A stretch of 64,000 bases of DNA from Acinetobacter tianfuensis (GTDB lineage Bacteria > Pseudomonadota > Gammaproteobacteria > Pseudomonadales > Moraxellaceae). Of this stretch, positions 1 to 64,000 are shown in pieces. Made by a program: the position numbers and the translations under genes. Location: positions 1-64,000 of the forward strand of contig NZ_RAXV01000008.1 in assembly GCF_003611465.1 (NCBI RefSeq). Reading direction: 5' to 3'. Positions within the stretch are counted from its first letter, which is position 1, and every line of letters starts with the position of its first letter. The notes below the pieces were generated by a model, which saw only the letters and a list, made by a program, of their open reading frames with translations, was not told the origin of the DNA and ran no database searches.

Positions 1-54
1 GCAACACCTGCAACACCTGCAACACCTGCAACACCTGCAACACCTGCAACACTA
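1..54 (+). repeat. In-frame 9-bp tandem repeat encoding Ala-Thr-Pro
   Basis: The unit gcaacacct is repeated five times perfectly at 1-45, with a sixth copy altered in its last two bases at 46-54. The period of nine keeps the reading frame, so copy-number change would lengthen or shorten the protein tail without a frameshift. The array may extend left of the window. Confidence 0.9.
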
Positions 55-456
55 GCCGTTTCAAACGAAGTGAAGGCTGAGGAGGCCACTAACACATCAG
101 AACAAGTACCAGTTCCAGCTGAACGTGCTGCTCCAGCCGTGACAGCTGAAACCGTGAAAACTATAGAGCTGAGACAGGCAGCAGTGCAATATCAACATCA
201 GGAGTCATTGCAAGTTCTCAGCCAGACACAGATACAGCCTGTTGAAGATAAGGCAGTAAAGTCAGCTGAAAATGCAGAAGTTCCAAAGATAAAAGAAAGT
301 GCAGCGGAACAGCCACAGCCCAGCGCAGAAATATCAGCTGTGCCTGCAGCTGCAGAAGTCGCTGTATTGGAAAAGACGGCTGTAAGGAAACAGGACGTAA
401 TGGTGCAAACTATACAAACAGCGGAGAACAATGAAATAAAGGCTGAAGCAAAATAG
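1..456 (+). CDS. C-terminal tail of an Ala/Pro/Glu-rich protein, possibly ribonuclease E (5' end outside window)
   Basis: The reading frame is open from the first base and ends at TAG 454-456, so this is the last ~151 codons of a longer gene. It begins with five perfect and one imperfect Ala-Thr-Pro triplets and continues as low-complexity sequence rich in Ala, Glu, Val, Pro and Gln, with no transmembrane segment or catalytic motif. Such tails are typical of the non-catalytic C-terminal half of RNase E in gammaproteobacteria, but TonB-, FtsK- or IF2-like proteins can look the same. The RNase E assignment is an inference from composition and from my recollection of Acinetobacter gene order; nothing in the visible part proves it. 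A GTG at 70 is an internal valine codon, not a start. Confidence 0.45.
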   Translation, partial: ATPATPATPATPATPATLAVSNEVKAEEATNTSEQVPVPAERAAPAVTAETVKTIELRQAAVQYQHQESLQVLSQTQIQPVEDKAVKSAENAEVPKIKESAAEQPQPSAEISAVPAAAEVAVLEKTAVRKQDVMVQTIQTAENNEIKAEAK

Positions 457-500
457 TGATTGACTGAAAGAGCCACATCTTAGGTTGAATTTAAGCACTG

Positions 501-536
501 AAAAAAGGCACTCTGATTGATCAGGGTGCCTTTTTT
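501..536. terminator. Bidirectional intrinsic terminator
   Basis: An A-run, a stem built on GGCAC/GTGCC extended by CTGAT/ATCAG, and a T-run lie between two convergent genes. The hairpin is symmetric, so it can serve both the partial gene at 1-456 and the RND pump on the other strand. Confidence 0.85.
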
Positions 537-550
537 AGCTTTAGGCATAT

Positions 551-3500
551 TCAGCTTGCATTTTTCGGTTTGAAAACTGAACGTACGAACACAAAGGCCA
601 AGGGAATAAAGATCAGCACCAGTACTGTGCCGAACAGCACACCGCCAAAGACACTCAAACCAATTTCTTGGCGGCTGAATGCGCCAGCGCCTTGAGCGAA
701 AATTAAAGGGATCACACCTGCGCCAAAAGCCAGTGAAGTCATAATAATGGGTCTAAAGCGCAAGTTAGCGCCCTCTAAAGCAGCGTCTAAGATGTTTTTG
801 CCTTGACGCTGCGCAAGGGCAGCAAACTCTATAATTAAAATAGCATTTTTACAGGACAGGCCAATGGTGGTCAGCAAGGCAATTTGAAAATAAATATCAT
901 TTGGAAAGCCGCCGAAATAGGTAAAGAGAATACTGCCGCCAATGCCTAGCGGAATAGCAAACATGACTGCGGCTGGAATAGACCAGCTTTCATATAATGC
1001 TGCAAGGCAGAGGAAAATAAAGCCAATCGAAATCAGATATAAAAACAGTGATTGATTGCTGGTTTTCTGCTCCTCAAATGACAAGCCGCTCCAAGCCAAA
1101 TCGACATCTGGAATTTGCTCAAGTAAAGCGCTGACTTGCTGCATAGCTTGTCCTGAACTTACATGTGCAGTTTTATCTGCATTGATTTCAAGCGCGCTAT
1201 AGCCGTTAAAGCGGTTAACTACTTCAGGGCCGCCAGACCAGCCGACAGTAGAAAAGACACTGAAGGGGACCATTTCATTGACATTATTGCGCACAGACCA
1301 ATATTTCAAATCATCGGGTTGGGCGCGAAATGGCGCATCGCTTTGCATCATCACGCGTTTAATGCGGCCGCGGTCAATAAAGTCATTAATGTATTTTCCG
1401 CCGAGCGCAGCGGATAAAGTATTGTTAATGTCGTTGATTGCAAGCCCAGATGCCATTGCTGCTTTTTGATCAATATTAACCGCAAGTTTCGATTTATCTG
1501 GCGCTGCACGTTTATCCAAATTTTCCAAAGCATCAAAATGAGCGGCTTCATTTTTAATCAGTTTAAATTGCTGATTGAGAAAATTACGTCCAGCACCGTT
1601 AATGTCCCGTACCCAAAAGCTTAAACTGTCAGTGTCGCCTAAGCCAATAACAACAGGAGGCATAGAGAGATTAATGCGCGCATTTGAGTTATTTGCAAAA
1701 TATTGATTGGCGCGCTCACGTATGGCATTGGCGCTATTGGCTTTACCAGAACGCTGATCCCACGGCTTTAATTTGATAAAACCTTGCGCTAAATGCTGTC
1801 CCGAACCTGAGCGGTTACGGCCATAGCGCAGCATGACTAAATCAATATTGTCTTTTTCATATTGCAGGAGATACTGCCGTACAGACTCACCGATTTGCAT
1901 GGTTTGTGTCATGGGCGCATTGTCTTGCAGGGTAATTTGCAAGCTTAATCGGCCTTGATCTTCATTTGGCAGGAAGCTGGTTGGCAAAGCGCGGTAAAAA
2001 AGCGCAAAGATGATAATTAAAGCGCCAGCAATGACCAAACTGCAGAGCTTATACTGAATAGACAGCGCAGACAGGCCTAGATATTTATTTTTAACTGTAT
2101 TTAGAGCTTGATTAAAGCGTACTGCCCAGCGTGCAGGCTGCGGGTTTGGCTTTAAAATTAAAGCGCACAGGGCAGGTGTCAGCACCAATGCTGCAGCCAA
2201 AGAAATGCTCATGGCTGTAATTAGTGTAATGGCAAACTGGCGGTAAATCACGCCGGTAGAACCGCCAAAAAAAGCCATTGGAATAAATACGGCAGTCAAG
2301 ACAAGTGTAATACCGACAAGAGCGCCGCTGATTTCATGCATGGATTCAAATGAAGCCTGTTTTGCAGTCATATGCTGTTCATGCATCAGGCGTTCAACAT
2401 TTTCCACCACCACAATAGCGTCATCGACCAGCAAGCCAATGGCCAGCACCAGTGCAAATAAGGTCAGTGTGTTAATACTCATGCCCAGCAGCCAAAGCAC
2501 TGCCATGGTTCCCAGTAAAACCACTGGAACGGTGATGGCTGGAATTAACGTTGCACGCCAGCTTTGCAAAAATAAAAACATCACGATGATAACCAATAGA
2601 ATCGCTTCAAATAATGTTTTTACGACTTCTTTAATCGACTCACGGACAAATGGCGTATTGTCATTTGGGTAAACAAGTTTATAGCCTGCCGGCAATTTTT
2701 GACTAATACGCTCTACGGTGTCCTGAATGCGTTTAGAGGTTTGAATCGCATTTGCGCCTGAAGACAATGATATGGCCATACCTGCGGACGGGTAGCCGTT
2801 GATGGTGTTATTGGACTGATAGTTTTCAGCGCCAATTTCCACACGGGCAACATCTCTTAAATAGACATAACTGCCGTCAGTATTGGCTTTTAATATAATA
2901 TTTTTAAATTGTTCAGCTGTTTTCAGTTTTGAGCCAGAGGTGACTTTGGCATTTAAGTACTGCTCTGCTGTAACGGGCAATTCACCTATGCCGCCTGCAG
3001 CCACTTGCGTATTCTGCGCTTCAACGGCTTGCTGAATATCGCTTGGCATCAGTTTAAACTGTTTGAGTTTATTTGGGTCCAGCCAAATACGCATCGCAAA
3101 TTTAGAGCCGAATACGTCAACTTCACCGACACCTTCGACACGGCCCAGTTCATTTTCTAAATGAGTCAGCAGATAATCAGACAACTCAATATTGGTGCTT
3201 TTTCGGCTTTCATCATAGAGTCCGACTACCATGAAGGTATCGCCTAATGATTTCAGCACATTTACCCCTTGACGCTGCACCTCATTGGGCAGGCGGCTCA
3301 GTACGCCATTCATGGCATTTTGCACTTGCACCTGTGCAGTATCCGGGTCTGTACCGTTTTCAAAGCTGATATTGATACGGCTGGAACCGTTGGAGTCGCT
3401 GCTGGAGCTGAAATACAGCAAATGATCTAAACCAGTAATCTGCTGTTCTAATACTTGAGTGACACTTTCTTCAACAGTCTGTGCATCTGCGCCTGAGTAA

Positions 3501-3646
3501 TTGGTGCTGATGGAAATACGCGGCGGAGCAATATCTGGATAACGCTCAACAGGCAGGCTGTTTAAGGCAAATAGGCCTGCAGCCATGACAAAAATGGCAA
3601 GTACAAAAGCAAAAATAGGCCGCTGAATAAAAAATTTAGAAAGCAT
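551..3646 (-). CDS. RND (AcrB/MexB-type HAE1) inner-membrane efflux permease
   Basis: This 1031-residue protein has the standard length of drug-exporting RND permeases. It opens with the family start (FFIQRPIFA) and transmembrane helix 1, followed by the first periplasmic porter region. Helix 4 carries the paired proton-relay aspartates at about residues 408-409 (GLLVDDAIVVVENVERLM). A second periplasmic loop and six C-terminal helices follow, ending in a basic tail. The protein would form the trimeric pump of a tripartite envelope system and expel amphiphilic compounds using the proton gradient. No membrane-fusion adaptor or outer-membrane channel lies next to it: the left neighbour is convergent and the right neighbour is mgtE, divergent. 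It therefore probably borrows partners encoded elsewhere. The substrate cannot be read from sequence. It is not clearly AdeB, AdeG or AdeJ, each of which normally sits beside its adaptor. Confidence 0.9.
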   Translation of the reverse strand: MLSKFFIQRPIFAFVLAIFVMAAGLFALNSLPVERYPDIAPPRISISTNYSGADAQTVEESVTQVLEQQITGLDHLLYFSSSSDSNGSSRINISFENGTDPDTAQVQVQNAMNGVLSRLPNEVQRQGVNVLKSLGDTFMVVGLYDESRKSTNIELSDYLLTHLENELGRVEGVGEVDVFGSKFAMRIWLDPNKLKQFKLMPSDIQQAVEAQNTQVAAGGIGELPVTAEQYLNAKVTSGSKLKTAEQFKNIILKANTDGSYVYLRDVARVEIGAENYQSNNTINGYPSAGMAISLSSGANAIQTSKRIQDTVERISQKLPAGYKLVYPNDNTPFVRESIKEVVKTLFEAILLVIIVMFLFLQSWRATLIPAITVPVVLLGTMAVLWLLGMSINTLTLFALVLAIGLLVDDAIVVVENVERLMHEQHMTAKQASFESMHEISGALVGITLVLTAVFIPMAFFGGSTGVIYRQFAITLITAMSISLAAALVLTPALCALILKPNPQPARWAVRFNQALNTVKNKYLGLSALSIQYKLCSLVIAGALIIIFALFYRALPTSFLPNEDQGRLSLQITLQDNAPMTQTMQIGESVRQYLLQYEKDNIDLVMLRYGRNRSGSGQHLAQGFIKLKPWDQRSGKANSANAIRERANQYFANNSNARINLSMPPVVIGLGDTDSLSFWVRDINGAGRNFLNQQFKLIKNEAAHFDALENLDKRAAPDKSKLAVNIDQKAAMASGLAINDINNTLSAALGGKYINDFIDRGRIKRVMMQSDAPFRAQPDDLKYWSVRNNVNEMVPFSVFSTVGWSGGPEVVNRFNGYSALEINADKTAHVSSGQAMQQVSALLEQIPDVDLAWSGLSFEEQKTSNQSLFLYLISIGFIFLCLAALYESWSIPAAVMFAIPLGIGGSILFTYFGGFPNDIYFQIALLTTIGLSCKNAILIIEFAALAQRQGKNILDAALEGANLRFRPIIMTSLAFGAGVIPLIFAQGAGAFSRQEIGLSVFGGVLFGTVLVLIFIPLAFVFVRSVFKPKNAS

Positions 3647-3978
3647 GGCGAAAAATATTTTCCGTGTGTACTGCCATATCCATAGACATACGGGCAGATC
3701 AAGTCACTGGCTGAAAAAATAAAAATATACAGATGCTGAGCGTTAAATGCAGCACCATGTTTATAACCTATAAAAATGAATAGAAAATGTATATTTACAA
3801 CAATATAAAAATAACATGGCTAAAATTTATTATCATTCATCATAATAGCGCATAAATGTAGTGGTTTGATTTTGCTGGCCTGCAGCCGGCAGGCTATTTT
3901 TTGCTGAATTCTGTTAGCGCCGTCAGTCAAAAAATCAGCAAGATATACTGCTAATTACAGGGGCAAGGGAGTGAATGC
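3647..3978. other. Divergent intergenic region between the RND pump and mgtE, with a GC-rich hairpin
   Basis: This is an AT-rich spacer holding the divergent promoters. The one clear structure is a hairpin at 3878-3894 (GCCTGC, five-base loop, GCAGGC) followed by a TATTTTTTG run, about 80 bases upstream of mgtE on its sense strand. It could be an attenuator in the mgtE leader or a chance terminator. I see no M-box-like riboswitch. Confidence 0.5.
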
Positions 3979-5319
3979 ATGCAGAATACAATAGATATGG
4001 TACACAGTATTCAGCAATTGGCGCAGCAGCAAAATTTGGATGAGGTTTTAACGCAAATTCAGCATTTGAATGCGGCAGATATTGCGCTGATTTTACAGGC
4101 GCTGGATATTTCTGTTCAGGTCAGTTTGCTGCATATGCTGGAAAACAAAGCTGAAGTTATCACGTTTTATCCCTTAGAGGCGCAAATTGAACTTGCGCAG
4201 CATTTGCCCATACAAGATTTGGCGGAAATGATTGAGCATATGCACTCTGATGACAGTGTCGATATTGTCAAAGCTGTCTCGCCCATTATACAAAAACAGC
4301 TCTACACACGTTTAAGCTTAAGTAAGCGGATACAAATTCGAGCATTGGCGGCTTATAAAGAAGAGTCTGCCGGCGCGATCATGAGTTTAGATTTTGCAAC
4401 TTTGCCAGAAGGATTCAGCATTCAGCAGGGGCTTGATTATTTGCGTGAAAGCGCTTCAAACCCTGCAACCCTATATGAAATATATATTGTCAATGCAGTG
4501 CGCCAGCTGCAGGGCGTTATTTCATTGCGCGAAATGGTTTTAGCGCCGCCAGATGCTTTAATTCAATCTGTGATGACGACAGAACTGATTTATGCCTATG
4601 CCGACGATGACCAAGAAAGTGTTGCGAATAAACTCAGTCATTATGATTTTATTGCGTTGCCGATCGTAGACCGTGAAGGCTGTTTACTCGGCATTGTGAC
4701 TTATGATGATGCAATGGATGTTGTGAATGAAGAAACGACAGAAGACTTTTTAAAAGCTAGCGCGGTGAGTACCACAACCAAAATGAGTATGAAAACAGCG
4801 CCGATACTGCTGCTGTACCAAAAACGGGTATTTTGGCTGGTGTTTTTGGTTTTTGGCAGCCTGCTGTCAGGTTTGGGTATTGCGCATTATGAAGACATTA
4901 TTGCTGCCAATTTGGTGCTGGTATTTTTCTTGCCTTTATTGGTTGGAAGCGGCGGCAACGCAGGCTCACAGTCAGCAACCTTAATGGTTCGGGCGCTGGC
5001 GACTGGAGATGTGCATTTTAGAGACTGGTTTAAGCTGCTGGGCCGTGAAATTTTGGTGGCGCTATGCTTAGGCGGCACTATGGCCGCTGCCGTATCGCTG
5101 CTGGGCTATTTCAGAGGCGACATTATGGTTGCGCTGGTGCTTGCGCTGAGCATGATCGGTATTGTCATGATGGGCTGCCTCATTGGCATGAGTCTGCCCT
5201 TTATTTTGCAAAAGCTGAAACTTGATCCTGCCAGCGCATCCGCGCCCTTAGTGACTTCTATTTGTGATGCTGCAGGTGTGCTGGTTTATTTGTTTATTGC
5301 CTCGCAATTGTTACTTTAA
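3979..5319 (+). CDS. mgtE: MgtE-family magnesium transporter
   Basis: This 446-residue protein has the complete MgtE layout. An N-terminal helical MgtE_N domain covers about residues 15-130 and contains repeated acidic helices. Two CBS domains follow at about 135-255, and a membrane domain of five helices starts near residue 280. The pore-lining segment LPLLVGSGGNAGSQSATL matches the family signature. MgtE is a dimeric Mg2+ channel of the inner membrane, gated by Mg2+ binding to the cytoplasmic domains. GGGCAAGGGA lies just before the ATG at 3979 and supports this start. The gene stands alone: the RND pump is divergent, and the DUF4112 gene downstream is separated by about 100 bases without an obvious terminator. 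Confidence 0.93.
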   Translation: MQNTIDMVHSIQQLAQQQNLDEVLTQIQHLNAADIALILQALDISVQVSLLHMLENKAEVITFYPLEAQIELAQHLPIQDLAEMIEHMHSDDSVDIVKAVSPIIQKQLYTRLSLSKRIQIRALAAYKEESAGAIMSLDFATLPEGFSIQQGLDYLRESASNPATLYEIYIVNAVRQLQGVISLREMVLAPPDALIQSVMTTELIYAYADDDQESVANKLSHYDFIALPIVDREGCLLGIVTYDDAMDVVNEETTEDFLKASAVSTTTKMSMKTAPILLLYQKRVFWLVFLVFGSLLSGLGIAHYEDIIAANLVLVFFLPLLVGSGGNAGSQSATLMVRALATGDVHFRDWFKLLGREILVALCLGGTMAAAVSLLGYFRGDIMVALVLALSMIGIVMMGCLIGMSLPFILQKLKLDPASASAPLVTSICDAAGVLVYLFIASQLLL

Positions 5320-5421
5320 TGTGAATATTAAGCACTATCTGATGCCGCTCAGCTCTGAGCGCTGTACCTCGCTAACCGAATATGATTTATTTGCAATATA
5401 AGCAAGCAATTGAGCATCAGT

Positions 5422-6030
5422 ATGGCATCCGCAGATCGGCAGAATAAAATAGAAAAAAGAATGTCACATCAAGACATCATCCGTTTAGAGCGTGACTTGG
5501 CCAAATTTGCCAATATGATGGACTCGGTCGTCCGTATTCCCTTTACCAGACAAGGGGTGGGGGCGGATGCTGCGCTCAGTACAATCCCAATTGCTGGCGA
5601 TGCAGCAGGCTTTGTGTTGACCTGCTATGCCATTTATAAAGCGAAACAGATTGGTGTGCCGCAAGAAAAGCTAACCCCTGTGATGAAAATGGCAGCAGTT
5701 GATGCTGTGGTTGGATTTATCCCAGTTGCAGGGACGGTATTTGATATTTTTATCCGTCCAAGCCGCAAAGCGCTGGATGTGGTGCATGAACATATACGTA
5801 CAGAATACCAAATCCAAAGTGACTCACACGTTGTGCATCCATTTTTGCATGAGAAATTAGAACAGAAGCAGCAGCAGTCCGCTTTTTGGCGAAATCCTGT
5901 CATTGCATGGCTATGGCTGCATATTCCAGATCTTTTAGGACTGTTCTTTATTGTACTTTTGGGTATCGCAATGTGGATTGGCGGTACTGCGCTGTGGCAG
6001 TGGTATCAATCCTTTATGACTGGCGGATAA
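5422..6030 (+). CDS. DUF4112-family membrane protein
   Basis: This is a protein of about 202 residues. The first two thirds match the DUF4112 pattern: an Arg- and Asp-rich amphipathic start, then two glycine/alanine-rich segments (GADAALSTIPIAGDAAGF and VDAVVGFIPVAGTVFD), each with the repeated IP(I/V)AG turn. A separate strongly hydrophobic helix lies near the C-terminus (about residues 170-195). The function of DUF4112 is unknown; the composition suggests inner-membrane association. An in-frame TTG at 5410 would add four residues, and another ATG lies at 5461 behind an AAAAAAGA stretch. I prefer ATG 5422, but the start is uncertain. A shared terminator follows at 6080-6109. Confidence 0.75.
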   Translation: MASADRQNKIEKRMSHQDIIRLERDLAKFANMMDSVVRIPFTRQGVGADAALSTIPIAGDAAGFVLTCYAIYKAKQIGVPQEKLTPVMKMAAVDAVVGFIPVAGTVFDIFIRPSRKALDVVHEHIRTEYQIQSDSHVVHPFLHEKLEQKQQQSAFWRNPVIAWLWLHIPDLLGLFFIVLLGIAMWIGGTALWQWYQSFMTGG

Positions 6031-6079
6031 CTGTATAAGCTTTTATATGCCATTCGGGCAAAGCTAATTTGCCCAGAAT

Positions 6080-6109
6080 AAAAAAAGCCTCCATCTGGAG
6101 GCTTTTTTT
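6080..6109. terminator. Bidirectional intrinsic terminator
   Basis: A-run, GCCTCC stem, ATCT loop, GGAGGC and T-run lie between the convergent DUF4112 and htpX genes. Confidence 0.92.
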
Positions 6110-6128
6110 AGAATTACGTTTTAGATGC

Positions 6129-7034
6129 TTATGGGCAATCTAACTGCTGTAATGCAGCAACACGCTGTTCAATTGTCGGGTGCGTTTGGAACAAAGCAGC
6201 TAAGCTGAAACCTTGTTCTTTACCTGCAGAGATTGCAAAAGCTTTCATCTCTTTCGGCATTGCATCTGGCATTTCTGATTCAGCTTGTAGGCGAAGCAGT
6301 GCAGAAATCATCGCTTGTTTGCCAGCTAAACGTGCGCCAGCTTCGTCTGCACGGTATTCACGGTAGCGTGAGAACCACATAACAATAGATGAAGCTAAGA
6401 TACCAAAGACAATATCCAGCACAATGGTAATCACGAAATATGCGATACCCGGCGCTTCGCCTTCTTCACGGCCAAATACGTTGCGGTCAATAAAATCACC
6501 TGCGACACGGGCAAAGAACATTACGAAAGCATTGACTACGCCTTGTACTAGGGCCAATGTCACCATGTCGCCATTGGCAACGTGACCGATTTCATGGGCA
6601 AGTACAGCACGAAGTTCGTCTTTATTCATGCGCTCCAGCAAGCCGGTTGAAACCGCAACAAGCGCATCATTTTTATTCCAGCCAGTCGCAAACGCATTTG
6701 ACTGATAAGAAGGGAAAATACCAACTTCAGGCATTTTGATGCCTGCGCGTTGAGAAAGTTGTGCAACTTCCTGTAATAGCCATGCTTCCGCTTGGCTGCG
6801 CGGCGCATTCGGGTCGATAATTTCAGTACCTGTGGTTTTTTTTGCCATCCACTTTGACATGAACAGAGAAATTAAAGAACCAACCATACCAAACACAAAA
6901 CAGATTACCATCAGGTTGCCAAGCTGTAAGCCGCCTGCGCCGTGGTAACTGCCGACACCGAAGAGTGACAAAATAATGCCAGCTACAATCAGTACCGCGA
7001 GGTTGGTTAGCAAGAACAAACCAATCCGCATCAT
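6129..7034 (-). CDS. htpX: Membrane zinc metalloprotease HtpX
   Basis: HtpX cleaves damaged inner-membrane proteins at the cytoplasmic face and belongs to peptidase family M48. The 301-residue protein has two N-terminal transmembrane helices (about 5-25 and 38-58). The zinc site HEIGH is at residues 147-151, a long hydrophobic region follows, and the glutamate ligand lies in the EYRADEAGA motif. I start at the ATG at 7034 rather than an in-frame codon 42 bases upstream. The reason is that GAGGA sits at ribosome-binding distance before the ATGATG pair, and family members begin with MMRIGLFLL. The gene is monocistronic. Family knowledge links it to envelope stress, but no CpxR-type box was identified here. 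Confidence 0.95.
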
Positions 7035-7149
7035 TGAGAAAATCCTCGTATTAGGAAAAAATAATCTGATCTGCAAATCATAATCATTGCAGTCAATATG
7101 AGGTGAAAGCAGCAGAAATTCAAGAAAAAATTACGAAAAGCGCAGTTTT

Positions 7150-8001
7150 TTATTCGCTGATATATAGCCGGGCTGAAGCGCTTGCATGTGCAGTTGCATA
7201 TGAGCCTGCTGGCGCATCCGTAAATGAGCCGTCTGCAGCTTGAATAATTTGGCGCTGATATGGATTCGATTTTGGGGCTGCTGCTTGTATTGAATCATTA
7301 TTGGAGCTGGCAATGATTTTGGCATTGGCCGGTAGATTGCTGCTGGCAGATAAACCGATGCCGCCATGATATAAGTTTTGAAAACGGCTGTTGACGCGGC
7401 GCACATAATCTTGTGTTTCGCGGAAGGGCGGCACACCGCCGTATTTTTGCACATTGCCTTCGCCGGCATTATAGCCTGCCAGCGCTAAGGTCGTGTTGCC
7501 ATTAAAGCGTTTTAACAGCCAAGCTAAATAACGTGCGCCAGCCATAATATTTTGATGCGGATCATAAGCATTAGAAACATTAAAGCGGCGGGCTGTTGCC
7601 GGCATCAGCTGCATCAGGCCTTGTGCGCCGACAGGAGAGCGTGCATTGACGTTAAACCCAGATTCAGTATGCATAACGGCTTTAATTAAACCTTCAGCGA
7701 CACCATGCTGGGCCGAAGCCTGTTTAATAATGCTGTCAAAAGCATTTTTGTTGCGGCTATAGCTAGGCAAGACTGAAGATTCACTTGAACCCCAGTTGCT
7801 GTATGTATGAATATTGCTGTCTGGGTAGTAAGTAACTTTTACTTTGGTTAATGATTTGTCCGCACTTTTGCGGTTAGTCATTAGTGTGCTGCCATTATTG
7901 TCTTTATAGATATAGATTTGACCAGCAGATACAGACCCTGCGCCTAAAATTGATGCAGAGCCTAAAATGAACAGAGTAAAAATTCCAAGTTTATTATTCA
8001 T
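7150..8001 (-). CDS. Periplasmic lytic transglycosylase with SLT domain and N-terminal DUF4124-like segment
   Basis: This 283-residue protein has a signal peptide over about residues 1-26 (…GAGSVSAG). It continues with a short DUF4124-like region (QIYIYKDNNGSTLMTNRK) and an SLT domain at about 85-210. The catalytic glutamate lies in MHTESGFNVNARS, followed by GAQGLMQLMP and the AGYNAGEGNV motif, all diagnostic of Slt/MltC-type goose-lysozyme folds. It would cleave the MurNAc-GlcNAc bond of peptidoglycan with 1,6-anhydro ring formation. The C-terminal ~70 residues are Ala/Ser/Asn-rich and probably disordered. An upstream TTG at 8028 is possible, but ATG 8001 places the signal peptide at the true N-terminus. 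Confidence 0.88.
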   Translation of the reverse strand: MNNKLGIFTLFILGSASILGAGSVSAGQIYIYKDNNGSTLMTNRKSADKSLTKVKVTYYPDSNIHTYSNWGSSESSVLPSYSRNKNAFDSIIKQASAQHGVAEGLIKAVMHTESGFNVNARSPVGAQGLMQLMPATARRFNVSNAYDPHQNIMAGARYLAWLLKRFNGNTTLALAGYNAGEGNVQKYGGVPPFRETQDYVRRVNSRFQNLYHGGIGLSASSNLPANAKIIASSNNDSIQAAAPKSNPYQRQIIQAADGSFTDAPAGSYATAHASASARLYISE

Positions 8002-8168
8002 TATGATTTCAAAAAAATCTGTCCCCAAACAGTTAAAACAGAGTGTAGCAAAAATAAAAAGGATGAAAAGCTTTATGCTGCGTATTTATCGGTTAGTTTG
8101 TAAAAATCAAGTCATTTTGCCGAAGCATTAATCAAAAAAAATATTTATTTTTTTTTAATGAGCATAAC

Positions 8169-8197
8169 TTGACACACTTAAACCATTGATATTTAAT
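8169..8197 (+). promoter_or_regulatory. Sigma70-like promoter upstream of ttcA
   Basis: TTGACA at 8169-8174 is a perfect -35 hexamer. After 17 bases, TTTAAT at 8192-8197 matches five of six -10 positions. It points toward ttcA, about 300 bases away, with an inverted repeat just downstream of the predicted start. Confidence 0.55.
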
Positions 8198-8276
8198 GCT
8201 TATTAAATTGATCAAAAAACGATCAATTTAAATGGAAGCCTTAAAATAAGGGAGACGCACCTTGTCAAGCCTTTTA

Positions 8277-8321
8277 GAATCCACAAAGTTATCCACAGGT
8301 TTTGTGGACAACTGTGGAAAA
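8277..8321. other. Cluster of DnaA-box-like nonamers
   Basis: TTATCCACA at 8289-8297 is a perfect DnaA box. TGTGGACAA (8303-8311) and TGTGGAAAA (8313-8321) are one-mismatch boxes in the opposite orientation, and GAATCCACA (8277-8285) is a weaker fourth site. Four such sites in 45 bases are unlikely by chance in this composition. Confidence 0.6.
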
Positions 8322-8499
8322 GTCCAAAAGATAAGCATCTTGGTGTTTTTTTGAACTGCAACGTTCAAATATGCAGGAAGAAGATTGCGTGAATATGACC
8401 ATATTTTAACAATTCATCGAAATTACATTCTTTTGATGCGGCGGACAGCTGAATCGGATAAAATTGCGCGGTTATTTTATTTATGGGCATATCGCGTCT

Positions 8500-9429
8500 A
8501 TGTACTCGCCAGTTGAGTCCGAACAAGGATTTAATTTCAAGCCAGAGCTGCCAACCAGCTCAGCTTATTACCGTTTGCTGAAAAAGCTCCGCCGCCAAGT
8601 TGGTCATGCGATTCGTGATTTTAAAATGATCGAAGACGGTGACAAGGTAATGGTCTGTATTTCTGGCGGTAAAGACAGTTATACCTTGCTGGATATTTTG
8701 CTTCAGTTCCAGCGTATTGCGCCAATCAGCTTTGAAGTGGTTGCAGTTAACCTTGACCAAAAACAGCCAGGTTTCCCAGAAGAAGTACTGCCGCGTTATT
8801 TAGAAGAAAATAACATTCCGTATTATATCTTGGAAAAAGACACCTACAGTATTACGAAAAAACTGACACCTGAAGGCAAGACTTACTGTGCAGTATGTTC
8901 ACGTCTGCGCCGCGGCTCGCTTTACGGTTTTGCGCAAGAGATCGGTGCGACTAAAGTAGCTTTAGGTCATCACCGTGATGATATCTTGGCAACTTTCTTC
9001 TTGAATCTGTTCCATGGCGGCAGCCTAAAAGCGATGCCTCCGAAGCTGTTGTCTTCAGACAAAAAGAATATCTTGATTCGTCCGCTGGCGTATGTGGAAG
9101 AGAAAGACATTATTAAATATGCAGAAATGCGTAAGTTCCCAATTATTCCGTGTAACTTATGCGGATCGCAGGAAAACTTACAGCGCGCGATATTGAACGA
9201 TATGCTGCGTACTTGGGATAAAGAATATCCAAAACGTTTGCACAGTATTTTTGGCGCACTGCAAAATGTATCGCCATCGCAGCTGGCTGACCGTGAGCTG
9301 TTTGATTTTGAGGCGCTGGACAGCGAACGTGAGTTTGATTTCAAAAACGGCAGCTGCTCGACAGAGGAAGCTGCAGAAGGCGAAAGCAAGCGCATCAATA
9401 TGGTGAATTTGGGCTTTGCTGCAGAATAA
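8500..9429 (+). CDS. ttcA: tRNA 2-thiocytidine(32) synthetase TtcA
   Basis: TtcA uses ATP and an iron-sulfur cluster to insert sulfur at cytidine 32 of certain tRNAs. The 309-residue protein has the PP-loop SGGKDS at residues 55-60 and the two cysteine pairs of the cluster site, in [12 protein letters not shown] and in IPCNLCGSQ. Both are conserved in TtcA and separate it from TilS. The C-terminal tail after about residue 250 is acidic and variable. I use ATG 8500 ([10 protein letters not shown]); an in-frame TTG at 8464 would add 12 residues without support. The Shine-Dalgarno sequence is weak. A terminator follows directly. Confidence 0.94.
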
Positions 9430-9443
9430 GCTGTACAAGCTAT

Positions 9444-9476
9444 AAAAAAGCATCTGAATCATCAGATGCTTTTTTT
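9444..9476 (+). terminator. Intrinsic terminator of ttcA
   Basis: A-run, GCATCTGA stem with ATC loop, TCAGATGC and a run of seven T, 15 bases after the stop codon. Confidence 0.92.
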
Positions 9477-9652
9477 ATGTATTTGATTTTGTTTAAAGAT
9501 GTATAAAAAATATAAAAACTGAACGGTGCGTGCAAAATTCTTTAGCCATTTGCTAAGTGATCATGCTATAACAGGCAACAAGCAATAAGTGCTTCTTAAT
9601 GATGCCATCTGGATAGATGACACACAATGAACAAATAGATAGAGGTAAGAAC

Positions 9653-10036
9653 ATGCCGGCTTTTTTAACTGATGATTGGTTTTCAACTGTGGAAACTCTA
9701 ACTGCTCAAGCAGGTGATTTGAATTTGCCTCCTGCATTGTCAAGCCTAGCTATTAATTTAGTTGTAGCAGATGCTGCAGGCAATACTGAATTGTCTTTAG
9801 ATGGCGGCGCGATTAAGAAAGGCCTGTCTTCAGATGCAAAAACAACATTGAATATGGATGCAGAAACTTTACGTAAAGTATTCCTAGAGTTTGATATGGC
9901 TGCAGCAATGCAGGCATTTATGACAGGCAAAATAAAAGTTCAAGGCGATATGTCTCAGTTGATGGCGCTGCAAACTGCTAAGCCTAGCCAAGAACAAAAA
10001 GATTTGTTTAAGAAAGTGCTTGAGCACACAGCTTAA
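9653..10036 (+). CDS. SCP2 sterol-binding domain protein
   Basis: This is a small 127-residue single-domain protein. It shows the SCP2 pattern: a hydrophobic N-terminal helix, a beta segment (INLVVADAAGNTELSLDGGAIKKG), and the typical C-terminal run in which a lipid-binding helix ends in FMTGKIKVQGDMSQLMAL. Bacterial SCP2 proteins bind acyl-CoA or other lipids in a hydrophobic tunnel; the physiological ligand here is unknown. The ATG at 9653 is preceded by AGAGGTAAGAAC, a good ribosome-binding site, so the upstream in-frame ATG at 9617 is rejected. The gene stands alone with its own terminator. Confidence 0.85.
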   Translation: MPAFLTDDWFSTVETLTAQAGDLNLPPALSSLAINLVVADAAGNTELSLDGGAIKKGLSSDAKTTLNMDAETLRKVFLEFDMAAAMQAFMTGKIKVQGDMSQLMALQTAKPSQEQKDLFKKVLEHTA

Positions 10037-10045
10037 GGCCTACAT

Positions 10046-10081
10046 AAAAAAAAAGCTTACCTTTAGGTAAGCTTTTTTTTT
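10046..10081. terminator. Bidirectional intrinsic terminator
   Basis: A nine-base A-run, GCTTACC/GGTAAGC stem with a short TTTA loop, and a T-run lie between the convergent SCP2 and mltF-like genes. Confidence 0.92.
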
Positions 10082-10124
10082 ATGCCTTCAATTTTACAGT
10101 ACAGCCTAATTCAGTTTTGCTGTA

Positions 10125-11237
10125 TTAGATTTTCACCAGCTGCGGTGTCGTCTTAATATGCTCAACATAGGCGCGGATACGGGTCACGTATTGTACTGCT
10201 TGGCGATAACGGCCATTACTGGCTTTATTGTTATCTAAATAAGCATAAAGGTTCACCCATTTATTCGGGTTCTTGCCTTGCGACTGAATGCGCTTTTGGA
10301 TCTGGCTGACAGCGCCTGGCCCCATGTTGTAGGCTACGAGAGCATACCAGTTGCGGTCAGGCAGCGGGATATGCGCATAGCGGCTCAGCATTTGATCATA
10401 ATACTTAGCGCCGCCCTGAATGCTCTGAGCTGGATCTGTACGGTTGCTGACCCCCATTGCTTTTGCAGTGCTGTTGGTCAGCATCATAATGCCGCGCACG
10501 CCAGTAGGCGATACCGAATTAGGTTTCAGGTATGACTCTTGATAGCCGATAGCGGCCAATAAATGCCAATCTAAATCATACTTTTGAGCTGTTGATTTAA
10601 AGCTGGCTTTATAAATAGGCATACGGTTGCTGAGATCACGCTGGATAGAATCCCAAGATTCTTGCTTAACAACATTGCGGTTATAGAATGATGCTAACTT
10701 TTGCAGTGTGCCTGCTTGTTTTGCACGGCAGATGTAACCGCTGGCAGTATCGCTTAATGGGTCATTTGCAGATTTAAACACCCAGTTTAAATCACTGCTG
10801 AGACCATTTTTTTGCATAGAAACTGTTTCGCCGCATGTTGCAGAGAAAGAAGTCAGCTGTTTGGCTTCGATGCTGCTGATGCTGGCAGTTGTCATCGCAA
10901 AGTTCGCTTTGCCTTGCTGGACCATTTCTAGCGCTGCTGCGTTGTCTTTTACCGTTTTAAACTCTAAACGTACTTTCAGGCTATCAGCGTAGTTGCGCAC
11001 TAAGTCATAGCCGAAGCCATGCTTAATTTGCCCGTCTTGGAATACGGTGGTTGGGTTTGCAACAGAAACCACAACTAATTTGCTGCTGTTGACTACACTG
11101 TCAAACTGATGTGCAGTTTTGCTGGCACTGATGCTATGCAATGGGATGAATGCGGTGCTGAGTGCTAGCGTTTTAAGAGAGAGAGAAAAAAATGAGTTAA
11201 GGCAAAGCCTCGACCCAGAAGTTGAACTGCTGTGCAT
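10125..11237 (-). CDS. mltF: MltF-like lytic transglycosylase with solute-binding-like domain
   Basis: The protein has two domains. Residues ~50-190 are a reduced periplasmic solute-binding (SBP_bac_3) domain (VFQDGQIKHGFGYDLVRNYA). Residues ~200-360 are an SLT domain with the catalytic Glu in GYQESYLKPNS, then GVRGIMML and VAYNMGPGAV. This order is characteristic of MltF, whose regulatory domain senses cell-wall fragments. At 370 residues it is much shorter than E. coli MltF (about 518), mainly in the first domain, so regulation may differ. The N-terminus is a signal sequence without a clear lipobox, suggesting a soluble or signal-anchored form. GGAGACAAC precedes the ATG at 11237. It degrades peptidoglycan to 1,6-anhydromuropeptides. 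Confidence 0.82.
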   Translation of the reverse strand: MHSSSTSGSRLCLNSFFSLSLKTLALSTAFIPLHSISASKTAHQFDSVVNSSKLVVVSVANPTTVFQDGQIKHGFGYDLVRNYADSLKVRLEFKTVKDNAAALEMVQQGKANFAMTTASISSIEAKQLTSFSATCGETVSMQKNGLSSDLNWVFKSANDPLSDTASGYICRAKQAGTLQKLASFYNRNVVKQESWDSIQRDLSNRMPIYKASFKSTAQKYDLDWHLLAAIGYQESYLKPNSVSPTGVRGIMMLTNSTAKAMGVSNRTDPAQSIQGGAKYYDQMLSRYAHIPLPDRNWYALVAYNMGPGAVSQIQKRIQSQGKNPNKWVNLYAYLDNNKASNGRYRQAVQYVTRIRAYVEHIKTTPQLVKI

Positions 11238-11870
11238 GTTGTCTCCGCTACACGTAATTTATGCCCTAAAAAGTAAAAAGCGCAGTGCTCTAGACTTTCT
11301 AAAAGTTTGATAAATTCAATAAGGGGTGGGCAGTCATGAACGTCATTCAAAATGACTTTGGAAATTGGGAAATATGTAGAAAAACTACATTGGTTAAAAA
11401 ACAGACTGAATTAAAAGATGTGCGAATAATAGAGATGAAAAAAACGATTGTCAAACTTTGTGCGTAATTTATTACTTTTTTGTGACATAAGGTAATGTTT
11501 TTATTGGAAAATTTATTTTATATAGTTTTTGTGTGCAGGAAAACGGTCAGAAACACAGGTTTTATGTAACTGTTTTGATCAATTGTTAAGCTTTTTTTAT
11601 GCAAGAAAAACTTAGCAAATCGAATAATGAGCGAAGTTTTTAGCCATGATTTATAGCTGAATTTTTAAATATTTTTATTGCTAAAAACGATTAATTTAAT
11701 CGTTAAAATATATTAATGGTTTTTTAATAGGGATATTGGGAGGGTACGCTGTGAACCGCGTGTCACGGCTTTTTCGTGGAATTTAAGCATTATTTTTATA
11801 CAGTATTCTGAAATGCTGTTTGTTTGTTAAATAGGCAATAGTTGCTTGCGGGTAAATTACGATTTCTCTT
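11238..11870. other. AT-rich intergenic region upstream of mltF
   Basis: Between the 5' end of mltF and the 3' end of greB (both on the minus strand) lie 633 bases of very AT-rich DNA. I find no convincing reading frame with a ribosome-binding site. The only GC-rich patch is near 11745-11785 (around ACCGCGTGTCACGG). It is followed by T-rich sequence but gives only a weak hairpin. A small RNA is possible but not shown. Confidence 0.5.
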
Positions 11871-12353
11871 TTAGGTTTTAGGCTGCTGATATTGAATATG
11901 GGTGATATACCAATTTTTTTTGCCGCTGGGGGTAACTACAAAAATTTCATCATCTATAGATTTACCTAGACACGCTTTTGCTATAGGTGACTGGAGTGAA
12001 ATATAGTCTTTGCGTCCATAAATTTCTTCATCTCCTACGATTCGGAACTGAATAGTTGTGCCTTCGTCATTTTCTAATGTTATCCAAGCGCCAAAATATG
12101 CTTTGCCATCTTGTTCAGGGCTGTATTCTACTTTATATGCCACTTCAAAAAGCTTAGTTAAAAAGCGGATTCTGCGGTCTATTTCGCGCAGTTTTCTTTT
12201 ATTGTAATGGTAATCTGCGTTTTCTGACCGGTCGCCGAGGCTGGCAGCCCACGATACAATTTTGGTAATTTCAGGGCGTTCCTTGCGCACGAGGTCATTC
12301 AGTTCATCTTGCAGGCGCTGATATCCTTCAGCGGTCAATAATTTACGGTTCAA
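11871..12353 (-). CDS. greB: Transcription elongation factor GreB
   Basis: GreB enters the secondary channel of RNA polymerase and stimulates cleavage of backtracked RNA. From the chosen start the protein has 160 residues, the normal length. It shows the N-terminal coiled coil with WAASLGDRSENADY, whose acidic tip coordinates the catalytic Mg2+, followed by KRKLREIDRRIRFL and the FKBP-like C-terminal domain (FGAWITLEND, GRKDYISLQSPIAKA). The start is a TTG at 12353 preceded by GGAGAG eight bases upstream. The frame stays open for another 77 codons upstream, but that stretch has no family similarity. The neighbours are unrelated, with long non-coding stretches on both sides. Confidence 0.92.
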   Translation of the reverse strand: MNRKLLTAEGYQRLQDELNDLVRKERPEITKIVSWAASLGDRSENADYHYNKRKLREIDRRIRFLTKLFEVAYKVEYSPEQDGKAYFGAWITLENDEGTTIQFRIVGDEEIYGRKDYISLQSPIAKACLGKSIDDEIFVVTPSGKKNWYITHIQYQQPKT

Positions 12354-13058
12354 AAAAGCTCTCCACAGCCTATGAGTGTATCTGCATATGAACTCTATAT
12401 GTGAATAGGCCATAACTTCAAGTGCTTTTAAACAGAGACCGCGATTCAGCTGTATGAGGCAGAAGCTTTGCTGTCTCAATTTATTTCTGAAGCTGTATTT
12501 ATTTCGATTATATTGAATAGATTCCTTTAGAAATAAGAACTTATTTTTCATGAGCATTTTGATATGTGTTCGATAAGGCGGCACAGGCTTAAAACGTTGT
12601 CCAGCAGCCCTCAGTTATCAATCAAGTCTTTGAAATGTTAGTTAACTCTGTCTTTTTGTCATTCTGCAAGCTTTTAAATGCAGCATTTGTTATCGCTGTT
12701 TGAGTTGCGCAAGGAGTTGAGTTTGCATGAAGATGCTGCTGAAAAAATGGGGGGAATGGGTCTTTTACTGATCTCTATCGTGCTTGGCAATGAGGTGCAG
12801 ATGAAAAGACAAATGGTTTAATCAGCGCCTAGATAAATGGGCCGTAATTTGTATAGCTATATAGGTGTGTATATTTCAGAAATTAGTCAATGTTTGAATC
12901 ATCATCTAAGTACAAGGTTTAGCTTGAAAAGTTTGAGTTAGGCCGTGGCAGCAACATGCTATTGCACTTTAAATATTGCTCTAAGGCTTTTAAAAAGAGT
13001 CAATTGCATACTTTTTAAGTAAACAGCAGATCTAGGCTTTAAAAATGACGAAAAAGAT
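12354..13058. other. Non-coding region between greB and tRNA-Ser
   Basis: This is a stretch of about 700 bases. It includes a 231-base open extension upstream of the greB TTG start, which reads as basic, cysteine-containing nonsense with no ribosome-binding site at its ATG. The rest (12585-13058) has stops in all frames and no strong hairpin. The greB promoter must lie here. Nothing else is supported. Confidence 0.55.
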
Positions 13059-13087
13059 TTGCCATTCTGTAGGAATATTTATATTAT
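13059..13087 (+). promoter_or_regulatory. Promoter of tRNA-Ser
   Basis: TTGCCA at 13059-13064, a 17-base spacer and TATTAT at 13082-13087 form a strong sigma70 promoter. It ends about ten bases before the mature tRNA, so the transcript starts just upstream of the 5' end. Confidence 0.75.
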
Positions 13088-13096
13088 AGCGGCCAT

Positions 13097-13187
13097 GGAA
13101 GCGTGGCAGAGCGGTTTAATGCACCGGTCTTGAAAACCGACGAGGGCTTATACCCCTCCGTGAGTTCGAATCTCACCGCTTCCGCCA
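13097..13187 (+). tRNA. tRNA-Ser (anticodon UGA)
   Basis: This 91-base class II tRNA has the acceptor pair GGAAGCG/CGCTTCC, D arm, and anticodon stem CGGTC/AACCG-type with loop TTGAAAA giving anticodon TGA. It has a long variable arm (GAGGGCTTATACCCCTC) and the T arm GTGAG TTCGAAT CTCAC. Discriminator G and CCA are encoded. The long variable arm confirms serine. It decodes UCA and, by wobble, related serine codons. It stands alone between a strong promoter and a terminator. Confidence 0.98.
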
Positions 13188-13198
13188 AATTTTGAATT

Positions 13199-13227
13199 AA
13201 GCTCTTGTATTTACAAGGGCTTTTTTC
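13199..13227 (+). terminator. Terminator of tRNA-Ser
   Basis: AAGCTCTTG and CAAGGGCTT pair (one T-G wobble) around a six-base AT loop and are followed by a T-run, 12 bases after the CCA end. Confidence 0.85.
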
Positions 13228-13699
13228 TTGTCTGTATATTTATCCTGTCTTCTAAAAAATCAATTATTATTTAGCAAATTTTTGTGTGAGTCTTATCTGT
13301 AAAGGGCAGATTAATCCAGTGCTGTATTAATCATGCAATGGATTAGTATTTTGCTTGGCCTGTATTATTTTTATTTAATCAATTGAACTGTTCGTATATC
13401 ACCAAAAATCAAAAAAGACTTTTGTAAAGTTAGAGAGCTGCTGAGCTTAAATGTGCTGTGAAAACTGCATTTTGTGATGATAGAGCAGCGGTGATAAACG
13501 CCGAAAAGAGAATATTGCTCCGCCAGTTTTCAAAAAATATTTGGGCCAATGGCTGCAAGATAAATAAACCTTGATTTGGGGCGCTGCATCACTGCTAAAG
13601 CTGCATAACCCTCTTTTGGATAGGAGAGTTATGTGGCTGAACATAGTCACATCACAGTCAAAGCGTTATGATAGCGGCATTACTGTTTTGGAATGCGCT
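13228..13699. other. Intergenic region upstream of pdxB
   Basis: This is an AT-rich leader of about 470 bases between the tRNA terminator and pdxB. I see no RNA family, no supported open frame and no strong palindrome. It presumably carries the pdxB-epmA promoter. Confidence 0.5.
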
Positions 13700-14767
13700 A
13701 TGAAAATCGTTGCAGATGAAAATCTGGCATTTACAGATTATTTTTTCAAAGATTTTGGTGAAATACATCAGGCTGCGGGGCGTACCTTAACGCATGCAGA
13801 CGTGCAGGATGCAAATGCATTGTTGGTGCGGTCAGTAACGAAAGTCAATGAGGAACTGATTACAGGCACAGCTCTAGAGTTTGTCGGCAGCGCAACGATT
13901 GGAACAGATCATTTGGATATTTCTGCTTTAGAGAGGCAGGGTATTGCGTGGTCAAATGCAGCAGGCTGTAATGCCCAAGCTGTTGCAGAATACGTGATTA
14001 CGGCTTTATTGAAGCTGCAGCCTGAATTGATCGATGCAAATGGGCAATTTACGCTAGGGGTTGTCGGGTTAGGAAATGTAGGTGCCCGTTTGGCTTATAT
14101 GGCGAAATTATTGGGCTGGAACGTTATTGGTTTTGATCCATTCGTTCAGCATAATCATATTCAGCAAGTTGAGTTTGCAGCATTATTAAAGTCAGCTGAT
14201 GCGGTGACAACACATGTTCCATTAACCCAAACAGGCAAGTATCCAACACATCATCTCATTAATGCGGGCGCTTTGGCTTTAATGAAGCCGGAAGCGATTT
14301 TAATTAATTCTGCGCGCGGTCCTGTGGTGGAAGAGGCTGCGCTTATTGCAGATATTCAAAACACACAGCGTAAAGTTGTATTAGATGTTTTTGAGCATGA
14401 GCCTGAAATTTCACAGCAATTGCTCGATTTGGTCAGTATTGTGACACCTCATATCGCAGGCTATAGTCTGGAAGGCAAAGCACGCGGTACACAAATGATT
14501 TATGAGGCATTTTGCAAAAATTTTGCTCATACGGCGCATAAAAGGTTTGAGAGCCAGCTGCCTGCATGTGATCAATATTTCTATGGCAATGATATTAAAA
14601 AAACGCTGAAACAGCATCTTTGTAAAATTTACGATATTGCTCGTGATGATGCCAATTTAAGAGCGACCTTAAAAGATGCAAAAGTTGATCAAAAAGCATT
14701 TGATCATTTACGTAAAACTTATCCCTTGCGCCGTGAATGGGCTGCACATGGCGGGCCAAAAGCATGA
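13700..14767 (+). CDS. pdxB: 4-phosphoerythronate dehydrogenase PdxB
   Basis: PdxB oxidises 4-phospho-D-erythronate, the second step of DXP-dependent pyridoxal phosphate synthesis. The 355-residue protein begins MKIVADEN like the family and carries ALLVRSVTKVNEELI. Its NAD-binding glycine motif is GVVGLGNVGARLA, and the D-2-hydroxyacid dehydrogenase signatures INSARGPVV, the EHEPE segment and HIAGYSLEGKARGT hold the catalytic Arg, Glu and His. The last three segments, with the DUF3410-type dimerisation tail, distinguish PdxB from SerA. ATG 13700 is used because it matches the family N-terminus; the frame is open upstream. The stop overlaps the epmA start by four bases, so the two genes are translationally coupled. 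Confidence 0.95.
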   Translation: MKIVADENLAFTDYFFKDFGEIHQAAGRTLTHADVQDANALLVRSVTKVNEELITGTALEFVGSATIGTDHLDISALERQGIAWSNAAGCNAQAVAEYVITALLKLQPELIDANGQFTLGVVGLGNVGARLAYMAKLLGWNVIGFDPFVQHNHIQQVEFAALLKSADAVTTHVPLTQTGKYPTHHLINAGALALMKPEAILINSARGPVVEEAALIADIQNTQRKVVLDVFEHEPEISQQLLDLVSIVTPHIAGYSLEGKARGTQMIYEAFCKNFAHTAHKRFESQLPACDQYFYGNDIKKTLKQHLCKIYDIARDDANLRATLKDAKVDQKAFDHLRKTYPLRREWAAHGGPKA

Positions 14768-15747
14768 GTCAGTCAGTATTGAATTTTCAGCCGACCTGCA
14801 GTTTAGATGCAATGCGCGCACGGGCAAAAATGTATGCGCAAATCCGTCAGTTTTTTGCTGAACGCGATGTTTTAGAAGTTGAAACACCCGTTTTATCGCA
14901 GGCGGGTGTGACAGATGTTTATTTATCTTCTGTTCAGGCGCAGCGTCATGTACTGGGTAAAAAACAGACGCATTATTTACAGACTTCACCTGAGTTTGCA
15001 ATGAAACGCCTGCTTGCCAGCGGCAGCGGCCCAATCTATCAAATTTGCAAAGTATTCCGTGATGATGAACATGGGCGTAAGCACAACAGTGAATTTACGA
15101 TGCTGGAATGGTATCGGCCGGCATTTTCACTCAAAGACCTAATGTTGGAGGTTACGGATTTATTGAATGCGGTGCTGGCGCAGCGCTTTGGTGAAGTACG
15201 TCCAACCATTTACAGTTATAAACATGCGTTTATGGACCGTTTGGATCTAAATCCGCTGAAAGCGACATTAGCCGAATTGAAGGAGGCTTGCCGCCGTGTA
15301 GGTCTGAGTCTAGATTTAGGTGATGACCGTCTGGGCTATATCGACTTGCTGTTTTCTCATGTGGTTGAGCCGAGCCTTGGTTTTGATACGCCTGTGTTTT
15401 TAACAGATTTTCCGCCTGAATTGGCATCATTGGCTAAAACGCGTATAGATGATGACGGTGAGTTAGTTGCAGCACGATTTGAGCTTTATATCGAAGGTTT
15501 GGAGCTTGCAAATGCTTATGATGAGCTGATAGATGCAGATGTGCTGCGCAGCCGCTTTGAGGCGGATAATCGTGAGCGTGAGAAGCTTGGTTTACACGTG
15601 ATGCCGATTGATGAGTATTTACTTGCAGCTTTGCCAAATATGCCTGAATGTTCGGGTATTGCATTAGGGATTGACCGCTTATTAATGGTGGTTTCTGAAC
15701 AAATGCATTTGGAAAAAGTGATTTGTTTTCCAGCTGATGTGTCATAA
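14764..15747 (+). CDS. epmA: Elongation factor P lysyltransferase EpmA (PoxA/GenX)
   Basis: EpmA is a truncated class II lysyl-tRNA synthetase paralogue that attaches beta-lysine to elongation factor P rather than to tRNA. The 327-residue protein lacks the anticodon-binding OB domain and consists only of the catalytic core. Motif 2 is visible as QICKVFRDDEHGRKHNSEFTM-like sequence, and motif 3 as SGIALGIDRLLM near the C-terminus. LQTSPEFAMKRLL and MLEWYRP are typical of this group. ATG 14764 overlaps the pdxB stop. The epmB and efp genes are not in the window. The substrate assignment is from family knowledge. Confidence 0.94.
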   Translation: MSQSVLNFQPTCSLDAMRARAKMYAQIRQFFAERDVLEVETPVLSQAGVTDVYLSSVQAQRHVLGKKQTHYLQTSPEFAMKRLLASGSGPIYQICKVFRDDEHGRKHNSEFTMLEWYRPAFSLKDLMLEVTDLLNAVLAQRFGEVRPTIYSYKHAFMDRLDLNPLKATLAELKEACRRVGLSLDLGDDRLGYIDLLFSHVVEPSLGFDTPVFLTDFPPELASLAKTRIDDDGELVAARFELYIEGLELANAYDELIDADVLRSRFEADNREREKLGLHVMPIDEYLLAALPNMPECSGIALGIDRLLMVVSEQMHLEKVICFPADVS

Positions 15748-15770
15748 ATTTAAATAAATGACGCAGCAAT

Positions 15771-15800
15771 AAAAAAAGCGCCTAAATCGGCGCTTTTTTT
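15771..15800. terminator. Bidirectional intrinsic terminator
   Basis: A-run, GCGCC/GGCGC stem with TAAAT loop, and a T-run between convergent epmA and cca. Confidence 0.92.
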
Positions 15801-15808
15801 ATTCTTGC

Positions 15809-17044
15809 TTAAGATTGAAGCTGGGGCTGTTTTGCTTTCAGCTCTTCAATTGCCTTGATGCGGCGCTGGATGAGCATTTCACCAATATCAGGGCCTTGCA
15901 CATCTGGCGGCAAATCTTGTGCTTTAATACTGCGCACTACTTGCATCGCATCAAGTACATATTGCGCTTGAGGATATTCACGATTTTCTAGGCCTAAACG
16001 GCCGCGTGAATCGCATTCACAGGCTTGAACAAAGGCTTCTACACGTTCAGGACGGCGCAGCACATCTAAGCGCTGCAGCAAACGCCAAAGAGTTCCCGGC
16101 TTTAAGGTTAGCGCTTGATGGCATTTCAAATGCTCTTTACATACAGCGAGTGCCAGCTGTTTAGTGTAGGTTGGCACTTTTAGACGTTCGCAAACTTCAG
16201 TCACAGGCTTCAGGCCGCGTTCTTCATGCATAATATGGCGCGGCCATTCTTCTTGCGGAGTCAATGCTTTGCCTAAGTCATGCAGCAATACGGCTAAGCG
16301 CACATCCAGTGAGCAGTTCGCGCGGCAAGCTTGCTGTAAAGACATCATGGTATGAATGCCGCAGTCAATTTCCGGATGGTATTCAGGACGCTGCGGAATG
16401 CCATACAAGGCATCCAGTTCTGGAAATAATACTTTTAACGCGCCGCATGAACGAAGTACTTCAAAATATTCATCAGCATGATCTTCCATGAGCGCGCGTG
16501 AAGTTTCTTTCCATACACGCTCAGGTGTCAGCGCTTGAAGTTCACCGGAATCTGCCAGCTGCCGCATCAGATCCAGCGTTTCTGGCGCTACAGTAAAATC
16601 AAGGGCTTTGTAACGGGCAGCAAAACGGGCAATACGCAATACACGTAAGGGGTCTTCAACAAAAGCATCTGAAACATGGCGCAGGATTTTATCCTGTAAA
16701 TCTTTTTGACCCTGATAGGGATCATAAATATTACCGTCACAGTCCATGGCAATTGCATTGATTGTCAGGTCGCGGCGGATCAAGTCCTGCTCAAGGGTGA
16801 CGCTGGTATCGGTGTAGAATTCAAAACCGTGATAACCGTGACCGGATTTGCGTTCGGTACGCGCTAAAGCGTACTCATCTTTGGTCTCTGGATGTAAAAA
16901 AACTGGAAAATCTTTACCCACAGGCTGGTAGCCTTGGGCAAGCAGCTGCTCAGGCGTTGCGCCAACAACAACATAATCTTTTTCGTGATAGGGGTAACCG
17001 AGCAGCTGATCGCGCACAGCACCACCTACTAAATAAACTTGCAT
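15809..17044 (-). CDS. cca: Multifunctional CCA-adding tRNA nucleotidyltransferase
   Basis: The enzyme adds or repairs the 3' CCA of tRNAs. This 411-residue class II nucleotidyltransferase starts with VYLVGGAVRDQLLG and the metal-binding acidic pair in HEKDYVVVG. It continues through RRDLTINAIAMD and the ERVWKE neck, and has a C-terminal HD phosphohydrolase domain with LLHDLGKAL (about residue 245). The HD domain is typical of the gammaproteobacterial bifunctional form with phosphatase and phosphodiesterase activities. ATG 17044 is chosen for the AGAGG seven bases upstream. That ribosome-binding site lies inside a strong hairpin (17048-17092), which also looks like the terminator of maeB, so translation or transcription of cca may be restrained. 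Confidence 0.95.
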   Translation of the reverse strand: MQVYLVGGAVRDQLLGYPYHEKDYVVVGATPEQLLAQGYQPVGKDFPVFLHPETKDEYALARTERKSGHGYHGFEFYTDTSVTLEQDLIRRDLTINAIAMDCDGNIYDPYQGQKDLQDKILRHVSDAFVEDPLRVLRIARFAARYKALDFTVAPETLDLMRQLADSGELQALTPERVWKETSRALMEDHADEYFEVLRSCGALKVLFPELDALYGIPQRPEYHPEIDCGIHTMMSLQQACRANCSLDVRLAVLLHDLGKALTPQEEWPRHIMHEERGLKPVTEVCERLKVPTYTKQLALAVCKEHLKCHQALTLKPGTLWRLLQRLDVLRRPERVEAFVQACECDSRGRLGLENREYPQAQYVLDAMQVVRSIKAQDLPPDVQGPDIGEMLIQRRIKAIEELKAKQPQLQS

Positions 17045-17047
17045 GAA

Positions 17048-17092
17048 AAAACCTCTATTCTTGCAGTCATCATGCAACAGAATAGAGGTTTT
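17048..17092 (-). terminator. maeB terminator hairpin that includes the cca ribosome-binding site
   Basis: On the minus strand a 13-bp perfect stem (AAAACCTCTATTC with GAATAGAGGTTTT) is topped by a TTGCA/TGCAA pair and followed by six T. It lies 30 bases after the maeB stop, as an intrinsic terminator should. The 3' arm contains AGAGG, the Shine-Dalgarno of cca, and the T-run ends one base before the cca ATG. Confidence 0.8.
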
Positions 17093-17125
17093 CTCAAGTC
17101 ACAAAGTTGGATTCAGCTGGCTAAA

Positions 17126-19405
17126 TCACAATGTGTTTTTTTCGTATTCCTGAATTTCTGCAACGGTTAAAGCAGTCATATTCACTAAACGGCGTGTTGT
17201 CGCTGTAGGTGTTAAAATATGAACTGGTTTCGCTGCGCCTAACAGAATCGGGCCAATCGTCACATTATTGCCAGAAGTTGATTTCAACAGGTTGAATGAG
17301 ATATTGGCAGCATCCAAATTCGGCATAATCAGCAAGTTAGCAGAGCCTTTGAAGCGAGAGTTCGGGAATGCGAAACTGCGGATGTTTTCATCCAGTGCAG
17401 CATCGGCATGCATTTCGCCTTCAACTTCAAGTTCAGGTGCAATTTCACTCAAAATTTCAAATACTTTACGCATTTTTTGAGCGCTTGGATCATTTTGATC
17501 TGAGCCAAAGCTTGAGTGAGAAAGCAATGCAACACGTGGAGTCATACCAAAACGGCGAACTTCTTCAGCAGCTAAAATGGTCATTTCAGCCAGCTGTTCA
17601 GCTGTAGGATTGGTATTTACATAAGTGTCAGCAATGAACAGGTTGCGGTCTTCAAGCATTAATGCATTGAGTGTAAAGAATGTGCTGCGGCCTTCTTTTA
17701 AGCCGATTACATTTTTCACGAAATCTAAATGGATGTCATAGCTTGAATATGTACCGCACAGCATGCCGTCAGCAAGGCCATGGCGTACCAGCATCGCTGC
17801 GATCAATGTCGAACGGCGGCGTGATTCACGCTGTGCATATTCAGGTGTTACGCCTTTACGCGCCATGATTTGGTAGTAATCATCAGCAAATTTTTCGTAA
17901 TCAGGGTTGTTTTCTTGATCAACAATCGTGATATTCACGCCGTTTTCAAGTCGTAAACCTAATTTTTTGATATTTGCTTCGATAACCGCAGTACGGCCAA
18001 CCAAGATTGGTTTTGCCATGCCTTCATCAACAGCAATTTGCACTGCGCGAAGTACGCGAAGATCTTCACCTTCAGCATATGCAATACGTTTAGGATCTGT
18101 TTTTGCTTGGGCAAAAATTGGCTTCATAATGAATGCTGAGTTGTAAACAAACTCAGACAAACGCTGATGATAAACTGAGAAATCTTGGATAGGGCGAGTC
18201 GCAACACCTGATTCCATTGCCGCACGTGCGACTGCAGGCGCAATTTCAAGAATTAAACGCTGATCAAGCGGGCGGGGAATAAGGTAGTCACGGCCAAATG
18301 ATGCAGATTTTTCACCATAAGAGGCAGCATCTGCTTCAACGTGCGCCATGCGTGCAATTGCGTGTACGCAGGCAATTTTCATCTCTTCGTTAATTGTGGT
18401 TGCGCCAACATCCAATGCGCCGCGGAAAATATACGGGAAGCAAAGCGCATTGTTTACTTGGTTCGGATAGTCCGAACGGCCAGTTGCCATAATGACGTCT
18501 GGACGCGCTTCGTGAGCGTGTTCAGGCAGAATTTCTGGGTCTGGGTTCGCCAAAGCAAAGATAATTGGATCAGCAGCCATTTGCTTAACCATTTCTTTGG
18601 TCAAAATGCCAGCAGCAGAAAGGCCTAGGAACATATCTGCGCCTGCCATCACATCAGCAAGCTGTGTGCCTTCGATGTCTTGAACGTATGCTTTTTTAGA
18701 CTCATCCAAACCTTCACGTTTGGCCGTCAATAGACCGCGTGAATCTGCGACGATAATATTTTCTTTTTTCGCGCCAAGTGCGCAAAGCAAGTTCAAACAT
18801 GAAAGGGCTGCAGCGCCTGCACCAGAAGCGACGATTTTGATCTCTTCAATTTTTTTGCCATTCAGCTGCAATGCGTTAAGCAAAGCTGAACCAACAATAA
18901 TAGATGTGCCGTGCTGATCGTCATGGAATACAGGAATATTCATGCGTTCACGAAGTTTTTGCTCAATATAGAAGCATTCAGGCGCCTTGATATCTTCAAG
19001 GTTAATCCCGCCAAATGTCGGTTCTAAAGCTGCAACGATATCTACGATTTTGTCTGGATCATTTTCAGCAATTTCGATGTCAAATACATCTACACCGGCA
19101 AATTTCTTGAACAGTACACCTTTGCCTTCCATAACCGGCTTAGATGCTAGAGGACCAATGTTGCCTAGCCCCAGTACGGCTGTACCGTTACTGACGACTG
19201 CAACTAAGTTACCGCGCGCTGTGTAAAGCGCTGCAGTAGACGGGTCTCGTTCAATCTCTAAACATGGTGCTGCGACACCTGGAGAGTAAGCTAAGGCTAA
19301 GTCATGCTGGTTGACCAGCTGTTTACTTGGAGTAACGCTGATTTTTCCTGGAGTTGGAAACTCGTGATAATACAATGCCTGCTGTTTTAAAGATTGATCG
19401 TCCAT
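17126..19405 (-). CDS. maeB: NADP-dependent malic enzyme MaeB (malic enzyme-phosphotransacetylase fusion)
   Basis: MaeB decarboxylates malate to pyruvate with NADP, supplying NADPH and linking the TCA cycle to gluconeogenesis. At 759 residues it has the usual long form. An N-terminal malic enzyme domain (about 1-430) shows [16 protein letters not shown] and [20 protein letters not shown], an NAD(P) fold with [13 protein letters not shown], and [11 protein letters not shown]-terminal phosphotransacetylase-like domain (about 435-755) normally serves regulation by acetyl-CoA rather than catalysis. Single gene; the promoter is expected in 19406-19550. The downstream hairpin separates it from cca. 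Confidence 0.95.
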
Positions 19406-19550
19406 CTGTATCTCGATTGTTTTAAGTTGCCCAGAAAAACTGGAGTGTAATTGCTTCTAATGGTCTTGAATATATCACTTGTTAGACAGTTGGGACAGTC
19501 GAACTGTGCGCTTTTTTGGGATGGCAGCCTCTAAAGGCACTGTCTTATAT

Positions 19551-22415
19551 TCAGTAACTATAAGTCGCTGATTGTGTATTTTGCTCTAAATATTGGGTTG
19601 CTTCTTGTTCCGGGAGCGGTTTGGAGAATAAGTAACCTTGTGCAATGTCACAGTTTAAGTCTTGCAAATATTGCATTTGCTGCTCAGTTTCAATGCCTTC
19701 TGCGACTACAGTCATGCCCATGGCTTTCCCCATAGCGATCATGGCGCTGATAATCGCTGTTTGCTTGTCTTGCCCTATTTTAGATACAAAACTGCGGTCA
19801 ATTTTCAATATATCAATTGGAAAATCAGCAAGATAGGATAGTGAGGAATATCCTGTGCCGAAGTCATCCAATGAAATATGAATGTTCCGCTGTTTAATTT
19901 CATTTAGGGTGTTTTTGATTTCGTCAGAATTTTCCAGCAACGATGATTCTGTAATTTCTAATTCTAAATTACTGCCGGAAATTTGATTTTTCTGAATGGC
20001 ATCATCTAAAACTTCAAGCAGCTGGCCGCGGCGCAATTGCTGTGCAACGATGTTGACTGATACACAAATGTTATTAAAGCCCAGTTCTTGCCATTGTTTG
20101 ATTTGTTTGGCTGTTTGCTGAATTACGATACGGCCGATGTCTGAAATAAGGCTGGTTTGCTCTGCTAACGGAATAAACAGTGCAGGAGAAATAATGCCTT
20201 TTTCTGGATGATTCCAGCGCACCAGTGCTTCAAATCCGCAGACATTTTTATCGTGGAAATTAATTTTAGGCTGATAATAAACCATTAATTCATTGTTTTG
20301 GATTGCTTTACGCAGGTCGCGTTCTAAGAAAATGCCTTGCTCCAGCAGCGCAGTATTTTCAGAAGAATAATAACGCGTGGTGTTGCCGCCAAGTGTTTTT
20401 GCTTCGGTCAGCGCCTGTTCTGCGCAATTGTTTAAGTAGTCCAGCTGACGGCCATGCTCTGGGTAAAATGCAACCCCCATAGAAATGGTAATCAGATGTT
20501 CTTGATTGGCAATATTGAAGGGCTGGCTGAAGGCTTTGCGGATACGTTCACAATGGCCTTGTATAGAAGGGCGGATGCGTGAAATTTCATGCACAATTGC
20601 GAAGTCATCGCCGTTTAAGTGCGCCATAAATAAGGCATCGGCATTGGTTAGACGCAGACGCTGCGCCACTTGGCGCAATAATTCATCACCGCCGTTATGG
20701 CTTAAATATTCATTGAGCGGACGGAAGCGGTCAATATTGAGGCGAATAATAGCCAGCTGAGAGTCACGCTGTGTAACCAGCAGTTTATGCAGCTGGAAGT
20801 TGTAGTAAAAGCGGTTTGGCAGATCCGTCAGGGTATCGTAATTTTCTAAATAGGAGAGGCGCTGTTCCTGCAGTTTGCGTTCGGTTAAATCTGACACGAT
20901 ACCAATATAATGCGTTACTTTATGATCTTCATCTGTGATGGCATTAATGTGCATCCAGAGCGTTAGCTCTTTGCCAGAGAGGAATTTTTCAGTCAGTTCA
21001 CCGTCAAATTCGTTCATGTTCATTAGCTGTTTGATGACTGAATAATGCGCGCTGCGCTGCTGTGATTTATTATTAGCCGTAATATCGAATAGATGTTTAC
21101 CCAAAATTTGCTGGCTTTTGAAGCCCGTCAGTTTTTCATAATAAGGGTTGACATCGATATAGCAGAGTTCGTCATCTAAAATAAAAATACCTTCTGCAGC
21201 TTGCTCAAGTACGCTGGCAGCCAGTTTAATCCGTTCCTGAGAAAGGCGTTCCTTTTGAATATCGCGGCGGATGCCGACCATGCGCAGCGCTTTATTGTTA
21301 GTTGAATCACGTTCAACAACACGGCCGATATCATGCACCCAGCTCCATTTTCCTGACGTATTTTGAATACGGTAGTTTACCTCATAGCGGTCTGTTTCGC
21401 CGCGTAAATGAGTTTTCATCGTATTTTTAAAATGATCGAGATCATCTGGATGAATCATACTTTGCAGCTGTATGCGGTGCTGCTTAGAATCACGAATCAA
21501 TTTTTCGTGTTTATGGTTCGTTAGCCAAATTTTTCGGTCTTTAATATTCCAGTCCCATGGACGCAGGCCAGCAATTTCATGCGCTAATATTAAGTTTTCT
21601 TGCTGATTTTCTAAGTTCTTATTCATTTGCTCAATATCAAAAGTACGTTCACGGACTTTTTGTTCAAGCAATTGGTTATTCAGCTGCAGCTGCTGTTCAA
21701 TGTCTTTGGAATGGCTGATTTCATTTTGCAGCTGTTTGCACAGGTCATCGGCCCATTCAACTTGCTGTTCAGCATGTTTCGTTAATAGTTTGTTGCGGGC
21801 ATAGGCAGAACTGAGGCGGTTATTGATGCGGTATGAAGTTGTTGCGCAAAGCAGAATGACGATTAAGCCAAAATTGATGGCTAGGCTGAACAGATGGTTG
21901 GATTCACCAATAAATATAAATTGTGCAAATAGGTAGGGCACAATAGATGGTAAAAAAGTTAAGCAGAAATAATTGAGCTTCTGCGTGAGATAGGTCAAGC
22001 TGAAACTTTGAGAAACAATCAGAAGCAAAGCGGAAAGTGTTAAAGCGTGAATTTGTTCGAAATGTAAATTAATTTGCGGTAAGTGATAGAACAGGATGTA
22101 AATACCGCTTGCGATTAAGCAGCCGACAATAAAGCATTGCAGCTGCAGCCAGCGGTGAGCCGCGGTTAATTGGTATTGGCCAGGTTTAAAATAAACTGTG
22201 CTGACTAGCCAAAACAGGCTCACAATAATTTCTGTACCAATAAACCAAATATTAAAAATGGAGGTTTCTGTATGAAAATAAATTTGGTAGATGCAGAAGA
22301 TATAAAGGCAAACGATTAGAATACTGGTGAGAAAATAGCGGCTCAGGCGCAGCGTATTTGCAATTTGGGCAGTATGGCTATACTGCTTGATGTATTCATA
22401 TTGATCTTCCGTCAT
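19551..22415 (-). CDS. Membrane-anchored PAS-GGDEF-EAL cyclic-di-GMP protein, probably a phosphodiesterase
   Basis: This protein of about 954 residues starts with a membrane region of six or seven helices (about 20-205), followed by a coiled coil rich in Gln/Glu/Leu (210-275). Two PAS regions with PAC-like ends come next (about 280-395 and 400-520), then GGDEF (about 530-690) and EAL (about 705-945). The GGDEF signature is changed to HLNGDDF, so diguanylate cyclase activity is probably lost. The EAL domain keeps GFEALVRWNHP, ESSLLEN and DDFGTGYSSLSYL, the residues needed for c-di-GMP hydrolysis. It should lower c-di-GMP in response to a signal read by the membrane or PAS parts. ATG 22415 is used; an in-frame TTG lies three codons upstream. 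Which process it controls is unknown. Confidence 0.9.
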   Translation of the reverse strand: MTEDQYEYIKQYSHTAQIANTLRLSRYFLTSILIVCLYIFCIYQIYFHTETSIFNIWFIGTEIIVSLFWLVSTVYFKPGQYQLTAAHRWLQLQCFIVGCLIASGIYILFYHLPQINLHFEQIHALTLSALLLIVSQSFSLTYLTQKLNYFCLTFLPSIVPYLFAQFIFIGESNHLFSLAINFGLIVILLCATTSYRINNRLSSAYARNKLLTKHAEQQVEWADDLCKQLQNEISHSKDIEQQLQLNNQLLEQKVRERTFDIEQMNKNLENQQENLILAHEIAGLRPWDWNIKDRKIWLTNHKHEKLIRDSKQHRIQLQSMIHPDDLDHFKNTMKTHLRGETDRYEVNYRIQNTSGKWSWVHDIGRVVERDSTNNKALRMVGIRRDIQKERLSQERIKLAASVLEQAAEGIFILDDELCYIDVNPYYEKLTGFKSQQILGKHLFDITANNKSQQRSAHYSVIKQLMNMNEFDGELTEKFLSGKELTLWMHINAITDEDHKVTHYIGIVSDLTERKLQEQRLSYLENYDTLTDLPNRFYYNFQLHKLLVTQRDSQLAIIRLNIDRFRPLNEYLSHNGGDELLRQVAQRLRLTNADALFMAHLNGDDFAIVHEISRIRPSIQGHCERIRKAFSQPFNIANQEHLITISMGVAFYPEHGRQLDYLNNCAEQALTEAKTLGGNTTRYYSSENTALLEQGIFLERDLRKAIQNNELMVYYQPKINFHDKNVCGFEALVRWNHPEKGIISPALFIPLAEQTSLISDIGRIVIQQTAKQIKQWQELGFNNICVSVNIVAQQLRRGQLLEVLDDAIQKNQISGSNLELEITESSLLENSDEIKNTLNEIKQRNIHISLDDFGTGYSSLSYLADFPIDILKIDRSFVSKIGQDKQTAIISAMIAMGKAMGMTVVAEGIETEQQMQYLQDLNCDIAQGYLFSKPLPEQEATQYLEQNTQSATYSY

Positions 22416-22576
22416 GGATATCAATGCCTTATTTCAATGTAATAATTAAAGTCATTTTTTATAGGCCTAGCTTTATAAAAGCTCGAAATCCTTTCAAGGC
22501 CATACATTTTTATGTAAATAAGGTTAATTGGCTAAAGCACAAAAATCAATCAATTCTGATACAAATCTACAAAAAA

Positions 22577-23302
22577 TCAGACGAAGTCATTGATTAGTCG
22601 ATAGTTCAAGATGGAAAGAGCAACAACAGGCGCAGTTTCGGTGCGTAAAACACGGTCACCGATACACCAGTTGGCAAATCCAGCTTCATTTGCAGCAATA
22701 ATTTCAGTTTCACTTAAGCCGCCTTCAGGGCCAATGAGCAGCGCAATATCACGTGCAGCATTGGCTAAAACATCTGTTTGGTCCTTGTTAGGGGCGAGCA
22801 CGAGTTTAGTTGCTGGCAGTTCAGATGCAAGCCATTTGTCTAAACTGACCGGTGCAAGGATTTTTGGCACGATGTTTAGGCCGCATTGTTCGCAGGCAGC
22901 AATCGCGATGCCTTGCCAGTGATCCAGTTTCTTTTGATCACGGTCGTACTTTAAACGCATTTCACAGCGTTCAGAGGTCAGCAGCTGAATTTCTGCAACA
23001 CCGAGTTCCACCGCTTTTTGAATGGCATAATCCATACGGTCGCCTTTGCTCATGACTTGACCCAAGAGAGCCGTAAAATGAGGTGTGCGGTTGCTTGGAT
23101 TGAATTGCAAAACTTGGACGGCAGCCGACTTTTTAGCGACTTCAACCAATTCAACATGGTATTCGCCACCTTGCCCATTGAACAAAGTGGCAGTTTCTCC
23201 CACTTGAGCACGTAAAACTTTTACCCAGTGATGAAACACTGTTTCCGTTAATTCAACAGTCGTATCAACAGTTAAATCAGCTTCAATATAAAAACGTGGC
23301 AT
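22577..23302 (-). CDS. rsmE: 16S rRNA m3U1498 methyltransferase RsmE
   Basis: RsmE methylates N3 of U1498 in 16S rRNA. The 241-residue protein has an N-terminal PUA-like domain (MPRFYIEADL, HHWVKVLRAQVGE) and a C-terminal SPOUT knot with the SAM-binding segments ALLIGPEGGLSETEI and LGDRVLRTETA-like sequence (here IGDRVLRTETAPVVAL). VMSKGDRMDYAIQKAVELGV is a further family hallmark. It lies 32 bases after metF on the same strand with no terminator between, so the two are probably cotranscribed, though their functions connect only through SAM chemistry. Confidence 0.94.
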   Translation of the reverse strand: MPRFYIEADLTVDTTVELTETVFHHWVKVLRAQVGETATLFNGQGGEYHVELVEVAKKSAAVQVLQFNPSNRTPHFTALLGQVMSKGDRMDYAIQKAVELGVAEIQLLTSERCEMRLKYDRDQKKLDHWQGIAIAACEQCGLNIVPKILAPVSLDKWLASELPATKLVLAPNKDQTDVLANAARDIALLIGPEGGLSETEIIAANEAGFANWCIGDRVLRTETAPVVALSILNYRLINDFV

Positions 23303-23334
23303 TAAAGTTTTACTCTCAAATAGGTCGAAATGTC

Positions 23335-24171
23335 TTATGCAAGACCGAGGTCTTTCACAAGTTGACGTGTAGGGTCAGTGGTATTCATGGTGTAGAAGTG
23401 CAGGCTTGGCGCACCGCCGGCAATCAGGCGTTCGCACAGTTTCACAATCACTTCATGACCAAAGGCTTTGATTGAATCTGTGTCATCGCCATAGGTTGCT
23501 AATTGCTTACGAATCCAGCGCGGAATTTCTGCACCTGTACCGTCTGCAAAGCGGATTAGATTGCTTGCATTGGTAATTGGCATAATGCCGGGCGCAACTG
23601 GAATATTCACACCTTCTTTTTGAATGCGCTCTACAAAGTAGAAGTATGCATCTGGATTAAAGAAGAATTGTGTCAAGGCAGCATTTGCGCCTGCATTGGC
23701 TTTGTCGCAGAAACGTTTGATATCTAAATCGAAGCTGTCTGCTTGCGGGTGCATTTCAGGATAGGCTGCAACTTCAATTTTGAAGTGATCACTTGAATGC
23801 TCACGGATGAAACGCACTAAGTCGGTTGCGTATGGCAATTCGCCTAAGCCTACTTGACCAGACGGCAAATCACCGCGCAGCGCCACAATACGGTCAATGC
23901 CTTGTGATTTATACAAATCCAACAATTCAGCAATACGTTCTTTACTGTCACCAATACATGAAAGATGAGGGGCAACAGGTGTGCCTTTGCCGTTGAAATC
24001 ATTCAAAGTTGACAATGTGCGTTCACGGGTAGAACCGCCCGCACCATAAGTCACAGAGAAAAATTCAGGATTCAGTAACTGGAGTTCTTGGTGTACAACT
24101 TTAAGCTTTTCCGCACCAGCATCAGTTTTGGTTGGGAAAAACTCAAAGGAAATTGGAATCTGTTTTGACAT
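23335..24171 (-). CDS. metF: Methylenetetrahydrofolate reductase MetF
   Basis: MetF reduces 5,10-methylene-THF to 5-methyl-THF, which donates the methyl group for methionine synthesis. The 278-residue FAD-dependent TIM-barrel protein shows PISFEFFPTKT, SVTYGAGGSTRERT and IVALRGDLPSG, plus the segment ALTQFFFNPDAYF. Length and motifs match the bacterial form. ATG 24171 is preceded by AAAAAGGA and preferred over an in-frame TTG two codons upstream. metF lies downstream of ahcY on the same strand, a functional pair of the methyl cycle, but a 163-bp inverted-repeat element sits between them. rsmE follows. Confidence 0.95.
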   Translation of the reverse strand: MSKQIPISFEFFPTKTDAGAEKLKVVHQELQLLNPEFFSVTYGAGGSTRERTLSTLNDFNGKGTPVAPHLSCIGDSKERIAELLDLYKSQGIDRIVALRGDLPSGQVGLGELPYATDLVRFIREHSSDHFKIEVAAYPEMHPQADSFDLDIKRFCDKANAGANAALTQFFFNPDAYFYFVERIQKEGVNIPVAPGIMPITNASNLIRFADGTGAEIPRWIRKQLATYGDDTDSIKAFGHEVIVKLCERLIAGGAPSLHFYTMNTTDPTRQLVKDLGLA

Positions 24172-24205
24172 GTTCAAATCCTTTTTTATAAATACGGTTG
24201 TTTAT

Positions 24206-24378
24206 TATTTCCCTCATCCCAGCCTTCTCCCTAAGGGAGAAGGGACTTCCATTATGAAAGTAATAGTTATTTGGAGTTAACATCAAATTTGCTTTCACAA
24301 TGAAGAGTTCCCTCTCTTGCGCTGAGCTTCAAAGCAGTGCTTGAAGCACGCTCAGGAGAGGGTTAGGGAGAGGTATTT
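24206..24378. mobile_element. MITE-like inverted-repeat element between ahcY and metF
   Basis: The block 24211-24373 starts with CCCTCATCCCAGCCTTCTCC and ends with the imperfect complement of that sequence (about 15 of 19 positions). It is flanked on both sides by TATTT (24206-24210 and 24374-24378), a possible target duplication. Internally it carries CTTCTCCCT/AGGGAGAAG with a one-base loop and a second hairpin built on TGAGCTTCAA/TTGAAGC…GCTCA. There is no coding capacity. CCCTC…GAGGG-type intergenic repeats are known to recur in bacterial genomes; recurrence in this genome cannot be tested here. Confidence 0.6.
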
Positions 24379-24385
24379 ATAAAAC

Positions 24386-25768
24386 TTAGTATTTATAAGC
24401 CTCAGCTTTGAACGGGCCTTCAACCTGAACACCGAGGTAATCCGCTTGTTCTTGAGTCAAAGTTGTCAATACGCCGCCGAAACCAGCAACCATTGCAGCA
24501 GCAACTTCTTCGTCTAATTTCTTAGGAATCAGTTCTACGCGGATTGCAGCTTGTTTTTGATCTTCAGGAAGATCAGCAAATTTTTCAGCGAACAAGTGCA
24601 TTTGGCCCAATACTTGGTTAGCAAAAGAACCATCCATAATACGCGATGGGTGACCCGTTGCGTTGCCAAGGTTCACTAAACGGCCTTCTGAAAGAAGGAT
24701 CAAGTAGTTATTCTCGTCTTCTGAACGGTAAACTTGGTGTACTTGCGGCTTCACTTCAACCCACTTGTAACCGCGCAGGTAGTTGGTATCGATTTCAGTA
24801 TCGAAATGACCGATGTTACAAACAACAGCGCCCGCTTTTAATGAATCAAGCATTGCAGCGTCACATACGTGGTAGTTACCAGTCGTCGTTACGATCAAGT
24901 CAGTGTTTTGAAGAAGGTCAAGGTTGATATCTTCTTTCTTGCCAGTTTGCACGCCGTTTTTGTACGGAGCAACAACTTCGTAGCCGTCCATGCATGCTTG
25001 CATTGCGCAGATTGGGTCAACTTCAGTGACACGTACAATCATGCCTTCTTGACGAAGTGATTGAGCAGAACCTTTACCTACGTCGCCATAACCGATTACA
25101 AGCGCACGGCGGCCAGATAAAAGCATATCTGTACCGCGTTTGATTGCATCGTTTAGTGAGTGGCGGCAGCCGTATTTGTTGTCGTTTTTAGACTTGGTTA
25201 CAGAGTCATTTACGTTGATTGCAGGAACTTTTAAAGTGCCGTCGCGGTGCATTTCGTAAAGACGCTGCACGCCAGTAGTGGTTTCTTCAGTAATACCGTG
25301 AATTTTAGCGATCACTTCAGGATATTTTTCGTGAACAAGCGCAGTTAAGTCACCGCCATCGTCCAGAATCATGTTGGCATCCCAAGGTGTGCCGTTTACG
25401 TTAATTTGCTGTTCTAAGCACCAAACGTATTCTTCTTCAGTTTCGCCTTTCCAAGCAAATACAGGAATACCCGCAGCAGCAATTGCTGCAGCAGCGTGAT
25501 CTTGCGTAGAGAAAATGTTGCAAGAAGTCCAGCGAACTTCTGCGCCTAATTCAACTAGAGTTTCAATTAAAACTGCAGTTTGAATGGTCATGTGGATACA
25601 GCCAAGAATTTTCGCGCCAGCAAGCGGTTTAGCTGCTGCATAGCGTTTGCGAAGACCCATTAGGGCTGGCATTTCTGCTTCTGCAAGCTTGATTTCTTTA
25701 CGGCCGTAATCAGCAAGTGAAATGTCGGCAACTTTATAATCTGTAAATGAAGCATTAACCGCGTTCAT
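24386..25768 (-). CDS. ahcY: S-adenosylhomocysteine hydrolase AhcY
   Basis: AhcY splits S-adenosylhomocysteine into adenosine and homocysteine, removing the product inhibitor of methyltransferases. The 460-residue protein has the substrate domain ([37 protein letters not shown]), the NAD-binding glycine motif [16 protein letters not shown], and the C-terminal [13 protein letters not shown]-type and EAYKY ends of the family. ATG 25768 is preceded by GGAG. A GTG one codon upstream is less likely. A SAH riboswitch in the 5' leader (25805-25905) explains regulation: high SAH should turn the gene on. metF lies downstream. Confidence 0.96.
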
Positions 25769-25804
25769 CACGATCTCCTATATTTAAAAAAATTGATCAT
25801 TATG

Positions 25805-25905
25805 TTCGCGGATGCCGTTGTTGATTGGAGCGAGTGTCCAACCGAATCGTCGAGCCTAGCGATCTTATATTTAGTGCCTATAAGAAAGTCGCAGCATCCC
25901 TCGAC
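25805..25905 (-). promoter_or_regulatory. S-adenosylhomocysteine (SAH) riboswitch
   Basis: On the minus strand, in the ahcY leader, the conserved SAH-aptamer blocks appear in order: GAGGGATGCTGC, AGGCTCG, then CAACGGCATCCGCG. P1 forms perfectly between GTCGAG (25905-25900) and CTCGAC (25854-25849). The pseudoknot forms between GGATGC (25899-25894) and GCATCC (25815-25810), six perfect pairs. TTGGA/TCCAA supplies an inner stem. The position upstream of ahcY is the classical context, where ligand binding increases expression. Confidence 0.9.
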
Positions 25906-26040
25906 TAGCGGAGTATTGTACTTGGAAATAGAGTGAGTTCCAATCCGAAAATGCTTAATATCTGACTTATAGGTTTTTTGATCTGTAAAATTACGCTGTG
26001 AATATTTAAATTTAATCCATCGGTTGGGAGTATAAGAAGA

Positions 26041-26988
26041 ATGACTAAACCCTTAATGGCTTTATTGATGTTTTGGCCAGTTCTTGCCATATCCAATGAC
26101 TCAACGGGTTATGTGGCAACAGGCGGTGTGCAATACCTGAAAAATAAAGACATTCAAATGTTCAGTGAAGACCTGTTTATTAGTAAAAAAATCATTAAGG
26201 TCGATTACCAGTTTAAAAATTTAAGCAATCAAGATGTGACTGAAACGGTCTTGTTTCCGTTGCCAAAAGTTGAAAATTTTTTTGAATCTGATTTTGCCAA
26301 TACAGAAAAACTGCTCAAAAGTTTTAAAGTTCAGGTGAATGGAAAAACGATTCAGCCTGAAATGCACGTGCGTACTTTTATTCAAAAAGATGAAAAAACA
26401 TCCCCGATTGATATGACGGAGAGTTTTAAACAATGCGGGTTTACGGAAAAAGACATGCTGAATCCGTGGAGCAGGCAAAATGATGAATATGAAACTTTCG
26501 AAGCAAAACTCAGAAACTGTAAAAATGCAGCGCTGCAAAAAGTATTGCCCAAAGATCCCAATGAAGTCATTTCATGGTCGTCTCAAGTGATTTACAGCTG
26601 GAAGCAAACCTTTAAAGCCAATGCTGTGACTCGTGTACAGCATCAATATGCACCGCTGGTGGGCGGCTCTGTGGCTTTATATCCTGATGAATATAATCAA
26701 AGTTATTGTATGGATCAAAACTTTAAGCTAGGACTCAGAAAGGCCAAATCACAGCATGCGCCATTTCAAACTTTGGGCTATATCTTAAAAACAGGTGCCA
26801 ATTGGGCTAAACCCATTCAAGATTTTAAATTGACCATAGAGCGTGATGCCAACGAACTGGTTTCTTTTTGCTGGGCAGGTAAAGTGACGAAAATCAGCGC
26901 AACGCAATTTCAAATGGGTGAAAGGAATTTTGTACCTAAACAGGATTTGGACATTATTTTTGTGCATGTGAAATCAGGTCATGATTAA
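26041..26988 (+). CDS. DUF4424-family secreted protein
   Basis: This 315-residue protein begins with a hydrophobic signal segment (about 1-17, LLMFWPVLAIS) and then the DUF4424 hallmark NDSTGYVATGGVQYLKN. Mostly beta-type sequence follows, with four cysteines spaced as in exported proteins and the phrase FVHVKSG near the end. Members of DUF4424 are periplasmic or secreted proteins of unknown function. GGGAG lies 12 bases before the ATG. The upstream 270 bases are shared with the divergent ahcY leader; the next gene starts 64 bases downstream and may be cotranscribed. Confidence 0.75.
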   Translation: MTKPLMALLMFWPVLAISNDSTGYVATGGVQYLKNKDIQMFSEDLFISKKIIKVDYQFKNLSNQDVTETVLFPLPKVENFFESDFANTEKLLKSFKVQVNGKTIQPEMHVRTFIQKDEKTSPIDMTESFKQCGFTEKDMLNPWSRQNDEYETFEAKLRNCKNAALQKVLPKDPNEVISWSSQVIYSWKQTFKANAVTRVQHQYAPLVGGSVALYPDEYNQSYCMDQNFKLGLRKAKSQHAPFQTLGYILKTGANWAKPIQDFKLTIERDANELVSFCWAGKVTKISATQFQMGERNFVPKQDLDIIFVHVKSGHD

Positions 26989-27051
26989 AACTTTCAGGCA
27001 AAATCTTTTTGATTTGTTTATCATCTTCATAACAAATTTTGAGTTCCTGTT

Positions 27052-27558
27052 ATGTCTTTGGAAATCCCAGAATCATTAGCCAATTTAGAAGCCAATGGCG
27101 GCATCTATGCCGTGTGGATGCTGCTGCAGCACTTAGGTTTAGATGCTGAAATTGATCAGCTTATAAATGTGTGCGGCTACGATGCGGAATATGGCACCAG
27201 CACTTTAGGTTTAGCGATAGGTTTAAAAAAGTTTGGCTATCAGGTTCAATTTCATACTGATGAAGACTTAGAGCCAAGTGAAGAAGATCTAAAGGAATTG
27301 AACACAGCACATCAAATTCAATTGCCAATTTTACCTGCACTGAGTTATGCAGAAATCCAGCAAGCTTTTGAGCAAAAGAAATATGTGATTGTGTATTACG
27401 ACACTTTAGAAGGTGAGGGTAATCACTCGCTGGTGTATGCAATAGATGCCAAGGAGATCAGTTTTTTTGACAGTTTCGAAGTGATGCCCGCTGCTATTTT
27501 TGAACAGCAGCGAACAGTAGAGGGTATCTTTAGACAAGCCATTGTGGTTGATGCATAA
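27052..27558 (+). CDS. Peptidase C39-like protein lacking the catalytic cysteine
   Basis: The 168-residue protein follows the C39 fold order: an N-terminal helix that normally carries the Cys, a second helical part ending in GLAIGLKKFGYQVQFH, and a C-terminal beta part with VIVYYDTLEGEGNHSLVYA and ISFFDSFE. These last segments provide the His and Asp of the family. The position of the nucleophile is occupied by Asn-Gly (EANGGIYAVWMLL), so peptidase activity is unlikely. C39-like domains without Cys act as binding modules in some transporters. There is no signal peptide, so it is probably cytoplasmic. The family call rests on my reading of the pattern. Confidence 0.55.
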   Translation: MSLEIPESLANLEANGGIYAVWMLLQHLGLDAEIDQLINVCGYDAEYGTSTLGLAIGLKKFGYQVQFHTDEDLEPSEEDLKELNTAHQIQLPILPALSYAEIQQAFEQKKYVIVYYDTLEGEGNHSLVYAIDAKEISFFDSFEVMPAAIFEQQRTVEGIFRQAIVVDA

Positions 27559-27579
27559 CACTACATTTAAAGTGTCAAA

Positions 27580-27606
27580 TAAAGCCCATCGTTGATGGGC
27601 TTTACT
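27580..27606. terminator. Bidirectional intrinsic terminator
   Basis: AAAGCCCATC, GTT loop, GATGGGCTTT lie between the convergent C39-like and Sel1-repeat genes; the T-run is better on the minus strand. Confidence 0.8.
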
Positions 27607-27607
27607 T

Positions 27608-28129
27608 TTAGTCTTCTTTTGCTGCGTCTGCTGCTTTGTCAGCCCAGAAATCAGCTTTTTCTTCATCAATATCCACGCCTAAACCATGAGCATAAATGGC
27701 AGATAAATCACGCATGGCCTGATCATCACCCAGTTCAGCTGCCTGCTGTACCAGTTCAATTGATTTCGGAAGGTCTTTTTCAGTCGCATCACCGCGGCGG
27801 TAGTAGCCTGCAAGCTCTAAAATAGCGGCGGCATGTTTACTTTTGCTGGCTTCGGTCAGCCAGTTAAAACCATATTCAAAGTACTTTTTAGATTCTTCAG
27901 GGTCTTCTTCACGTAAATCTTTGGCATATACCGTATAGCCCTCACCCAGCCAGTACATCGCTTCGACATAACCTAGCTGTGCAGAACGTAAAGCCCATTC
28001 TTCAGCCAGCTCAATATCATCTTCATGTTCGCTGAGCATATAGCGTTCAGCCAGTTCAAACTGAGCTTGAGCGTTGCCGGCAGTGGCGCGGTTAATTAGG
28101 GCTTTTGGGGGAGAAATACGCGGGATCAT
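27608..28129 (-). CDS. Sel1/TPR-like repeat protein
   Basis: This 173-residue acidic protein contains three to four helical repeats of Sel1 type: GNAQAQFELAERYML, LGYVEAMYWLGEGYTV, KHAAAILELAGYYRRG and LGDDQAMRDLSAIYAHG. The repeats share the Ala-Leu-Gly spacing of the family. Such repeats mediate protein-protein contact; no specific partner can be named. No signal peptide is visible. The stop codon touches the shared terminator, and a second terminator separates it from the iron operon upstream. Confidence 0.75.
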   Translation of the reverse strand: MIPRISPPKALINRATAGNAQAQFELAERYMLSEHEDDIELAEEWALRSAQLGYVEAMYWLGEGYTVYAKDLREEDPEESKKYFEYGFNWLTEASKSKHAAAILELAGYYRRGDATEKDLPKSIELVQQAAELGDDQAMRDLSAIYAHGLGVDIDEEKADFWADKAADAAKED

Positions 28130-28173
28130 AACTGCATCTCATAAATGATATGCGTAGACTAAAAGGTTTAAGC

Positions 28174-28202
28174 TAAAAAAGCCAATCTGAAGATTGGCTT
28201 TA
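28174..28202 (-). terminator. Terminator of the DUF3649-PepSY-DUF3325 operon
   Basis: On the minus strand AAAGCCAATC, TTCA-type loop, GATTGGCTTTTTT lies about 17 bases after the DUF3325 stop. Confidence 0.85.
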
Positions 28203-28218
28203 TCATGCAGCAGGGGAT

Positions 28219-28557
28219 TTAGATAAGGTGAATGAATCCAGAAATGGCTGCAATGAAGGCAGTCAATGCCGCAATTTTCTTAATTTTTGTCTCTAAATAG
28301 CTTAAACAAAGTCCAGTAAAAAATGCAGCAAAGGTTAAAGCAGCAACCCAATAGCTGACCATGTTGGTAATTGCGCCTGAAAGCAGGCAAATGATTAAGC
28401 TTGTAATCAGCAGCGTCCATCCCTCAATTGCGGCGTATTTTGTTTTAGCAGCATCTAGCTCATGACCAAAAATTTGCTTTTGATGCTTAGACATTGAGCT
28501 GGCAAGCGCAAAGAAACCTAAGCTTGAAATAGACCAAATCAGGATAAAGAAAATCAT
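28219..28557 (-). CDS. DUF3325-family small membrane protein
   Basis: This 112-residue protein has three or four hydrophobic helices (about 3-20, 46-64, 68-86, 96-112) separated by short polar loops; SSMSKHQKQIFGHEL follows the first helix, as in DUF3325. It starts four bases inside the end of the PepSY gene (ATGA overlap), indicating translational coupling. DUF3325 genes are usually last in operons with DUF3649 and PepSY proteins linked to siderophore or iron acquisition. Individual function is unknown. Confidence 0.75.
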   Translation of the reverse strand: MIFFILIWSISSLGFFALASSMSKHQKQIFGHELDAAKTKYAAIEGWTLLITSLIICLLSGAITNMVSYWVAALTFAAFFTGLCLSYLETKIKKIAALTAFIAAISGFIHLI

Positions 28558-30239
28558 GCTGATGCCTCTTGATTTGCTGCAGCTTTTACTTTTTTGGGAG
28601 GCAAGCCTTTATGGTTTTTGACTTTGTAAAATGAGTAGGCAAATAAAGCAGCCAATACCCACATGGCTAAGTCAAAAGAAGCAATCATCCATTGGCCATG
28701 CGCCATAGTATGCCAAAGCGGTTGGCCGCCGGTCATAAAGTTAATGATTGGCAATAGTGCAAAAATCACTGCTGCAAAAACCAGAAGCTCTAGCCAAGCT
28801 TGGCGGTGTGTACGGAAAATGGCATAAACCAAAGTCAGCACCCAAACGATAAAGAATGTACGGATTTCCCAGTTTAAACGCATTTCCATTTCTGCTGGGA
28901 TAAAGCGGTTGGCATAAAAATATGCAGCGCAGGCAATAGGCAAGCCAATAATGGCTGCAATATTGGTTGCTTCAATTGTACGGTAACCGAAAGATTTGCA
29001 GCCTTGTTTTTGCTGCTGCGGCGCACGTTTCACACACCATAGAATTAGGCCTGTTGCGATCATCAGCGTACCGATAATGCCTGAAAGGAATAGTAGCCAG
29101 CGAAGGGCAAGGTCAACACCGCGAGCTTCATGCAGTGTAGTGACCACATTGTAAATACCCATCGGTACAGATGGATTTTTTAAGCCTGAGCTGTCATCTG
29201 TGGTATTTTTACCAGTCACGCCATCAAACTGCAGGTTCGCGTAAATATTGCGAAAAGCAACGCTTTCACCATACAAAGCGCGCAACTCAACCTGAGCCTG
29301 AGCCGTATTTGGCGCAATAATGCTGACGGTGCTGATCGGATTGGTTTTCCATTCTAATTGTGCATGTTCAATCATGGGTTTTAAGTCAGCCAAAGGTGCA
29401 GGCTGCGCTTCTGATTTTTTACGCTTTCTGTCTCCTTGCGCTTGCTGCCCTTCATGATTTGAACGTTCAGCGCGAGGCATATTTTCAGATGCATTGTTTT
29501 GTACCAGTGCACGGTTTTGTTCTTGCAGGAATGCGCCGCGGTTTGGATAGACCTTTTCAATTCCCCATGGCATGATGGTAAACAGCAGAAGCAGCAAACC
29601 GCTGAAAGTAATCATAATATGGAAAGGCAAGGCAAAAACAGCAGTTGCATTGTGAGCATCTAGCCATGAGCGCTGACCTTTACCTGAGCGGAAAGTAAAG
29701 AAATCTTTGAAGATTTTTTTATGCGTAATGATGCCGCTGATAATTGCAACAAGCATGAATAGTGTTGCAATCCCCACAATCCAGCGTGCCCAAATACGAG
29801 GCATGCCATATAGATCGAAATGAAAGCGGTACAAGAAATTGCCGCCGCGTGTCTCACGGGCTTCAAGCATTTCTCCAGTCGCGCTGTCGATGGTGATGCG
29901 TTTTCCGCCGCGGCGGGCGCGCGGATCTTCACCTTGTTCACGAATAGTCAGCTGTGTTGTATTTTGCCTTGAATTCGGCAGCTGAATGCTCCAGCTTCCT
30001 GCGTTTGGGTGGTTAGCCTGCAAATAATTCAGTGCAACTTGCGTTTGCTGAATTTGAGAAGAATGGGGAATAGATTGATGGTATTCGGGTTTCATCCACG
30101 TGGTGATTTCATTTTGGAAGAAGCTGAGCGTACCTGTCAGGAAAATGGCATACAGCAGCCAGCCTAAAATTAAGCTAGACCATGTATGCAGCCAAGACAT
30201 GGATTGGCGCGGCCCTTCCGCTTTAGCATCTGGACGCAT
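28554..30239 (-). CDS. PepSY-associated transmembrane protein (putative iron reductase-type)
   Basis: This 561-residue protein has an N-terminal helix (SSLILGWLLYAIFLTGTLSFF), a large periplasmic section with a PepSY-like segment, and further helices near 150-175, 195-225 and 355-540. SWLHTWSSLILGWLL and HLHTG-like HFDLYGMPRIWARWIVG match the PepSY_TM family. Such proteins occur with TonB-dependent siderophore receptors and some act as ferric-siderophore reductases. A low-complexity, charged insertion (about residues 250-280) is variable. It lies one base after DUF3649 and overlaps DUF3325; Fur-like boxes lie upstream of the operon. Confidence 0.82.
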   Translation of the reverse strand: MRPDAKAEGPRQSMSWLHTWSSLILGWLLYAIFLTGTLSFFQNEITTWMKPEYHQSIPHSSQIQQTQVALNYLQANHPNAGSWSIQLPNSRQNTTQLTIREQGEDPRARRGGKRITIDSATGEMLEARETRGGNFLYRFHFDLYGMPRIWARWIVGIATLFMLVAIISGIITHKKIFKDFFTFRSGKGQRSWLDAHNATAVFALPFHIMITFSGLLLLLFTIMPWGIEKVYPNRGAFLQEQNRALVQNNASENMPRAERSNHEGQQAQGDRKRKKSEAQPAPLADLKPMIEHAQLEWKTNPISTVSIIAPNTAQAQVELRALYGESVAFRNIYANLQFDGVTGKNTTDDSSGLKNPSVPMGIYNVVTTLHEARGVDLALRWLLFLSGIIGTLMIATGLILWCVKRAPQQQKQGCKSFGYRTIEATNIAAIIGLPIACAAYFYANRFIPAEMEMRLNWEIRTFFIVWVLTLVYAIFRTHRQAWLELLVFAAVIFALLPIINFMTGGQPLWHTMAHGQWMIASFDLAMWVLAALFAYSFYKVKNHKGLPPKKVKAAANQEASA

Positions 30240-30240
30240 A

Positions 30241-30594
30241 TCAGTTTCCTAAAAATGTACAGAAAATAAATAGTGCAAGGACAGGCAATAAAATACCTAA
30301 GCTTGCTTTTAAGGTTTTATTCACCATAAACACCCAAATGAATGCACCAGTCCAGACCGTAAATGCAATCAACGTTGCGGCCATTGCTGCGCTGCCGCGC
30401 TGTTCTGCAAAAACTTGGGTAATCGTAACGGCGCTCAAGTACGCTAATGCGTAACCGCCAATCAATGCTAAGGCAAAGCGGTAAAGGATCATCAGGCGGT
30501 AAGCGAGCAAAGAAGCTTCGGTTTTAGTCTTTTTTCTCACCTGTGCTGTTTTTGGGGCGAGCTCCGCTGAGACTTCGATTTGTGAGCTGGTCAT
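30241..30594 (-). CDS. DUF3649-family membrane protein
   Basis: This protein of about 117 residues has a polar N-terminus and three hydrophobic helices. The second contains LIGGYALAYLSAVTITQVF, the family hallmark, and the end is LLPVLALFIFCTFLGN. It is first in the operon. The ATG at 30594 has only a weak ribosome-binding site; an in-frame TTG at 30633 would add 13 residues and lies inside a Fur-like box, so the shorter form is preferred. It presumably cooperates with the PepSY protein in iron handling, from family context. Confidence 0.72.
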   Translation of the reverse strand: MTSSQIEVSAELAPKTAQVRKKTKTEASLLAYRLMILYRFALALIGGYALAYLSAVTITQVFAEQRGSAAMAATLIAFTVWTGAFIWVFMVNKTLKASLGILLPVLALFIFCTFLGN

Positions 30595-30629
30595 AATGAA
30601 GAACTTAAATGGGTGGATGTTATGATTTT

Positions 30630-30648
30630 GCAAATGATAACAATTTAC
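30630..30648 (-). promoter_or_regulatory. Putative Fur box (proximal) of the DUF3649 operon
   Basis: The minus strand sequence GTAAATTGTTATCATTTGC matches the 19-bp Fur consensus at 12 positions, including the TATCATT core. It lies about 36 bases upstream of the DUF3649 ATG. Confidence 0.5.
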
Positions 30649-30736
30649 ATTTAGATTTTAAATAGCGAATGGATTTAAAACTTCTTTTTGTTTATGGCTT
30701 TATGCAAATAATTTTTTGAAAAAATGGTGTTATGTC

Positions 30737-30755
30737 GAAATATATAATCATTATT
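30737..30755. promoter_or_regulatory. Putative Fur box (distal) of the DUF3649 operon
   Basis: GAAATATATAATCATTATT matches the 19-bp Fur consensus at 14 positions with an intact ATAATCATTAT core, about 145 bases upstream of the operon start. AT-richness raises the chance of a random match. Confidence 0.45.
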
Positions 30756-30835
30756 TTTAAAAGGGCGATTGGTTTATAGTGTATTGCAGATCATTGAAGT
30801 ATAGAAAAAATGATATTTGAGCATTTTACGAAGCC

Positions 30836-30869
30836 AAAAAAAACAGCAGCCGAAGCTGCTGTTTTTTTT
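30836..30869 (-). terminator. Terminator of the Tim44-like gene
   Basis: AACAGCAGC, CGAA loop, GCTGCTGTT with A- and T-runs on both sides, directly after the stop codon. Confidence 0.9.
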
Positions 30870-30879
30870 GTATAGAGTC

Positions 30880-31881
30880 TTAACTTTCTTGCTGAATGCC
30901 GGCAACTTTCCAATCATCATTAGAGCCGGCAGGCTTAACAAAGTGCCAGATTTCTGCAAATGGCTGCGGCAGGCTGTTTAAGTCTTCGCTTACAGTACCT
31001 GTGAAGCGCACGCTTACAATGTACTGGCCATTTTCAGATGCAGAGTCTGCAACCATTGCATTGAGATTAGAGAACTCAGCTACGTCCTGATCTTGATTCG
31101 CCATGATGTCGTTATACATAGACTGGTAAAGATCAGCAGTTAAATAGCGTTCAATTTCAGCAATGTTGCTTGCAGAGTTCATTGACTGAATATGGTTAAA
31201 ACGCTGACGCGCAACACGTAAGAATGCAGCAGGTTCTGTACCGTCCGGCAGCTGGCTGCCAGAATTTGTATAAGCGCCGCCAGCTAGTGGAGCGTTATTT
31301 GCAGGAGCAGAACCGAACGGACCATTGTTTGCGCTTTGGCCGCCCACACTCTGACCAAAAATATTGGTATTGTCGCCAGCGCGCGGAGCAGCAGTTTGCT
31401 GACCAAATGGCGCGCTGTTAGGCGCACCATTGTTTGGAGCATACGGGTTGCTAGCCGTTAGTTTTTTTTTTGCGCCCATCTTGCGGAAAATAAAGAAGGC
31501 AACAGCAGCAGCAAGAAGAATCCAGATCCAGCTTGGGATACCGCCTTTTTCCTCTTGTTCAGCCTGTGCTTGTGCTTGGCTTGCAGAATTGTCATCTGCT
31601 AAAGCATTGGCAGCAACTGCGCCAATTGCAGCGCCGGCAACACCAGCGGCTACCATACCGCCTACACCTGGACCAGACTTCGCTGGGGCAGTTGCAGGAG
31701 CAGCAGGCTGCTGTGCTGGAGTCGCTTGACGAGGCTGCTGGTAAGATTGTGTTGGAGCAGCTTGACGAGACATGCCGTGGCTTTTACCGCCGCCCGCACG
31801 TTTTGCTTCAGCTGCTAAAGGCGCTACTAATAAAGCAGCTGTTAAAAAACCAGCAATCAAACCGCGCTGTCGAACTTCCAT
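30880..31881 (-). CDS. Tim44-like domain protein
   Basis: This 333-residue protein begins with a signal peptide (about 1-27). It continues with a long Ala/Gln/Pro-rich stretch, a glycine/alanine-rich hydrophobic stretch (about 70-95), a transmembrane helix near 118-137 (WIWILLAAAVAFFIF) followed by KKK, another low-complexity part, and a C-terminal Tim44-like domain (about 205-330). The last shows FLRVARQRFNHIQSMN and IWHFVKPAGSNDDWKVAGIQ. Bacterial relatives are membrane proteins of unclear role, possibly in transport or envelope maintenance. The final GIQQES end is common in the group. It follows radA on the same strand without a visible terminator. Confidence 0.82.
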   Translation of the reverse strand: MEVRQRGLIAGFLTAALLVAPLAAEAKRAGGGKSHGMSRQAAPTQSYQQPRQATPAQQPAAPATAPAKSGPGVGGMVAAGVAGAAIGAVAANALADDNSASQAQAQAEQEEKGGIPSWIWILLAAAVAFFIFRKMGAKKKLTASNPYAPNNGAPNSAPFGQQTAAPRAGDNTNIFGQSVGGQSANNGPFGSAPANNAPLAGGAYTNSGSQLPDGTEPAAFLRVARQRFNHIQSMNSASNIAEIERYLTADLYQSMYNDIMANQDQDVAEFSNLNAMVADSASENGQYIVSVRFTGTVSEDLNSLPQPFAEIWHFVKPAGSNDDWKVAGIQQES

Positions 31882-31997
31882 TGAGTTTTCCTGTATGAAT
31901 AAAGAAATAGTCTAGACTTATTTATGCAGTCATTCCGTTAAAATTTCAATATCTAATTGGTATTTTCATTAAAAAATATCTAAAATTTTGTTGAAAA

Positions 31998-33386
31998 TTA
32001 GGTCAGTTCATCACTTAGGCTCATGGCTTCGCTTAAAGCCTCATGCAGGCGCGCAACGGAAATAATTGTGACACCGTCAATCGGTTTCTGCGGTGCATTG
32101 CCTCGCGGCAAAATAATATATTTAAAGCCATGCTTAATGGCTTCTTTTAAGCGCTCCTGACCATTTGGAACTGGGCGGATTTCACCAGAAAGCCCGACTT
32201 CACCAAAAACTGCCAGCTGCTGCGGCAAGGCTTTGCCGCGGATACTGGATGCGCAGGCAAGAAGTACGGCTAAGTCGGAACCTGTTTCAGTAATCTTTAA
32301 GCCGCCGACAATATTGACATAGACGTCTTGCCCTGAAGTTTGTACACCGCCATGACGGTGCATCACCGCCAACAGCATATTTAAACGGTTTTGCTCTAAA
32401 CCTAGTGCAACACGTCTAGGCTGACCGTGCGCATCATCGACTAAGGCTTGAACTTCGACCAGCAGCGGGCGTGTGCCTTCGCGGCTGATCATCACGATTG
32501 AGCCAGGAATGGCTTCATCATAGCGGCTAAGGAAAATTGCAGAAGGATTGGCAACTTCGCGCAGCCCCTTATCCGTCATGCCGAATACGCCTAATTCATT
32601 GACAGCGCCAAAACGGTTTTTAACGGCGCGAATCATGCGGTAGCGTGAGTCAGACTGACCTTCAAAATACAGCACGCAGTCCACCATGTGTTCTAAAACG
32701 CGTGGTCCGGCTAAAGCGCCTTCTTTGGTCACATGACCCACGATAAACAGTGCTGTGCCGCTGTTTTTGGCAAAGCGGGTCAGCAAGGCCGCCGATTCAC
32801 GGATTTGTGATACACCGCCCGGTGCAGATTGTAAGGTTTCGGTATAAATGGTTTGAATGGAGTCAATAATGGCAACAGCAGGGCGTTCTTGTGCCAGCAC
32901 TTCACAAATGCGCTCGACGCATGTTTCTGCCATGACTTTGAGCTGATCCGTAGGCAAGTCTAAACGGTTGGCACGTAAAGCCACTTGAGAAAGTGATTCC
33001 TCGCCAGTGATATAGAGGGCAGAACTTTGTGCTGTTGCCATATGTGTTGCGGTCTGCAGTAAAATGGTCGATTTACCAATGCCAGGGTCGCCGCCAATCA
33101 AGACGACAGAACCTGTTACCAAACCGCTGCCCAGTACGCGGTCAAACTCTCCAATTCCAGTCTGCAGACGTGTTTCAGTTGAAACGGAGACTTGATTTAA
33201 CGTGGTAATAGCTGCGGCTTGACCTGCATAGCCGCCAGTTTTGGGCTGTGCGCGATGTGTAACGGCAGGTGCGATCGTGACTTCTAATAAACTGTTCCAT
33301 TCACCGCACTCAGAGCATTGGCCAGCCCATTTGGAATGATCCGTACCGCATTGCTCACAGCGGTATACACTTTTTGCTTTAGCCAT
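31998..33386 (-). CDS. radA: DNA repair protein RadA
   Basis: RadA is a hexameric helicase-like ATPase that drives branch migration in recombinational repair and natural transformation. The 462-residue protein has an N-terminal C4 zinc finger (cysteines at about 10, 13, 24 and 27). The Walker A GGDPGIGKST is at 98-107, Walker B is in VAIIDSIQT, and the RadA-specific VKNRFGAVNE lies near residue 265. A C-terminal Lon-like domain (DVYVNIVGGLKI, AVFGEVGLSGEIRPV) completes it. This is the full, expected layout. Confidence 0.96.
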   Translation of the reverse strand: MAKAKSVYRCEQCGTDHSKWAGQCSECGEWNSLLEVTIAPAVTHRAQPKTGGYAGQAAAITTLNQVSVSTETRLQTGIGEFDRVLGSGLVTGSVVLIGGDPGIGKSTILLQTATHMATAQSSALYITGEESLSQVALRANRLDLPTDQLKVMAETCVERICEVLAQERPAVAIIDSIQTIYTETLQSAPGGVSQIRESAALLTRFAKNSGTALFIVGHVTKEGALAGPRVLEHMVDCVLYFEGQSDSRYRMIRAVKNRFGAVNELGVFGMTDKGLREVANPSAIFLSRYDEAIPGSIVMISREGTRPLLVEVQALVDDAHGQPRRVALGLEQNRLNMLLAVMHRHGGVQTSGQDVYVNIVGGLKITETGSDLAVLLACASSIRGKALPQQLAVFGEVGLSGEIRPVPNGQERLKEAIKHGFKYIILPRGNAPQKPIDGVTIISVARLHEALSEAMSLSDELT

Positions 33387-33569
33387 ATGAAAAAAGACAT
33401 TGTTCGAAAATGTTTCAAAGCATAGCGGTGATTGCGCTATGAAACCAAGTGTTTGCGGTAAAAATGTTGATTTAGGCTGACAGATTATGTCGTTTAAACA
33501 GATGTGAATGCTTATCTTGGAAAATGCAGGCTATAATGCCGTGCAGACTTTTTAAAATGGATAAAGCTG

Positions 33570-33992
33570 ATGCCGTTACTTATTGATCATATTGATGCGA
33601 TTGCACGTGAAAAAAAACGGGATGTGCTTTTTGTACATTTTGAAAATTATGTGGAAGATAAAGATCTAGAAGATAATGCGCGCGAAACATTAATGGCGTG
33701 GCTGGATGAAAACGGCATTGCTTATATGCCGTGCATGGGGCTTGAAGATGACGAGATCATTAACAGCTATTTAGGTGACCTGTATATTGATTTGCCATTT
33801 GATGAAGACAATCCGTCGTATCAAATTTTAAGTGATCATTTAGAAGATGAAGAAGGCAATATGAAAATTGAAGATGTGTATTTCTATGTATTAAGCCTAG
33901 AAGTTGCATTGGAAATTGAAGCTGAACGTAAGGCAGCGCAAACTTTTAATGATCAGAACGAGGCTCCCTTTGATGCAGGCCGTCTAAGTTAA
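33570..33992 (+). CDS. Conserved hypothetical acidic protein
   Basis: This 140-residue soluble protein is strongly acidic, with an alpha/beta look: a predicted beta strand (DVLFVHFENYV), an acidic helix, CMGLEDDEIINSYLGDLYIDLPF, and a last helix (YVLSLEVALEIEAERKAAQ). I do not recognise a named family. It has no signal peptide or transmembrane segment. It is divergent from radA, transcribed alone and followed by a shared terminator. It starts at ATG 33570 with a weak ribosome-binding site. Codon use and composition match neighbouring core genes, so it looks ancestral rather than acquired. Confidence 0.75.
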   Translation: MPLLIDHIDAIAREKKRDVLFVHFENYVEDKDLEDNARETLMAWLDENGIAYMPCMGLEDDEIINSYLGDLYIDLPFDEDNPSYQILSDHLEDEEGNMKIEDVYFYVLSLEVALEIEAERKAAQTFNDQNEAPFDAGRLS

Positions 33993-34006
33993 GTTTTTGC
34001 CAATAT

Positions 34007-34036
34007 AAAAAAGCCGCTCGAATCAGCGGCTTTTTT
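34007..34036. terminator. Bidirectional intrinsic terminator
   Basis: A-run, GCCGCT, CGAATC loop, AGCGGC and T-run between convergent genes. Confidence 0.92.
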
Positions 34037-34055
34037 TGATATGTGTAAGATGGTT

Positions 34056-35411
34056 TTAGTACAGTTCACCTGACTTGCGGCGCTCAATAAAGTCTTTAGA
34101 CTCTTTCACAATAATGCCCGAAAGCAATAAAAGCGCGATACAGTTTGGTGCAGCCATTAAGCCGTTGAAGGTATCGGCAAATAACCAAACCAAATCTAAA
34201 GTCACGACACAGCCTACAAAAACTGACGCAATGTAGATTAAGCGGTAAAGTAAAATTGATTTGTCGCCAAACAGGTATGTGCAGCATTTCTCGCCGTAAT
34301 AGCTCCAGCCTAAAATGGTAGAATAAGCGAAGAAAATAATGCCAAAAGTGACTACCCAGCCGCCATAGCCCGGAAGCAATTTATCAAATACGCTGATGGT
34401 CAATACAGCGCCAGTATGATCACCAAATGAATTGCCTGCCATGATGAAGCCCATCACCAGCACAATACCTGTAATTGAACAGACAATAATCGTGTCTAAA
34501 AATGTACCTGTCATCGAGACCAAACCTTGGCGGGCAGGGTGGTCTGTTTGAGCTGCCGCTGCTGCAATAGGTGCAGACCCCATACCTGCTTCATTTGAGA
34601 ATACGCCGCGGGCTACACCGTAACGGATAGCTGCGCCAATTGCGCCGCCTGCTGCTGCTTCACCCGTAAAAGCATAAGTAAAGATCATTTTTAATGCAGG
34701 AATAACCAGTTCTAAGTTATTTAAAATAATCACCAAACCGCCAAGTACATAGCCTATCGCCATGATTGGCACAATGACGGATGATGCTTTAGAAATAGAT
34801 TTAATGCCGCCTAAGATAACCAGTGCAGAAAAGCCGGTAATCACAATCGCGGTGATCAGTGTGCTGACACCTAGACTGTTTTCTACCGCTAGCGCAACGG
34901 TGTTGGATTGAACAGAGCTGCCAATGCCGAAGGATGCTAATGTGCCGAATAGTGCGAATAGAACAGCAAGCCATTTCCATTTAGCGCCAAGGCCGCGCTC
35001 GATATAATACATTGGGCCGCCAGACATCTCGCCTTTTTCATTTTTAACACGGAATTTGACTGCAAGTACGCCTTCGCCGTATTTTGTCGCCATGCCGAAT
35101 AGCGCTGTGATCCACATCCAGAAGACTGCGCCTGGGCCGCCTAGAACGCAGGCGGTTGCTACACCTGCAATGTTGCCTGTACCAATGGTGGCAGAAAGTG
35201 CAGTCATGAGCGCTGCAAATTGTGAAATATCGCCTTCGTGTTTTTTAGGGTGTTTGCCAAAGACTTGTTTGAAAGCCAATGGCAGCATGCGGAATTGCCA
35301 AAAGAGCAGGCGGAGGGTGAGGAATACGCCTGTACCCACGATGAGTACGAGCATGTAAGGTCCCCAGACTAAGCCGCTGAGTGTTTCCATGAGTTTTTGT
35401 AGGTCTTGCAT
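34056..35411 (-). CDS. Sodium:alanine/glycine symporter (AgcS family)
   Basis: This 451-residue protein with about ten transmembrane helices imports alanine and/or glycine with sodium. Family signatures include ALMTALSATIGTGNIAGVATA near residue 70 and GGPGAVFWMWITALFGMATKY. The segment GVARGVFSNEAGMGSAPIAAA follows, and it ends with VKESKDFIERRKSGELY. It is divergent from cycA, another transporter for small neutral amino acids, suggesting a common theme of alanine/glycine uptake, perhaps with shared regulation in the 319-base spacer. I see no glycine riboswitch. Confidence 0.92.
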   Translation of the reverse strand: MQDLQKLMETLSGLVWGPYMLVLIVGTGVFLTLRLLFWQFRMLPLAFKQVFGKHPKKHEGDISQFAALMTALSATIGTGNIAGVATACVLGGPGAVFWMWITALFGMATKYGEGVLAVKFRVKNEKGEMSGGPMYYIERGLGAKWKWLAVLFALFGTLASFGIGSSVQSNTVALAVENSLGVSTLITAIVITGFSALVILGGIKSISKASSVIVPIMAIGYVLGGLVIILNNLELVIPALKMIFTYAFTGEAAAGGAIGAAIRYGVARGVFSNEAGMGSAPIAAAAAQTDHPARQGLVSMTGTFLDTIIVCSITGIVLVMGFIMAGNSFGDHTGAVLTISVFDKLLPGYGGWVVTFGIIFFAYSTILGWSYYGEKCCTYLFGDKSILLYRLIYIASVFVGCVVTLDLVWLFADTFNGLMAAPNCIALLLLSGIIVKESKDFIERRKSGELY

Positions 35412-35730
35412 CGTATCTCTTCTTATATGTCCAAATTATGTTTTATGATCTTGAACCTAGCAAGCGTTGTGCCATGTGTTCGCAAATCCCTGCGTAGACG
35501 TGTTTTTTTATGTGATAAGTACTTTTTTTGGCTTTTATTAATTCGTTTGCTTTCAAGCATAGATTAAAAAGCACAGTTCTTTTTTAATTGATATTCAAAA
35601 ATTTGTATATAAGAAAAATAAATTAATTTTAAGACTTAAGGAGGAAATACAGATCATGGCAATATTTTTTTGTATTTTATAAACCATTTCAGTTAATTTG
35701 TGCCGATTGGACACTGAAGTTGAATTAAGA
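35412..35730. other. Divergent intergenic region between agcS-type gene and cycA
   Basis: This AT-rich spacer holds both promoters. On the plus strand a perfect Shine-Dalgarno (AAGGAGG, 35638-35644) precedes a nine-codon open frame at 35656-35682 rather than cycA itself. No riboswitch fold or strong operator palindrome was recognised. Confidence 0.6.
35656..35682 (+). CDS. Possible eight-residue leader peptide (uORF) of cycA
   Basis: ATG at 35656 reads Met-Ala-Ile-Phe-Phe-Cys-Ile-Leu and stops at TAA. AAGGAGG ends 11 bases upstream, far better than anything before the cycA ATG. It is in the same frame as cycA, 25 codons ahead, so a lost start or translational control are both possible. No protein evidence exists. 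Confidence 0.35.
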   Translation: MAIFFCIL

Positions 35731-37134
35731 ATGAATCATCAAAACAATGGATCGCCAGCTGAATCAGGCGATCTGCAACGCAGCCTGTCTAACCGCCATC
35801 TGCAATTAATTGCCATTGGCGGTGCGATTGGTACAGGCTTGTTTATGGGATCAGGAAAGACCATCAGTCTTGCGGGGCCATCAATTCTAGTGATCTATAT
35901 GATTATTGGTTTTATGGTTTTTTTAGTGATGCGCGCTTTAGGAGAGCTGCTGCTGTCAAATTTGCAGTATAAGTCTTTTATCGATTTCGCAACGGATCTG
36001 ATTGGCCCGTGGGCGGGCTATTTTGTCGGATGGACCTATTGGCTATGCTGGATTACCATCGGTATCGCGGATTTATCTGCCATTATCTATTATCTGCAGT
36101 TCTTTAATGGCGGTAACCCATTCTCGCCAGAAGAAGGGGTGATGATCAGTATTGCCGCCATTGTCTTTATCATGGGTTTAAACTTAGTCACTGTAAAGCT
36201 GTTTGGTGAACTTGAGTTCTGGTTTGCCTTAATTAAAATCATCGCGATTGTGGTTTTAATCGGTGTGGGCTTGTGGATGATCTTTAGCGGTTTTACTTCT
36301 ACAGCAGGTGAAGTGGCGTCATTTACGCATTTGTGGTCACATGGCGGGCTGCTCCCGACAGGTGTAACAGGCTTCTTGGCTGGCTTCCAGATTGCGATTT
36401 TCGCCTTTGTAGGCGTGGAGCTGGTCGGTACAACAGCTGCGGAAACCAAAGACCCTGAAATTAACTTGCCTAAAGCGGTGAACTCAATTCCAATCCGTAT
36501 CATTGTTTTCTATGTGCTGGCATTGGTTATTGTCATGTCGGTTACGCCATGGAATAAAATTGATCCATCTATTTCACCCTTTGTGAACTTGTTCAGCCAA
36601 GCAGGTATTGCAGCAGCGGCTATTATTATGAATTTGGTTGTACTGTCTTCTGTCATGTCGTCTATGAACAGCGGTGTATTCTCTACATCACGCATGCTGT
36701 TTGGTTTGTCACGTGAAGAGCAGGGCCCGAAAGCCTTTGGTCATTTAAATAAACGTGCAGTGCCTGCAAATGCATTGTATTTCTCTGCAGTATGTTTGCT
36801 GCTGGGCGCGGCATTGCAGTACTTTGTTCCAAATACGGTAGAAGCTTTCACTTTGGCAACGACGCTGTCTACGATTTTGTTTATCTGCGTATGGCTGATG
36901 ATTATTTGGAGCTATATCGTGTATTACAAAACCCGCCCTGAACTGCATGCAAAATCTACGTTTAAATTGCCGGGCGGTTTGTTTACTTGCTGGCTGGTGA
37001 TCATCTTCTTTATTGGCATGATTTATGTGCTTTCTTTAGAAGCGGATACTATGAAAGCTTTGATGGTGAGCCCAATTTGGTTCGTCATTTTGATTATTGG
37101 TTATTTCGGATTCTACAAACCGAAACATAAATAA
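35731..37134 (+). CDS. cycA: D-serine/D-alanine/glycine:proton symporter CycA
   Basis: This 467-residue amino acid permease (APC superfamily, 12 helices) is closely similar to E. coli CycA over its whole length. Shared segments include LSNRHLQLIAIGGAIGTGLF, MRALGELLLSNL, FVGVELVGTTAAETKDPE, NSIPIRIIVFYV and GVFSTSRMLFGL. It imports glycine, D-alanine, D-serine and related substrates, including the antibiotic D-cycloserine in species studied. ATG 35731 is used; a TTG at 35698 is possible. The strongest ribosome-binding site lies further upstream, at a short open frame. The gene ends in its own terminator. Confidence 0.9.
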   Translation: MNHQNNGSPAESGDLQRSLSNRHLQLIAIGGAIGTGLFMGSGKTISLAGPSILVIYMIIGFMVFLVMRALGELLLSNLQYKSFIDFATDLIGPWAGYFVGWTYWLCWITIGIADLSAIIYYLQFFNGGNPFSPEEGVMISIAAIVFIMGLNLVTVKLFGELEFWFALIKIIAIVVLIGVGLWMIFSGFTSTAGEVASFTHLWSHGGLLPTGVTGFLAGFQIAIFAFVGVELVGTTAAETKDPEINLPKAVNSIPIRIIVFYVLALVIVMSVTPWNKIDPSISPFVNLFSQAGIAAAAIIMNLVVLSSVMSSMNSGVFSTSRMLFGLSREEQGPKAFGHLNKRAVPANALYFSAVCLLLGAALQYFVPNTVEAFTLATTLSTILFICVWLMIIWSYIVYYKTRPELHAKSTFKLPGGLFTCWLVIIFFIGMIYVLSLEADTMKALMVSPIWFVILIIGYFGFYKPKHK

Positions 37135-37148
37135 TCGAAGCAAAAGCT

Positions 37149-37180
37149 AAAAAACGCCAGTCAATGACTGGCGTTTTTTT
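37149..37180 (+). terminator. Terminator of cycA
   Basis: A-run, CGCCAGTCA with ATGACTGGCG and a run of seven T, 15 bases after the stop. Confidence 0.92.
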
Positions 37181-37268
37181 ATAACTGGCGATAATCTCTA
37201 GCGTTTATTGTTTTGGTCACGAAAGTGATTGCGTTATACTCTAACAAACATACCAAATAGGTGAACAG

Positions 37269-37499
37269 ATGCGCCAATTCATTTGCTGCATGAGTTTATG
37301 CGCCCTAAGTTCCGCTTTTGTCGGCTGCGGCCAGTCTGGCGCATTACAGCTGCCAAGCGACCCAAATTATGACAAACGTTCGAAATATTTGCTCTATTCA
37401 GATGCAGATGCACAAAAAAAAGCTGAAAATTCGCGTGAAGAAGCGTCAGTTCAGCAACCTTTAACCGATGAAGCTGCGCCTTCAGAAAATACACCTTAA
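37269..37499 (+). CDS. lptM: LptM/YifL-type small lipoprotein
   Basis: This 76-residue lipoprotein has a signal peptide with lipobox AFVGC (Cys at residue 20) followed by GQSGALQLPSDP, the conserved LptM motif after the lipidated cysteine. LptM assists assembly of the LptDE lipopolysaccharide translocon in the outer membrane. The C-terminal half is acidic and variable. Its place directly upstream of lysA and dapF agrees with the yifL-dapF order in enterobacteria. The spacing to lysA is 23 bases, so it is probably the first gene of the operon. Confidence 0.85.
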   Translation: MRQFICCMSLCALSSAFVGCGQSGALQLPSDPNYDKRSKYLLYSDADAQKKAENSREEASVQQPLTDEAAPSENTP

Positions 37500-37522
37500 T
37501 TCATTTAAGCAAGGATACATTC

Positions 37523-38767
37523 ATGAGTTTCACCCGTATTAATGGGGTTTTGCATGCAGAGCAATGTTCTTTACAGATGCTTGCAGAGCAATATGGTACA
37601 CCGCTATATGTTTATTCTAAGGGCGCTTTTGAAAAGCATTACTTAGATATGGACCGTGCATTTAACTTTATCGATCACCAAATTTGTTTTGCGGTAAAGT
37701 CAAACTCAAATATTGCGGTTTTGAATGTATTAGCGAAGCTTGGCGCCGGTTTTGATATTGTGACTGGCGGTGAATTAGCGCGTGTTTTAAAAGCTGGCGG
37801 TGATGCTTCTAAGATCGTATTTTCTGGTCTGGGCAAGACTGAAGCAGATATTCAAAAAGCGCTGGAAGTCGGCATTGCTTGCTTTAATGTCGAATCTTAT
37901 GCAGAACTTGACCGCATTCAAAAAGTGGCTGCTGGCTTAAATGTAAAAGCGCCAATTTCTTTGCGCGTCAATCCTGATGTAGATGCTAAAACGCATCCAT
38001 ACATTTCAACAGGCTTAAAAGAAAATAAATTTGGTATCCCTTCAGACAGCGTATATGAAACGTATCAATATGCAGCGTCTTTGCCAAACTTAGATGTTGT
38101 CGGCATTGACTGCCACATTGGTTCACAGCTGACAGAAACACAGCCTTTTGTTGATGCGCTGGACCGTGTAATTGTGATGATCGAAGAGCTGAAAACGCTG
38201 GGTATCGAGTTGAAGCACATTGATATTGGCGGCGGTCTAGGTGTCACTTATAAAGATGAAACGCCTCCTTCGGTAGAAGAATATGCCAATGCGATGAAGC
38301 CTGCTTTAGAGAAATTAGGCTTAAAAGTATATATGGAACCAGGCCGCAGTATTTCTGCCAATGCAGGTACATTGCTGACTAAAGTTGATTTGCTTAAACC
38401 GACGAATCACCGCAATTTTGCCATTATTGATGCAGCGATGAATGACCTGATCCGCCCAGCGCTCTATGAAGCATGGATGGATATTCAGGAAGTGACGCCT
38501 AATAAAAATGCTGAACGCAAAGAATGGGATGTTGTTGGCGCGATTTGTGAAACAGGCGATTTTCTAGGCAAAGAGCGTGAACTTGCAATTGAGCAAAATG
38601 ATGTGCTGGCAGTATTAGGTGCAGGCGCTTACGGTTTTGTCATGAGTTCGAACTACAACAGCCGCGGCCGCGCTGCTGAAGTCATGGTTGCGGGTGATCA
38701 GTCTTATTTGATCCGCGAGCGTGAGACGATTGAATCGCTTTGGGAACGCGAACGTCTTTTGCCTTAA
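37523..38767 (+). CDS. lysA: Diaminopimelate decarboxylase LysA
   Basis: LysA converts meso-diaminopimelate to lysine with pyridoxal phosphate. The 414-residue protein carries the PLP lysine in ICFAVKSNSN, the ISLRVNPDVDA and GIDCHIGSQL motifs, GGGLGVTY, the PGRSI phosphate-binding motif and the second-subunit segment GAICETGDFLGK. Order and length fit the fold III decarboxylase family. AAGGATACATTC precedes the ATG. dapF follows 13 bases downstream; the pair consumes and makes the same intermediate, meso-DAP. Confidence 0.97.
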   Translation: MSFTRINGVLHAEQCSLQMLAEQYGTPLYVYSKGAFEKHYLDMDRAFNFIDHQICFAVKSNSNIAVLNVLAKLGAGFDIVTGGELARVLKAGGDASKIVFSGLGKTEADIQKALEVGIACFNVESYAELDRIQKVAAGLNVKAPISLRVNPDVDAKTHPYISTGLKENKFGIPSDSVYETYQYAASLPNLDVVGIDCHIGSQLTETQPFVDALDRVIVMIEELKTLGIELKHIDIGGGLGVTYKDETPPSVEEYANAMKPALEKLGLKVYMEPGRSISANAGTLLTKVDLLKPTNHRNFAIIDAAMNDLIRPALYEAWMDIQEVTPNKNAERKEWDVVGAICETGDFLGKERELAIEQNDVLAVLGAGAYGFVMSSNYNSRGRAAEVMVAGDQSYLIRERETIESLWERERLLP

Positions 38768-38780
38768 GGGATAATTCGAG

Positions 38781-39626
38781 ATGTTATTAGAATTTACTAA
38801 AATGCATGGTCTAGGCAATGACTTTTTAGTGGTTGATTTAATCAGCCAGCGTGCCTATTTAGATACTTTAACAATTCAGCGTATGGCTGACCGCAATTTT
38901 GGTATCGGTTTTGACCAGCTGCTGGTTGTTGAGCCGCCAGACGAGCCGACAGCCGATTTTAAATACCGTATTTTTAATGCAGATGGTTCAGAAGTTGAGC
39001 AGTGCGGCAACGGTGTGCGCTGTTTTGCGCGTTTTGTGCATGAGCGCCAGCTCACCACAAAAACCAAAATTAAAGTACAGACGAAGTCGGGTATTGTAGA
39101 GCCTGAGCTTGGCCCAAATGGCTGGGTTCGCGTTAATATGGGTTATCCGAAGTTTCTGCCGCATGAGATTCCTTTCATTGCAGATGAAGCTGAGAGCTTG
39201 TATGACTTGGCATTGCCAGATGGTGAAAGCTTGGTGATTGACGTTGTCAGCATGGGTAATCCGCATGCTGTCACTATTGTGCCAGATGTTTTAAAAGCGG
39301 ATGTGCCGCGTTTAGGCCCGCAGGTTGAGTCGCATGAGCGCTTCCCAGCACGTGTAAATGCGGGCTTTATGCAGATTATTGACGATAAGCATGCGCGTTT
39401 GCGTGTATTTGAGCGCGGTGTGGGTGAAACATTGGCTTGCGGTACAGGCGCTTGCGCTGCTGCTGTATCGGGCATGCGCCGCGGCTTGCTGTCAAATAGC
39501 GTGGAAATTGAGCTTGCCGGCGGTAAGCTGCAAATTGAATGGCGTGAAGGTGATGTAGTTTGGATGACTGGTCCAACAGCAACTGTTTATGAAGGCCGTT
39601 TAGATTTGCGTTACTTCCAAGGTTAA
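38781..39626 (+). CDS. dapF: Diaminopimelate epimerase DapF
   Basis: DapF interconverts L,L- and meso-diaminopimelate for lysine and peptidoglycan synthesis. The 281-residue protein has [15 protein letters not shown] at the start, and the two catalytic cysteines in [14 protein letters not shown] and [12 protein letters not shown]. It has the family length and the internal two-fold arrangement. AAGGGATAATTCGAG precedes the ATG. A terminator follows, so the hydrolase and xerC downstream may need their own promoter or read-through. Confidence 0.97.
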
Positions 39627-39647
39627 GCTGAATATCACTGCACAAAA

Positions 39648-39675
39648 GGGCACTTTCATTTGAAGGTGCTTTTTT
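39648..39675 (+). terminator. Terminator after dapF
   Basis: GGGCACTTTCA and TGAAGGTGC form a stem with a short loop, followed by six T, 25 bases after the dapF stop. Confidence 0.75.
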
Positions 39676-39726
39676 ATGTCTGAAATTCCGCTATGCTATG
39701 AAAATGTATGGAAACACAAGTGCGTT

Positions 39727-40329
39727 ATGACACAGCTGATCTTTTTACCAGGGGCATCTGGCAGTACTGATTTTTGGGCACCCTTGGCCATAAAGCTCCA
39801 AGACTACCCAGATCAGAAAATCGTCGCTTATCCTGCTTTTGCAAATGAGCCAGCCCATGATGATGTACAGGATTTTTCAAGTTTAAGCCGCTATGTGCTG
39901 GATCATATTCAGGACGAGTGCATTATTATTGCGCAGTCTATGGGCGGAATATTTGCTGTGCAGGCTGCGCTTGAAAAGCCCGAAAAGGTAAAAGGACTGG
40001 TATTGATTGCAACTTCTGGCGGGATCGATATGACTGCTTTTCAAGTTGAAGACTGGCGTACTGCGTATCAGCAGCACTATTTAAATTATCCAGACTGGTT
40101 TAGCACAGTAAAACTAGACTATGCAGCGCAGCTGGAAAATATTCGACAGCCAGTACTGCAGTTATGGGGGGATGCGGATCTCATCAGTCCTGTGGCCGTA
40201 GGTGAGTTTTTGCAGCAGCAATTAGCATCTTCTTCTCTGCATGTGGTTGCAGGCGGTGATCATCTCTTTGCCTCAAGTCATGCAGATATTTGCGCCGTGC
40301 ATATTTCTGCATTTTTAAAGCAGTTTTAG
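39727..40329 (+). CDS. Alpha/beta-hydrolase fold protein
   Basis: This protein of about 200 residues starts LIFLPGASGSTDFW, the usual oxyanion-hole region. Its nucleophile elbow is IIAQSMGGIFA, the acid is in LWGDADLISP, and the catalytic His is in GGDHLFASSH, giving a complete Ser-Asp-His triad. The substrate is unknown; small esterases or carboxylesterase-like YcfP relatives are possible. ATG 39727 is used, since the open frame upstream overlaps the dapF terminator. The stop lies eight bases before the xerC ATG, whose ribosome-binding site spans the junction, so the two are cotranscribed. Confidence 0.75.
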   Translation: MTQLIFLPGASGSTDFWAPLAIKLQDYPDQKIVAYPAFANEPAHDDVQDFSSLSRYVLDHIQDECIIIAQSMGGIFAVQAALEKPEKVKGLVLIATSGGIDMTAFQVEDWRTAYQQHYLNYPDWFSTVKLDYAAQLENIRQPVLQLWGDADLISPVAVGEFLQQQLASSSLHVVAGGDHLFASSHADICAVHISAFLKQF

Positions 40330-40337
40330 GAGAGAGA

Positions 40338-41264
40338 ATGTCCAAGGTTTTTGATCCTCAAAATTTGCTTGGCATGTGGCTCAAAGAGCGCAAAATACAA
40401 AATCAGTCAGAACATACACTGCTGGCTTATGAGCGTGATGTCAGTGATTTTTTAGCCTTTTGTGAACATAAAAATCTGCCGCTGGCCGATGTGGAAACAG
40501 CAGATTTGCGTGAATATTTAGGTTCAAAAGTTGAACGGCAGCAATTAAGTCCCAGCAGTTTGCAGCGGATGCTGTCTGCAATCCGCCAATTTATGAAATG
40601 GGCTGAGCAAGGGCAGTATTTAGCATTCAATCCTGCTGACGACTATCAGCTGAAGCGTCAATCCAGACCTTTGCCAGGCATGATTGATATTGAAACCATA
40701 CAGCAGATATTGGATCAGCCAGCGCCTGAGGCCGAGGGACAGCAGCAAATGTGGCTGCGTGATAAAGCCATTTTAGAATTGCTGTATTCCAGCGGCTTGC
40801 GTTTAGCAGAAGTACAGTCACTGCGTATCAAAGATCTGGATTTTAACCGGCAGCTGCTGCGGATCACAGGTAAAGGCAATAAAACGCGAATTGTGCCATT
40901 TGGCACAAAAGCAAAAGATGCCGTTATGCAGTGGCTGCAGGTTTATCCGCTATGGCAGGGAGATTTTGTGCCAGATGCTCATGTATTTATTACACAAAAA
41001 GGCAATCCCTTGGGAGCGCGGCAAATTGAAAACCGCGTTAAGCTGCAGGCGCAGCGGGCTGGAGTGAATGTAGATTTACACCCGCATTTGCTCCGTCATT
41101 GTTTTGCCACTCATATGCTGTCCAATAGCGGTGACTTGCGCGCCGTGCAAGAAATGTTAGGACACAGCAATCTGACCACCACGCAGATTTATACACATGT
41201 TGACTTTGATCATTTAGCGCAAGTCTATGATCAGGCGCATCCGCGGGCGCAGAGGACAAAATAA
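40338..41264 (+). CDS. xerC: Tyrosine recombinase XerC
   Basis: XerC acts with XerD at dif to resolve chromosome dimers. The 308-residue protein has the SAM-like N-terminal domain (1-105) and a full catalytic set: Arg155 in SSGLRLAEV, Lys179 in ITGKGNK, His250 and Arg253 in HPHLLRH, His276 in LGHSN and the nucleophile Tyr285 in TQIYTHV. The position next to lysA-dapF is usual for xerC rather than xerD in this group. ATG 40338 follows AGGAGAG and is preferred to an in-frame start inside the hydrolase gene. Confidence 0.94.
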   Translation: MSKVFDPQNLLGMWLKERKIQNQSEHTLLAYERDVSDFLAFCEHKNLPLADVETADLREYLGSKVERQQLSPSSLQRMLSAIRQFMKWAEQGQYLAFNPADDYQLKRQSRPLPGMIDIETIQQILDQPAPEAEGQQQMWLRDKAILELLYSSGLRLAEVQSLRIKDLDFNRQLLRITGKGNKTRIVPFGTKAKDAVMQWLQVYPLWQGDFVPDAHVFITQKGNPLGARQIENRVKLQAQRAGVNVDLHPHLLRHCFATHMLSNSGDLRAVQEMLGHSNLTTTQIYTHVDFDHLAQVYDQAHPRAQRTK

Positions 41265-41633
41265 TCGGGTTAATGAAGATCTTGAATGTTTAGTTTTGGG
41301 TAAGCGGCAGAGGGCTTTATGCTTAATTTTAAATGAGCAGCTTAACGGCAGAGCGTTGACATAAAAGCATATAAATAGACCATAAGCAGATATGGACAAA
41401 ATGCTGTAAAGCACATAAATTAACTCGGAAAAATGCATAAATGACATGAATATTGCTGTAAAAAAAGGCAATTAAAACTAATGTAGAATAATAAATGTTC
41501 ATTTATTCACGTATAAAATGCATGTAAAGCGCGTATGAACCGAATAGTTTTATAGACATCTCAAAGGCAAAAGCTGCTTTGTTGTCTTAAGTTTAGCCGC
41601 CACAGAATTTGATTTAGAAACTAGGCAAAAACA
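41265..41633. other. Intergenic region downstream of xerC with an 18-bp palindrome
   Basis: This AT-rich spacer has no supported gene. AATAAATG-TT-CATTTATT at 41490-41507 is a perfect palindrome about 125 bases upstream of the next gene and could be an operator. No terminator was seen directly after xerC. Confidence 0.5.
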
Positions 41634-42005
41634 ATGATTCAGGATATTCAAGTAAAGTATGAGCAGTTGAGCTCAAAGCAAAAAGAAATGTTTGCTGGTT
41701 ATGGCTTAAGACAGATTAAGCATTTTGTAGATATCAGTCTGCCTAAAATTGAAGCTGCGCTGCCGCAGGGCGCTCGTGTGCAGGGTATTAACGCTGACGG
41801 TAAGGTCATTGCCTATAACCCAGGCACGAAAGAATATTTAATTTGGATTTCAGACCTGCAGTGGCAGCGCTATACCAAAGCTGACTTAGCGGTAGACATG
41901 AAAGAAGATGCGATGGCGATTTGGCAAGTTTTTGGCTTAAAAAATTATGAACTTATCGATTTAAGCCATGTGCACCGTGATTTTTTAGAAAATCAAACTG
42001 TTTAA
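41634..42005 (+). CDS. Conserved hypothetical protein
   Basis: This 123-residue soluble protein has a mixed helical/beta sequence: an N-terminal helix (QLSSKQKEMFAGYGLRQIKHF), then VQGINADGKVIAYNPGTKEYLIWISDLQW and a C-terminal helix. No catalytic motif, signal peptide or membrane segment is visible, and I cannot name the family. It is flanked by an AT-rich leader and a terminator, so it is transcribed alone. Composition fits neighbouring core genes. Confidence 0.72.
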   Translation: MIQDIQVKYEQLSSKQKEMFAGYGLRQIKHFVDISLPKIEAALPQGARVQGINADGKVIAYNPGTKEYLIWISDLQWQRYTKADLAVDMKEDAMAIWQVFGLKNYELIDLSHVHRDFLENQTV

Positions 42006-42026
42006 AGCTAAGCTAAAGCGCTATCC

Positions 42027-42053
42027 AAAAAGCGAAGGTTTGACCTTCGCTTT
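42027..42053. terminator. Bidirectional intrinsic terminator
   Basis: AAAAGCGAAGGT, TTG loop, ACCTTCGCTTTT between two convergent genes. Confidence 0.85.
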
Positions 42054-42074
42054 TGCTTTTATTGGGGCCTGTAT

Positions 42075-42569
42075 TTATAAATCGTCCAGCGGCAGCTGAT
42101 AGCTTTGCTTGATAATTTGGCTTGGAACGTCTGTTTTGACACTGGTAATGCCATTTTTCTTGGTCAGATGAGCAGATTGAAATTTACGGTAACTTTCTAA
42201 GTCAGGCACAACCACTTTCAGCATTGCATCACATTCACCTAAAATAATATAGCATTCCATTACTTGCGGCAGTTCTTTCATCGCTTCAATAAACGTATCA
42301 ATGGTTTCGGCATCTTGTCCAACCAGCCAAATGCGGGAGAACAGTAAAAGCTGAAAACCTATTTTTTGCGGATCGACGACCGTGGTATAGCTTTGAATAA
42401 CGCCTGCCTCTTCTAGGAGCTTGACTCTGCGTAAGCAGGAAGAGGGCGACAAGCCAATATGTTTAGCTAAGTCTATATTTTGCATACGGCCGTTGTTTTG
42501 CAATGATGAAATGATACTTTTATCAATACGGTCGAGCTTTACTAGAACAGACTTGGAAGATATTTTCAT
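42075..42569 (-). CDS. Lrp/AsnC-family transcriptional regulator
   Basis: This 164-residue regulator has an N-terminal helix-turn-helix (about 10-60; LDRIDKSIISSLQNNGRMQN, IGLSPSSCLRRVKLLEEAGV) and a C-terminal RAM domain (about 75-155) with PQVMECYIILGECDAMLKV. Ligands of the family are amino acids. It is divergent from a LysE-type exporter, the classic arrangement in which the regulator controls export of its ligand. An Lrp-box palindrome begins five bases upstream of its own ATG, so autoregulation is likely. Confidence 0.9.
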   Translation of the reverse strand: MKISSKSVLVKLDRIDKSIISSLQNNGRMQNIDLAKHIGLSPSSCLRRVKLLEEAGVIQSYTTVVDPQKIGFQLLLFSRIWLVGQDAETIDTFIEAMKELPQVMECYIILGECDAMLKVVVPDLESYRKFQSAHLTKKNGITSVKTDVPSQIIKQSYQLPLDDL

Positions 42570-42573
42570 AAAA

Positions 42574-42588
42574 TAGAATATAATTCTA
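42574..42588. promoter_or_regulatory. Lrp-type operator palindrome
   Basis: TAGAATATAATTCTA is a perfect inverted repeat (six-base arms, three-base centre) and matches the E. coli Lrp consensus at 14 of 15 positions. It lies in the 111-base spacer between the Lrp-like regulator and the LysE-type gene. A further half-site (TTAGAATATTT) lies near 42604. Confidence 0.7.
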
Positions 42589-42680
42589 AAAATAATTACT
42601 TTATTAGAATATTTGAAATCCTATTTTATCGCAATTCGCAGATACTGTTTTTTCTGTCAGTACAGCGATAGGAAAAGGAA

Positions 42681-43286
42681 ATGTCTGTATTAGTACTCTT
42701 TGCTTTAACGGTTACGCCGCTTATTTTTACACCTGGGCCAGATATGCTGTTTGTGCTGTCCCAAGTTATGGGTAAAGACGCAAAAGCAGGCTTGATGGCA
42801 ACGCTAGGTATCTGTTCAGGCTATTTGGTGCATTCAATTTTGGTTGCTGTAGGTTTAGCTGCAATTATTGTCTCGTTCCCTCTTTTATTTGAAACCATTC
42901 GCTGGCTGGGTATTGCTTATTTAATTTATCTGGCAGTGAGCTTGCTGAAATCTGTATTGAGTAAAAATACGATCCGTATTGAAAATAAAAGCAGCAGCTC
43001 GCCAATTAAAAAAGGTTTTTTTACCGCACTGCTGAATCCGAAAGGTATGCTGATTTATTTTGCAATTCTGCCTCAATTTATTGATAAATCAGGCAGTACT
43101 GTTGTGCAAGGTTTAATCTTATCTTGTGTGTTTATTGCTTTAATTTTTATTGTGTACTGTTCTCTAAGTTTAATCTTTGCTCAAATCAGCCAAAAAACGC
43201 AGATTGATGCACGTAAGCAGAAGTGGGTTGATGGTGTCTCTGGAGGTCTGATCGGCTTGGCTGCTGCTTGGCTGATTGCAAATTAA
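42681..43286 (+). CDS. LysE/RhtB-family amino acid exporter
   Basis: This 201-residue protein with six hydrophobic helices begins VLFALTVTPLIFTPGPDMLFVLSQ, including the conserved TPGPDM signature of LysE/RhtB carriers. Downstream it has GLMATLGICSGYLVHSILVA and FFTALLNPKGMLIYFAILPQF, typical of RhtB members. It exports one or more amino acids from the cytoplasm; the substrate is unknown. AGGAAAAGGAA precedes the ATG. It is divergent from the Lrp-type regulator and ends in its own terminator. Confidence 0.9.
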   Translation: MSVLVLFALTVTPLIFTPGPDMLFVLSQVMGKDAKAGLMATLGICSGYLVHSILVAVGLAAIIVSFPLLFETIRWLGIAYLIYLAVSLLKSVLSKNTIRIENKSSSSPIKKGFFTALLNPKGMLIYFAILPQFIDKSGSTVVQGLILSCVFIALIFIVYCSLSLIFAQISQKTQIDARKQKWVDGVSGGLIGLAAAWLIAN

Positions 43287-43811
43287 AAATCTTCGGGTTC
43301 AACATGTAAAAGCCTATGCCATGCATGGGCTTTTTATTTTTGTGCTGAATCATTGCGCATGAAAATAAATTGCGAGCTTTGTTACATGTTTTACTCAGCA
43401 GTTCTTGAGCCATAAATGCTGAAAATGAGTGTTTGAAAAGTAATCCTCTATCTTTAATGACAGGTTAAATTTTGACATTTAAAGTATCTTTATTGAGCTT
43501 TTCGGGCAGGGCAATAATCATTTTTAGCTATTTAATCAGAACTTCTGATGTGTGTAATAAGATGAAAAAATAATAAAAATCAAAGATTAAAAAATAACTA
43601 AATAATCTTTGGAATTAGACAAATAAATAAGCGATTGAAAAGTGTGAACGCCAAGTTCAAGGAATTTTACGCATTTTTACAGGTCTTTCGATAATTGTGA
43701 CTTGACCGAAATGCCATACACACTGCAAGATAGGGCACCTAAAAAATTTTAAGTGAAGAGTTATTATAACTTTTCATAACATTTACATTTGCTAAAACAG
43801 CCGAGGATTAC
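43287..43811. other. Intergenic region upstream of etfBA
   Basis: After the LysE-type terminator (43308-43336) comes about 475 bases of AT-rich DNA containing the etfBA promoter. No reading frame, RNA family or strong palindrome was recognised. Confidence 0.5.
43308..43336 (+). terminator. Terminator of the LysE-family gene
   Basis: AAAAGCCTATGC, CAT loop, GCATGGGCTTTTT, 21 bases after the stop. Confidence 0.85.
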
Positions 43812-44564
43812 ATGAAGGCTCTTGTTGCTGTAAAACGTGTGGTTGATGCCAACGTTAAAGTTCGCGTTAAGCCGGACAACAGTGGTGTTGACTTAACGAA
43901 CGTTAAAATGTCAATCAACCCATTCTGTGAAATCGCAGTGGAAGAAGCGGTTCGTTTAAAAGAAAAAGGAACTGTTTCAGAAATTGTTGTCGTTTCTATT
44001 GGCCCTAAAGAAGCTCAAGAACAAATCCGTTCTTCTATGGCGTTAGGTGCAGACCGCGGCATTCTAGTTGAAGCTGATGACAGCCAGTTAGGCGCTCTAG
44101 AAGTTGCTAAAATTCTTAAAGGTGTAGTTGAAGCTGAACAGCCTCAACTGATCCTTCTTGGTAAACAGGCAATTGATGACGACTCTAACCAAGTTGGTCA
44201 GATGCTTGGCGCTCTTCTTGGCGCTGGCCAAGGTACTTTCGCATCAGAAGTGAAAGTTGAAGGCGACAAAGTTCAAGTGACTCGTGAAATCGACGGCGGT
44301 TTGCAAACTGTTGAGCTTGGACTTCCTGCAATCATCACAACAGACTTGCGTTTGAACGAACCGCGTTATGCAGCGCTTCCAAACATTATGAAAGCGCGTA
44401 AAAAACCGCTTGATACTAAGTCACCAGCTGATTATGGCGTTTCTCCTGCAACTAAGCTTAAAACTGTTAAAGTTGAAGCTCCTGCAGAACGTAAAGCTGG
44501 CGTACAAGTGAAATCTGTAGATGAGCTTGTTGAAAAATTGAAAAACGAAGCGAAAGTGATCTAA
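43812..44564 (+). CDS. etfB: Electron transfer flavoprotein beta subunit
   Basis: EtfB forms with EtfA a soluble heterodimer that carries electrons from acyl-CoA and other dehydrogenases to the quinone pool. The 250-residue protein shows [20 protein letters not shown], the AMP-binding region [42 protein letters not shown] and the signature of the family in [31 protein letters not shown] lies before the ATG. It is 17 bases upstream of etfA, with the same strong codon bias, suggesting high expression. Confidence 0.96.
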
Positions 44565-44581
44565 TACAGAAGGATAAAATC

Positions 44582-45511
44582 ATGAGTATTTTAGTTATCG
44601 CTGAGCACGACAACAAAGCATTAAATGCTGCTACTTTAAACGTTGTTGCTGCAGCTCAAAAAATCGGTGGTGATATCACTGTATTAGTTGCTGGTTCTGG
44701 CGCTCAAGCCGTTGCTGACCAAGCTGCTAAAGTTGCTGGCGTAAGCAAAGTATTGCTTGCTGACGATGCTGCTTATGCAAATCAATTGGCTGAAAACGTT
44801 GCTAAGCTAGTTGCGTCTTTAAGCGGTTATACACACATTCTTGCTGCGTCTACAACAACGGGCAAAAACGTGCTTCCACGTGCTGCTGCGCTTCTTGATG
44901 TAAGCATGATTACTGACATCATTGCTGTTGAAGGTCCAAAAACTTTCAAACGTCCTATCTATGCAGGTAACGCGATTGCAACTGTAGAATCTGGTGAATC
45001 AGTTGTTGTTGCAACTGTTCGCGGTACTGCATTTGACGCTGTTGCAAACGACGGCGGTTCGGCTGCAGTTGAAGCTGCTGCTTCTACTGGTGATGCTGGC
45101 ATTTCTAAGTTTGTTTCAGAAGAAATCGTGAAGTCTGAACGTCCTGAACTTACAGCTGCTCGCATTGTCGTATCTGGCGGCCGCGGTGTTGGTTCTGGTG
45201 AGAACTATCATACAGTACTTGATCCACTTGCTGACAAGCTTGGTGCTGCTCAGGGTGCTTCACGTGCTGCGGTTGATGCTGGCTTCGTTCCAAACGATAT
45301 GCAAGTTGGTCAAACTGGTAAGATCGTTGCTCCTGAATTGTATATCGCTGTAGGTATCTCTGGTGCGATTCAGCACTTGGCAGGTATGAAAGAATCTAAA
45401 GTGATCGTTGCGATCAACAAAGATGAAGAAGCGCCAATTAATGCAGTAGCTGATTACTGGTTAGTCGGTGACTTAAATACTGTAGTTCCAGAATTAGTAT
45501 CTAAAATCTAA
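44582..45511 (+). CDS. etfA: Electron transfer flavoprotein alpha subunit
   Basis: This 309-residue FAD-binding subunit has an N-terminal alpha/beta domain and the C-terminal FAD motif: SGGRGVGSGENYHTVLDPLA, GASRAAVDAGFVPNDMQVGQTGKIVAPELYIAVGISGAIQH and VAINKDEEAPI. These are diagnostic for EtfA. It completes an etfBA operon. The quinone oxidoreductase partner gene (etfD-type) is not in this window. A large terminator hairpin follows. Confidence 0.97.
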   Translation: MSILVIAEHDNKALNAATLNVVAAAQKIGGDITVLVAGSGAQAVADQAAKVAGVSKVLLADDAAYANQLAENVAKLVASLSGYTHILAASTTTGKNVLPRAAALLDVSMITDIIAVEGPKTFKRPIYAGNAIATVESGESVVVATVRGTAFDAVANDGGSAAVEAAASTGDAGISKFVSEEIVKSERPELTAARIVVSGGRGVGSGENYHTVLDPLADKLGAAQGASRAAVDAGFVPNDMQVGQTGKIVAPELYIAVGISGAIQHLAGMKESKVIVAINKDEEAPINAVADYWLVGDLNTVVPELVSKI

Positions 45512-45527
45512 TTACTGAACACAGTTC

Positions 45528-45586
45528 AAACACCCTCAAAAGAGCAGCTGCAGTGATGTATGCTGTTTCTTGGGGGTGTTTTTTTA
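45528..45586 (+). terminator. Terminator of etfBA
   Basis: AACACCCTCAAAAGA pairs with TCTTGGGGGTGTT-type sequence around a long internal loop with its own small stem, followed by seven T. Confidence 0.8.
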
Positions 45587-46299
45587 TGCCTGAAAAAAAG
45601 TGCATGCTTACTTTTTTGGGGATTTTTAATATTTATATCAATTATAGATTTTTAGTTTAGAGACCTGTTTTGAATCTAATTTTTAGCGCAAGGTTTTTAA
45701 GCGCAGAGAGATTGACCTACTAGGCATAATTTTGCTGATAGCGTCAGTTATTTTGTATTTTATCTGCATATTTTACTTTATTTGATGAAACGGCTTACAA
45801 AAGCTCTATAAACGGCTGTTCTATTATTTTTGTATGTATCAATTGAGCTGTCAGATGATCAGGCGCTGTTTTAGCAGCAGTCTTTGAGTGCGGCTCTATT
45901 TGCTGAAATGGCCAACAATTTATTTCCGGTCTTTATTGATGTATTTGATTGCACAGCCTGTATTTATACGTTTGTCAAATATCTGTATCCGAATTTATCT
46001 TACAGCTTTAAATGATGTGTATGTCAGCATTGGCCTTAGCATGAACTTTGGGTGTTTTTGCAGGGCGGGACGCAATTAAAAATAAGATGGAGCAGCCTGC
46101 AGCATTATTGCAGAACACTGCTGAGCATCATGTGCTGGAAGATGTGCACGAGCTTCTGTGAATGTGAGAGATAAGATTAGGCATCTTGGGGCTTAAACCT
46201 TAGCCAACGCAAGCGGCATGCGCTTCAAAATGCGCTGCAGAGCAGTTGTTTAAATACTGAAAGTCAGACACTTTGAGTGATGAAAATCCAATGAAAGAT

Positions 46300-46325
46300 G
46301 AGCCTCTGGAACAGGAGGCTTTTTC
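46300..46325 (+). terminator. Isolated terminator with no gene upstream
   Basis: GAGCCTC, TGGAACA loop, GAGGCTTTTTC lies about 200 bases upstream of gyrA. No intact gene ends before it on the plus strand. Confidence 0.65.
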
Positions 46326-46528
46326 GCAGGTTTTAGTAAATAATCTGTTGAAAATATATACCAAAATTCATGGTTATAGATCGTAATCTTTGAAGCAAAA
46401 ACCAGTGCTTTTATGCTATACTGCAGGACTGAATTTTTTAATATTGGTTCATATTTTGTGAACTGATTTTTAGCTGATTTTACGATATAAATGCGGGCAG
46501 AATTCTGCTTGTATAACAAGGAGTATGC

Positions 46529-49519
46529 ATGAGCGTATCGGAAATTAGACCGATTGCCATTGAGGATGAACTTAAAAGCTCATATCTCGATTATGCCATG
46601 AGCGTGATTGTTTCACGTGCATTGCCAGATGTGCGAGATGGTTTAAAACCTGTTCATCGTCGTGTGCTTTTCGCAATGCACGAATTGGGCAATGATTACA
46701 ACAAAGCATACAAAAAGTCTGCCCGTGTAGTCGGTGATGTTATCGGTAAATATCACCCGCATGGTGATTTTGCTGTATACGAAACGATTGTCCGTATGGC
46801 GCAGGATTTTAGTCTTCGCTACCAGTTGGTAGACGGTCAGGGTAACTTTGGCTCTGTAGACGGCGACAGCGCTGCTGCGATGCGTTATACCGAAGTCCGC
46901 ATGCGTAAGCTGACCCATGAGCTTTTGGCTGATCTTGAAAAAGATACAGTTGAATGGGAAGACAACTACGACGGTTCTGAGCGTATTCCTCAAGTTATGC
47001 CGACACGTGTGCCTAACTTGCTGATTAACGGTGTGACCGGTATTGCAGTGGGTATGGCGACCAATATGGCGCCGCATAACATGACTGAAGTGGTCAATGC
47101 ATGTTTAGCTTATGCCAATAATCCGCAGATCAGCATTGAGGGCTTGATGGAACATATCTCTGGTCCAGATTTCCCTACAGGCGGTATCATTTACGGTAAA
47201 TCAGGCATTGTTGATGCTTACCGTACAGGTAAAGGCCGCTTGCATATCCGCGGTAAATATCACTTCGAAGAAGATCAGAAAACTGGCCGTACAACCATCG
47301 TATTCACTGAAATTCCTTATCAAGTGAATAAAGCAAAAACGATTGAACGTATTGCTGAGCTGGTGAAAGAGAAAAAGCTGGAAGGTATTTCTGAGCTTCG
47401 TGATGAGTCTGATAAAGACGGCATGCGTATCGCGATTGACTTAAAACGCGGTGAAAATGCAGAAGTGATTGTGAACAATTTGTTCCAAAATACTCAATTA
47501 GAGAATTCTTTCAGCATCAATATGGTGTGTTTGGATAATGGTCAGCCTAAGCTGATGAATCTAAAAGACATCATTGCGGCATTTATTCGTCACCGTCAAG
47601 AGGTGGTTACACGCCGCACGATGTACGAGTTGCGCAAGGCGCGTGAACGAGGCCATATCTTAGAAGGTCTGACTGTTGCGCTTGCGAATATTGATGCAAT
47701 TATTGAGACGATTAAAACCTCTGCAAACCCAAGCGAGGCGCGTGAGCGTTTACAAGCGGGCGAGTGGGCTGGCGGCGGTGTTCTTGCATTGCTTGAAAAA
47801 GCAGGCGCTGTATCTGTACGTCCAGACGAAATTGAAGGCGAAGATCCGAGCCGTCCATTTGGTTTGACTGGTGAAATCTACCGTTTGTCTCCAACGCAAG
47901 TGGGCGCGATCTTAGAACTTCGTTTACACCGTTTGACAGGTCTTGAACAAGACAAACTGCAAGCTGAATATACTGAAATTTTGGCTCAAATTGCTGAATA
48001 TACTGCTATTTTAAATGACTTCAACTTGTTGATGAATGTGATTAAAGAAGAACTTGCTTTAATCTTGCAGCAGTATGGCGATGCGCGTAAAACTTCAATT
48101 GTGGAATCTCGTATTGATTTCTCACGTGAAGATTTAATTCCTGAAGAGCAAATGGTGCTGACTGTTTCTCAGTCAGGCTATGCGAAAACTCAGCCGCTTT
48201 CTGATTATGCGGCGCAGCGCCGCGGCGGCCGCGGTAAATCTGCAACATCGATGAAAGAAGATGATTACATTCAGCATCTGATTGTGACATCAAGCCATGC
48301 AACCGTGCTTTGCTTTACCAACGTCGGTAAGGTTTACCGCTTGCGTGTGTTTGAAGTACCTCAAGCATCCCGCGGTGCAAAAGGCCGTCCAATGGTGAAT
48401 TTATTGCCGCTGGATGATAACGAAACAATTACAGCGATCTTGCCTGTAATCGATGCGCCGAAGAAATTCAAAGAGCGTTTAGCTGATTTCCGTACGTTTG
48501 TGAAAGCCAATAAAACACAGTTACAGCAAAATGAAATCATTGCAAATCATTATGATGCCCTAGAAGCTGCTTTTGCAGAGATTGCAGATGGTGATGATCT
48601 TACTGATGCATTGCGCGTTCAATTGAAAGAATTGGGTGTAGAGCTTTCTGCAACGGATTTGGACGATGAAATTGTTGCTGAGTTCGCAGAGCTTGCTGAA
48701 AACTTACGTAAGAATTTCTACGTATTCATGGCAACTGAATTCGGTACGATTAAACGTGTTGAATTAGATCAGTTCTCAAATGTGCGTTCAAATGGCTTAC
48801 GTGCGCTTGAATTGGTGGAAGGCGATACCTTAATTGGTGTGGCGATCACCGACGGCGAGCAGCAAATTATGCTGTTCTCGAATGAAGGTAAAGCCATCCG
48901 TTTTGCTGAAACTGATGTTCGGGCAATGGGCCGTTCTGCTAAAGGTGTACGCGGTATGCGCGTGACTATTGGCGCTGCTCAATCTGAAGAAGCAGAAGAA
49001 GCAGATGTAGATTCTGATGATGAAGATACAGATGCAAACTTCTTGAGCCGTATCGTATCATTGGTGGTTGTACCTGAAACAGGTGAAGTACTGTGTGCTT
49101 CTGCAAACGGTTATGGTAAACGTACACCAGTGGATGACTTCCCGACGAAGAAGCGCGGCGGTAAAGGCGTAATTGCAATTAAAACCTCTGACCGTAACGG
49201 TGAGCTGGTTGGTGCTGTTGCAATTGATGCATCTAAAGAGTTGATGCTGATTTCTGATGGCGGCACGCTCGTGCGGACCCGCGCTTCTGAAGTTGCTCAA
49301 ACTGGCCGTAATGCACAAGGTGTCCGTTTGATCCGTTTAGGTGAAAATGAAACACTGGTGGGTGTTGAAGCGATTGAAGCAGTTGAAGAAGACGAGTTTT
49401 TAGAAGATGAAACATTGGCAGCAGAAGCTGTGAATGCCTCAGACGAAGAAAATGTTATTGAAACTGAAGAACGTGAATCTGATCTTGAATCTGATCTGAA
49501 CGAAACAGAAGAAGACTAA
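46529..49519 (+). CDS. gyrA: DNA gyrase subunit A with Phe81 in the quinolone-resistance region
   Basis: GyrA breaks and rejoins DNA through its active-site tyrosine in [11 protein letters not shown] and, with GyrB, introduces negative supercoils. The 996-residue protein has the winged-helix/tower domains (1-520), the GyrA-box region QRRGGRGK and a six-bladed C-terminal pinwheel. Residue 81, equivalent to E. coli Ser83, is Phe (codon TTT at 46769-46771). This position is the main fluoroquinolone-resistance site, and wild type is Ser in Acinetobacter. Residue 85 (E. coli Asp87) is Glu. The C-terminal domain contains an insert of about 80-88 residues (about 642-730) relative to E. coli, plus an acidic loop and an acidic tail, accounting for the extra length. 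AAGGAG precedes the ATG. Confidence 0.97.
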
Positions 49520-49532
49520 GCTTCAGCTGTAT

Positions 49533-49561
49533 AAAAAAGGGCGCTTCGGCGTCCTTTTTTA
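49533..49561 (+). terminator. Terminator of gyrA
   Basis: AAAAAAGGGCGC, TTCG tetraloop, GCGTCCTTTTTT, 13 bases after the stop; the UUCG loop makes it very stable. Confidence 0.92.
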
Positions 49562-49598
49562 TCTATATAGACGTTAGCTTGATACGGAAAAATTGAAC

Positions 49599-50021
49599 AT
49601 GAAAATGAAATACGCAGTGATTGCTTCAATAGTCGCTTTGGCAGGATGTTCGGGTACGCAGCTGCCAGATCCGAGCGAACAGCAGACACAAGCTGCGCAG
49701 CAAGCTTATGATGATTTGCGTTTGCAAAAGTTTGATGATCTTATGGTGCACTTAGAACCTGAACTACAGGATTATTTCAAAAATAATGAGCGTGAGCTGC
49801 ATAAGTTTTCGCGCAATTTACCGAAAGCCGATTATCGTACACGTAAAATTGTTGCGAAAAATCAGCAAGAAGATAGCACAAAGCTAAGCAAGTATACAGT
49901 GACTTATGAATATGGCTATGAGAAAAACTTAGTGCAATATGATGTCAGCTTTGATAAAGCGGGCGGCAGCAGTAAAATTCGTGATTTAAATGTATCTGTA
50001 TTTGGTGAGTCAATCAAATAA
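49599..50021 (+). CDS. Small lipoprotein of unknown function
   Basis: This protein of about 140 residues has a lipoprotein signal (MKMKYAVIASIVALAGC, lipidation Cys at 17, residue +2 Ser, so outer-membrane sorting is expected). The mature part is Gln-rich, then a helix (AYDDLRLQKFDDLMVHLEPELQ) and a beta-rich end (KYTVTYEYGYEKNLVQYDV). It resembles small DUF4019/DUF3887-type lipoproteins, but the family is not certain. ATG 49599 is chosen over an in-frame TTG two codons upstream. It lies between the gyrA terminator and a shared terminator, so it is transcribed alone. Confidence 0.72.
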   Translation: MKMKYAVIASIVALAGCSGTQLPDPSEQQTQAAQQAYDDLRLQKFDDLMVHLEPELQDYFKNNERELHKFSRNLPKADYRTRKIVAKNQQEDSTKLSKYTVTYEYGYEKNLVQYDVSFDKAGGSSKIRDLNVSVFGESIK

Positions 50022-50070
50022 GATGGTGTGAATGTGATTTATATATATCACAGCAGTTAAGTGAAGCTTT

Positions 50071-50096
50071 AAAAGGATGCTTAGGCATCCTTTTTT
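50071..50096. terminator. Bidirectional intrinsic terminator
   Basis: AAAAGGATGC, TTAG loop, GCATCCTTTTTT at the end of the lipoprotein gene; it overlaps the 3' end of the convergent ABC permease. Confidence 0.85.
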
Positions 50097-51193
50097 ATGC
50101 TGTTCACTTTCAGTTTTAAGCGGTAATAGGCAATGCCAAAACAGCATAAACCGAAAATAAATAAATACAGCAGTTTAGGCCAAACATAAGCGCTTGGAAC
50201 CCCCATTTGATTCAGCTGGATAAACATTTGAATCCCTTGGGTTGAGGGTAATGCAAGGGCTGCGATGTGCATCCATTCCGGCATTGCCGCTAAAGGCCAA
50301 GCTGCGCCAGATAATAAAAACAGCGGTATAGAAGTAAAGACAAAAACATGTCCAGTACGTTCCGGCATATCTAAAAATGAAGCGCAAAGCAATGCTAGGC
50401 TAATAATGCAGCCGATATAGATAGGTACACTGAACAGCATGCCCAAGAAGTTGCCGCCGCGGGGGTAGTCATACAGCCAAAAAGTAAATCCGAACAGGTA
50501 AAAACAGCCTAAACAGCCAATGGTTAAAATCGCTAAAAAAATACCAGCCATTTCAGCCCGCTGAGGCTGCCATCTTCGTTCACGATAACCTGCAATCAGC
50601 ATGCAGACTCCCAGTAAAACCGTTTGGTGGATAATCAGCGGCGCAACAGCAGGGAAGATATAGCTGCCATAGCCTGAAAGGGTATTAAATAAAGGGATTT
50701 GATGCACAGATATTGCGGGTGAAAAATGTGAAATGCTGCCAAATTTTTCTGCCTGTTCAGCAAGAGCATGTTCGATAGAAGAGGCAAGTCCTAAGCCAAT
50801 CTGTTTGGTTTTTAAAAAATTGGCTGCGCTGAGATACAAGCCAATGCCGCCAGTTTCACCGCGCCTGATGCTGTTGCTTAAATTTTCAGGCAGGAGCAGT
50901 ATGCCGTCGGCCTGCTGAGTTTCAATCATCTGTTCGGCTTCTGCAAAATTTCCAGTTATGGCTTTAATTTCAACATTCGGGCTTTTTGCAACTTGGCTGA
51001 TAATTGCAGCGCTCATTGCACTTTGTTCTTCATCCGCAATGACAATAGGCAAGGCTTCAGCTTGCTGTGACTGATAGGCGGTTGGATAGAAGAAGCTGTA
51101 TAAGAATACTGAAAGGATCAAAGTGGTTAAAATGGATGAATCGGCAGCAATATTTTTAAATGTTTGGCAGTAATGGCGCCAGAGCTGTTTCAT
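50081..51193 (-). CDS. ABC-2 type membrane permease (second of a pair)
   Basis: This 370-residue protein has one N-terminal helix (about 20-40), a periplasmic domain of about 130 residues containing a typical ABC-2 permease stretch (LPIVIADEEQSAMSAAIISQ), and five or six C-terminal helices. The last contain FLLSGAAWPLAAMPEWMHIAALALPSTQG, the family signature of the ABC2_membrane_3/YhhJ group. It overlaps the preceding permease by four bases (ATGA). With its partner, HlyD and TolC proteins it forms an export complex. No ATP-binding protein is encoded in the operon. Confidence 0.85.
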   Translation of the reverse strand: MKQLWRHYCQTFKNIAADSSILTTLILSVFLYSFFYPTAYQSQQAEALPIVIADEEQSAMSAAIISQVAKSPNVEIKAITGNFAEAEQMIETQQADGILLLPENLSNSIRRGETGGIGLYLSAANFLKTKQIGLGLASSIEHALAEQAEKFGSISHFSPAISVHQIPLFNTLSGYGSYIFPAVAPLIIHQTVLLGVCMLIAGYRERRWQPQRAEMAGIFLAILTIGCLGCFYLFGFTFWLYDYPRGGNFLGMLFSVPIYIGCIISLALLCASFLDMPERTGHVFVFTSIPLFLLSGAAWPLAAMPEWMHIAALALPSTQGIQMFIQLNQMGVPSAYVWPKLLYLFIFGLCCFGIAYYRLKLKVNSIKKDA

Positions 51194-52317
51194 AGGCTGG
51201 ACTCCCGGGCACGTTTAATAAGCAGTGCATAAGAGACTGCCAGCCAAATTGCAGCATAAAGGCATAGTGCAAGCAGAGGCTGCAGTGAAAATGCTATAGG
51301 GCTGCCAATCACCCATTGTTCTGTCTGTAATTTGGCATAGGGAGTATAAGGAATAATATTGGCCCAAAATTTGGTAAACAGCGGTGCGTTATTTAAAGGT
51401 AAAGTTACGCCTGCAAAACTGAGCGATGAGCCGCCATATACCGCAATAATGCCAAAAGTTTTGCTGAGGTTGCCTGTGGCTAAAACCAGTGCGCTGCTGA
51501 TAAAAGCATAAGCGCTATAAAAGATGAGTTGCGCCAGCATGATCAGCCAAACATGTCCGGCAGCAAACCAGCCGCGGACATCCATCAGCCAAAACATCCA
51601 TAACCATGTCCATAAGCTGAAAATAATGATATAGCACAAATTTTTAGACAGCAGTGCCTGCCAGATGCCTGATTGCAGCCAAGATTTTTCAGTCTGAAAT
51701 TTAAATTCCTGTCCGACTGAAAATGCGACGCAGCAGCAGAGCAATAAATGCAATATTGCCGGGATCATATAGGGTTCTAAATAAAACTCATAATTTAGAC
51801 CAGGGTTGTATAAGGCCGAGATTTTGACATGCGGTGAGGGTGCTTCCAAATAAGGCAGCCGGTTGTTTAAATAATCACGGCCCGTAAAATTGGCCAGAGC
51901 TTGCAAGGTGCTGCTGAGCATTGCAGAAGAAACGGTATTGCCTACACTGAAGTAGCTTTGATTGAAGGCGATACTGATTTCTGCATCTTTAGCCTGTACT
52001 AAACGCTGTTCTGCTCCAGCTGGAATATGTACATAGCCCCAAATTTTATTTTTATTCAGCAGCTGTTCAGCTTCAGCGGGCTGATCTGTAACTGCGGCAA
52101 TATGCAGTGTTTCGCTGGCAGACAGATAATGCTGAATATTGCTGCTGAGTGCGCTGCGGTCTTGGTCAATAATTGCAATAGGAAGATGTTCAGGTTTGCC
52201 TTTAGCAAACATGGAGGTGAATAGTAGGATGACCAGTAAAGGCGCAAGCACAGCAAGAAAGAAGTCCCATTTGTGCTTCAGCAGATAGTCGATTTCCCGC
52301 CATAGGCCCGCCGGCAT
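51190..52317 (-). CDS. ABC-2 type membrane permease (first of a pair)
   Basis: This 375-residue protein is similar in layout to the next gene: an N-terminal helix (about 17-35), a periplasmic domain with LPIAIIDQDRSALSSNIQHYL, and six C-terminal helices including SLSFAGVTLPLNNAPLFTKFWANIIPYTPY. This last segment is the counterpart of the signature in its paralogue. The two probably form a heterodimer. It starts three bases after the HlyD stop and is tightly coupled at both ends. Substrate unknown; related YhhJ/YbhS-type systems export drugs or other hydrophobic molecules. Confidence 0.85.
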   Translation of the reverse strand: MPAGLWREIDYLLKHKWDFFLAVLAPLLVILLFTSMFAKGKPEHLPIAIIDQDRSALSSNIQHYLSASETLHIAAVTDQPAEAEQLLNKNKIWGYVHIPAGAEQRLVQAKDAEISIAFNQSYFSVGNTVSSAMLSSTLQALANFTGRDYLNNRLPYLEAPSPHVKISALYNPGLNYEFYLEPYMIPAILHLLLCCCVAFSVGQEFKFQTEKSWLQSGIWQALLSKNLCYIIIFSLWTWLWMFWLMDVRGWFAAGHVWLIMLAQLIFYSAYAFISSALVLATGNLSKTFGIIAVYGGSSLSFAGVTLPLNNAPLFTKFWANIIPYTPYAKLQTEQWVIGSPIAFSLQPLLALCLYAAIWLAVSYALLIKRARESSL

Positions 52318-52319
52318 AG

Positions 52320-53462
52320 TTATTTGGCCTCTTGTATTTTAAACAAAACGCTCATGCCGGCTTTTAAGTCTGCAATAGGCCGCGCAGGGACAAGTTCAAC
52401 TTTGAAACTGCGGATGTCATAACCGCCAGTTTGCCGTGTGGTTTTAATGGTCGCAAATTCGCCTTCTGCGCTGATCTGCTGAATTTTAAAGTCTGCATTT
52501 AAATTCAGTGCTGGAATATAGCCTTTCATACTTTGAACTTGATAGACCGCCGCATATTGATCTTCACGGATATTCAGGCTGACATGCATGTCATGGTCAA
52601 CAATAATGCTGGCAACTGGTACACCCATGGCGACTAACTCAGACACTTTGCCGTAAGTCTTGGAAATGGTGCCGTCAATTGGCGAGAGCAGTTTAGTTTC
52701 TGCTTCTAAAGCATTGGCTTCTGCAACGGCTGCATTGGCAATATCGACTTGTGCATCTGCAGAGGATTTTTGCTGCGGCGTACTGCCGCGCTGAGCGCGG
52801 ACATATTGCTGATAAGCAGCTTCTGTCATGCTTGCGGAGGAGAGTGCTGCAGCATGCAGTTCATCACGGCGCTGGCGGGAAATAACCCCTTCTTTATATA
52901 AATTTGCACCGCGCTGATAGGTGGTTTGCGCTAAATCCTGCTGTGCTTTCATGGCGTGCCAATTGGCCTGCAGTGTTGCAATATTTTCAGTCTGTGAGCC
53001 GCGCTCAGCCGTGGACTGCATTGCAAGAGCAGATTGCAATGCGGCTAAAGCCTGCTGTTTTTTAGCATTCACTTCAGGGCTGAACAGCCGAACAATTTCT
53101 TGGCCTTTATGTACTTTTTGCCCTTCGCGCACATATATTTCTTCTATGCGGCTGGGTACTTTGGTTGCGATATGAATCGTTTCCGCTTCGACACGGCCTT
53201 GCAGCTCAATCTCTTTTGGCTGGTAGCTTTTCCATAGGCCAAAAGCAATTACGCTTAAAATAACGAAAATCAAGGCGAACAGAATCCATTTAAGAGCTGC
53301 CGGTTTTTTCTTTGTTTCAGCCGCGGCAATATCTGTCTGCTTGTCAGTATCAGCGGGCAGATCTGAAAATTTTTCAGTGTTTTGTATTGAATTTTCAGTA
53401 TTTTGCGCAGGTGCATCGGTACTGTTTTCTGAGCTCTGTTCATTTTGATGGTCTTGATTCAT
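52320..53462 (-). CDS. HlyD/EmrA-family periplasmic adaptor protein
   Basis: This 380-residue protein has a polar Gln/Asn/Thr-rich cytoplasmic start and one transmembrane helix (about 55-72, LKWILFALIFVILSVIAFGLW). A biotinyl-lipoyl half follows (VPSRIEEIYVREGQKVHKGQEIVRL), then a long alpha-helical hairpin (about 135-235), the second lipoyl half (LLSPIDGTISKTYGKVSELVAMG) and a beta-barrel end. It bridges inner-membrane transporter and TolC channel. GGGGAAAATAG precedes the ATG. It is the second gene of the operon, 18 bases after the TolC-family gene. Confidence 0.92.
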   Translation of the reverse strand: MNQDHQNEQSSENSTDAPAQNTENSIQNTEKFSDLPADTDKQTDIAAAETKKKPAALKWILFALIFVILSVIAFGLWKSYQPKEIELQGRVEAETIHIATKVPSRIEEIYVREGQKVHKGQEIVRLFSPEVNAKKQQALAALQSALAMQSTAERGSQTENIATLQANWHAMKAQQDLAQTTYQRGANLYKEGVISRQRRDELHAAALSSASMTEAAYQQYVRAQRGSTPQQKSSADAQVDIANAAVAEANALEAETKLLSPIDGTISKTYGKVSELVAMGVPVASIIVDHDMHVSLNIREDQYAAVYQVQSMKGYIPALNLNADFKIQQISAEGEFATIKTTRQTGGYDIRSFKVELVPARPIADLKAGMSVLFKIQEAK

Positions 53463-53480
53463 CTATTTTCCCCATCTGAA

Positions 53481-54977
53481 TTAGCGTAAATAATGTGTAT
53501 TCGGCTGCTGAATAAAGCCTTGAAAGCGCTGAATTGAACCATGACTTTGCAGCAGCGCCGCCAGCGACAGAATATATTTATAGGCATTCAGCGCATTTTC
53601 AGCACGAAGAATGGAGAGATTATTTTGTGCATCAATGACCTGTGCTGCTGTTCCCATATCTTCTTTAAACGACAGCTGCTGAATGCGTAAATTTTCCTGC
53701 GCTGCGCTAAGGTTTTGCTGCAGCAGCAGATCACTTTGCTGAGCGGTGTTTAGCTCACTGTAAGCGCTATAAATGACTGTTTCCAGCTCTTGCTGAGTCT
53801 GTGCTGTCATAAGTTGAGCCGCATAGCGCTGCAGTTCGGCTGCCTGCACATTTTTATTTTTGTCTATGCCAGAAAACAAATTGTAGCGGGCAGCGACACC
53901 TACAATCCAGTTTTCGTGCTGGTCAAGGCTATATTCTCCAAATGCAAAAACACTGGGCTTTTTTGCAGCCTGCTGGGCGCTGACATTGACTTGGGCCAGC
54001 TGCGTATCAGTGCGCAGTTTTTGCATCAGTGCAGATTGTTCAGGCAGGCTTTTTAAAAGCTGACTTAGAGCAAGCTGATGATCTCTGTTAATAAACAGCG
54101 GCGTTGTTAATTCTGTAATTTGGCTGCCATGCAGCATATTATTCAGCTTGAATAAACTGGCATCTAAGCTGGCATTTGCGTTGTGCAGTGATCTTGCTGC
54201 ATTGTTGCGGGCCACTTCAAACTGCATGCGCTGGCCTTTGCTGATAAAGCCTTGTTTTTCCATTTTAAGCGCATTGGAGGTATGCTGCTGCATCGCTTCA
54301 AAATTATATAGACTGGATGCGCGCAGCTGTTTTTGCAGCTGTACATTAAAATATGCCTGTATCAGCTCAAAACGCTGCAAGTCTTGCTGCTGCTGTGTAT
54401 TCAGCTGACTGCGCTGCGCTTTCAGCTGAGCTGCAGTTTTGGCATTTTGAGTCATTCCGCCGGTATACAGCGGCATCATGAGTGATACAGTTGGGCGGAT
54501 CGTTTGGTCATCCAGCGTCAATTGAGATGAATCTGGGATTAAGCCAACACCGTCATGAATAGGCTGTTTTAAACTCTCTTTCAGCGGATCTGAAATTGCA
54601 CCTAAATTCAGCTCATCGATTTTATTGTTTACGCCATTAGTCAGCGACTGTTCCAAATTATTTTTTACTGCGCCTAGAGGAACATCCAGTTCATTATGAA
54701 ATGCGTAAGCGCGTACATTTAAATCTATGCGGGGCAAGCCAATGCCTTTAATTGCTTCAGCTTCCAGCTGAGAAGCCTGCTGCAGCGCCTGGTTAGCTTG
54801 GCTGCTGTATGCATTTTGCAAAATATTCTGTTCGGCTTGCTGATAGCTGATGCTGGCAGCCAGCAGTGCGGGAGAAGCGCAAAGGCAAAGCAGGCTCAAA
54901 AGACTGCGGCAGCTGCTATAGCGGGCAGCAGCGGTGGTTATTTTTAATTTTTTTCGGTGTTGAAAATGTGCTGGCAT
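53481..54977 (-). CDS. TolC-family outer-membrane channel protein
   Basis: This 498-residue protein has an N-terminal signal peptide (LLSLLCLCASPALLAA, to about residue 41). Two homologous OEP repeats follow, each with long amphipathic helices rich in Gln/Ala/Leu and the short strands that line the outer-membrane barrel. The segments LQAQRSQLNTQQQQDL-like, GFISKGQRMQFEVARN and FGEYSLDQHENWIVGVAARYNLFSG are typical of TolC-type proteins. It is the first gene of an operon with the adaptor and two permeases, so it is their dedicated exit duct. The start codon has a weak ribosome-binding site. Confidence 0.9.
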   Translation of the reverse strand: MPAHFQHRKKLKITTAAARYSSCRSLLSLLCLCASPALLAASISYQQAEQNILQNAYSSQANQALQQASQLEAEAIKGIGLPRIDLNVRAYAFHNELDVPLGAVKNNLEQSLTNGVNNKIDELNLGAISDPLKESLKQPIHDGVGLIPDSSQLTLDDQTIRPTVSLMMPLYTGGMTQNAKTAAQLKAQRSQLNTQQQQDLQRFELIQAYFNVQLQKQLRASSLYNFEAMQQHTSNALKMEKQGFISKGQRMQFEVARNNAARSLHNANASLDASLFKLNNMLHGSQITELTTPLFINRDHQLALSQLLKSLPEQSALMQKLRTDTQLAQVNVSAQQAAKKPSVFAFGEYSLDQHENWIVGVAARYNLFSGIDKNKNVQAAELQRYAAQLMTAQTQQELETVIYSAYSELNTAQQSDLLLQQNLSAAQENLRIQQLSFKEDMGTAAQVIDAQNNLSILRAENALNAYKYILSLAALLQSHGSIQRFQGFIQQPNTHYLR

Positions 54978-55296
54978 TATTCTGGCTCATTCGCATGAAT
55001 GTCTTTTATTATAGTTGATACTAAACCGAACAGCGGCTTTGTCTGCTGAATATTTGCAGAGAATTGGCAAAGTTATTCCCTCATCACTCTTTTGGGGCGG
55101 CCTTTTTAATGTTTTAAGCGGATCTGCAGCTGCGGGCTCTAAAAAGTCTGTAAAAATTAAAATGCGGGTTTTATTGAAAATTTGACTGTAAATATTGCAT
55201 TGGATTGGAATATTTACAGCTGAATATACTGCAAGCGCTGGTGATCTGTGGTTAAATGCCATCATTTTATTGTGTTTCACTTTGAAAGGAAAAATC
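54978..55296. other. Divergent intergenic region between the exporter operon and serC
   Basis: This is a spacer of about 320 bases with the two divergent promoters. It contains several TGC-rich patches but no convincing operator palindrome, RNA family or reading frame. Confidence 0.5.
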
Positions 55297-56376
55297 ATGC
55301 GCGCGTACAACTTCTGTGCTGGTCCTGCTGCATTGCCTACTGCCGTTTTAGAAAAAGCTCAAGCTGAGATGCTTGACTGGCAAGGCAAAGGCCTTTCCAT
55401 TATGGAAATGAGTCACCGCAGTAAAGATTATGTTGCTGTCGCAGAGAAAGCTGAAGCGGATTTGCGCAAACTCATGAATATTCCAGATAACTATAAAGTA
55501 CTGTTCTTACAAGGCGGCGCTTCACTTCAGTTTTCTGCTATTCCGCTGAATCTTTTGGGTAAAAACAGCAAAGCGGACTATATCCATACGGGTATCTGGT
55601 CTGAAAAAGCGTTAAAAGAAGCGCAGCGCTATGGTGACATCAATGTCATTGAAGCGGGCACAGCTGTAGACGGCAAGCTTGCGATTAAAGACCAAAGCGA
55701 ATGGAATTTATCTGATGATGCAGCTTATGTGCATTATGCAGATAACGAAACGATCGGCGGCATTCAGTTTGCAAATATTCCAGAAACGGATAAACCTTTA
55801 GTTGCTGACTTTTCTTCAAGCATCTTGTCTGCACCTTTAGATGTATCTAAGTTTGGCTTGATTTATGCTGGCGCACAAAAAAATATTGGCCCAGCGGGTT
55901 TAACGATTGTAATTGTGCGTGAAGATCTGCTTGATCAGTCTAAAGCTGAAATTCCAAGCATTTTGAAATATTCTTCACAAGCGAAGAATGATTCTATGGT
56001 GAATACGCCATCTACTTATGCATGGTATTTATCAGGCTTAGTATTTGAGTGGCTGCTTGAGCAGGGCGGTGTAGACGCTATTTATAAAGCGAACTTGGCA
56101 AAAGCTGAATTGCTGTATAACTATATTGACTCAAGTGATTTCTACGCAAACCCGATTGCTGTAGCAAACCGTTCAATCATGAACGTGCCTTTCACTTTAG
56201 CGAAACCTGAACTTGAGAAACAGTTCCTGCAAGAAGCTGAACAAAATAATTTGTTAAACCTTGCTGGCCATCGTTCAGTGGGCGGTATGCGTGCAAGTAT
56301 TTACAATGCTGTACCGCTTGAAGGCGTACAGGCGCTTGTAAACTTCATGGATGATTTTGCTAAACGCAATGCATAA
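55297..56376 (+). CDS. serC: Phosphoserine aminotransferase SerC
   Basis: SerC makes 3-phosphoserine from 3-phosphohydroxypyruvate in serine synthesis and also acts in DXP-dependent vitamin B6 synthesis, the pathway of pdxB at 13.7 kb. The 359-residue class V aminotransferase starts [19 protein letters not shown]. It has [30 protein letters not shown], the PLP lysine in [19 protein letters not shown], and [16 protein letters not shown] at the C-terminus. GAAAGGA precedes ATG 55297; in-frame codons further upstream are ignored. It ends at a shared terminator. Confidence 0.96.
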
Positions 56377-56390
56377 TTATTTATGCAATG

Positions 56391-56420
56391 AAAAAGCCCA
56401 TCTTAAAGATGGGCTTTTTT
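56391..56420. terminator. Bidirectional intrinsic terminator
   Basis: A-run, GCCCATCTT, AAGATGGGC and T-run between serC and the small minus-strand gene at 56436-56576. Confidence 0.9.
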
Positions 56421-56435
56421 TATATTCGATGAAAG

Positions 56436-56576
56436 TTAAAGGATAAAGGTATGCAGAATGAATGCACACATCAGCATGCCTAAAACAAAAAACAGGCAGG
56501 ACATTGAATCGATTTGATATCGAGAATTGAGCTGCGTTTCGACGGTCTGGATATTTTCTTCTTGCACGACTTTCAT
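56436..56576 (-). CDS. Small single-helix membrane protein (46 residues)
   Basis: This open frame runs from ATG 56576 to TAA 56436 and encodes a polar N-terminus (MKVVQEENIQTVETQ) followed by one strong transmembrane helix (about 26-46, CLFFVLGMLMCAFILHTFIL). The charge pattern suggests an N-in or N-out inner-membrane microprotein. It ends next to the terminator shared with serC and has an AT-rich promoter region upstream, both expected for a real gene. The ribosome-binding site (GGAAAA) is weak. Function unknown. Its short length would hide it from standard gene finders. Confidence 0.6.
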   Translation of the reverse strand: MKVVQEENIQTVETQLNSRYQIDSMSCLFFVLGMLMCAFILHTFIL

Positions 56577-56990
56577 AGATATTTATTTTCCGATCTATTT
56601 ATCGTTAATTCCTATTTCTTAAATGCATTTTTATCATAAAAAATTGATTAAATAAAGTACTAAACTGAATGATGCTATAAACATATTTAGCCAGACTTAA
56701 AAATCGCTGCTGATTTCAATGAAAGCTGCTAATTTTCAACAGAATTTACAGTTTATAGATTATTTTAAATATTTTAATTTAGCTAAATTAAAGATTAATT
56801 TTTTAAAATAATTGAATTTAAAATTGTGGATAAGTGTATTTTAAAATGAATTTAAAAACATTAACTGCACAAAAACTGTGGATATTTATAAAATAGATAC
56901 AATTTTATAGCCTAAAAAAATAAGCGGGTTTTAAAACAATAAAATTCTGATTTATCAGGATTTTATTGTTTTTTGGCTGAAAAGCTTTGG
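56577..56990. other. Very AT-rich non-coding region with DnaA-box-like sites
   Basis: This is 414 bases of extreme AT content. TGTGGATAA at 56825-56833 is a perfect DnaA box and TGTGGATAT at 56877-56885 a one-mismatch site in the same orientation. The terminator of the following minus-strand gene lies at 56934-56973. No coding frame is supported. Confidence 0.6.
56934..56973 (-). terminator. Terminator of the hypothetical gene at 56991-57920
   Basis: AAAACAATAAAATTCTGA and TCAGGATTTTATTGTTTT form a long, nearly perfect stem, with T-runs on both strands, 18 bases after the stop on the minus strand. Confidence 0.85.
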
Positions 56991-57920
56991 TTATGCTTTG
57001 CTGTAAATATTGGCTTGCAGCCATACATTGCCGCGGATGAACTGACCGATACTAAAGTCTTTAAATTGTGCATCACGGGTGGCAATCCGCATCAGGGTCG
57101 CGGGTTGATCACCTTCGTGAATAAGCGTCACATCATACAGCGTGTATTCCTGATCCATAAACTGCATAGCAGTTTTGCCGACAATGCTGCCTTGGAACCA
57201 AGCTTCATCTTCTTGACCAAGGGTTTCGCCGTACAGGTAAGCGACCATTTTCGAGAAGTTAACAGTGACGGGCGCTTTGTCGTCTTCGGACTGCGGCTCC
57301 CAAGCATCCAGCAGCTCTTGCAGGTTTTCAGGCGCAACACCATTATTGGCCGCTAAAATATCATTTAAGGCGCGGTGGTGTTTGATCGATGCAGGATCAT
57401 CGACCACCAGCTGCTCATGTTCGGTTACAGCTTCAAGCTGATAAGCCCAGCCATTCAGCTGTACTGCATATTCTTGATCATGCTGATATTGGTTGTGGTT
57501 AACGCTATATAGGCTGTCATAAGCATAGACAACACTGCCGCTGCCGACATTTAGCTGTAAGACTGCTTGGGTATTGGTTTTACAGGTAATGATGCGTTCA
57601 ATTTTGGCTTTGACTTTATATGGGCTGTCAAAGCATGGAAAAGCAGTTTTCACAGATTTAGGCTTATTGTTTTCAACTGCAATCACTTGGCTAAGCTGAA
57701 CAGAAGCTTTGCTTGGCCCTTGAATTAGCCATGTTTCAGCATCCATGTCGTTTTCTTCAGCACAAAGACCCATTGGCATGATGGGGGCATCAAGCGCTTG
57801 ACCTAGCCATTTTGGCACATCAGCAGCAGGCTGGTCTGTCAGCAGGTTCCAGTGTTCAATGTGGCTGCCGAAGTTATGATCTTCAATGGTGATGATTTCA
57901 GGTCTGTTTTGATTTTTCAT
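56991..57920 (-). CDS. Conserved hypothetical protein (about 309 residues)
   Basis: This soluble acidic protein has no signal peptide or transmembrane segment. Visible features are an N-terminal strand (PEIITIEDHNFGSHIEHWNLL), a central beta-rich part (AVLQLNVGSGSVVYAYDSLYSVN), a helical stretch around DPASIKHHRALNDILAANN, and a C-terminal beta part (MRIATRDAQFKDFSIGQFIRGNVWLQANI) that resembles a small OB- or barrel-like end. I do not recognise the family. ATG 57920 is used instead of the GTG two codons upstream. It has its own terminator, and its codon use resembles core genes. Confidence 0.72.
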   Translation of the reverse strand: MKNQNRPEIITIEDHNFGSHIEHWNLLTDQPAADVPKWLGQALDAPIMPMGLCAEENDMDAETWLIQGPSKASVQLSQVIAVENNKPKSVKTAFPCFDSPYKVKAKIERIITCKTNTQAVLQLNVGSGSVVYAYDSLYSVNHNQYQHDQEYAVQLNGWAYQLEAVTEHEQLVVDDPASIKHHRALNDILAANNGVAPENLQELLDAWEPQSEDDKAPVTVNFSKMVAYLYGETLGQEDEAWFQGSIVGKTAMQFMDQEYTLYDVTLIHEGDQPATLMRIATRDAQFKDFSIGQFIRGNVWLQANIYSKA

Positions 57921-58289
57921 ATTCACAATTGATGCTGGATTGTTATCTAAGTATTAAATCGAGGGTTATTTTCAATTTTCAAGTCTATAGCGCTAAATAT
58001 TCCATAACATGACACTTTTTTCTGTCTACAGCATGTAAAAAGTGAATGAATAGTGAGATACGTTCAGAATACTGATGAGCAATACCAGTGACAGATGGCT
58101 ATGCGTTCCTTGTTCATTTTTCTGCTTTATTGTTCAATCACGCTGCATGATGCTGTGAAACATTGTTTACATATTCAATGTGGAACATGGAAAATCGTCA
58201 AAAAAATGAATAAGTAGGTTTGGGGTTTTTAGTAATAAGGTATTGAAAAATATGTAATAAATTGAATATTTCGTGTAGCGTGTATTATG
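57921..58289. other. Intergenic boundary between core genes and the PAAR cluster
   Basis: This is 369 AT-rich bases between the promoter side of the hypothetical gene and the 3' end of the lipoprotein gene. I see no clear terminator, tRNA or repeat that would mark an island edge. Confidence 0.45.
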
Positions 58290-58793
58290 TTAATTTAACT
58301 TTAAACATTGAGATCCATTAATTAAATCTGGATCATTTTTCAAAAGATTTAAATATTCACTTTGCAACACAAAAGTTTTACTCAAGGTTGTATCATATCG
58401 TTTTGCTAATTCTTTTCTTTCCAAATGATTCTGATATTTTTTCAAAAATTTATTAATAATACACATTGAATCAATAGCATCTCCCGATATTAACCTGTAA
58501 CTTGTAATGTCTTTCTTATAGTCTACCCCCCCCATATCATAAGTATTAAAAAGTGATTCAATTTCACTCAAAGCATATAAATATAAGTGATCGTTAACTT
58601 CCGAAGGTTTTTCCGAATTTTTATATGCAGCTCGATATACAAAGCTTGCACTTTCTAGACTACTTGAAATAGCCATAATTTTTGTTTGTACTATTTGTTT
58701 ATCTAACTCGCCTTCATCGATTGTATTTTTTTTAGCGTTAGAGCAAGAAGAAAGAAGCATAGAGCAAATTAATAGAGAGAAGATCTTTTTCAT
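58290..58793 (-). CDS. Lipoprotein, candidate T6SS immunity protein
   Basis: This 167-residue protein has a lipoprotein signal (MKKIFSLLICSMLLSSC, Cys at 17, followed by Ser). The mature part is mostly helical and charged, with three cysteines. It is last in the cluster, and its ATG overlaps the stop of the preceding gene by one base, so the two are translated together. A periplasmic or outer-membrane-attached lipoprotein encoded directly after an exported cargo protein is the common pattern for immunity to a periplasm-acting effector; that role is inferred from position only. A run of eight G (58526-58533, coding strand) lies inside the gene. Base composition is more AT-rich than the core genes. 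Confidence 0.6.
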   Translation of the reverse strand: MKKIFSLLICSMLLSSCSNAKKNTIDEGELDKQIVQTKIMAISSSLESASFVYRAAYKNSEKPSEVNDHLYLYALSEIESLFNTYDMGGVDYKKDITSYRLISGDAIDSMCIINKFLKKYQNHLERKELAKRYDTTLSKTFVLQSEYLNLLKNDPDLINGSQCLKLN

Positions 58794-59476
58794 TAATACG
58801 TTCCATCAAATTTTTCAAATTCTTCTTTTCTAGGAGTTCTGTAGCCTTCTGAAACAGCAAAACTATGAGCTTGCTTATTCCAGCTTTTTCCAAAAATCAT
58901 CGTATACAATCTTTCACTAATCATAAAAGGACCACCATTTTTTAGAATTTGTCCAGCTTTACCGACATATTCTGCTTTGGAGAACATACCATAGCCAGCT
59001 GGCGTAAGCTGAATGATATCTTCCTTATTTTTATAATGAGCAGCAACTCGAATTTTAAATGTATCTTTTAATAATTCAGTGGCTGCTATCAGTGCTTTGT
59101 CTTTACTAACCTTAGTCATATATGTAGCAAATTTGAGATACATCATTGTGTGAAAATATTCAGTATAAATAAATCCAGGTGTATCTTTCTCAATTTGCCT
59201 TAAATCAAACTCCAAACCGAATCTTAAAGCCATATCATATTCAAAGGGTTGTCGTCTCTTAATATGATCCCAAAGATGCTGTGGAATACAAAAAGTATAA
59301 GGTACTATTTGCTTCACTTTAATTAAGTTTTGCCAACCTTCACATGCTGTAAGAAATTCATCATCAGCTCGGCACATGTTGACTGTTCCTTTTAAATCAA
59401 TTCGTTCCGCTGCTTGAGCCTGAATAGGAGTTTTATCGTAATTGCTATGATAGATTAAGCGGCCAGTATCACTCAT
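58793..59476 (-). CDS. Unknown protein downstream of PAAR genes, candidate T6SS cargo/effector
   Basis: This 227-residue soluble protein has no signal peptide. It contains aromatic-rich helices (IPQHLWDHIKRRQPFEYDM, GFIYTEYFHTMMYLKFATYM) and the C-terminal AHSFAVSEGYRTPRKEEF. I do not recognise a family or catalytic motif. It lies 18 bases after the PAAR gene, with AGGA before its ATG, and is translationally coupled to a lipoprotein gene. In type VI secretion clusters that position is usual for an effector or an effector-loading protein. Function remains unproven. Confidence 0.55.
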   Translation of the reverse strand: MSDTGRLIYHSNYDKTPIQAQAAERIDLKGTVNMCRADDEFLTACEGWQNLIKVKQIVPYTFCIPQHLWDHIKRRQPFEYDMALRFGLEFDLRQIEKDTPGFIYTEYFHTMMYLKFATYMTKVSKDKALIAATELLKDTFKIRVAAHYKNKEDIIQLTPAGYGMFSKAEYVGKAGQILKNGGPFMISERLYTMIFGKSWNKQAHSFAVSEGYRTPRKEEFEKFDGTY

Positions 59477-59494
59477 TTTTTTTCCTAGTATTAT

Positions 59495-60052
59495 TTATAA
59501 GGGATCTAATGTCTTCGACAAGTCCAACGTTATAAGTTCAATAGCTTCTGGCTGATGCTCGCTTTCGTAAATTGCTGTCATGCCATTTTCATCTGTATAG
59601 CCTTGAACTAATAATTCCCCTGATTCTTTGCTATAAAGTTCATACAACATATCTGAAAGTAATTCCTGAGAATCTTCATCTATAATTTTGAACTGAATTT
59701 TATGGATTTCTTTCGCAATATCCTCAACCAAACTACTCATGATAGGTGTGGTTTTTGTTGAGATACTAGAAGTAGAACTAGCTCCACCGCTTGTGCCAAC
59801 AACATGAACTTGTTTTGGCATTAGAGTAGCACCACATGTGAACTTATCACCGACATAAGCGACTGCTTTACCATCAAAAATCACATGGTCATTGCTTTTA
59901 ATCAAAGTAGACCACGTTTTACATTTTGGACAAGCAAAACCATCTCCCGCACGAAGAAATAAATTCCCCATTTGTGAGCTTCGAGATTGAGTGGATATCA
60001 CAGTTCCACCATGACTTGTTGTAGAACCGTGGATGCCAAAACCTTTAGTCAT
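59495..60052 (-). CDS. PAAR-domain protein with C-terminal transthyretin-like extension
   Basis: This 185-residue protein begins with the family opening MTKGFGIHGSTTSHGG. The PAAR domain (about 1-90) shows the repeated His/Gly-rich strands, FLRAGDGFACPKCKTW, VAYVGDKFTCGATLMP and the final CGA motif. PAAR proteins cap the VgrG spike of type VI secretion systems and carry effectors. After a Ser/Thr-rich linker, residues about 115-180 (FKIIDEDSQELLSDMLYELY, GYTDENGMTAIY) look like a transthyretin/carboxypeptidase-regulatory-like beta domain, seen in T6SS carriers as a docking unit. ATG 60052 is chosen because GGAG lies before it; another ATG lies five codons upstream. It overlaps the preceding gene by eight bases. 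Confidence 0.8.
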   Translation of the reverse strand: MTKGFGIHGSTTSHGGTVISTQSRSSQMGNLFLRAGDGFACPKCKTWSTLIKSNDHVIFDGKAVAYVGDKFTCGATLMPKQVHVVGTSGGASSTSSISTKTTPIMSSLVEDIAKEIHKIQFKIIDEDSQELLSDMLYELYSKESGELLVQGYTDENGMTAIYESEHQPEAIELITLDLSKTLDPL

Positions 60053-60494
60053 TATTTGAATCTCCATAAACTGAAGTCATAAACTCTTCTGGAATCATCG
60101 CATTATGATATAGATGTAAGACATGAGAGGTCATCGGACTATCAATAATTTCATCACCATTTTCTAATGGTGAACCAATAAGTGCTGCGGATCGATTATA
60201 AACAGTGATGGCACTACCGGCGCCAGAGATAATTTTTGCCGTTGAACCATCAGCATATATCGCTTCATCACCTACTAAAGCTAAAGAAATACCTTTAACT
60301 TTATAAGTATCAGTAGAGGCTCTGATTAATCCACCTTTTTTCGTTTTAGCACCATTAAATGCAGTAAAAAATTTGGTATACGGCTTATTATTCCAATAGA
60401 GTTGTTCTGCTTGGTGAATCTTTTGAGTATCATCTTGAGAAAGCTTTTTTAACTGCTCTTCTGGCAGTTCATGCAAAAGTAAAAAATTATTCAT
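60045..60494 (-). CDS. PAAR-like protein with N-terminal extension
   Basis: This 149-residue protein has an N-terminal helical part (about 1-45), then a PAAR-like beta region: KTKKGGLIRASTDTYKVKG, LALVGDEAIYADGSTAKI, SGAGSAITVYNRSAALIGS and LENGDEIIDSP. The alternation of short Gly-containing strands fits a PAAR fold that has lost the usual Pro-Ala-Ala-Arg sequence. Two adjacent PAAR-type genes are unusual: one may cap the spike, the other may serve a second cargo. Its start overlaps the end of the frameshifted DUF2750 gene by eight bases. Confidence 0.65.
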   Translation of the reverse strand: MNNFLLLHELPEEQLKKLSQDDTQKIHQAEQLYWNNKPYTKFFTAFNGAKTKKGGLIRASTDTYKVKGISLALVGDEAIYADGSTAKIISGAGSAITVYNRSAALIGSPLENGDEIIDSPMTSHVLHLYHNAMIPEEFMTSVYGDSNND

Positions 60495-60917
60495 ATAGAG
60501 AAAGTTCAGTATTTAAATGACAAACAAATTCTTCAACAGTGGGGATTACTCCCGCATCATCTACAGTTGGAAAAATACAGAATTTAATATTTTTTTCTAA
60601 AAAATGTGGCAAATATTCATCTATAAATTGCTCAATGCCCAGCCAGGTTGGTTGAAAACTTTCCCAACCATTAACTCTACATAAGTTGGCATATTCTTCT
60701 GCAGGCCAAAGCGGTAAAATAAGTTTGAATTATCATCTTGAAGATAGGCGTACTCACCGCCAATGGGGCTATCTTCTAAGTCGCCATCATACTCCTCGCT
60801 TTTATATAACATCCAAATTTGATCACTACCAACAGTTTCTTTAATAAAATGAGAATATTTCTCAGGCGCAGGTAAGTTTAAAATGGCCTGAATTTGTTTT
60901 TGTAATAAGTTTGACAT
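60487..60917 (-). pseudogene. DUF2750 protein gene interrupted by a frameshift
   Basis: The first frame (60917 down to about 60726) reads as the N-terminal half of a DUF2750 protein (LLQKQIQAILNLPAPEKYSH, GGEYAYLQDDNSNL). It then loses similarity and stops at 60621. A second frame continues without a gap, from ILPLWPAEEYANLCRVNGWE through FIDEYLPHFLEKNIKFCIFP to TAA at 60487-60489, which is the expected C-terminal half with the Trp-Pro, Glu-Tyr-Ala and Phe-Pro marks of the family. One missing base near AACTTATTTTACCG (about 60726) restores a single frame of about 143 codons. It may be a true mutation or a sequencing error. The stop overlaps the next ATG, which shows former coupling. Confidence 0.75.
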
Positions 60918-61322
60918 TAAATTTATATCCTTAATAGTTGCTTGTTTTGCTATTTCTATTATGTTTATGCTGAAGTTTAGGCAAAGTAATCCTAGACAGG
61001 ATTATGGACAACCGACTCCCTTAAATGAAATACCCAAATTAAGCGTATTTTTAGTCATAACTTAATCTGCTGCTTATGTTTATTTGGATAAACATATTTC
61101 ATAAGTTTGACTGATGCTATTCGAATAATTCGCCAGCAGATGGTTACTCTTAATCAATTACTGAAGCCAAAATTTGAAGATTTTATTATTTTAAATCAAT
61201 TGTTTGTTAATGATAGATGGTGCTTTGTCAAATTTTGAGAAAGCAATGCATTAAATAGAGCAATATCACGTATTTCTATCATCTAAATTTGTTAAAATAC
61301 TGATCATACTTTTGTACTGGAA
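60918..61322. other. Divergent intergenic region between the PAAR cluster and the YaiI-family gene
   Basis: This is about 400 AT-rich bases with the promoter of the cluster on one strand and that of the YaiI-family gene on the other. TATGTTTAT-TTGG-ATAAACATA at 61075-61096 is a perfect nine-base inverted repeat that could be an operator. No gene or RNA family was recognised. Confidence 0.5.
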
Positions 61323-61799
61323 GTGATTGTGCTGCCATTTAAACTTTGGGTAGATGCAGATGCATTACCTAAAATTTTGCGTGAAGTGATTATTCGCGCA
61401 TCAGACCGTTATCAGCTGGAAGTTACTTTTGTTGCGAATCAAAACGTAGGCATCACGCCATCGGTACGAATTAATTCAATTCAGGTCATGAGCGGTGCAG
61501 ATGCGGCGGATAAAGAAATCATCGATCGAATGAAAGAACACGATATTGTGATGACGCAAGATATTCCGCTGGCGGCGCAAGTGATTGAAAAGGGGGGTAT
61601 CGCCATTCATCCGCGCGGTGAGGTGTATACTGTCGCCAATGTCAAAGCGCGATTACATTTGCGTGACTTTATGGACAGTCTGCGTGGCGCAGGCGTGCAA
61701 ACAGGCGGGCCGCCGCCTATTTCAGAGCGTGACAAGCGCGAGTTTTCCAGCAGTCTGGATCAAACGATTTTAAAACAAAAGCGTAAAACTTCAATTTGA
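61323..61799 (+). CDS. YaiI/YqxD (DUF188) family protein
   Basis: This protein of about 158 residues matches the DUF188 family: [20 protein letters not shown] at the start, [55 protein letters not shown], and [20 protein letters not shown] near the end. The conserved Asp residues suggest a PIN-like nuclease fold, but no activity is established. The start is GTG at 61323 or possibly GTG at 61329; neither has a strong ribosome-binding site. The stop overlaps the next start by one base, so the two genes are coupled. Confidence 0.88.
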
Positions 61800-62716
61800 T
61801 GCAGCCATCTAAAGCGAATCTCTCTGCAACTTATGGGCTTTTAGTTCTCATTTGGGCATCCACACCTCTGGCAATTGTCTGGAGTGTGCAAGATATTAAT
61901 TTGTATTGGGCGCTGGCTTTGCGGTTTTTTATCGCATTGCCGCTGGCTGCTGTTATTTTATATTTAAGCCGTATCCCATTTCCGTTTAATGGACACGCAC
62001 TGCACAGTTATTTGGCTGGCGCATGCAGCTTTATCGGTTCGCAGATTTTCACCTATATGGCGACCAGTTATTTAAGTTCAGGCATCATTGCATTGATGTT
62101 TGGCCTAGCGCCGATTATGACAGGGCTGATTGGGCATTTTGTATTTCGAGTTCATTTGCGCCGTTTGCAATGGCTGGGCATGATGATCGCGGTGTGCGGA
62201 CTCGGCATTATTTGTTTAGGCGGCAGCGGGCAGCACGTGCATCCCATCGGCATTATGCTGATGCTGCTGAGTGTACTGATTTATTGTGTCTCTATTTTTT
62301 GGATTAAGAAGGTGAATGCGCCTGTAGAACCAATGGCGCAAGCTTTAGGGTCAATTGGTATTTCGGTAATATTTTCATTGTGTATGCTGCCGTTTATTTG
62401 GTCTGAAGCGCCTGCACAGCTGCCTGCGGCCAAATCGCTTTTCAGTCTGCTGTACGCCTCTGTCATGGCATCTCTGATTGCAATGTTTTGTTATTTTAAA
62501 TTGGTTAGAAATATTCAAGCATCAACTTTATCTTTAACTACAGTCATGACGCCTATTTTAGCCATTTTGATTGGAGCACTGCTGAATAATGAAAAATTGA
62601 CCATGATGGTGCTTTTCGGTGCAGCAGTTTTACTTTCAGGGTTACTTATATATTTTTATCAAGATTTTAGGGCGAACCGAAAATTCGCCCATAAACTGAA
62701 TAAGCCCAGCAGCTAA
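61799..62716 (+). CDS. EamA-family (DMT superfamily) transporter
   Basis: This 305-residue protein has ten hydrophobic helices arranged as two EamA repeats (about 10-145 and 155-295). The first contains LLVLIWASTPLAIVWSVQD and LRFFIALPLAAVILYLSR; the second ends in LSLTTVMTPILAILIGALLNNE, the usual paired signature. Such carriers export amino acids, purines or other metabolites, and the substrate cannot be predicted. It starts within the stop of the YaiI-family gene (TGATG). The 3' end lies in a terminator shared with the convergent PilZ gene. Confidence 0.88.
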   Translation: MQPSKANLSATYGLLVLIWASTPLAIVWSVQDINLYWALALRFFIALPLAAVILYLSRIPFPFNGHALHSYLAGACSFIGSQIFTYMATSYLSSGIIALMFGLAPIMTGLIGHFVFRVHLRRLQWLGMMIAVCGLGIICLGGSGQHVHPIGIMLMLLSVLIYCVSIFWIKKVNAPVEPMAQALGSIGISVIFSLCMLPFIWSEAPAQLPAAKSLFSLLYASVMASLIAMFCYFKLVRNIQASTLSLTTVMTPILAILIGALLNNEKLTMMVLFGAAVLLSGLLIYFYQDFRANRKFAHKLNKPSS

Positions 62717-62731
62717 TCAGGGCTTATTTTG
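62699..62731. terminator. Bidirectional terminator spanning two stop codons
   Basis: AATAAGCCC and GGGCTTATTTT pair around a 12-base loop that contains the stop codons of both convergent genes, an economical overlap. Confidence 0.75.
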
Positions 62732-63286
62732 AGTTAATTCTACGCATTCTGCAATTTTAACGCGGTCTTGCGGGTGAAGAGTCAGAAAGTACGCGCCGAT
62801 ACGGTATTTTCCATTTTCCTCCTGACGGCTATAAACGACATGCGCCGTTGTTGCAATATGGAAATAGTTTTCCGGATGGCTGAGCGTCATGTGCAAGTAT
62901 GAGCCTTCAGTGATTGGATTGTCGCTGAAAAAGCTTAAACCGGTTTCAGAAAAATTGACGTGCTGGGGCACAGGTAACATGCTTTGTACAATAGCATCGT
63001 ATAAAGTGCCTGTAATCAGGTTTAATTTTTGGTTGAATAAGGATAAGATTCGTGAAATTTGTTGATCTTTTTCAGCTAATTGTTCTAATTCGTAGTTCAG
63101 CGCATGATCAAATTGATCTAATTCTGCAAGTAGTAGAAAATAGCGCGGTAAGATAAAATTAGGATCGTAAGGATCATTCAGCGCAACCTCATCAGAAATC
63201 ATCTGATAGTTGATTCGCAAGGCAGCATCGATACGAGACATTACACGGCGTTCTGTTGAAGCGCTTTGATGCTGTAAATTTTCCAT
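62717..63286 (-). CDS. PilZ-domain protein
   Basis: This 189-residue protein has a long N-terminal helical part (about 1-100). It contains ERRVMSRIDAALRINYQ, carrying the Arg-rich motif typical of c-di-GMP-binding PilZ proteins. The C-terminal beta region has NFSETGLSFFSDNP (Asn in place of the usual Asp in the D/N-x-S-x-x-G motif), HMTLSHPENYFHI and YRIGAYFLTLHPQDR. It may bind c-di-GMP; whether the altered spacing still permits binding is unclear. It is the second c-di-GMP-related gene in the window, with the EAL protein at 19.6 kb. It is divergent from the LolC/LolE gene. Confidence 0.78.
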   Translation of the reverse strand: MENLQHQSASTERRVMSRIDAALRINYQMISDEVALNDPYDPNFILPRYFLLLAELDQFDHALNYELEQLAEKDQQISRILSLFNQKLNLITGTLYDAIVQSMLPVPQHVNFSETGLSFFSDNPITEGSYLHMTLSHPENYFHIATTAHVVYSRQEENGKYRIGAYFLTLHPQDRVKIAECVELTQNKP

Positions 63287-63313
63287 AATTATATTACCTC
63301 GGACTAGATGGTT

Positions 63314-64000
63314 ATGTTTAAACCGATCTCGCTATATATAGGGTTGAGATACACTCGCGCACGGCGCAGTAACCACTTCATTTCTTTTATTGCTTTGGTT
63401 TCCATGATCGGCCTCACCTTAGGTGTGGCTGTACTTATTACAGTCCTTTCCGTAATGAATGGTTTTGATCGTGAACTAAAAAACCGTGTTTTGGGAATGA
63501 TACCTCAAGCCACTGTTTCATCAACACAAATTTTAACAAATTGGCCAGATCTTGCAAAACAAATTGAAGATCATCCGCATGTTCAGGGCGTTGCGCCTTT
63601 TACGCAGCTGCAGGGAATGCTGACTGCGCAAGGCCAAGTTGCCGGTATTATGGTCACGGGTATTGAACCAAAATATGAAAAAAAGGTTTCAATTATTCAA
63701 AACCACATGGTGGAAGGCAGTATTGATAGCCTGAAAAAAGGCGAATTCGGTATTGTGCTGGGCAAGCAAATGACGGATGCCTTGGGTTTGGGGCTAAATG
63801 ACAGCATTACCTTGGTGCTGCCTGAAGCAACACCTTCACCCGCGGGAGTCGTGCCGCGCTTTAAACGTTTTAAAGTGGTCGGCATTTTCAGCATCGGCGC
63901 AGAAGTTGATTCGATGATGGGCTATATTGCGCTGAATGATGCTTCGACTTTGCTTCGTTTGCCGGATGGCGCGCAGGGTGTGCGTATGAAGCTGGATGAT
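63314..64000 (+). CDS. Lipoprotein-releasing system permease (LolC/LolE family), 3' end outside window
   Basis: The frame is open from ATG 63314 to the last base, about 229 codons. It begins ISLYIGLRYTRARRSNHFIS and ALVSMIGLTLGVAVLITVLS, the first transmembrane helix with the LolC/E signature. VMNGFDRELKNRVLGMIPQ follows, and then a large periplasmic domain. LolC/E extract outer-membrane lipoproteins from the inner membrane for LolA, powered by LolD. Acinetobacter has LolC or a hybrid LolF-type protein; which one cannot be told from the first half. A second in-frame ATG lies two codons upstream at 63308. Confidence 0.9.
   Translation, partial: MFKPISLYIGLRYTRARRSNHFISFIALVSMIGLTLGVAVLITVLSVMNGFDRELKNRVLGMIPQATVSSTQILTNWPDLAKQIEDHPHVQGVAPFTQLQGMLTAQGQVAGIMVTGIEPKYEKKVSIIQNHMVEGSIDSLKKGEFGIVLGKQMTDALGLGLNDSITLVLPEATPSPAGVVPRFKRFKVVGIFSIGAEVDSMMGYIALNDASTLLRLPDGAQGVRMKLDD

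What the first reader, a model, noticed from the sequence alone, without database searches (positions are those of the whole stretch)
25805..25905. SAH riboswitch controlling ahcY
All conserved blocks of the SAH aptamer are present on the minus strand, with a perfect six-bp P1 and a perfect six-bp pseudoknot. It provides product-inhibition relief: accumulated SAH switches on the hydrolase. It also makes metF and rsmE downstream candidates for the same control if transcripts run through.
Basis: partly seen in the sequence, partly recalled or inferred. Interest (0 to 1): 0.6.

Follow-up and report, generated by a model that had tools for sequence, protein, structure and literature searches.

The report
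SAH riboswitch pairing with gene's start
This is a real but atypical RNA sensor for S-adenosylhomocysteine in front of the Acinetobacter enzyme gene that destroys that compound; one strand of the sensor can apparently also pair with the first codons of the gene, which suggests how the sensor could switch the gene off when the compound is scarce.

Summary
On the minus strand at 25905-25810 lies an SAH-riboswitch aptamer with a 6-bp P1 and a 6-bp pseudoknot (PK), 41 nt before the ahcY ATG. Rfam RF01057 finds it only below its cut-off (25.2 bits against 37), as in the 33 of 41 genus genomes that match at E<=1. A lineage model gives 94 bits (the window is one of its 22 training rows). Helices covary: 18 of 26 pairs have changes on both sides, 0 of 500 shuffles. 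An aptamer precedes all 115 Acinetobacter ahcY copies examined (113 by script, 2 by eye). The SAH riboswitch on Moraxellaceae ahcY-metF-rsmE is already in print (PMC4239095), so the element itself is not new.

What seems new is the switch. The PK 3' strand plus tail (GGCAU-CCGCG) is complementary to ahcY codons 2-6; the alternative hairpin encloses Shine-Dalgarno and start codon. The CCGCG/CGCGG helix is in the predicted fold of 82 of 87 distinct tails of Moraxellaceae with this PK type, with about three compensatory double changes. Most likely an ON switch of translation. Ligand and switching were not tested.

The parts
25938..25943 (-). -35 element TTGGAA
   Evidence: a like promoter lies 8-12 nt before P1 in 110 of 112 genus upstreams against 10 of 112 for a piece 100-160 nt upstream (related sequences, up to 2 mismatches per hexamer)
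25915..25920 (-). -10 element TACAAT; predicted transcription start falls within a few nt of P1
   Evidence: start site inferred from spacing
25900..25905 (-). P1 5' strand GUCGAG
25894..25899 (-). pseudoknot 5' strand GGAUGC
25862..25887 (-). P2 hairpin (5' strand 25887-25879, 3' strand 25869-25862)
   Evidence: 7 of 8 pairs with changes on both sides
25849..25854 (-). P1 3' strand CUCGAC, after the conserved core GCUAGG
25823..25843 (-). P3 hairpin GGUUGG/CCAAUC
   Evidence: 4 of 6 pairs with changes on both sides
25810..25815 (-). pseudoknot 3' strand GCAUCC (ON partner 25899-25894; OFF partner ahcY codons)
25807..25816 (-). OFF-hairpin 5' strand GGCAU-CCGCG (PK 3' strand plus tail)
25795..25804 (-). 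inner OFF pairs: CAU (25804-25802) with the start codon, AUGAUC (25800-25795) with GAUCGU (25775-25770)
   Evidence: inner pairs are much less conserved than CCGCG/CGCGG
25775..25779 (-). Shine-Dalgarno AGGAG, 6 nt before the ATG
   Evidence: read directly
25751..25763 (-). OFF-hairpin 3' strand inside ahcY: CGCGG (25763-25759) and AUGCU (25755-25751)
24386..25768 (-). ahcY, adenosylhomocysteinase, from ATG 25768 (the ORF list begins 3 nt upstream at a GTG)
   Evidence: TIGR00936, 524.7 bits
23335..24171 (-). metF, methylenetetrahydrofolate reductase, possible read-through target (ATG 24171; the ORF list begins at TTG 24177)
22577..23302 (-). rsmE, 16S rRNA (uracil-1498) methyltransferase, possible read-through target

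Best explanation
A riboswitch of the SAH class (RF01057) that turns ahcY translation on when SAH is high. Transcription starts close to P1, so the aptamer is made first. If SAH binds, P1 and the PK lock and the PK 3' strand is held. If not, once the ahcY start has been transcribed the PK 3' strand and tail (GGCAUCCGCG) pair with codons 2-6 (CGCGGuuaAUGCU), forming a long hairpin that encloses the Shine-Dalgarno and start codon and blocks the ribosome. In the window the two pairings use the same six PK bases and exclude each other. Shown: aptamer helices, covariation, complementarity to the coding start. Inferred: SAH as ligand, direction of the switch, translational rather than transcriptional control, and a decision made during transcription (the OFF hairpin is predicted to be very stable, -18.9 kcal/mol).
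For: Aptamer. PK over 235 loci, 20 distinct: 95% of cells paired, 23 double changes against 8.6 in shuffles, 0 of 2000. Platform: the CDS helix is in the minimum-energy fold of 82 of 87 distinct Moraxellaceae tails of the NCAYCY PK type; 95.6% of cells paired against 18-45% when slid, and 12 double-change cells against 1.8 in shuffles, 0 of 500. Double changes: leader C to U with codon-3 GCG to GCA in A. qingfengensis and in Moraxella/Psychrobacter; leader G to A with CDS C to U in genome G171. In A. qingfengensis the leader change turns a PK G-C into G-U, so the PK does not explain it while CDS pairing does. Codon 3 is GCG in 11 of 12 Acinetobacter ahcY genes against 9.7% of their other Ala codons; of 33 conserved Ala positions only this one is GCG in more than 4 genes. 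Across 37 tail types each tail pairs better with its own start region than with others' (-10.9 against -8.8, 0 of 20000 swaps).
Against: RNAalifold on the 87-row tail alignment predicts no consensus structure. In one search two of the five measures do not stand out: pairs with a double change 2 against 1.0 (53 of 500 shuffles reach it), further pair types 4 against 5.0 (500 of 500). Only two independent pairs exist on the tree for the C/U change, so the sign test cannot reach significance. Tails find helices of similar strength further inside the gene at +65 to +110 (p 0.16), though not at +19 to +64 (p 0.002). Five of 87 tails lack the helix: L226, L230, L231, L239 and L017. 29 Moraxellaceae loci with other PK forms were left out of the 87-row set. 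In the ten Moraxellaceae full-leader folds the helix is near certain in six, middling in L012 (0.74) and L237 (0.49), weak in L202 (0.20) and L240 (0.28). Tail types and genus sequences are related, not independent. Pseudoknot energies were not computed, so the ON/OFF balance is untested.
Confidence: 0.7

Rival explanations
1. SAH riboswitch with an ordinary expression platform: the ligand acts by another route (for example Shine-Dalgarno pairing only, or mRNA stability) and the complementarity to codons 2-6 is incidental.
For: In Pseudomonas the tail pairs the Shine-Dalgarno region itself (CCAUUCG/CGAAUGG, L075 and L248). RNAalifold finds no consensus in the tails. The Psychrobacter fold also covers the Shine-Dalgarno (L019). 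Chance helices of similar strength occur at +65 to +110.
Against: Compensatory changes at two helix positions, GCG fixation at codon 3, and the swap test.
Confidence: 0.2
2. The aptamer-like fold senses another ligand (SAM or a related nucleoside), because the Acinetobacter form differs enough from the Rfam consensus to fall below the cut-off.
For: Score below cut-off in all 33 genus matches; core C to U (GCUAGG) in the window.
Against: Read from the alignment, the departures lie mainly in an AU-rich P2, a long insert with P3 and AU-containing PK; the core blocks are kept. The lineage model finds nothing in the 5 sampled genus genomes without AhcY.
Confidence: 0.05
3. Transcription attenuator: the leader controls termination rather than translation.
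For: A run of seven U (25792-25786) follows the PK tail; two reduced genomes (G172, G101) have a different tail with alternative repeats, in L203 followed by a U run.
Against: No terminator-like site in 25700-26100 (simple consensus scan); the OFF hairpin encloses the start codon and ends inside the gene.
Confidence: 0.05

Closest known systems
SAH riboswitch, Rfam RF01057
   Same: P1, P2, PK, core blocks, position and orientation before ahcY
   Different: AU-richer P2 and PK, an inserted P3 hairpin, below the Rfam cut-off; tail pairs with codons 2-6
SAH riboswitch regulon of Moraxellaceae in Leyn et al. 2014 (PMC4239095, passages read)
   Same: Same family, same targets ahcY, metF and COG1385 (rsmE); found with Rfam models in 2 of 4 genomes
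   Different: The passages I read describe no expression platform for it; its supplements were not available to me
Pseudomonas SAH riboswitch leaders (L075, L081 named; L248 and others of the GCGCCCATTC tail type)
   Same: PK 3' strand plus tail looks like the anti-initiation strand
   Different: They pair with the Shine-Dalgarno region (CCAUUCG/CGAAUGG), not with codons 2-6
SAM/SAH riboswitch (RF01727) and SAM-II type direct-occlusion riboswitches (PMC10907184, PMC2864571, passages read)
   Same: Pseudoknot-based translational control
   Different: Those block the ribosome site in the ligand-bound pseudoknot; here the bound pseudoknot would free it

Membership tests
SAH riboswitch (RF01057) | Covariance-model match at or over the curated cut-off | tested here: not met
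   25.2 bits against 37; 0 of 33 genus matches over the cut-off. The cut-off is a curation threshold, not a structural trait; 27 of the 149 Moraxellaceae genomes, all in other genera, pass it. I therefore call it a divergent member by structure, not by Rfam's threshold
SAH riboswitch (RF01057) | P1 and pseudoknot with compensatory changes | tested here: met
SAH riboswitch (RF01057) | Conserved core blocks GAGGnnnnnUGCrAC, GYYAGGCUC, AACGGC | tested here: met
   for the window; block names are my wording of the Rfam consensus printed
SAH riboswitch (RF01057) | Sits before SAH-recycling genes, same strand | tested here: met
SAH riboswitch (RF01057) | Binds SAH and discriminates against SAM | not testable with these tools
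   needs in-line probing
SAH riboswitch (RF01057) | Activates expression on binding | not testable with these tools
   only the mutually exclusive pairings are shown

The most novel reading that the evidence does not exclude
SAH riboswitches use their pseudoknot 3' strand with its tail as a general anti-initiation strand whose partner drifts between lineages: Shine-Dalgarno in Pseudomonas, start codon in others, codons 2-6 in Moraxellaceae. The first codons of ahcY are then part of the riboswitch, under three-way covariation (PK 5' strand, PK 3' strand, coding sequence), and the switch is decided during transcription.
Probability: 0.5. Interest if true: 0.55.

Novelty: new variant of a known kind. 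Interest (0 to 1): 0.4.

Why it matters
Acinetobacter, a large genus with clinical members, carries this riboswitch on ahcY in all 115 copies examined, yet in the 41 genomes sampled the standard Rfam cut-off hides it, so annotation that uses that cut-off will miss it. If the switch works as proposed, it ties synonymous codon choice at the start of a housekeeping enzyme gene to riboswitch folding, and gives a directly testable case of coding sequence evolving as an expression platform.

Tried and rejected
Single-sequence folding of the aptamer region gave no useful signal, as expected for a pseudoknot. RNAalifold on the tails gave no structure; I relied on explicit pair counts, which have their own controls, and report the failure. 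My first PK count used a register off by one (PK part) and was redone. One search matched nothing through a wrong pattern and was redone. Considered and rejected: a terminator in the window leader (none found); GAUC/GAUC pairing alone as the sequester stem (too short, its outer pairs poorly conserved). The metF motif pattern missed the window-like genes, so I make no count of gene order from it.

Rows and filters. Script 38 returned a best place for 286 of 300 sequences, many of them no aptamers (named loci without a riboswitch); script 39 kept 238 by score, spacing and core (48 dropped). L214, L292, L045, L225, L286 and L054 were excluded, and L221 too, for a wrong PK, a wrong start or no aptamer; itself still holds some of them. 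In one search L017 is counted in a wrong register. L016's PK was set by hand. For the tail set, 29 of 179 Moraxellaceae loci with other PK forms were left out, and the other 150 gave 87 distinct tails. The 22 rows of the aptamer model were picked by me, for spread and moderate length, from 32 candidates that I had also picked.

Literature. Wang 2008, Weinberg 2007 and Edwards 2010, which I recall as the primary SAH-riboswitch papers, are not held, so I cannot say whether their platform figures include coding-sequence pairing; from memory they describe Shine-Dalgarno or terminator platforms. The listings of searches (titles and starts of abstracts) show no paper on this pairing; only PMC4239095, PMC10907184, PMC2864571, PMC9495176 and PMC11162775 were opened, as passages.

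Full report
What is there. On the minus strand, 41 nt before the ATG of ahcY (25768), lies a 96-nt element (25905-25810) with P1 GUCGAG/CUCGAC, P2, P3 and a pseudoknot GGAUGC/GCAUCC. The downstream genes are ahcY, metF and rsmE. The genome is an Acinetobacter: the nearest named AhcY is that of Acinetobacter sp. ANC 5054, 98% identical.

Is it an SAH riboswitch? The Rfam scan at the curated cut-off reports nothing here. With the threshold lifted, RF01057 is the best match of the region: 25.2 bits, cut-off 37, E 0.0075; genome-wide E 0.02, the only other match at E<=10 has 14.9 bits. Over 149 Moraxellaceae genomes RF01057 matches 83 at E<=1 and 27 over the cut-off; in the window's genus 33 of 41 match at E<=1, none over the cut-off. 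At that loose threshold 4 of 14 control genomes match too, so these weak scores alone prove little. A model (R1) built from 22 Moraxellaceae aptamers, the window among them, matches 86 of 149 at E<=0.01, one place per genome, with the window at 94.2 bits; R1 misses some aptamers that Rfam finds over its cut-off (for example G005, G027). In the order and class samples 29 of 293 and 113 of 274 genomes match RF01057 at E<=0.001, all over the cut-off (weaker matches were not asked for). The genus looks like an outlying branch of the family.

Covariation. In the 22-row aptamer alignment, 26 pairs in four helices: 91.6% of cells paired (shuffles 80.8), 18 pairs with changes on both sides (9.3), 59 such cells (20.3), each reached by 0 of 500 shuffles; slid versions pair 29-45%. 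P1 is 98.5% and PK 100% paired. In the wider set P1 has 37 double changes against 12.9 (36 distinct) and PK 23 against 8.6 (20 distinct), 0 of 2000 shuffles each. Within Acinetobacter alone P1 and PK are almost invariant (3 and 5 distinct forms) and the shuffle test has no power there.

Distribution. AhcY is found in 114 of 119 genus genomes. Of the 115 ahcY copies examined (window included; one genome has two), 113 show the aptamer by script and 2 (L203, L204) by eye (a stricter first pattern found 109). In the sample the genus has 41 genomes; 35 match R1. Of the 6 misses, G048, G087, G090, G129 and G141 have no AhcY match; G101 has AhcY, a weak Rfam match and the by-eye aptamer L204.

Promoter. 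TTGGAA-17-TACAAT ends 9 nt before P1. A like promoter lies 8-12 nt before P1 in 110 of 112 upstreams; the same search 100-160 nt upstream finds 10 of 112. These sequences are related. The transcript thus probably begins close to the aptamer, so an alternative partner should lie downstream (inference).

The switch. Folding the leader with the first codons and the tail alone gives one long hairpin: GGCAU-CCGCG-aa-CAU-a-AUGAUC, a 19-nt loop with most of the Shine-Dalgarno, GAUCGU-g-AUG-aa-CGCGG-uua-AUGCU. Its 5' strand is the PK 3' strand with one base before and three after it; its 3' strand runs through codons 2-6. Energy -18.9 kcal/mol, z -2.7 (3 of 200 shuffles as stable). For the eight tails z runs from -1.2 to -4.2. 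Among 87 distinct Moraxellaceae tails with a PK strand of the NCAYCY form (29 loci with other forms left out), 82 hold at least 4 of 5 CCGCG/CGCGG pairs in the minimum-energy fold, and 52 have at least 2 of 3 start-codon bases paired. On their alignment the five pairs are formed in 95.6% of cells, against 18-45% when slid; 12 double-change cells against 1.8 (0 of 500), but only 2 pairs with such changes against 1.0 (53 of 500 reach it) and no excess of pair types. The whole hairpin is 82.8% paired against 79.6 in shuffles, with 31 double-change cells against 6.7 (0 of 500). Inner pairs are much less conserved. RNAalifold found no consensus on this alignment. In the ten Moraxellaceae full-leader folds the helix is near certain in six, 0.74 in L012, 0.49 in L237, 0.28 in L240 and 0.20 in L202.

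Why the coding side seems to be under selection. Leader/CDS pairs read CCGCG/CGCGG in most Acinetobacter and in Alkanindiges, CUGCG/CGCAG in A. qingfengensis, Moraxella L016 and Psychrobacter, and CCACG/CGUGG in G171. On a quick AhcY tree these are about three separate double changes; the formal pair test has only two pairs and cannot be significant. In A. qingfengensis the leader change weakens the PK (G-C to G-U) but matches its codon change. In two reduced genomes (L203, L204) both sides are lost together. Codon 3 is GCG in 11 of 12 genes, against 9.7% of other Ala codons, and the exception is A. qingfengensis. Over 37 tail types, one row each, own pairing beats swapped pairing, 0 of 20000; against the same gene at +19 to +64 p is 0.002, at +65 to +110 p is 0.16. 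Types are not fully independent.

Lineage differences. The best helix falls on the Shine-Dalgarno or leader in 6 of 37 types, on the spacer in 1, on the start codon in 7, on codon 2 and beyond in 10, and is weak in 13.

Interpretation. High SAH stabilises the PK and keeps its 3' strand away from the codons: ahcY on. Low SAH: the strand moves to the codons: ahcY off. As the OFF hairpin is predicted to be very stable, the choice is probably made during transcription (inference; pseudoknot energies not computed). metF begins about 210 nt after ahcY, with no terminator-like site found between.

Prior knowledge. PMC4239095 (passages read) reports the SAH riboswitch in 2 of 4 Moraxellaceae genomes, with ahcY, metF and COG1385 as targets. 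The papers that I recall as primary for the class are not held. The element is thus a known class in a known place; the below-cut-off spread over the genus and the coding-sequence platform are what I would add.

Noticed in passing
L203 and L204 (genomes G172, G101): Reduced Acinetobacter genomes keep the aptamer but have another tail with four segments in the order a, b, a', b' (CTATATCATC, ATCAAGA, GATGATATAG, TCTTGAT), so two mutually exclusive or knotted hairpins; in L203 the last is followed by a U run. A different, perhaps transcriptional, platform (by eye).
   Followed up: partly
Genomes G048, G087, G090, G129, G141, G169, G227: Genus members without an AhcY match. The five tested (G087, G090, G129, G169, G227) have matches to the MTA/SAH nucleosidase model over its cut-off, perhaps the replacement route; G133, which has AhcY, also has one.
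   Followed up: partly
window 24222-24244: Palindromic CCCTTCTCCCTTAGGGAGAAGG in the ahcY-metF gap; five places in the genome carry its 20-base core within two mismatches, so perhaps an interspersed repeat.
   Followed up: partly
L283 and L030: Very long tail/start complementarities: GCTCACTCAT/GTGAGTGAGT and GCTCATTTTTAT/ATAAAAATGAGT, covering the start codon.
   Followed up: no
L017 (Moraxella caprae) 2930-2997: The ATG seems lost; CTGCGT is still complementary to ACGCAG, now between Shine-Dalgarno and a downstream GTG start (by eye).
   Followed up: no
window 13097-13184: A tRNA gene on the plus strand with a long variable arm, the only Rfam match over cut-off in the window.
   Followed up: no
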